Source of the DNA: a virus
Reading direction: 5' to 3' (one strand)
Virus record (IMG/VR): IMGVR_UViG_3300032223_001393
Span: 1 to 20,470 of that record
DNA: 20,470 nucleotides
Below are positions 1 to 20,470 of this stretch, piece by piece. Positions within the stretch are counted from its first letter, which is position 1. Each line of letters starts with the position of its first letter. The notes under the pieces are model-generated. The model saw nothing but the letters and a program-made list of their open reading frames with translations, was not told the origin of the DNA and did not search any database. The position numbers were made by a program, and so were the translations under genes.

Positions 1-594
1 ATGGCAGAAGAAAAGAAAGAGCGAGATCCGGAATGGATGCAAAAATTATGGCGTCCGGCGATGGGCTGGATGTATATGTTAATCTGTTTAGCAGATATGA
101 TTGTATTTCCAGTATGCTGGTCATTATTGCAAGCCTTAACTCATAGCCCTATCACACAATGGAATCCACTAACACTACAAGGTGCTGGTCTATTCCATAT
201 CGCAATGGGCGCAGTTTTAGGTATCAGTGCTTTTGGTCGTACACAGGAAAAATTAGCAGGCACAGCCGCTAATCCAACAGCAACAAGTCAAATAATGACA
301 ACTAATAATAATATGTCAGGCAACGTAGCTGGTGGCTTTGGTAGTGGTCAAGGCGGCGGAATGGGCGGCGGATTTGGAGGAGCATCAAGTGGCGGATTCG
401 GTTCATCAATGGGCAGCGGCTCAACATTTGGCGCACCTGCGTCAGGAGGCTTCGGTTCCACCAGCGGTGGTTTTGGTTCAACACCAACATCTACAGGCGG
501 CTTTGGAAGCACACCAACACCAGGTGCAACAATCACAACAAGCAGCGGAAAGTTAGGTCCAGCATCAACAGGTGGCTTCGGCGCACCACTATAA
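1..594 (+). CDS. Holin-like membrane protein with Gly-Phe repeat tail
   Basis: This 197-residue protein has two parts. Residues 1-20 are charged. Residues 21-44 and 63-80 are hydrophobic and look membrane-spanning, separated by a short Pro/Trp-containing loop. The charged start, the WRPAMGW motif and the small size resemble phage and gene-transfer-agent holins of the 3TM type, which open the inner membrane for lysis. From about residue 110 the chain is low-complexity, with seven GGFG units (at about 111, 123, 131, 149, 156, 166 and 191) spaced by Ser/Thr/Pro/Ala. That tail is not usual for holins and should be disordered. The window opens exactly on the ATG, so an upstream start cannot be excluded. 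The next gene, 10 nt downstream, encodes an exported cationic peptide, which fits a lysis module. It could instead be a virion membrane-associated protein. The membrane topology is more certain than the holin role. Confidence 0.6.
   Translation: MAEEKKERDPEWMQKLWRPAMGWMYMLICLADMIVFPVCWSLLQALTHSPITQWNPLTLQGAGLFHIAMGAVLGISAFGRTQEKLAGTAANPTATSQIMTTNNNMSGNVAGGFGSGQGGGMGGGFGGASSGGFGSSMGSGSTFGAPASGGFGSTSGGFGSTPTSTGGFGSTPTPGATITTSSGKLGPASTGGFGAPL
328..585 (+). repeat. GGFG repeat region (coding)
   Basis: This in-frame, imperfect repeat encodes seven GGFG units separated by short Ser/Thr/Pro/Ala spacers at the C-terminal end of the holin-like protein. Codon use varies between units (ggc ttt ggt, gga ttc ggt, ggt ttt ggt), so this is not a recent exact duplication. 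The repeat also creates spurious open frames on both strands, including a proline-rich one on the minus strand. Confidence 0.85.
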
Positions 595-604
595 GGAAAT
601 TAAG

Positions 605-775
605 ATGAAAAAACTATTAGCACTTTTAATTGTAGCGGTATTTGCTTCTTCAGCAATAGCAGCTGAGCCAACTAAGAAAGCACCTGCTAAAAAAGAAGTA
701 AAACATCACAAGAAATTTGAAGGCGAAAAGGTTCCAGAAAAAGCACCAGCTAAGGCACCGGCCAAGAAAAAATAA
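605..775 (+). CDS. Small exported Lys/Ala/Pro-rich cationic peptide
   Basis: The product is 56 residues. The first 19 form a good Sec signal peptide: MKK, a hydrophobic core and a small-residue cleavage site ending AIA. The predicted mature part is 37 residues with 13 Lys, 2 His and 5 Glu, a net charge of about +8, in Ala-Pro-Ala-Lys style repeats. I chose the ATG at 605 over an in-frame ATG at 572 because it directly starts the signal peptide and has an AAGGA ribosome-binding site at 593-597; the earlier start would lie inside the upstream gene. No lipobox cysteine is visible, so it is not an obvious outer-membrane spanin. Its position between the holin-like gene and a terminator suggests a role in lysis or in the envelope, possibly like cationic phage disruptins, but that is inference. 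Similar Ala/Lys-rich exported peptides are common in proteobacterial chromosomes. Confidence 0.75.
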   Translation: MKKLLALLIVAVFASSAIAAEPTKKAPAKKEVKHHKKFEGEKVPEKAPAKAPAKKK

Positions 776-801
776 CCTCTCAGTAAATCTGTAGTAAATA
801 T

Positions 802-830
802 AAAGGACTGCTTGACACAGTCCTTTTTTT
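802..830 (+). terminator. Rho-independent terminator T1
   Basis: The arms AAAGGACTG (802-810) and CAGTCCTTT (818-826) form a perfect 9-bp stem around a 7-nt loop, and the T tract runs on to 830. It ends the holin/peptide unit. The loop contains the -35 hexamer of the next promoter. Confidence 0.9.
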
Positions 831-840
831 ATCGTATAAT
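812..840 (+). promoter_or_regulatory. Consensus sigma70-type promoter P1 nested in terminator T1
   Basis: TTGACA (812-817) and TATAAT (835-840) are both perfect hexamers, separated by 17 bp (818-834). The -35 box is the loop of terminator T1, and the terminator T tract forms the promoter spacer. A start site about 7 nt after the -10 box would be near A847, only about 3 nt before the dnaJ ATG at 850. The perfect hexamers suggest recognition by the host housekeeping polymerase, probably early in infection. Confidence 0.85.
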
Positions 841-849
841 GTAGAGACT

Positions 850-1704
850 ATGGATTACTATTCAACTTTAGGATTACAAAGAGGCGCATCTGACGCCGAT
901 ATCAAAAAGGCTTATCGCACTATGGCGATGAAGCACCATCCGGATCGCGGTGGCGACGAAATAAAATTCAAAGAGATTTCACAGGCCTACGAATTTTTAA
1001 CCGATCCGCAAAAAAAACAGATGATCGATTCTGGTATTGATCCAAATAGCCCTAATCAAGGGTTTGGTGGATTTAATCATCATCAGGGCGGAAATCCTTT
1101 TGAATTCCATTTTGGTGCAGGCGATGTAAATGATTTCTTTAACAACTTTGGGTTTGGTGGATTTGGTCAACCAAGGAGCAACAGAAACCGCAGCCTTAAT
1201 ATTCAAATTGAAATCACCCTTGAGGATGTATTGCGAGGCAAGGATATAAATGCTGAAGTAGGAATCCCCGGCGGCCCGAAAAAAATGGTCAACATTTCAA
1301 TACCTCCGGGCATTGAAACTGGGCAACAGATTAGATACGACGGAATGGGAGATAGTTCTATTCCCCATATGCGCCCAGGAGATCTAATTGTAAATATCAT
1401 CGTCAGACCACACCCTGTGTTTAGACGTGAAGGTATATCACTGATATATGATCATCATATTGATGTATGGGATGCCGTGCTAGGTTCAGGCATTGACATC
1501 AGAACTCTAGATAATAAGCAACTAAAAATTACTGTTCCTCCCGGAACACAACCAGATACAGTATTAAGCTGTAGGGGTGAAGGGTTACCCGATGTACGTT
1601 CGAGACAACGAGGAAATCTATTGATTCGTATCAAAGTAGATGTTCCACGCAATCTTACACCAGAACAATTAGCAAAGGTACAAAAATTAAAAAATGAGCT
1701 TTGA
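850..1704 (+). CDS. dnaJ: DnaJ/CbpA-type J-domain co-chaperone
   Basis: This 284-residue protein is a type B (CbpA-like) Hsp40 co-chaperone that would stimulate the host Hsp70 (DnaK) ATPase. The J domain fills roughly residues 1-66 with the essential HPD at 30-32. A Gly/Phe-rich linker with Asn/Asp-Phe-Phe elements spans about 70-110, and a two-part C-terminal substrate-binding region runs from about 115 to the end. The CxxCxGxG zinc repeats of true DnaJ are absent, which accounts for the shorter length. The start fits the family exactly (MDYYSTLGL). It has almost no 5' leader if P1 is used, and only a weak GAG upstream. It overlaps the next gene by 11 nt and heads a proteostasis operon with a deformylase and a ClpA-type unfoldase. 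Host-like chaperone genes occur in other T4-like phages. Confidence 0.93.
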   Translation: MDYYSTLGLQRGASDADIKKAYRTMAMKHHPDRGGDEIKFKEISQAYEFLTDPQKKQMIDSGIDPNSPNQGFGGFNHHQGGNPFEFHFGAGDVNDFFNNFGFGGFGQPRSNRNRSLNIQIEITLEDVLRGKDINAEVGIPGGPKKMVNISIPPGIETGQQIRYDGMGDSSIPHMRPGDLIVNIIVRPHPVFRREGISLIYDHHIDVWDAVLGSGIDIRTLDNKQLKITVPPGTQPDTVLSCRGEGLPDVRSRQRGNLLIRIKVDVPRNLTPEQLAKVQKLKNEL

Positions 1705-2185
1705 ACTAGGACCGCACGACAGTCTAACGCAGGTTAGTACTCCTTGGGATTTCAGCACAGATGGTGATGCACAACAGCTTGAAAGAGATATGATTGATTT
1801 TATGGTATCCAGTGGAGGCATTGGTCTAGCAGCAAATCAGATCGGTATTACCAAACGAGTGTTTGTAATGGGAAGTAATACTATTCCAGATTTTCCTGCA
1901 CCGTTCGCAGTGTTTAATCCTGTGATCAAAGAATCTAGCACTAACCTAGTATTAGATAGAGAAGGTTGCCTCAGCTATCCTGATTTGTTCTTAATGGTGA
2001 AACGTCCGGACTGGATTATCGCCGAGTATCAAGACAGCGAAGGCAACATCAAAGAAATACGGGTAGACGGATATCTAGGTAAGTGTTTTCAGCACGAATT
2101 AGATCATCTAGATGGTATATGTTTTGTTGACAAGGTCAGCAGAATGAAGTTACAATTAGCTATGCAAAGACTAAGGAAAAAGTAA
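1694..2185 (+). CDS. def: Peptide deformylase
   Basis: This 163-residue metalloenzyme would remove the N-terminal formyl group from nascent proteins. All three signature motifs are intact: GGIGLAANQ at 41-49, EGCLS at 90-94 with metal ligand C92, and QHELDH at 133-138 with two His ligands and the catalytic Glu. The length matches compact bacterial and phage deformylases. The gene starts inside the end of dnaJ (11-nt overlap), which suggests translational coupling; an AAAGG at 1676-1680 lies somewhat far upstream. Phage deformylases, known from marine cyanophages, are thought to keep protein maturation going, especially for rapidly made host or phage proteins. No key residue is missing, so activity is likely. 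Confidence 0.95.
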   Translation: MSFELGPHDSLTQVSTPWDFSTDGDAQQLERDMIDFMVSSGGIGLAANQIGITKRVFVMGSNTIPDFPAPFAVFNPVIKESSTNLVLDREGCLSYPDLFLMVKRPDWIIAEYQDSEGNIKEIRVDGYLGKCFQHELDHLDGICFVDKVSRMKLQLAMQRLRKK

Positions 2186-2190
2186 ATTAT

Positions 2191-4527
2191 ATGATCGAAC
2201 CAAGCCAAACTCTACAAATTATATTTGAAAACTCAGTGGCTGTTGCTAAAGAGCTCGGGCACGAATATGTTACAATAGAACATATTGTTTTTGGTATAAT
2301 GAACGACCCAGAATCATATGCTATGATTGATGGGTTTGGTGGCGATGCGAATTTCATCAAAACTAATCTTGATCATTACCTAAGAAATAATCTTAATGAT
2401 ATCAAGACCGATGACCCAAATCAACGTCCAAGAAAAACCAACAGTGTTGAGCGTGTACTAAATCGCTGCTTTACACAGGTGTTGTTTAGTGGACGTCAGC
2501 GTATGGAAATTGCTGATGTTATTATCAGCGTCCTTTCAGAGAAGAATAGTTTCGGCTTTTATTTCTTACAAAAAGGCGGTGTAACCAAAGAGAAGTTTGT
2601 TAAGTTTTTCCAAGAAAATATTGTAGTCCAAGAAGACGAGGATGAAACCCACCCTGTGACAACCCCTAACCAAGTGGATAAAATCCTCAACACATATTGT
2701 ACTAACCTTAGCCTTAAGGCCAAACAAAAGACCATCGATCCAGTTATTGGCCGTGATGAAGAGCTAGAAAAGACACAGCTTGTGTTAGCTCGCCGTAATA
2801 AGTGTAACGTGCTTATGGTTGGTGATCCAGGTGTAGGTAAGACTGCTATTGCCGAGGGTATGGCACGTAAGATCTTTGAAAAGAAAGTTCCTAAGTTTAT
2901 TCAAGACCACACTGTTTATTCACTTGACATACCTGCACTGCTTGCCGGTAGTAAGTATCGCGGTGACTTTGAAGAACGCATTAAGGCTGTGCTTACAGCA
3001 CTTGAACGCAAGGGTAAGATTATTTTGTTTATCGATGAAGCACATATGATGAACGGAGCAGGATCTGCTAGCCAGAACAGCAATGACCTTGCTAATATTC
3101 TTAAGCCAGTACTTACCAAAGGTGTTATTAAATTAATCGCTTCAACTACTTGGGAAGAATATCGCAAGTACTTTGAAAAGGATCGTGCGCTTATGCGTCG
3201 ATTCCAACGCATCACTATCGACGAGCCGACTCCAGAATTGACCGTTAAGATTATTAAAGGTATTCGCAAGTACTACGAAAAACATCACAATGTTAAAATC
3301 AGTGATGCAGCGATTGATCAGGCAGTTAAATTGTCTATCAAATATATGGCAGACAAGAAACTTCCAGATAAAGCCATCGACATCATTGACTGTGCCTGTG
3401 CTCGTTACAAAATCAAAGACGATGACGGTATGGAAGGTATACAACAGATTGTTGATATTGAGCAGGTTACTTACGAACTCAGTAAGATGATTAATATGCC
3501 GTTGGAGATTGTTGCTCAAAAAGAAAGCAAGAATCTTGCAGATCTTGAAACAGGTATGAAAGCAGCGGTCTACGGACAAGAAACTGCGGTTAACACATTG
3601 TTGGATAAAATCTTTGTAGCACAAGCTGGTATGAAGCATCCAAACAAGCCAATCGGTAGTTTCCTATTAATAGGACCAACTGGTACAGGTAAAACAGAAA
3701 CAGCTCGTGTGCTCGCTGATAAGATGGGTATGCAACTCGTACGTTTTGATATGAGTGAATATCAAGAGAAACACAGTGTAGCACGGTTAATCGGTGCGCC
3801 TCCGGGTTATGTCGGCTTTGAAGATAACGCTGGTCAATTGATCACTAAGTTACAAGAAGCTCCTAACTGTATTTTATTGTTAGACGAAATCGAAAAAGCT
3901 CACCCTGATGTTTCAAATATCTTGTTACAGTTTATGGACAACGGATTTGTAACCGGAAGCAACGGAAAACAAGCAGACGGTCGTAACTGTATTTTACTTA
4001 TGACTTCAAACTTAGGTGCTCGTGATAACGAAAATAACAGCATTGGCTTCGGTGAGATTGCTAAAAATGATGAAGATGACAAAGCGGTTAAGAAATTCTT
4101 TGCTCCTGAATTCCGCAATCGTTTAGATGCTATTGTCAAGTTCAGTAAACTAGAAAATTCTGTAGTTATTCAAATTGTCAAGAAGTTTATTGCAGAACTT
4201 AATAACCAGCTCAAAGACAAGAACATTGAGATCGTTGCCAACGCAGAAACAGTACGTTGGTTAGCTGACAAAGGCCACGACAGTAAAATGGGTGCTCGTC
4301 CATTGGCGAGGCTCATCGATACAGAGATTAAATCTCCATTAAGTCGTCGAGTATTATTTGGAGATCTAGTAGATGGTGGTCGTGTAAATGTTACTATCGA
4401 GGATGACAAGCCCGCATTTACTGTTACAGAATTACCAAAGCCGTTAAGTAAAGAAGAAAGAAAGGCCGCAAAATTATTAGCATTAGACAAGGAGACGGCA
4501 AATGATGGAGTTGACCAAGACGACTAG
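2191..4527 (+). CDS. clpA: ClpA-type AAA+ unfoldase with ClpP-docking loop
   Basis: This 778-residue protein is full length for ClpA. A Clp N-domain-like helical region covers about 1-145. The first AAA+ module has Walker A GDPGVGKT at 211-218 and Walker B ILFIDEAH at 278-285. The second has Walker A GPTGTGKT at 495-502, Walker B LLLDEIEKA at 562-570, FRNRLD with an arginine finger near 643, and sensor 2 GARPLAR at 701-707. There is no long ClpB-type middle coiled coil between the modules. The tripeptide IGF at 618-620 sits where E. coli ClpA has IGL, the loop that docks on ClpP. So the protein probably feeds substrates to the host protease rather than only disaggregating them. An AAGGAAAA at 2174-2181 serves as the ribosome-binding site. 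A short acidic tail, unlike typical ClpA, closes the protein. Confidence 0.93.
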   Translation: MIEPSQTLQIIFENSVAVAKELGHEYVTIEHIVFGIMNDPESYAMIDGFGGDANFIKTNLDHYLRNNLNDIKTDDPNQRPRKTNSVERVLNRCFTQVLFSGRQRMEIADVIISVLSEKNSFGFYFLQKGGVTKEKFVKFFQENIVVQEDEDETHPVTTPNQVDKILNTYCTNLSLKAKQKTIDPVIGRDEELEKTQLVLARRNKCNVLMVGDPGVGKTAIAEGMARKIFEKKVPKFIQDHTVYSLDIPALLAGSKYRGDFEERIKAVLTALERKGKIILFIDEAHMMNGAGSASQNSNDLANILKPVLTKGVIKLIASTTWEEYRKYFEKDRALMRRFQRITIDEPTPELTVKIIKGIRKYYEKHHNVKISDAAIDQAVKLSIKYMADKKLPDKAIDIIDCACARYKIKDDDGMEGIQQIVDIEQVTYELSKMINMPLEIVAQKESKNLADLETGMKAAVYGQETAVNTLLDKIFVAQAGMKHPNKPIGSFLLIGPTGTGKTETARVLADKMGMQLVRFDMSEYQEKHSVARLIGAPPGYVGFEDNAGQLITKLQEAPNCILLLDEIEKAHPDVSNILLQFMDNGFVTGSNGKQADGRNCILLMTSNLGARDNENNSIGFGEIAKNDEDDKAVKKFFAPEFRNRLDAIVKFSKLENSVVIQIVKKFIAELNNQLKDKNIEIVANAETVRWLADKGHDSKMGARPLARLIDTEIKSPLSRRVLFGDLVDGGRVNVTIEDDKPAFTVTELPKPLSKEERKAAKLLALDKETANDGVDQDD

Positions 4528-5173
4528 TTGTAAGTTTTACAACAAGTGGGTCTATAAAATCTCGCTTAAATCGAAAGGCGCAACGATGTTTAGAAGTCTC
4601 TCACTTGAAAGGGTGAGAGAATTCTGCATCGACGGACAGCCAAATGCCTATGCAAGCTCAATACAAACACGAGCCTTTGCTCACAAAGATGAATTACTCG
4701 ATCTAGTAAATTTTTTAGAATCTTATCCTTCTAACATCTGGGCGAAGCGTATTGAAGGAAATTCTATTGATCTTTATACCAACGACCGTGAATTCTACGA
4801 TTCTGCTTCATTGAAGTTCAAAGACCAACTAATACATAGGTTCGAGCCTAACGGCAATATAGATTTACTCGACGAAACTAGAACTATCGTTGGTAAAAAG
4901 TTGCCGCACGGAAAATATCAGTTTAGGGTTTATTTGTTGCCGCACAAAATGGGCGGAGATAAAGCAGCCAAGAAACAATATGTAGAATGGCTACAAAAAC
5001 AAGACCCTAAAATGACCTGTACTCCTGCTGTAGAAAAATGGTTCATTAATACTGACTGGAATTGGGATCGTAGATATATTTTAGTTGATAACGAGCAGTC
5101 CTTGCTGATGTTAAAACTAAGAAACGCAGAAGTTGTGGGACGTGTTTACAAATACGTTGTATCCGATAAATAA
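4502..5173 (+). CDS. Conserved hypothetical protein
   Basis: I do not recognise this 223-residue protein. It is soluble and basic in its first 50 residues, with many aromatics, and has no signal peptide or membrane segment. The N-terminus is Lys-rich (TTSCKFYNKW at 7-16), the middle is mixed alpha/beta, and the second half contains KYQFRVYLLPHK and WDRRYILVDN, which look like beta strands. The start at 4502 has a strong AAGGAG (4489-4494) 7 nt upstream, inside the clpA end, giving a 26-nt overlap. An in-frame ATG at 4586 (residue 29) is an alternative and is followed immediately by a strong coding-sequence hairpin (4592-4625). It is the last clearly clpA-coupled gene. Function unknown. Confidence 0.75.
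   Translation: MMELTKTTSCKFYNKWVYKISLKSKGATMFRSLSLERVREFCIDGQPNAYASSIQTRAFAHKDELLDLVNFLESYPSNIWAKRIEGNSIDLYTNDREFYDSASLKFKDQLIHRFEPNGNIDLLDETRTIVGKKLPHGKYQFRVYLLPHKMGGDKAAKKQYVEWLQKQDPKMTCTPAVEKWFINTDWNWDRRYILVDNEQSLLMLKLRNAEVVGRVYKYVVSDK
4592..4625 (+). other. Strong hairpin within coding sequence
   Basis: TCTCTCAC (4597-4604) pairs perfectly with GTGAGAGA (4613-4620) around an 8-nt loop. After one G/A mismatch the stem resumes as AGAA (4592-4595) with TTCT (4622-4625), giving 12 pairs in all. It lies just after an internal in-frame ATG (4586). It has no T tract, so it is not an intrinsic terminator. It could be an RNA processing or translational control element, or chance. Confidence 0.5.
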
Positions 5174-5176
5174 CTG

Positions 5177-5521
5177 ATGTCCATAGAAATCCATACTCTG
5201 CTATCAAATATCACTACAGAATCATCAGATTCTACATTATCCTACGGTGAAAAGTCCAAGGGTGCAGGATACCACAAAGGCAACAGTGGGCTGCACACAG
5301 TTGTATACAATCTTGATAATTTTACAGGTACTATTAAATTACAGGGAACTCTAGAGTTATATCCTGGCGAAGGCGATTGGTTTGATATCGATGGCACTAA
5401 TCTAGAAGGTGTCATAGGAACTTCGCTAGAAACTGTTAATTTTACCGGCAATTTTGTTTGGATTCGCGCCGCATACAACCTACAAACCGGTACTATCACC
5501 GAAATCCGTTATAATTACTAA
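5177..5521 (+). CDS. Conserved phage beta-rich protein, probable virion component
   Basis: This 114-residue protein has a Ser/Thr-rich, probably flexible N-terminus (1-35) followed by a beta-strand-rich domain with alternating hydrophobic and polar residues (HTVVYNLDNFTGTIKLQGTL, then WFDIDG, then FTGNFVWIRAAYNL and GTITEIRYNY). The repeated FTG motifs and aromatic strand ends resemble small beta-sandwich proteins common in T4-like marine phages, but I cannot name a function. There is no signal peptide or membrane segment. No convincing ribosome-binding site precedes the ATG. A GATAAATA sequence at 5165-5172 overlaps the upstream stop codon and lies only 4 nt before the start. A structural role is inferred from fold style and neighbourhood. 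Confidence 0.75.
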   Translation: MSIEIHTLLSNITTESSDSTLSYGEKSKGAGYHKGNSGLHTVVYNLDNFTGTIKLQGTLELYPGEGDWFDIDGTNLEGVIGTSLETVNFTGNFVWIRAAYNLQTGTITEIRYNY

Positions 5522-5533
5522 CCCGCTGTAATC

Positions 5534-5541
5534 GATAAATA
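5534..5541 (+). promoter_or_regulatory. T4-like late promoter motif GATAAATA
   Basis: GATAAATA matches the T4 late -10 element TATAAATA at seven of eight positions. With T4 spacing the transcript would begin near 5547, after the first in-frame ATG at 5546 and 20 nt before the ATG at 5567. This supports the later start for the downstream gene. Confidence 0.55.
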
Positions 5542-5566
5542 TAGTATGACCTTACGGAACAGTACT

Positions 5567-6181
5567 ATGAGAGACCTTATCACAAAATTAGATCTTGTTT
5601 TATTTGAATCAGCACTTAATCCCAAAAACCCTCAAGCGGATTACGAAGCTAAAAAACAAGCATTAGACAAATTAGAGATGGATCCTGTCGCAAACAAGGA
5701 TCCAGAAATCACTAAGGCTATTGCACAACGCAGAGCTGACCTAGAAAAAGAAGCGGCAGGTCTGGGTGTAAAAGAAACTTCAGTACTAGAAAAAGCCCCC
5801 GAAGGCTGGGAAGGCACCGTTAAAGCTATGAAGAAGCATAAGGATATCGATAATCCCTATGCTCTAGCAAACTATATGAAGAACAAAGGCTACAAGAGTC
5901 ACAAGAAGGAAGGCTACATTAAAGCCTACGGGGAAGGATCTTTTGACGATGAAGATTTCCGTAATCAAGAACGCAATGCTGGCTTAGATCGTGAACCACC
6001 AAATAACTTTGCCATCTATATCAACGGTAAAAAGTGGAAAGTACTTCCAGGCCGCGGAACATACGCTGACGATCAGCGTGAAAGACAGCACTATCGTCAA
6101 CTACAAGATATGTGCGCTAAGAAATCTGCAACTACTGGTAAAAAATGGTCTGTACACGTGACCGGCGAGGCACCAACATAA
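5567..6181 (+). CDS. Conserved phage protein with two recurrent phage domains
   Basis: From the chosen start the product is 204 residues. The N-terminus MRDLITKLDLVLFE ends in an LxE site (12-14) like those cut by T4-type prohead protease. Residues 25-70 are charged and helical. Residues 73-112 carry a GWEGTVKAM...NPYALANYMKNKGYKSH block, and 147-201 a block with YINGKKWKV, GRGTYADDQ and a helix ending in VTGE; both recur in other phage proteins as I remember them. Function unknown. An in-frame ATG at 5546 would add seven residues, but the late-promoter motif and a GGA at 5556-5558 favour 5567. The next gene overlaps by one base (TAATG). A virion-associated role is plausible from the leader and the surrounding genes. 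Confidence 0.75.
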   Translation: MRDLITKLDLVLFESALNPKNPQADYEAKKQALDKLEMDPVANKDPEITKAIAQRRADLEKEAAGLGVKETSVLEKAPEGWEGTVKAMKKHKDIDNPYALANYMKNKGYKSHKKEGYIKAYGEGSFDDEDFRNQERNAGLDREPPNNFAIYINGKKWKVLPGRGTYADDQRERQHYRQLQDMCAKKSATTGKKWSVHVTGEAPT

Positions 6182-6522
6182 TGGTAAAACTATACGAAAT
6201 GTTCAGCCCTATAGGCGGTCCAAATACAATGGACGAGCCGGAAGTAGATTGGGCTGACGATCTTAAATTCTTCATTGACAACGATGATGAACTTCTACAG
6301 AATGAATTGTTTCCTGCGATCAAGAAACATAAAAAATATCACGGTCACCCCGACGCATATAAGTTATATGTCAAGCCGGTACAGAGATGCTGTGATGCCT
6401 ACTGCGACAAATTTGACATTGACGACCGAGAAAATAAGTTCGCTCCAGAAGTACTGCTAGATCTAGCAAAAGTTATCGCGGACGAACAACATAAGCATAT
6501 CGAAAAAGGCCATTACAAATGA
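6181..6522 (+). CDS. Conserved hypothetical phage protein
   Basis: From the ATG at 6181, which overlaps the upstream stop as TAATG, the product is 113 residues. An in-frame ATG at 6145 would place 12 residues inside the upstream gene and is less likely. The protein is acidic and mostly helical, with a cluster of Cys and His in the middle (YHGHPDAYK, then RCCDAYCDKF at about 63-72) and a His-rich end (EQHKHIEKGHYK). These could bind a metal, but no standard motif is evident. It begins MVKLYEMF, with an LYE that weakly resembles the leaders on neighbouring genes. The gene ends as ATGA with the nucleotidyltransferase. Function not recognised. Confidence 0.75.
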   Translation: MVKLYEMFSPIGGPNTMDEPEVDWADDLKFFIDNDDELLQNELFPAIKKHKKYHGHPDAYKLYVKPVQRCCDAYCDKFDIDDRENKFAPEVLLDLAKVIADEQHKHIEKGHYK

Positions 6523-7397
6523 GATTCCGTGATTTAGTTGAGGCAGAATCTAAGCACGTTTCATTCTGTTTCGGCAGGATGAATCCGCCTACAATTGGTC
6601 ACGAACAAGTATTTGATACATTAAAAAGTCTCGGTGGCGATTTTAGAATCTATCTTAGCCAATCTCAAGACAAGAAAAAGAATCCACTAGACTACGGAAC
6701 AAAAGTTAAATTTATCAAATTAATGTTTCCGCAGTTTGCTGGCAATGTCATTGAAGACACAAATCTTAATACCATTGGCAAGGTATGCAGTTCCTTGTAC
6801 GATCAAGGATACAGAAATATTACACTAGTTGCAGGCGATGATCGCTTGCCAGCTATGAAAAAATTAATTGAAGATTACAATGGCGTAGAAGGCAAAGCAC
6901 ACGGTTTCTACAAGTTTGACGTTATCGATGGAAAGTCTAGCGGTGCTAGAGATCCAGACGCAGATGGAGTTGCTGGTATCAGTGCCAGTGGTGCTAGAGC
7001 CGCTGCTGCTAATGGTAACCTTGACGAGTTTGCTGAAGCTACCGGTGCTGGTCAATATGCAGAAGAATTATACAAAGCTGTTCGTGCTGGTATGGGTCTA
7101 AAAGAAAGCGTTTCGGAATCTCCTATAGAGTTAGATCGCAACGAGCCAATGAATCCTATGATTTACGGTCACGATAAGGCTAACCCTGCCAAGCTTCAAT
7201 ACAGAATGATGAGAGCAGCTGGTCAATTAAAAGATCTTGCCCAACGTGCTGAAAACGCCAGTCCATATGAATGGCAAACAATTACCAAACATTTTGAAGA
7301 ACTGTCAATGAACATTGAACAGATCCGCCACGCATTAGAAGAATTATCTAAAGTTAAAAGCAAAGGTGGCATCAAGTCTAGAGGCATCACTGTATGA
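6519..7397 (+). CDS. Nucleotidyltransferase (HxGH/cytidylyltransferase-like)
   Basis: Residues 12 to about 165 form a Rossmann-type nucleotidyltransferase domain of the NMNAT/cytidylyltransferase superfamily. The nucleotide-binding motif GRMNPPTIGH is at 19-28 (TxGH variant of HxGH), and ISASGAR at 154-160 matches the ISxSxxR signature. Such enzymes transfer AMP or CMP from NTPs to small phosphorylated substrates; the substrate here is unknown. Closely similar proteins occur in T4-like cyanophages. Residues 1-10, MRFRDLVEAE, carry an LVE site like a prohead-protease-cleavable leader. The last 90 residues are helical and separate from the catalytic fold. ATGA overlaps on both sides indicate translational coupling. 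Both catalytic signatures are intact, so activity is likely, while packaging in the head is inference. Confidence 0.88.
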   Translation: MRFRDLVEAESKHVSFCFGRMNPPTIGHEQVFDTLKSLGGDFRIYLSQSQDKKKNPLDYGTKVKFIKLMFPQFAGNVIEDTNLNTIGKVCSSLYDQGYRNITLVAGDDRLPAMKKLIEDYNGVEGKAHGFYKFDVIDGKSSGARDPDADGVAGISASGARAAAANGNLDEFAEATGAGQYAEELYKAVRAGMGLKESVSESPIELDRNEPMNPMIYGHDKANPAKLQYRMMRAAGQLKDLAQRAENASPYEWQTITKHFEELSMNIEQIRHALEELSKVKSKGGIKSRGITV

Positions 7398-8218
7398 AAA
7401 TCAGCGAACTACTAGTAGAATATAAGAAGGATCGCAAGGCTCCTAAGTTTAGTATCAAGCCTCGTAAAGGTCACGCACCAACACAAACAGGTGCTGGCGC
7501 ACACAAAGATAAAAAGAAAGCACAGAAGCAAGGTGATACTAAACACAAAAAAGCGGATATTGAAGAAGGGCTCCGTGATGCTAAAGATAATCCTTGTTGG
7601 AAAGGATACCATCCAGTAGGTACTAAGAAGAAGGGTGGTAAGACTGTTCCTAACTGTGTACCAGAAGCAGCCAATCCAGCACAACAGGCTGCGATTGCTA
7701 TCAATATGAAGAAGCATCACAAGAAGCCTAAGTCAGAAAGCCTAGAAGAAGGCACAGGCTGGGGTACGATGGGACCAAAGGCAGCTCAACAGATGCTAGC
7801 TGCGTTCAACGATGCTAGTCACGGAGTAGAACATTTCTCCAATGACGAGGCTGCTGTACAAAGAATCTACGATGCACTTAAAGATGTTGCTAGAGAACAA
7901 CAAGTAGTACCTCATTTAAAATCTCTTTTAAATAGTGCCCAACACTATGCTCATCAAGAATTCGACACTAATCCCGGCAGTTTTAAAAACTGGTGGCAGT
8001 TTGTTGGTCAGTTTCTTGAAAGTCTAGTAAACAACTACAAAGAAAAAGGCGAGATAGAAGACGAGCCAGACTTTGAGTTAGATACCAACGAAGCAGTTAA
8101 GTTTCCTTTTGCAGGCGCCAAGGTAGGACAGAAAGCCGGAGTTGCCGGACAGTGGCGTAACAAAGGTCCTAAGAAAAATCAACCTGCCAAGCAAGGTGAT
8201 CTTGTCGGTGGTGTGTAA
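7394..8218 (+). CDS. Lys-rich phage protein with capsid-targeting-like leader
   Basis: The product is 274 residues. It opens MKISELLVE, very like the T4 internal-protein leader that ends in a prohead-protease site. Two more candidate sites follow (IEE at 56-58 and LEE at 117-119). Residues 10-55 are strongly basic and probably disordered. Residues 68-90 hold a compact CWKGY...GTKKKGGKxVPNCVP motif with two Cys, which I recognise as recurring in phage proteins of unknown function. Residues 125-215 are predicted helical (aromatic and Gln/His-rich), and the tail is basic and Gly/Gln-rich. The basic, cleavable, low-complexity organisation resembles packaged internal head proteins, but no enzymatic domain is visible. 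It overlaps its neighbours by ATGA and TAATG. Confidence 0.78.
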   Translation: MKISELLVEYKKDRKAPKFSIKPRKGHAPTQTGAGAHKDKKKAQKQGDTKHKKADIEEGLRDAKDNPCWKGYHPVGTKKKGGKTVPNCVPEAANPAQQAAIAINMKKHHKKPKSESLEEGTGWGTMGPKAAQQMLAAFNDASHGVEHFSNDEAAVQRIYDALKDVAREQQVVPHLKSLLNSAQHYAHQEFDTNPGSFKNWWQFVGQFLESLVNNYKEKGEIEDEPDFELDTNEAVKFPFAGAKVGQKAGVAGQWRNKGPKKNQPAKQGDLVGGV

Positions 8219-8439
8219 TGGACGAACTTGCTCAGATTAAACGTCTTGCTGGACTAACAGAATTTAAAGGTCTACAGCCCTACGGTGGTAGCAATATCAG
8301 TCTTACTGGTATGGAAAAACAAACATTAGAAAAACAACATAACATTAAACCAGGAACACCTGAATGGTTTAAATTATGGTTTAGTAAGCCTTACTTAACA
8401 GGTGAGAAGCCGGTAGGAAATGACGAATGGTTGAGATAA
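8218..8439 (+). CDS. Small conserved phage protein
   Basis: This 73-residue product starts at a TAATG overlap with the upstream gene. Residues 1-15 ([15 protein letters not shown]) form a short amphipathic helix ending in an LTE tripeptide, which could be another prohead-protease site. The rest is polar, with a [11 protein letters not shown] segment near 45-55 and a C-terminal GNDEWLR. No catalytic motif, signal peptide or membrane segment is seen. It overlaps the Fe-S carrier gene by 13 nt and contains that gene's ribosome-binding site. Function unknown. Confidence 0.7.
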
Positions 8440-8753
8440 GCGAATCAGCAAAAGCAAAGATTATCGATCTTCTATCAGAAGAAAACAATCCTAATCTTTC
8501 CTTGCGTACATTTGTACAAGGTGGAGGCTGTAGCGGTTTCAGCTATGGCTTTACATTTGATGAAGAACAAAATGAGGATGATTTTGAAGTTCCATTAACA
8601 GATAAATGGAAAGTATTGATTGATGCAATGAGTATGCAGTATCTGCAAGGTGCAGAAATAGATTACAAAGATGATCTAACTGGCAGTCAGTTTACTATCA
8701 AAAACCCTAACGCTCAATCAACTTGTGGATGTGGGAGCAGCTTTTCAATATGA
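8427..8753 (+). CDS. iscA: A-type iron-sulfur cluster carrier (IscA/ErpA/HesB family)
   Basis: This 108-residue protein matches the A-type carrier family in length and order. The three cluster ligands are C35 in GGGCSGFSY and C100 and C102 in CGCGSSF near the end. Such proteins receive and deliver [2Fe-2S] or [4Fe-4S] clusters to apo-enzymes. The start at 8427 has AGGA at 8415-8418, 8 nt upstream. The normal family N-terminus ([13 protein letters not shown]) lacks the leader seen on neighbouring genes. Phage copies are known from aquatic T4-like viruses and are usually seen as auxiliary metabolic genes. A role in supplying Fe-S clusters during infection or in virion assembly is inference. I cannot separate IscA, ErpA and SufA from sequence alone. 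Confidence 0.92.
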
Positions 8754-8821
8754 ACGATTATCCAGTTTACCCAGAGGATGACGGATTCGATACCCCGAAG
8801 AATCCGTATAGCCCAGTATGA
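8750..8821 (+). CDS. Candidate 23-residue microprotein
   Basis: A 23-codon frame begins at an ATGA overlap with the Fe-S carrier stop and ends at an ATGA overlap with the next gene's start, so it exactly fills an otherwise empty 64-nt gap. The predicted peptide is acidic and Pro/Tyr-rich ([20 protein letters not shown], then SPV). There is no hydrophobic segment. Double coupling of this kind is how this genome joins most real genes, which is the main support. A chance frame serving only to pass ribosomes on to the downstream gene is also possible. Confidence 0.5.
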
Positions 8822-9102
8822 AAATTAACGAAATTATTTTAGAAGATTGGCAAAAAGTCAACAAACACGACAAGACCGATGGAATGAGTTCCAAGGCTGT
8901 TAAAGCCTATCGTCGTGAAAATCCAGGCAGTAAATTAAAAACTGCTGTAACTACCAAGCCTAACAAGCTAAAGAAAGGTAGCAAAGCCGCTAACCGTCGC
9001 AAGAGTTTTTGTGCTCGTATGTCAGGTGTGAAAGGTCCTATGAAGGACAAACACGGTAAGCCAACAGCCAAGGCCAAAGCACTGCATCGCTGGAACTGCT
9101 AA
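8818..9102 (+). CDS. Small basic conserved phage protein with capsid-targeting-like leader
   Basis: This 94-residue protein begins MKINEIILE, with an IxE site ending at residue 9, the same length and layout as the T4 internal-protein leader. The remainder is very basic: an SKAVKAYRREN helix at about 25-36, a linker rich in Lys/Thr/Ser, then RRKSFCARM and a C-terminal ALHRWNC. This body recurs in other phage genomes as I remember it, either alone or as a domain, without known function. The two Cys could matter but form no standard zinc motif. The charge suggests nucleic-acid binding. It is joined to its neighbours by ATGA and TAATG overlaps. Confidence 0.78.
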   Translation: MKINEIILEDWQKVNKHDKTDGMSSKAVKAYRRENPGSKLKTAVTTKPNKLKKGSKAANRRKSFCARMSGVKGPMKDKHGKPTAKAKALHRWNC

Positions 9103-9920
9103 TGAAAGCCAGCGAGTTAAATTTGCCAGAAGGTATGGAAATTTATGTCGATATGGACGGAGTTGTTGCTGACTTTTTTACAGAATATGCAAAACTTGCA
9201 GGTGTGCAATCCGGTAGTTACCGAGATATTCCTCCAGCAAAAGTAGATCCAACACTAGATAAAATGGTAGGCACAGATTTCTTTGCCCGCTTACCTAAGT
9301 TCCCTACAGCAGACAAACTATTACAGATTGTCATAGATGCTGCCGGATCATATAACATCTGCTCTAGCCCATTGCGTGGAGATCACGAAGGATCAGCAAA
9401 ATACAAAAACATCTGGATTAAACAACATCTTAATCCACAACCTAAACACATCTACATTGTTGCTAACAAAGCCAAGTATGCTAAAAATGCCAATGGTATT
9501 CCTAATGTACTAATCGATGACCGAGGCAGCAATATTTCAGCTTGGGAAGCCGCAGGTGGTATAGGTATCAAATATCAAGCAGATGAAGACAGTCTCAAAG
9601 TTGTATTAGACGGACTCAAACGTGCTAGACGGGTAGGGCAAGGCGAACAAGAACACGATCCGCAGAAACTATCTAGTTTAGATCGCGGTAAAATGATTGC
9701 TGTACATTCCAGTGGCGATAAAGACGAAAGTATAAATTCTGAAAATTTTGCTGACGGAAAACATCCTGGACGCAAAGGACTTGCAAAACGCAGCGGAGTT
9801 AACACCAAAGCCAGTGTTAGCAGCCTGCGTAAAACTGCTAAACATAGCACAGGCGAAAAAGCACGTATGGCACACTGGCTAGCTAATATGAAAGCCGGAC
9901 GTGCTAAACACGCTAAATAA
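9102..9920 (+). CDS. HAD-superfamily 5'(3')-nucleotidase-like protein with basic C-terminal domain
   Basis: Residues 12 to about 175 form a HAD phosphatase fold like 5'(3')-deoxyribonucleotidases. Motif I DMDGV (17-21) holds nucleophile D17 and acid/base D19, motif II is the Ser pair at 88-89, motif III is K123, and motif IV is the DD pair at 139-140. It would dephosphorylate a nucleotide or similar small phosphate. Residues 1-10, MKASELNLPE, carry an LPE prohead-protease-like site. Residues 218-268 form a separate basic helical module (HPGRKGLAKRSGV...MAHWLANMKAG) that I recall from other phage proteins. So this is a fusion: leader, enzyme, basic tail. It starts at a TAATG overlap. Virion packaging is inferred from the leader only. 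Confidence 0.85.
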   Translation: MKASELNLPEGMEIYVDMDGVVADFFTEYAKLAGVQSGSYRDIPPAKVDPTLDKMVGTDFFARLPKFPTADKLLQIVIDAAGSYNICSSPLRGDHEGSAKYKNIWIKQHLNPQPKHIYIVANKAKYAKNANGIPNVLIDDRGSNISAWEAAGGIGIKYQADEDSLKVVLDGLKRARRVGQGEQEHDPQKLSSLDRGKMIAVHSSGDKDESINSENFADGKHPGRKGLAKRSGVNTKASVSSLRKTAKHSTGEKARMAHWLANMKAGRAKHAK

Positions 9921-9924
9921 TACT

Positions 9925-10101
9925 ATGAAAATTAAAGAATTATTAGAATCAGGTTCCGGTGTCACAAGCTCTGACATAAGCACCTTTATTAAAGGTGGGA
10001 CTGGTCCTAAAGTAGGTACGCTTTTTGGAGGCAGCTATAAACAAGAACGCCCCAAAAAATCAGGGTCTAAGAAAACCCGCGAATCTATTATAAGAAGATA
10101 A
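9925..10101 (+). CDS. Small basic phage protein with capsid-targeting-like leader
   Basis: From the ATG at 9925 the product is 58 residues and begins MKIKELLE with an LLE site at 6-8. The body is Gly/Ser/Thr-rich, then Lys/Arg-rich at the C-terminus (KKSGSKKTRESIIRR). An in-frame GTG at 9901 would extend it by eight residues, but the leader resemblance favours 9925. No Shine-Dalgarno is evident. A GCTAAATA at 9912-9919 lies just upstream and would place a T4-style late start at about the ATG itself, though this is weak. Function unknown; a packaged internal or scaffold-associated peptide is plausible. Confidence 0.65.
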   Translation: MKIKELLESGSGVTSSDISTFIKGGTGPKVGTLFGGSYKQERPKKSGSKKTRESIIRR

Positions 10102-10104
10102 ATA
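10097..10104 (+). promoter_or_regulatory. T4-like late promoter motif GATAAATA
   Basis: GATAAATA matches the T4 late -10 element at seven of eight positions. With T4 spacing the transcript begins near 10110, followed by an AAGGAA ribosome-binding site (10125-10130) and the ATG at 10137. The layout is complete and lies in a true intergenic gap, making this the best late promoter in the window. Confidence 0.7.
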
Positions 10105-10136
10105 CAATATGGACCTTTAAACCCAAGGAAAAGAAT

Positions 10137-10976
10137 ATGGATTTCAAATCACTCATCAGCAAATTAGACAGTATGGAAGCTCCTCCAGCTACTCCAAAAG
10201 CTCCAGAACTGCCAAAAAGCGTTCAGCTAAACGAAGATGCACAATTACGTGTACTAGCTGGTACTTCTAGCATTTTAGCAGAAGCTAAGAAAATGAAAGA
10301 AGAAGACGAGATGAAAGTAGGTGACTCTAAAAAGACATCTACAGGCGGCACTGTAACTAAAACAAAAACTGGCATTGTTCACAAAGCTGGTAACAATTAC
10401 AGCGGCAAAGCAGCTGAAAAAGAAGATAAGAAAAAGACAGATGAGTCCATCGAAGAGTCCAGCGATAAGAAAAATGCAGCTCGTGAAAAATTCAAGGCTA
10501 TGATTGCTAAGAAGAAAGGCGAGAAGAAAGATGAAAGCGCAATGATGCCAAAGGGCAAAAAGCGTCCAATGAAAGAAGCCGCTAAGCCAGACTATATCGA
10601 TCTAGACAAAGACGGCAACAAGAAAGAGCCAATGAAAAAAGCAGCCGCTGACAAGAAGAAAGGCGCTGTTAAAGAAGCTGCTAAACCAGACTTTAAGAAA
10701 GAGCCAATGAAGAAAGCTGCTTCTGATAAAAAGAAAACAGTTAAAGAATCTTTCGAGCCAAAGTTAACTTTCAAAGAAATGATCAAGTTAGTTCAAGAAA
10801 GTGGCGGTCAACAACAAATCGATCCAGTGGACAGAGAATTGTTTGCTTGGGCTCAACGTGTTGCTACTGCTAAATTCAACGAATCAGCCAAAGCAGAAGT
10901 ATATGCAGGATTAGTATACGAGCGTATGGGTGGTGTGTTTGAAATGTACGATGTACTAGCTGAAGCACAAAAATAA
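10137..10976 (+). CDS. Lys-rich virion/core-like protein with internal repeats
   Basis: This 279-residue, Lys/Ala/Glu-rich protein is largely low-complexity. Residues 1-50 contain an amphipathic helix and two candidate prohead-protease sites (LNE at 31-33 and LAE at 47-49). Residues 50-145 are highly charged. Residues 146-178 and 179-202 are an imperfect tandem repeat (KEAAKPD...KKEPMKKAA.DKKK), the first copy carrying an acidic DxDxDG insert at 155-160 that resembles a calcium-binding loop. The last 75 residues form an ordered helical domain (LTFKEMIKLVQ and VDRELFAWAQRV to the end). Its own late promoter and strong ribosome-binding site imply high late expression, as for a head internal or core protein. 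It is followed by a terminator. The exact role is unknown. Confidence 0.8.
   Translation: MDFKSLISKLDSMEAPPATPKAPELPKSVQLNEDAQLRVLAGTSSILAEAKKMKEEDEMKVGDSKKTSTGGTVTKTKTGIVHKAGNNYSGKAAEKEDKKKTDESIEESSDKKNAAREKFKAMIAKKKGEKKDESAMMPKGKKRPMKEAAKPDYIDLDKDGNKKEPMKKAAADKKKGAVKEAAKPDFKKEPMKKAASDKKKTVKESFEPKLTFKEMIKLVQESGGQQQIDPVDRELFAWAQRVATAKFNESAKAEVYAGLVYERMGGVFEMYDVLAEAQK
10572..10742 (+). repeat. Imperfect tandem repeat within the Lys-rich protein gene
   Basis: Two in-frame copies encode KEAAKPD...KKEPMKKAA.DKKK. The first (10572-10670) is nine codons longer than the second (10671-10742) because of the acidic DxDxDG insert. Confidence 0.8.
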
Positions 10977-10994
10977 TAACCATTTCGGTAAACA

Positions 10995-11025
10995 AAAGCC
11001 AGTCATAGGTTGACTGGCTTTTTTT
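10995..11025 (+). terminator. Rho-independent terminator T2
   Basis: AAAGCCAGTCA (10995-11005) pairs perfectly with TGACTGGCTTT (11011-11021) over 11 bp with a 5-nt loop, followed by Ts to 11025. It ends the Lys-rich protein transcript. Its 3' arm overlaps the -35 box of the next promoter. Confidence 0.92.
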
Positions 11026-11038
11026 GTGGCTATATAAT
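11010..11038 (+). promoter_or_regulatory. Sigma70-type promoter P2 nested in terminator T2
   Basis: TTGACT (11010-11015) and TATAAT (11033-11038) are 17 bp apart. The -35 box spans the terminator loop end and 3' arm, and the T tract lies in the spacer, as in P1. The start site would be near A11045, with AGGAG at 11047-11051 and the ATG at 11059, so the leader is only about 14 nt. Confidence 0.8.
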
Positions 11039-11058
11039 AGTCTTATAGGAGAACACTT

Positions 11059-11319
11059 ATGGCTAAAATGTACGGACCGGAAGAAAAAGCAAAACTAGAA
11101 AGATTAATCAACGAAGGTGGTAATGTACTTCGTGAAGTTGAAGATCTACAAGAAGGTCTAAAAGAAACTGTCAAAGCAGTTGCAGAAGAATTACAAATTA
11201 AACCAAGCATTATCAACAAAGCCATTCGTATCGCACACAAAGATAACTGGAAGTCGCACGAAGAAGAGTGGGACGAAATTGAAATGATCCTCGGCGTTAC
11301 CAAACGCTTGCCAGAATGA
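11059..11319 (+). CDS. dsbA: DsbA-like dsDNA-binding protein (late transcription regulator)
   Basis: This 86-residue, all-helical, charged protein resembles T4 DsbA, a small dsDNA-binding protein that binds near late promoters. The shared features are a helix-rich layout of about 85-90 residues, an ELxIKPxxxNKAIRIAHKDN segment (about 44-62) like the T4 region ending in YHKDN, and an acidic C-terminal helix. I recall close relatives annotated as DsbA in T4-like cyanophages. It has its own sigma70-type promoter and a strong AGGAG, so it is probably made early, before late genes are switched on. It overlaps the next gene by ATGA. The alternative is another small nucleoid-type protein. Confidence 0.7.
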   Translation: MAKMYGPEEKAKLERLINEGGNVLREVEDLQEGLKETVKAVAEELQIKPSIINKAIRIAHKDNWKSHEEEWDEIEMILGVTKRLPE

Positions 11320-11609
11320 TAGATGCAGTTTTTGGTCCAACTATACAATGGATAAGAGATGACTATAAGTCTCATCCAGCTCGCTTTATTATCGAGCTCT
11401 TGGCTTGGGCTGTGTCTATTGGTTGCTCGATTACAATGGCGGTCACTGTACCCAATCCTCCGCTGCTACACCTTTATCCTGTTTGGATTTCTGGTTGTGC
11501 AATGTACGCTTGGGCTGCTTACACTCGCAAATCATTTGGAATGTTGGCTAACTATATCTTGCTGACATCTATTGACACCTTTGGCCTTATTAGGATGTTG
11601 ATCAATTGA
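11316..11609 (+). CDS. Small conserved phage membrane protein
   Basis: This 97-residue protein has a charged N-terminus (1-22) and about three hydrophobic helices: roughly 24-44, 50-68 and 75-94. The segment AVTVPNPPLLHLYPVW connects the first two. It has no signal peptide and would lie in the inner membrane. I recognise the family as common in T4-like aquatic phages but know of no function. It is coupled to dsbA by ATGA and to the oxygenase-like gene by a TTGA overlap. It could modify the host membrane or exclude other phages; neither is supported by sequence. Confidence 0.78.
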   Translation: MIDAVFGPTIQWIRDDYKSHPARFIIELLAWAVSIGCSITMAVTVPNPPLLHLYPVWISGCAMYAWAAYTRKSFGMLANYILLTSIDTFGLIRMLIN

Positions 11610-12181
11610 AAACACACTACGTTTTCCCTACACCGTTCTATGAGTTCGATCTTTCAGATTTAACTGAACAGGTATTAGAAATGATCTCTGAGGAACCAAA
11701 CTCGTTGAATCCTCAGTATCCTTCTATTACACAGACCAACGATCAGATCTTACACAAGAGTGAGAAATGGTTATTCCTCAAAGATAGGATTGAAGACTGT
11801 CTATTAGAGATACAAAAGACAGACGGCTACGATCCAGCATTTGGTCATTTGAGAATTAGTAGGTTGTGGGCAAACGTATCATTAAAAGGTTCCGGAGCTG
11901 AACACACTCAACATAGACATCCTATGAGTTTGTTGAGTGGCATATTGTATCTAACAGACGGATCATCAACTAAGTTTATGGATCCTTGCTATGCTCGTAG
12001 TCTAGCAGGAGTAGAAATACCCAACGACAAGTTGTTTGATCATTTGCTGATCGATCCTATGCCCGGAAAGATGATTGTGTTTCCTAGTTACATACAGCAT
12101 TTAACATTACCACATTTTAGTCAAGACAACCACCGCATCACAATGGCGTGGAATTCGTTGCCTGAAAGAATGGTACCTTAA
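11606..12181 (+). CDS. Putative 2OG-Fe(II) oxygenase
   Basis: This 191-residue protein resembles the small 2-oxoglutarate/Fe(II) oxygenase group common in cyanophages. The N-terminus YVFPTPFYEF is typical. Residues 88-116 contain WANVSLKGSG, an HRHP with the likely proximal metal His at 103 or 105, and a SGILYL strand. Residues 158-165 (VFPSYIQH) give the distal His at 165, and R177 is the likely 2OG-binding Arg. The reaction would be hydroxylation of an unknown substrate. The start is an unusual TTG at 11606, overlapping the previous stop as TTGA, with AGGA at 11592-11595. The next in-frame Met, at residue 26, would remove the conserved N-terminus. The proximal acidic ligand is not obvious, so activity is less certain than family. 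Confidence 0.78.
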   Translation: MKTHYVFPTPFYEFDLSDLTEQVLEMISEEPNSLNPQYPSITQTNDQILHKSEKWLFLKDRIEDCLLEIQKTDGYDPAFGHLRISRLWANVSLKGSGAEHTQHRHPMSLLSGILYLTDGSSTKFMDPCYARSLAGVEIPNDKLFDHLLIDPMPGKMIVFPSYIQHLTLPHFSQDNHRITMAWNSLPERMVP

Positions 12182-12741
12182 TGACAAGACTTGTTGCGTT
12201 TGGATGCTCCTACACCTACGGAAAAGATCTGGAAGATCCCGAAACTGAATCTTGGCCTGCGATACTTGCAGCCTTACTCGAAACAGAGCACACAAATCAA
12301 TCTGTAGTCGGTGCAGGAAATTTGGAAATCCTTTGGAATATTTTACATTTTGATTTCAGGCCAACAGATAGGGTAGTTATTATGTGGAGTCACTTTACCC
12401 GGGACCACATATTTCATCCAGATGGGCATCGTAGAATACGCAGTAGAGATGATGACGATCTTACTAGGCATTGGGTGTTGACACACGATGATTATGATGC
12501 TAATATACGTAACTGGTTGAGTATTCATCACGCAGATTTGTTTGTAAAACAATTTGCTGAGGTATATCACTTGTTTGGTGGAACATATCATTTGGAAAGA
12601 ACTGCCAATCCTAAGTGTATACAAATGGATAATATCATTGATGTAGCGTTTGAAAATATTGATTTTGCTAAAGATTTAGCGCACCCTGGTCCAGAAAGTC
12701 ATAGACTTTTAGCAGAAAAGATATATAAGATTATACAGTAA
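12181..12741 (+). CDS. SGNH/GDSL hydrolase-like protein
   Basis: This 186-residue protein has the SGNH-hydrolase layout. Block I is FGCSYTYG at 7-14 with nucleophile S10, block II has G44/G46 in GAGNLE, and the C-terminal DLAH at 165-168 supplies the Asp and His. Block III, normally GxND, appears here as MWSH (68-71), so the oxyanion Asn is not conserved in the usual way. Family members act as esterases on acyl groups of lipids or sugars; the substrate is unknown. It begins at a TAATG overlap with the oxygenase-like gene. Similar proteins are present in T4-like aquatic phages. Loss of hydrolase activity cannot be excluded. Confidence 0.75.
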   Translation: MTRLVAFGCSYTYGKDLEDPETESWPAILAALLETEHTNQSVVGAGNLEILWNILHFDFRPTDRVVIMWSHFTRDHIFHPDGHRRIRSRDDDDLTRHWVLTHDDYDANIRNWLSIHHADLFVKQFAEVYHLFGGTYHLERTANPKCIQMDNIIDVAFENIDFAKDLAHPGPESHRLLAEKIYKIIQ

Positions 12742-12747
12742 GGTTAA

Positions 12748-12763
12748 GCGAGCCATAAATCGC
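12748..12763 (+). promoter_or_regulatory. Polymerase leader hairpin 1
   Basis: GCGA (12748-12751) pairs with TCGC (12760-12763) around the 8-nt loop GCCATAAA. The loop differs at one base from hairpin 2 downstream, and the stem differs by a compensatory C-G to T-A change. It may be an upstream copy of a gp43 translational operator. Confidence 0.6.
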
Positions 12764-12774
12764 ACAGTTGGTAT

Positions 12775-12794
12775 TTGTGAGCCACAAATCACAA
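12775..12794 (+). promoter_or_regulatory. Polymerase leader hairpin 2 abutting the ribosome-binding site
   Basis: TTGTGA (12775-12780) pairs with TCACAA (12789-12794) around the 8-nt loop GCCACAAA. The stem ends directly against GGAG (12795-12798), the ribosome-binding site of the polymerase gene at 12805. T4 gp43 represses its own translation by binding a leader hairpin with a 5-bp stem and an 8-nt loop just upstream of the ribosome-binding site, so position and loop size match a gp43 operator. Confidence 0.65.
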
Positions 12795-12804
12795 GGAGAA
12801 AAAT

Positions 12805-15474
12805 ATGAGTTATGTAGACGCTTTCTATGATAGAGAGCAAGATGTTATTCGTGTCGTTGAGCGTGATACCAAAGGCAATCGCCAATTTAAAGAGTATCCA
12901 GCAAGGCACATTTTTTATCACCAAGACCCCAAGGGCAAATATTATTCAATCAAAGGTGAACCGCTATCACGAGTTACCTGTAAGAATATCAAAGAGCTTC
13001 GTAAAGAGCTCGCAATCCACAGCAATAAAAAACTATATGAAAGCGATATCAATCCTATCTATCGCTGCTTAGAAGACAATTATCTCAATGTCGACGCACC
13101 AAAACTAAACGTAGCATTCTGGGATATTGAGGTAGACTTTGATCCGGAGCGTGGCTATGCATCACCTGACGATGCATTTATGCCAATCACTGCTATCGCT
13201 GTTCACCTACAGTGGTTAGACACTATGGTATGTTTGGCAATACCACCAAAGACGCTGTCGATGGAGGAAGCTACTAAGCAGGTTGCAGAATTTCCAAACA
13301 CTATGTTATTTGACAATGAAGCAGATATGCTTGACACATTCTTAGATCTTATCAAAGATGCAGATGTGTTGAGTGGATGGAACAGCGAAGGCTTTGATAT
13401 GCCCTATACTGTTAATCGCATCATTAAAGTACTGAGCAAAGAAGATACACGCAGACTTTGTTTGTTTAATCAGTTTCCGAAGAAACGCGAGTATGAAAAA
13501 TACGGGAAGCAAGCTGTTACCTACGACTTAATTGGTCGTGTTCATTTAGACTCACTTGAACTTTATAGAAAGTACACATATGAAGAACGTCACACGTATC
13601 GATTGGATGCTATTGGAGAAATGGAAATCGGAGAAAACAAAACAGTCTACGAAGGTACATTGGACCAACTTTACAACAACGACTTCCGCAAGTTCATCGA
13701 ATATAACAGGCAGGATTGTGCCTTGCTCGATAAACTGGATAAAAAGCTCAAGTTTCTAGACCTAGCAAATACACTGGCACACGAATGTACAGTATTGCTA
13801 CAGACCACAATGGGTGCGGTTGCTGTTACTGAACAGGCTATTATCAACGAAGCCCACAAGCGTGGAATGATTGTTCCTAACCGTGTGCATCGCGAACCTG
13901 GTGCAGATACAGCAGCCGCGGGTGCGTATGTTGCCTATCCAAAGAAAGGTATCCACGAATGGATTGGTTCTCTAGATATCAATTCACTGTATCCGAGTGC
14001 GATTCGTGCATTGAATATGGGACCTGAAACAATCGTAGGACAACTTCGTCAAGATGGTACTAAAGCATATATCGAAGCAGAAATTGCCAAAGGCAAATCA
14101 TTTGCCTCTGCTTGGGAAGGTATGTTTGGTAGCGTTGAATACTCAAGTGTGATGAACAGAGAAGTAGGACGTGAAATCACCATTGACTGGGAAGATGGTG
14201 GTAGTGATACTCTGTCAGCATCTCAGGTCTATGAATTGATATTTGATAGTAACCAGCCTTGGATGTTGTCAGCTAACGGTACTATCTTTACCTACGACAA
14301 AGAAGGTATCATTCCAGGACTACTAAAACGCTGGTATGCAGAACGTAAAGAGATGCAGGCCAAACTAAAAGACTCTATTAAAGCAGGTAATAAAATTGAA
14401 GAAGAATATTGGGACAAACGACAGTTGGTTAAAAAGATTAACCTTAATAGCTTATACGGTGCTATTCTTAACCCTGGTTGCAGGTTCTTTGATAATCGTA
14501 TTGGCCAATCCACAACTCTTACCGGCAGAGCCATTGCTCGCCATATGGCCGGGAAGGTAAATGAAATCGTAACAGGAACAAATGATCACATAGGTAAAGC
14601 AATTATCTACGGTGACACAGACTCTTGTTATTTTTCAGCTTACACAACTCTTAAGAAAGATATCGAAAAAGGATTAATTCCTTGGAGCAAGGAAAACGTA
14701 GTTGAACTTTATGATACCATAGGAGAAGAAGTAAATGGCACATTCCCCAAGTTTATGCAAGATGCATTCCACTGTCCAAGGACACGAGGAGAGGTTATCA
14801 AAGCCGGTCGCGAGATTGTTGCAAGCAAAGGACTCTTTATCACAAAGAAACGATATGCAGTCCTCTACTACGACAAAGAAGGTAAACGAGCGGACATCGA
14901 TGGAAAACCAGGCAAAATTAAGGCTATGGGGCTTGACCTCAAGCGGTCAGATACCCCGGTTGTTATCCAAGACTTCCTCAGCGAAGTTCTAACTAAAGTT
15001 CTAAACGGTGTTCCTAAAGAAGAAGTGCTACAGTATATCACTGACTTCCGCACAGAGTTTAAAACACGTCCGGGATGGGAGAAAGGATCACCTAAACGTG
15101 CTAACAACATTACCGAGTATCAGGCCAAGGAAAAGAAAGCTGGTAAAACAAATATGCCAGGGCACGTTCGTGCTAGTATCAACTGGAATACATTGAAGCG
15201 TATGTTCGACGACAAGTACTCTATGCAGATTGTTGACGGAGCAAAGGTTATCGTTTGCAAACTCAAAGACAATCCAATGGCGCATACTTCAGTGGCTTAT
15301 CCAGTTGATGAACTTAGACTACCTCAATGGTTTAAAGACTTGCCTTTTGACGATGCTGAAATGGAAACCACAGTCATCGATGAAAAGCTAGGAAACTTGA
15401 TTGGTGTTTTGGAATGGGACATCAGCTCAACTCGCAGTGATAATACATTCGGTAAATTGTTTGATTTTGAATAA
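12805..15474 (+). CDS. 43: T4-like family B DNA polymerase
   Basis: This 889-residue replicative polymerase is close to T4 gp43 (898) in length. The 3'-5' exonuclease motifs are FWDIEV (D107, E109), GWNSEGFDMPY (D198) and YNRQDC (D304). The polymerase motifs are SLDINSLYPS (389-398, with D391), KKINLNSLYG (543-552), YGDTDS (602-607, with D604 and D606) and KKRY in the thumb-proximal region. The C-terminus ends KLFDFE, similar to the clamp-binding tail of T4-type polymerases. All catalytic residues are present, so it should both polymerise and proofread. A GGAG ribosome-binding site at 12795-12798 sits just after a hairpin resembling the gp43 autoregulatory operator. The sliding clamp follows 57 nt downstream under its own promoter. 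Confidence 0.98.
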   Translation: MSYVDAFYDREQDVIRVVERDTKGNRQFKEYPARHIFYHQDPKGKYYSIKGEPLSRVTCKNIKELRKELAIHSNKKLYESDINPIYRCLEDNYLNVDAPKLNVAFWDIEVDFDPERGYASPDDAFMPITAIAVHLQWLDTMVCLAIPPKTLSMEEATKQVAEFPNTMLFDNEADMLDTFLDLIKDADVLSGWNSEGFDMPYTVNRIIKVLSKEDTRRLCLFNQFPKKREYEKYGKQAVTYDLIGRVHLDSLELYRKYTYEERHTYRLDAIGEMEIGENKTVYEGTLDQLYNNDFRKFIEYNRQDCALLDKLDKKLKFLDLANTLAHECTVLLQTTMGAVAVTEQAIINEAHKRGMIVPNRVHREPGADTAAAGAYVAYPKKGIHEWIGSLDINSLYPSAIRALNMGPETIVGQLRQDGTKAYIEAEIAKGKSFASAWEGMFGSVEYSSVMNREVGREITIDWEDGGSDTLSASQVYELIFDSNQPWMLSANGTIFTYDKEGIIPGLLKRWYAERKEMQAKLKDSIKAGNKIEEEYWDKRQLVKKINLNSLYGAILNPGCRFFDNRIGQSTTLTGRAIARHMAGKVNEIVTGTNDHIGKAIIYGDTDSCYFSAYTTLKKDIEKGLIPWSKENVVELYDTIGEEVNGTFPKFMQDAFHCPRTRGEVIKAGREIVASKGLFITKKRYAVLYYDKEGKRADIDGKPGKIKAMGLDLKRSDTPVVIQDFLSEVLTKVLNGVPKEEVLQYITDFRTEFKTRPGWEKGSPKRANNITEYQAKEKKAGKTNMPGHVRASINWNTLKRMFDDKYSMQIVDGAKVIVCKLKDNPMAHTSVAYPVDELRLPQWFKDLPFDDAEMETTVIDEKLGNLIGVLEWDISSTRSDNTFGKLFDFE

Positions 15475-15489
15475 AAAGTCATTGACTTT
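15475..15489 (+). promoter_or_regulatory. Perfect palindrome overlapping the P3 -35 box
   Basis: AAAGTCA (15475-15481) and TGACTTT (15483-15489) are exact inverted repeats around a single T, right after the polymerase stop codon and across the -35 box of P3. Lacking a loop and T tract, it is not a functional terminator. It could be an operator or a decayed version of the nested terminator seen at P1 and P2. Confidence 0.5.
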
Positions 15490-15510
15490 CACTCACGATC
15501 TAAATATAAT
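15482..15510 (+). promoter_or_regulatory. Sigma70-type promoter P3 for the sliding clamp
   Basis: TTGACT (15482-15487) and TATAAT (15505-15510) are separated by 17 bp. The start site would be near A15517, followed by AGGAG (15521-15525) and the ATG at 15532. It would allow the clamp to be made in excess of polymerase. Confidence 0.8.
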
Positions 15511-15531
15511 CTTAATATACAGGAGAATTCT

Positions 15532-16266
15532 ATGAAAGATATTTTACAAGACATCGTTAGTCATACACAGAACCTAGGGTTTTTGACTACCGTTAAAGTT
15601 ACAGGTACAGAAGAAAAGACCACAATCAACTCAATGGCAGATGACCGTTCAGTTATTATGGAAGCCGAAACATCAGCGCCATATGCAGATATGTTAGGTG
15701 TGTTTGGTATGCCACAGTTAAACAAATTGAAATATTTGTTAGACGGCCCAGAATACAAAGAGGATGCAAAGATCACGATCGTTAACGCAGATCGCAACGG
15801 TGAAACTATTCCTGTTGGTATCCACTTTGAAAATAAAGACGGCGACTTCAAGAACGACTATCGTTTTATGAATTCACAGATCATCAACGAAAAGATGAAA
15901 ACTGTTAAGTTCCGTGGTGTTAAGTGGGACGTAGAGATTGAGCCAAGTGTTGCTGCTGTAACACGTTTCAACTTCCAAGCAGGTGCTAACAATGAACATC
16001 CAACATTCTTAGCAAAGACAGAAGGCGGCAATTTGAAGTTTATCTTTGGTGATGCATCAACACACGGCGGTGAGTTTATTTTTGCACAGAACGTTGCAGG
16101 TAAATTAGATCGTGGTTGGACTTGGCCAGTGTTGCCGATCTTAAGCATTCTTAAGATTGCAGACGTAAACAACACAAAGATGAGCTTGTCAAATGAAGGT
16201 GCTATTCAGATCACTCTAGACAGCGGTTTGGCAACTTACAAATACATCATTCCAGCACAGAGCTAA
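15532..16266 (+). CDS. 45: T4 gp45-like sliding clamp
   Basis: This 244-residue protein resembles the T4-like processivity clamp (gp45, 228 residues), which forms a ring on DNA, tethers the polymerase and, in T4, also activates late transcription. No catalytic motifs are expected. The recognisable parts are a beta-rich body in two similar halves, a GVFGMPQLNKLKYLL segment near 56-70 comparable to the T4 helix-strand region, and a C-terminal half with WPVLPILSILKIADV and a terminal beta strand (YKYIIPAQS). The strong AGGAG and its own promoter P3 support high expression. It lies directly after the polymerase, whereas in T4 regA and the clamp-loader genes 62 and 44 lie between them. Those genes are not in this window. 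Confidence 0.88.
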   Translation: MKDILQDIVSHTQNLGFLTTVKVTGTEEKTTINSMADDRSVIMEAETSAPYADMLGVFGMPQLNKLKYLLDGPEYKEDAKITIVNADRNGETIPVGIHFENKDGDFKNDYRFMNSQIINEKMKTVKFRGVKWDVEIEPSVAAVTRFNFQAGANNEHPTFLAKTEGGNLKFIFGDASTHGGEFIFAQNVAGKLDRGWTWPVLPILSILKIADVNNTKMSLSNEGAIQITLDSGLATYKYIIPAQS

Positions 16267-16269
16267 AAT

Positions 16270-16635
16270 ATGATCAAAGGTTTACAAGGCGTAACAGGCA
16301 TTACGGTTAGTGGCGGGAATACCTCCCTACCGTATATTGGCCCAAACTCAAGCAACCCAATGACGGGTATGGTACGTATCCACAACACTGAACTAGAAGT
16401 GTTTAATGGTAATAGCTGGCAACTGCTACCCAGCAGTTATGCCACTGTAAGTCTAGATCAAGATGTCCTGGACATTATACAATGGGCACGTAAAAAACGC
16501 AATGAGGAATTGGCTTGGGAATCTTTGGCAAAAGACAATCAGGCTGTTAAAATAGCATTAGAGAACTATCGTCAGGCAGAACAACAACTTAAAATTACAA
16601 AAAATTTAGCGAGAGAATATGAAACAACCAGTTAA
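16270..16635 (+). CDS. Conserved phage protein with C-terminal coiled coil
   Basis: The product is 121 residues. The first 45 are Gly/Ser/Pro-rich (IKGLQGVTGITVSGGNTS), followed by a short beta region (MVRIHNTELEVFNGNSWQLL), and then from about 57 a long charged helix (LDIIQWARKKRNEELAWESL to the end) that may be a coiled coil. I recall relatives in many T4-like aquatic phages, where the gene follows replication or structural genes, but no function is established to my knowledge. The VFNGNSW segment resembles short repeats in tail-fibre and phage surface proteins, which hints at a virion role. It starts 3 nt after the clamp stop, with only a weak ribosome-binding site. Confidence 0.75.
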   Translation: MIKGLQGVTGITVSGGNTSLPYIGPNSSNPMTGMVRIHNTELEVFNGNSWQLLPSSYATVSLDQDVLDIIQWARKKRNEELAWESLAKDNQAVKIALENYRQAEQQLKITKNLAREYETTS

Positions 16636-18241
16636 CCTAACACCATTACAGAAAGACTACGCAGTATATCTACCTGCGATTAGTTCTTTCTATAGCACCT
16701 ATGTAGCAAAACAACGACTAGAAGAATTTGTTCCTAAAGATCGTATTCCAGCTGGATTTGATCGTGGCATCGAAGGTATGAACTTCTTAAATCCAGAAGA
16801 AGGATACTTTACCTACAAGTATGCACTATATTCAGCAGGTCACGCACAGCTTGACTTAGAAAAGTCAATGGAACAAGAGTCTATGATCCAACAACGTGAT
16901 CGTGGAAATACAATGATCTTAGGTGACTCAGGTGGATACCAGATTGGTAAAGGTGTTCTTAAGTTTGATTGGTTGAACTTCGAAGGTGCAGAAGCTAATA
17001 AGACTCGTAAAAAGATTCTTGAATGGTTAGAGTTAACTGCTGATTGGTCAATGATGCTTGACGTTCCTACTTGGGCCTGTGACCATATTCATAGTCCAAA
17101 GACTGGATTAAAAACATTTGAAGACTGTTTAGATAAGACAAAGTTCAATAACAAATACTTCTTAGAAAATCGCTTAGGTCAAACTAAGTGGTTAAACGTT
17201 CTACAAGGCAGCGACTGGGATACCGCTGAGAAGTGGTATCGTGGTGTAGTAGAGTTCAGTGATCCTGTTGTATGGGGTGATAAGGCTGCAGAAGGTTGGG
17301 CTTTTGGTGGTGCTAATATGTGTAAGATGGATATCACGCTCAAACGTCTAATGACTATGCGTGACGAAGGTATGCTTACAGGTAAGAACTGGATTCACTT
17401 CTTGGGCACAGCACAGTTAGATTGGAGTTGTTACTTAACACAGATACAACGTCAGATCCGTGAACATATCAATCCGGAACTAACAATTAGTTTTGACTGC
17501 GCAAGTCCGTTTATTGCTACAGCTCACGGACTTGTCTACACAAACGCACAACACACTAACAAGCGTTGGTCAGTTATTATGGATAAGGCTCCAGATAACA
17601 AAGCACTATCAGGACGTCAAGATATTCCGTTTCCGTTTGAAAGCGAGTTTGCTTCTAGACTAACAATGGGTGATATCGCATATTACAACTACGGTGTTCG
17701 TAAGACAGACGAAGAACTAGGCGATGTTAAGTTTAATCATTTAAATCCAGAACATTATCATCAAGTTCCGAAACTCAACAAACTAGGCAAGATTCCAAAC
17801 AAAACAAGTTGGGATAGTTTCAGCTACGCATTAATGATGGGTCATAATGTTGAATGTCATATCAAAGCAGTTCAACGTGCTCAACAGTTAATGGACATCG
17901 AATGTGCTCGCTTTAAGCCAGACTGGAGAATGAAGAGCATCGAAGGTAAGAAAGAAATCGAATACAGCGACTGGGTTCCGAACAAAGTATTGTATTTCTC
18001 TACTTTCATCGAAGAATTGTTTAATACTAAAACAAAAGCAGAAGCATTTGAAATGATTGAGACTGCTGCACAGTTCTTGAAATCATTAGAAGGTGCTCGA
18101 CTGCAAGGCGGCCCTGCTGCTAACGAATTTAATAATTTGTTTACTGTAGAAGATGTAGCACCAGTAAGAGTTGGTCCAGATGGCCTACCGCTATTTGATC
18201 AACAAGACGACGATGAGTTAAACAGTTTAGTTGTAGAATAA
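16619..18241 (+). CDS. dpdA: TGT/DpdA-like 7-deazaguanine transglycosylase
   Basis: This 540-residue protein has the core of the tRNA-guanine transglycosylase superfamily. DSGGYQ at 103-108 matches the TGT (S/T)DSGGFQ motif, D148 in LDVPTW and the VLQGS at 194-198 match the base-recognition region, FGGAN at 229-233 matches the GG binding loop, LGTAQLD follows at 262-268, and FDCASP at 292-297 supplies the nucleophile Asp (D293, equivalent to TGT D280). The CxC..C..H zinc site of tRNA TGT is not seen, and the C-terminal 200 residues differ. Phage proteins of this kind, called DpdA, replace guanine in DNA with 7-deazaguanine derivatives and so block host restriction. It overlaps the previous gene by 17 nt. 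A tRNA substrate is the main alternative. No preQ0 synthesis genes are in this window. Confidence 0.82.
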   Translation: MKQPVNLTPLQKDYAVYLPAISSFYSTYVAKQRLEEFVPKDRIPAGFDRGIEGMNFLNPEEGYFTYKYALYSAGHAQLDLEKSMEQESMIQQRDRGNTMILGDSGGYQIGKGVLKFDWLNFEGAEANKTRKKILEWLELTADWSMMLDVPTWACDHIHSPKTGLKTFEDCLDKTKFNNKYFLENRLGQTKWLNVLQGSDWDTAEKWYRGVVEFSDPVVWGDKAAEGWAFGGANMCKMDITLKRLMTMRDEGMLTGKNWIHFLGTAQLDWSCYLTQIQRQIREHINPELTISFDCASPFIATAHGLVYTNAQHTNKRWSVIMDKAPDNKALSGRQDIPFPFESEFASRLTMGDIAYYNYGVRKTDEELGDVKFNHLNPEHYHQVPKLNKLGKIPNKTSWDSFSYALMMGHNVECHIKAVQRAQQLMDIECARFKPDWRMKSIEGKKEIEYSDWVPNKVLYFSTFIEELFNTKTKAEAFEMIETAAQFLKSLEGARLQGGPAANEFNNLFTVEDVAPVRVGPDGLPLFDQQDDDELNSLVVE

Positions 18242-18248
18242 GGATTAT

Positions 18249-18653
18249 ATGCGAGTTCAATCTAACGCAAAGTTATATGCACCAAAGTGCAGCCATCCTA
18301 ATTGCTCTAATCAAGTAGGATTCCATAAATCTTATACAAAGAAAAATGGATCTCCGGGATGGAAATGGAAAACTTTTTGTGACCCGCATCGAACCACACT
18401 TAAAAGCGAGGCAGATGTATGGATGTCACAAGGTTGTGAAAATCGAAATGGATATCTTGGATGGTTTTGCAAAGATCCATATAGTAGTCTTGGGATTGAT
18501 CATCACGATGGCGATAAGAGAAACACATCGCCTGATAATCTAAAAATCTTATGCGCTAACTGTCACGGTCAAAAAACTATGATCTTTGGCGACAACCGTA
18601 AACGATATACATATACAAATCCAAATTTTTCTAAATTCTTCGAGGAGGTATGA
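18249..18653 (+). CDS. HNH endonuclease
   Basis: This 134-residue protein contains an HNH nuclease motif near its C-terminus: DHHDGD at 84-89, NLKILCANCH at 97-106 and the following Gln-Lys-Thr. Extra pairs C14/C19, C44/H47 and C102/C105 suggest zinc-stabilised structure. Such free-standing HNH proteins in T4-like phages are often homing endonucleases; others act in DNA processing. It has an AAGGA ribosome-binding site (18240-18244) and follows the DpdA-like gene by 7 nt. No long DNA-recognition domain is visible, so its target cannot be guessed. The catalytic core looks intact. Confidence 0.87.
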   Translation: MRVQSNAKLYAPKCSHPNCSNQVGFHKSYTKKNGSPGWKWKTFCDPHRTTLKSEADVWMSQGCENRNGYLGWFCKDPYSSLGIDHHDGDKRNTSPDNLKILCANCHGQKTMIFGDNRKRYTYTNPNFSKFFEEV

Positions 18654-18654
18654 T

Positions 18655-18834
18655 ATGTATGAAGCAAGAATTAAACATCTAGAAGAAGCACATCGTGCTT
18701 TGGACAAACAAGTCGACAATTTGGAAAAAAATGGCTTGTTCGAAGACCTAAAACTAGAGCAATTGAAGAAAGAAAGGTTGCTCTTAAAGGATAAAATTGC
18801 TATACTAAAGCATAAACAAGAACTCCAGCAATAG
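18655..18834 (+). CDS. DUF465 (YdcH-like) small coiled-coil protein
   Basis: From the ATG at 18655 the product is 59 residues and almost wholly helical. The pattern LEEAHRALDKQVDNLEK, then LEQLKKERLLLKDKIAIL, fits the DUF465/YdcH family of short bacterial proteins with an antiparallel helical hairpin and unknown function. The start is set by a near-perfect GAGGAGGT (18642-18649), the strongest ribosome-binding site in the window; an in-frame ATG at 18586 lies inside the HNH gene and is unlikely. Expression is probably high. DUF465 is mainly bacterial, so the gene may have been acquired from a host. Confidence 0.8.
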   Translation: MYEARIKHLEEAHRALDKQVDNLEKNGLFEDLKLEQLKKERLLLKDKIAILKHKQELQQ

Positions 18835-18841
18835 GCGTAAT

Positions 18842-19048
18842 ATGGCAACAAGTTTCTCCCTTAATCGGACGCAGGTTGAAAAACTTGCTAAGATGGCTGA
18901 ACACTTCAAGGAAGTAGAATGGTTTACCCTTGAAGAATCACTTTCAAGCGGCATTGGCCCTACGGTCACTGTTAAATTCAACTTATTCAACGATGATGAC
19001 AAAGACATTGACACCACTGTTGATATCACTGATGTAAGTACCTGGTAA
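18842..19048 (+). CDS. Hypothetical small acidic protein
   Basis: This 68-residue acidic protein has an N-terminal helix (LNRTQVEKLAKMAEHFKEV at 7-25) and then beta-like segments (TVTVKFNLFNDDD and TTVDITDV). No motif, signal peptide or membrane segment is seen. It has a weak TAGG upstream and overlaps the next gene as TAATG. Not recognised. Confidence 0.65.
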   Translation: MATSFSLNRTQVEKLAKMAEHFKEVEWFTLEESLSSGIGPTVTVKFNLFNDDDKDIDTTVDITDVSTW

Positions 19049-19269
19049 TGTACAAAACAATTTATACTGAAGTAGAAGTTGACGTTGATCTCGGAGACTT
19101 TGATACAGACGATCTACTTGAAGAACTAGAAAGCCGAGGTTCGGGTGTTATGGACTATGGTGATGGTAAAGAAGTGTTACAAGCAATTTACGAAAAACGT
19201 AGACTCGGACAAGATTATCAAACTGAGTTAGAAACATTAATTTATTTAGGATTAGGAAAAATTATATGA
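19048..19269 (+). CDS. Hypothetical small acidic protein
   Basis: This 73-residue acidic protein has a beta strand (YTEVEVDVDLGDF) followed by helices (DDLLEELESRG, then LQAIYEKRRLG and a C-terminal LETLIYLGLGKII). Proteins of this style are frequent in aquatic phages, but I cannot name a function. It is joined to its neighbours by TAATG and ATGA overlaps. Confidence 0.65.
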   Translation: MYKTIYTEVEVDVDLGDFDTDDLLEELESRGSGVMDYGDGKEVLQAIYEKRRLGQDYQTELETLIYLGLGKII

Positions 19270-19865
19270 AACAAGACCTAGACGAATATCTTTGTAAGAC
19301 TTATCCAAAGATGATGGTTAACCGTCATAAGGATATGAAAGAAACGTGTATGTGTTGGGGCTTTGAATGTGGCGATGGTTGGTTCCAGATCCTCAATCAG
19401 CTGATGGGCAATATTCAACATCACATCGATTGGAAGGAACGTCAGCGTGAAGTTGCTATTAAATTTAACCGGATGTCTGAACAGCTTAGGGCCGGTGACT
19501 CTACTCTGTTTGATGAAGAATACAAGGATCTAATAGGGTTAGACTTCAAAGAAAAGCGTCGACAAGAAATACTCGAACGTGAAATTCAACCTATTCCAGA
19601 ACCTATTCCGCAGGTTACATTGGATCAGGTTAAAGAAAAATTTGGTACACTACGTTTTTACTATACAGGCGGCGATGACTACATTAGCGGATTAGTGTCT
19701 ATGGCAGAATCAATGTCGGGTGTAACTTGCGAAGAGTGTGGCAAGCCTGGAACACGTACAAGTGGTGGGTGGATTAAGACTGCTTGTAAAGAACACGGTG
19801 GCGTTGATTACGACACGCCCGAAGAAGATGAAACAACAATTCTCAAACAAGGATATGAGGGGTAA
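19266..19865 (+). CDS. Conserved phage protein with C-terminal zinc-ribbon-like motif
   Basis: This 199-residue protein has an N-terminal region with CMCWGFECGDGWF at about 28-40, helices with LMGNIQHHIDWKERQREV, a Pro-rich linker (108-117), then a conserved VKEKFGTLRFYYTGGDDYI block (122-140). It ends with a likely zinc site: C155, C158, C174 and H177. Members of this family occur in many phages and in bacterial accessory regions; no function is known to me. The C-terminal metal-binding site and the preceding beta region suggest a nucleic-acid or protein interaction. It is coupled by ATGA to the upstream gene and followed within 3 nt by the next. Confidence 0.78.
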   Translation: MKQDLDEYLCKTYPKMMVNRHKDMKETCMCWGFECGDGWFQILNQLMGNIQHHIDWKERQREVAIKFNRMSEQLRAGDSTLFDEEYKDLIGLDFKEKRRQEILEREIQPIPEPIPQVTLDQVKEKFGTLRFYYTGGDDYISGLVSMAESMSGVTCEECGKPGTRTSGGWIKTACKEHGGVDYDTPEEDETTILKQGYEG

Positions 19866-19867
19866 TT

Positions 19868-20371
19868 ATGGCAATCTGGACTGTTAGCACACACTATAAA
19901 AAATCTTGTCAAGAAGTAGAACATTGGGTTCGAAGTGAAGGTGAAGGTAAAATCACAGTCACTAACGGTTTCCGTTATGGCGAGTGGACTGTAGAAACAA
20001 GCGATGATAATCCTCCCGAATTTGAATTTACAGAAGTTCCCGGAGGCGATGGTCGTAAAGACAGTATCAATATGTTAGACTGCGAAATCAACAATATTGA
20101 AAGTGTCGAACTTGTTGAAATGTTCGACGGCGGTTGTTGGTATGATATTGATGTTACAGAACTTGATGAAGAAGCTCAAGCGGAAATTGAAGACTTCATC
20201 GAAGAAAACAGCATTTATGATTTAGAAGATCGTGACGAAGATTCTTGGTACAACGATGAAACTGAATGGTGGATTTGGGGTCCTATTGAAATTAAAAACG
20301 AAGCGGGCGAAACCGTACGTATTATCTGCGCAGACGAAAACGGCAATGTAGTAGACTTTAAGGAAGACTAA
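19868..20371 (+). CDS. Hypothetical acidic phage protein
   Basis: This 167-residue protein is strongly acidic, with Asp/Glu-rich stretches at about 70-80, 110-145 and the C-terminus. The N-terminal AIWTVSTHYKKSC and a GEWTVET strand are features I recall from proteins of aquatic phages. It is rich in Trp, has no signal peptide or membrane segment, and is likely mixed alpha/beta. Acidic proteins of this kind may act as anti-host inhibitors or DNA mimics, but that is only speculation. It has a GAGGGG ribosome-binding site near 19857-19862. Confidence 0.7.
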   Translation: MAIWTVSTHYKKSCQEVEHWVRSEGEGKITVTNGFRYGEWTVETSDDNPPEFEFTEVPGGDGRKDSINMLDCEINNIESVELVEMFDGGCWYDIDVTELDEEAQAEIEDFIEENSIYDLEDRDEDSWYNDETEWWIWGPIEIKNEAGETVRIICADENGNVVDFKED

Positions 20372-20470
20372 TGAGACAAAAGTGTGCGATCTGTTATAAA
20401 GAAATTAAACCTGAGTGCAATTGGAAACAAGGCCGTTGTCCACACGCACCTTCGATGTTACAATCAATTA
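20371..20470 (+). CDS. Partial CDS, small Cys-rich protein (cut by window end)
   Basis: An ATG overlapping the previous stop as TAATG opens a frame of 33 codons that runs off the window. The visible peptide starts MRQKCAICYKEIKPEC and continues to CPHAP, so it has CxxC followed by further Cys and His, like a small zinc ribbon. The same TAATG coupling as elsewhere supports translation. The end and function are unknown. Confidence 0.6.
   Translation, partial: MRQKCAICYKEIKPECNWKQGRCPHAPSMLQSI

What the first reader, a model, noticed from the sequence alone, without database searches (positions are those of the whole stretch)
12748..12794. Tandem covarying hairpins before the DNA polymerase gene
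Two hairpins, GCGA-GCCATAAA-TCGC and GTGA-GCCACAAA-TCAC, share an 8-nt loop that differs at one base and a stem that differs by a compensatory pair change. The second abuts the ribosome-binding site. T4 gp43 represses its own mRNA through a hairpin with an 8-nt loop at this place. Here there appear to be two sites, which could give cooperative or graded repression, and the loop sequence differs from T4's.
Basis: partly seen in the sequence, partly recalled or inferred. Interest (0 to 1): 0.76.

Follow-up and report, generated by a model that had tools for sequence, protein, structure and literature searches.

The report
Tandem pseudoknots before phage DNA polymerase
The messenger RNA of this virus's DNA-copying enzyme begins with two small, strongly conserved RNA knots directly in front of the ribosome-binding site, probably a switch that limits how much enzyme is made; the same switch is found in hundreds of uncultured phages and looks different from the classic one in phage T4.

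Summary
The two hairpins exist exactly as described and are real. All 80 polymerase genes found by protein similarity alone (85-91% identical) carry both, and all 210 loci at or above 70% identity carry the ribosome-site-proximal one. All ten stem pairs show double compensatory changes. GGY goes with GCC and AGY with GCT, with no credible exception. Each hairpin is therefore an H-type pseudoknot: GGY, 2-3 nt, stem, GCC, NNAAA, stem. Two stand in tandem and the second touches the Shine-Dalgarno. The element occurs once in each of nine 186-353 kb viral records, always before polymerase. In more distant relatives the second module persists while the upstream one is replaced, or the leader is absent. 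Rfam, the isolate-phage collection and the searched papers held no match. T4's operator is one hairpin with another loop. Best reading: a cis-acting translational operator specific to this polymerase, most likely bound by the polymerase itself as in T4. Structure and conservation are shown; ligand and repression are inferred.

The parts
12742..12763 (+). Upstream pseudoknot module 1: S1a GGT 12742-12744, L1 TAA, S2a GCGA 12748-12751, S1b GCC 12752-12754, L3 ATAAA 12755-12759, S2b TCGC 12760-12763; begins directly after the TAA stop (12739-12741) of the upstream ORF
   Evidence: Sequence; S2 covariation; S1 pair G:C in 57 and A:U in 4 of 61 unique upstream modules, none discordant
12770..12793 (+). 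SD-proximal pseudoknot module 2: S1a GGT 12770-12772, L1 ATT, S2a TGTGA 12776-12780, S1b GCC 12781-12783, L3 ACAAA 12784-12788, S2b TCACA 12789-12793
   Evidence: Sequence; S2 5 of 5 pairs with two-sided changes and S1 outer pair G:C 32 / A:U 13 of 45; model R2 E 1.3e-6
12736..12799 (+). Whole tandem leader element as matched by covariance model R1
   Evidence: 76.2 bits, E 1.5e-21; one strong match per record, before polymerase, in 9 large viral records
12793..12798 (+). Shine-Dalgarno AAGGAG; overlaps the 3' end of module 2 by one base (two if the stem's sixth pair forms)
   Evidence: Sequence
12805..15474 (+). Target gene: T4/RB69-type family B DNA polymerase (gp43-like), 889 aa
   Evidence: Pfam DNA_pol_B 4.3e-34 and exo1 5.4e-18; RB69 polymerase structures E 1e-63

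Best explanation
A cis-acting RNA control element of the polymerase mRNA made of two tandem H-type pseudoknots. In each, GGY (S1a) pairs with the first three loop bases GCC (S1b), the 4-6 bp stem is S2, a 1-4 nt L1 spans S2, and a five-base L3 (NNAAA) spans S1. The second module touches or overlaps the Shine-Dalgarno, so a protein that clamps it would exclude the ribosome. Most likely the free polymerase binds the modules when it exceeds replication forks and represses its own translation, as T4 gp43 does with its single hairpin. The upstream module would be a second binding site. Shown: tandem pattern, both helices by covariation, placement, one copy per record, near-exclusive link to polymerase. 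Inferred: translational repression, the polymerase as ligand, cooperativity.
For: Present in 80/80 loci found by protein similarity alone and 210/210 loci at >=70% polymerase identity (part of these came from the motif scan). A scan of IMG/VR by motif alone put 99 of 119 stretches within 40 nt of a polymerase start; two more (L123, L139) also belong to polymerase operons. S2 covariation and S1 covariation; replacement upstream modules also keep a pseudoknot with A:T, G:C and T:A at the fourth S1 pair, 9 of 9, shuffles 6/5000. One copy per record in nine records of 186-353 kb. The SD-proximal module ends 0-6 nt before the SD or overlaps it by 1-4 nt in 159 of 160 unique modules. In four loci a small Cys-rich ORF lies between leader and polymerase, overlapping its start as ATGA, and the leader stays before that ORF's SD, which fits translational control passed on by coupling. 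T4 precedent: gp43 represses its own mRNA through a leader hairpin (PMC3014915).
Against: No binding or expression data. 99 of 248 loci at 60-70% identity lack the element, so autoregulation by it is dispensable in the wider family. PMC3014915 notes that some T4-related polymerases do not autoregulate. The S1 helix is only 3 bp and two of its pairs hardly vary, so its support rests on one pair with about four independent double changes plus the replacement modules.
Confidence: 0.5

Rival explanations
1. The same translational operator, but bound by another phage or host RNA-binding protein (for example a replisome partner or a RegA-like repressor) and not by the polymerase.
For: Nothing in the sequence names the ligand; T4 has other translational repressors (PMC3014915). 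Structure-specific, A-rich pseudoknots suit many RNA-binding proteins.
Against: A general repressor would be expected to have sites before several genes; only polymerase carries the element in nine large records. No RegA (PF01818) was found in those records while T4 rings at 2e-75, though records may be incomplete and RegA may have diverged.
Confidence: 0.22
2. A tandem ligand-binding riboswitch: two copies of a minimal H-type pseudoknot with an A-rich third loop sensing a small molecule such as a nucleotide, with module 2 controlling the SD.
For: Size, H-type topology, invariant AA in loop 3 and SD adjacency resemble small pseudoknot riboswitches such as preQ1-I and SAM-II (general knowledge); tandem copies are known in riboswitches. 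Nearly fixed S1 and A positions beside freely varying stems.
Against: No Rfam match even at E 5. Linked to one gene only, not to biosynthetic or transport genes, in the searched records.
Confidence: 0.12
3. A constitutive mRNA element: the pseudoknots protect a processed 5' end, or act as a ribosome standby site, with no ligand.
For: Stable SD-proximal structures can stabilise mRNA or aid initiation (general knowledge); module 1 starts right after the upstream stop codon in the window, so it could follow termination or processing.
Against: Constitutive roles do not readily explain fixed GCC/AA bases in loops while stem letters vary freely, nor restriction to a single gene.
Confidence: 0.12
4. 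A DNA-level element such as paired inverted repeats bound by a protein or used in replication initiation.
For: Inverted repeats could act in DNA.
Against: Same strand and near-fixed distance to the SD; it stays with the ribosome-binding site when a small ORF is inserted; the S1 pairing, including its U-G pair, makes sense only in a single strand.
Confidence: 0.03

Closest known systems
T4/RB69 gene 43 translational operator
   Same: Leader of a homologous polymerase gene, hairpin with 8-nt loop close to the ribosome-binding site, proposed ligand is the polymerase
   Different: T4 has one hairpin, AGCCT-AATAACTC-GGGCT; the review PMC3014915 reports no evidence for a pseudoknot there. Here two modules, each a pseudoknot, loop GCCNNAAA, no model match in the T4 leader
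T4/T2/RB69 gene 32 autoregulatory pseudoknot
   Same: H-type RNA pseudoknot used for translational autocontrol of a replication protein
   Different: Gene 32 has one pseudoknot upstream of an A+U-rich stretch covered by gp32; here two small pseudoknots in tandem abutting the SD of the polymerase gene
Small H-type riboswitches (preQ1-I, SAM-II)
   Same: Compact pseudoknot, A-rich third loop, adjacent to or overlapping the SD (general knowledge)
   Different: No Rfam match, single target gene, S1 only 3 bp; ligand pocket unknown

Membership tests
T4-type gp43 autogenous operator | Located in the leader of a T4-type family B polymerase gene at the ribosome-binding site | tested here: met
T4-type gp43 autogenous operator | Single hairpin with the T4/RB69 loop core (-UAAC-, RB49 -UAAA-) | tested here: not met
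   Two modules; loop GCCNNAAA with variable NN; T4 leader AATAACTC differs; no R2 match in T4. Some loops happen to contain UAAA, which is not conserved as such
T4-type gp43 autogenous operator | Specific binding by the cognate polymerase and repression of its translation | not testable with these tools
   Needs binding and reporter assays
H-type RNA pseudoknot | Two interleaved helices, both supported by covariation | tested here: met
   S2 5/5 pairs; S1 100% paired with G:C to A:U changes; upstream replacement modules 9/9
Known Rfam family (preQ1, SAM and others) | Match at the gathering score | tested here: not met
   none; only sub-threshold chance matches at E 5.7 to 8
RegA or general regulon operator | Sites before several genes of the same phage | tested here: not met
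   One element per record in nine large records

The most novel reading that the evidence does not exclude
The two pseudoknots form a tandem small-molecule riboswitch that couples phage DNA polymerase synthesis to a nucleotide-like ligand, a riboswitch class dedicated to a viral replication enzyme.
Probability: 0.1. Interest if true: 0.92.

Novelty: new variant of a known kind. Interest (0 to 1): 0.72.

Why it matters
Feedback control of DNA polymerase has been worked out for T4 and RB69, and the review read here says that a gp43-RNA complex structure is still wanted and that the gene 32 pseudoknot may be the only viral pseudoknot used in translational autoregulation. This element is shared by hundreds of uncultured phages, has two sites, and comes with natural compensatory variants, natural module swaps and natural absences. 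That makes ligand identity, cooperativity and co-evolution of polymerase with operator directly testable in vitro from the sequences alone.

Tried and rejected
Alternative stem ATTTGTG-AGC-CACAAAT over module 2 of the window: depends on the window's own NN bases and is not kept in relatives, rejected. Cross-module pairing of one module's GGY with the other's GCC: in leaders with AGT/GCT in module 1 and GGT/GCC in module 2 (L068, L464, L466, L469) only pairing within a module stays Watson-Crick at the varying pair, rejected. A fourth S1 pair in the GCC modules: no excess over shuffles. S1 pairing in the upstream hairpin of type B leaders (loops ACGTTAC, CGTAA): no consistent partner, left open. 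Weak extra hits of the models in large records (E 0.03 or worse): the best one, inspected as L212, lacks the upstream GGY, treated as chance. Discordant module L251: a leaderless locus mis-parsed by the script. Papers: the 2017 survey of 224 RNA motifs and the 2002 RB69 operator paper are not held; the 2010 survey of 104 motifs does not mention DNA polymerase. No relative of the polymerase was found in bacterial genome contigs.

Full report
OBSERVATION. The window alone would not prove much: 9 of 400 dinucleotide shuffles contain a comparable pair somewhere, and the fold energy of the leader is ordinary. Comparison settles it. All 80 loci found by polymerase similarity (85-91% identity, no use of the leader) have both hairpins directly before the Shine-Dalgarno. 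On 49 diverse tandem leaders (A1) all ten pairs have two-sided compensatory changes; 94.1% of cells pair against 69.3% in shuffles and at most 36.9% when partners are slid; covariation score 0.746 against 0.273 and 0.105. RNAalifold recovers both stems without being told. Leaders whose first hairpin carries a one-base bulge (such as GGCGTG-GCCATAAA-C-CGC) were left out of A1.

A conserved GGY stands 1-4 nt before each stem. When the loop starts GCC the upstream triplet is GGY; when it starts GCT the triplet is AGY. In unique SD-proximal modules the counts are 137 G:C, 24 A:U and one discordant case, which is a mis-parsed leaderless locus; in unique upstream modules 57 G:C, 4 A:U, none discordant (first seen). 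Counted on gap-free alignments the S1 helix is paired in 100% of cells. Independent double changes: module 1 of L068, module 1 of the marine L464/L466/L469 group, the large GCT clade, and the sister pair L413 (GCT) and L414 (GCC) inside it, joined with support 100. Loop variants ACC and ACT keep the pairing (L314, L407). In the more distant GCT group the upstream module has other letters but in part of the loci the same architecture: NGTC pairs with GACN', with A:T, G:C and T:A at the outer pair, 9 of 9, reached in 6 of 5000 shuffles. So the unit is an H-type pseudoknot: S1a GGY, L1 mostly 2-3 nt, S2a, S1b GCC, L3 NNAA(A/G), S2b. Caution: L3's AA is partly required by my search patterns, so its invariance is less independent than the helices; it is however visible in the 80 loci selected by protein alone.

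WHERE IT OCCURS. A pattern scan of IMG/VR, blind to the neighbouring gene, gave 119 stretches; 99 lie within 40 nt of a polymerase start, L123 is a polymerase start at a contig end, and L139 has a small ORF in between; the other 18 show no hairpin pair of this kind by eye and read as chance. In nine viral records of 186-353 kb models R1 and R2 find one strong tandem site each, before polymerase; the next hits are E 0.03 or worse. By polymerase identity to the window the SD-proximal module is present in 210 of 210 loci at 70% or more, 149 of 248 at 60-70%, and 1 of 19 below 60%. These loci include those found by the motif itself, but the protein-only set at 85-91% is 80 of 80. Isolate phages with the nearest polymerases (Sinorhizobium phage Phosso 50%, Atu_ph07, GAP32, PA5oct and others) lack it, and blastn of the leader finds nothing in 50,697 phage records. 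On the FastTree of 155 polymerases the bearers fall in one clade of 146 rows (support 98), with repeated absences inside. Where it is absent, the polymerase start often overlaps the stop of an upstream gene.

VARIANTS. Type A (window): two GCC modules. Type B (about 65-69% identity): one GCC module whose stem's 3' strand often contains the SD (CCG-GCCATAAA-CGG-AG), plus a different upstream hairpin, GCTC-ACGTTAC-GAGC. Type C (about 62-66%): AGY/GCT module plus a different upstream hairpin or pseudoknot. The SD-proximal module is thus the constant part and the upstream one is exchangeable. In four loci (L139, L378, L381, L393) a small Cys-rich ORF sits between leader and polymerase with an ATGA overlap, and the element stays at that ORF's SD. 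This is what translational control passed on by coupling would predict.

MECHANISM. Shown: an RNA structure, tandem, at the ribosome-binding site, specific to one gene in the records searched. The SD-proximal module ends a median 11 nt before the start codon and overlaps or lies within 6 nt of an SD-like core in 159 of 160 unique modules, so occupation would block initiation. Inferred: the ligand. The target being a T4-type polymerase, the single target per record, and the T4 precedent of gp43 repressing its own mRNA through a leader hairpin (PMC3014915) make the polymerase the most likely ligand. Another protein, a small molecule or a constitutive role are not excluded. No RegA was found in the nine large records while the T4 control rings, but these records may be incomplete.

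COMPARISON. T4's leader has one hairpin, loop AATAACTC, and no model match; the review says there is no evidence of a pseudoknot there and that the gene 32 pseudoknot may be the only viral example in translational autoregulation. Rfam has nothing. It may work like the T4 operator; it is not shown to belong to it. Filed as a new variant of a known kind. Novelty is bounded by the literature held: most subscription papers, among them the main RB69 operator paper and one large RNA-motif survey, could not be read.

Noticed in passing
L139 ~870-1090; L378, L381, L393 upstream of polymerase: A small Cys-rich ORF (about 50 aa, motif CxxC..C..C) between the leader and the polymerase, with its stop overlapping the polymerase start as ATGA
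   Followed up: partly
window 16619-18241: 540-aa ORF that by eye resembles a queuine tRNA-ribosyltransferase/DpdA-like protein; no Pfam match, so unconfirmed
   Followed up: no
window 8427-8753: Iron-sulphur cluster A-type carrier (Fe-S_biosyn, PF01521, E 5.6e-19) in a phage
   Followed up: no
window 1694-4527: Peptide deformylase (PF01327, E 8.5e-41) followed by a ClpB/ClpA-like AAA+ protein; the ORF before them (850-1704) looks DnaJ-like by eye
   Followed up: no
L228, L402, L241 and other leaderless loci: Relatives that lack the leader, in many of which polymerase starts inside the stop codon of an upstream gene (homologous by eye to window 11316-11609 in several): apparent switch from leader control to translational coupling
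   Followed up: partly
L258, L270, L295-L374 leaders: Type B upstream hairpin GAGTC-GCTC-ACGTTAC-GAGC-ATGAATC is itself conserved and covarying but has no clear pseudoknot partner
   Followed up: partly
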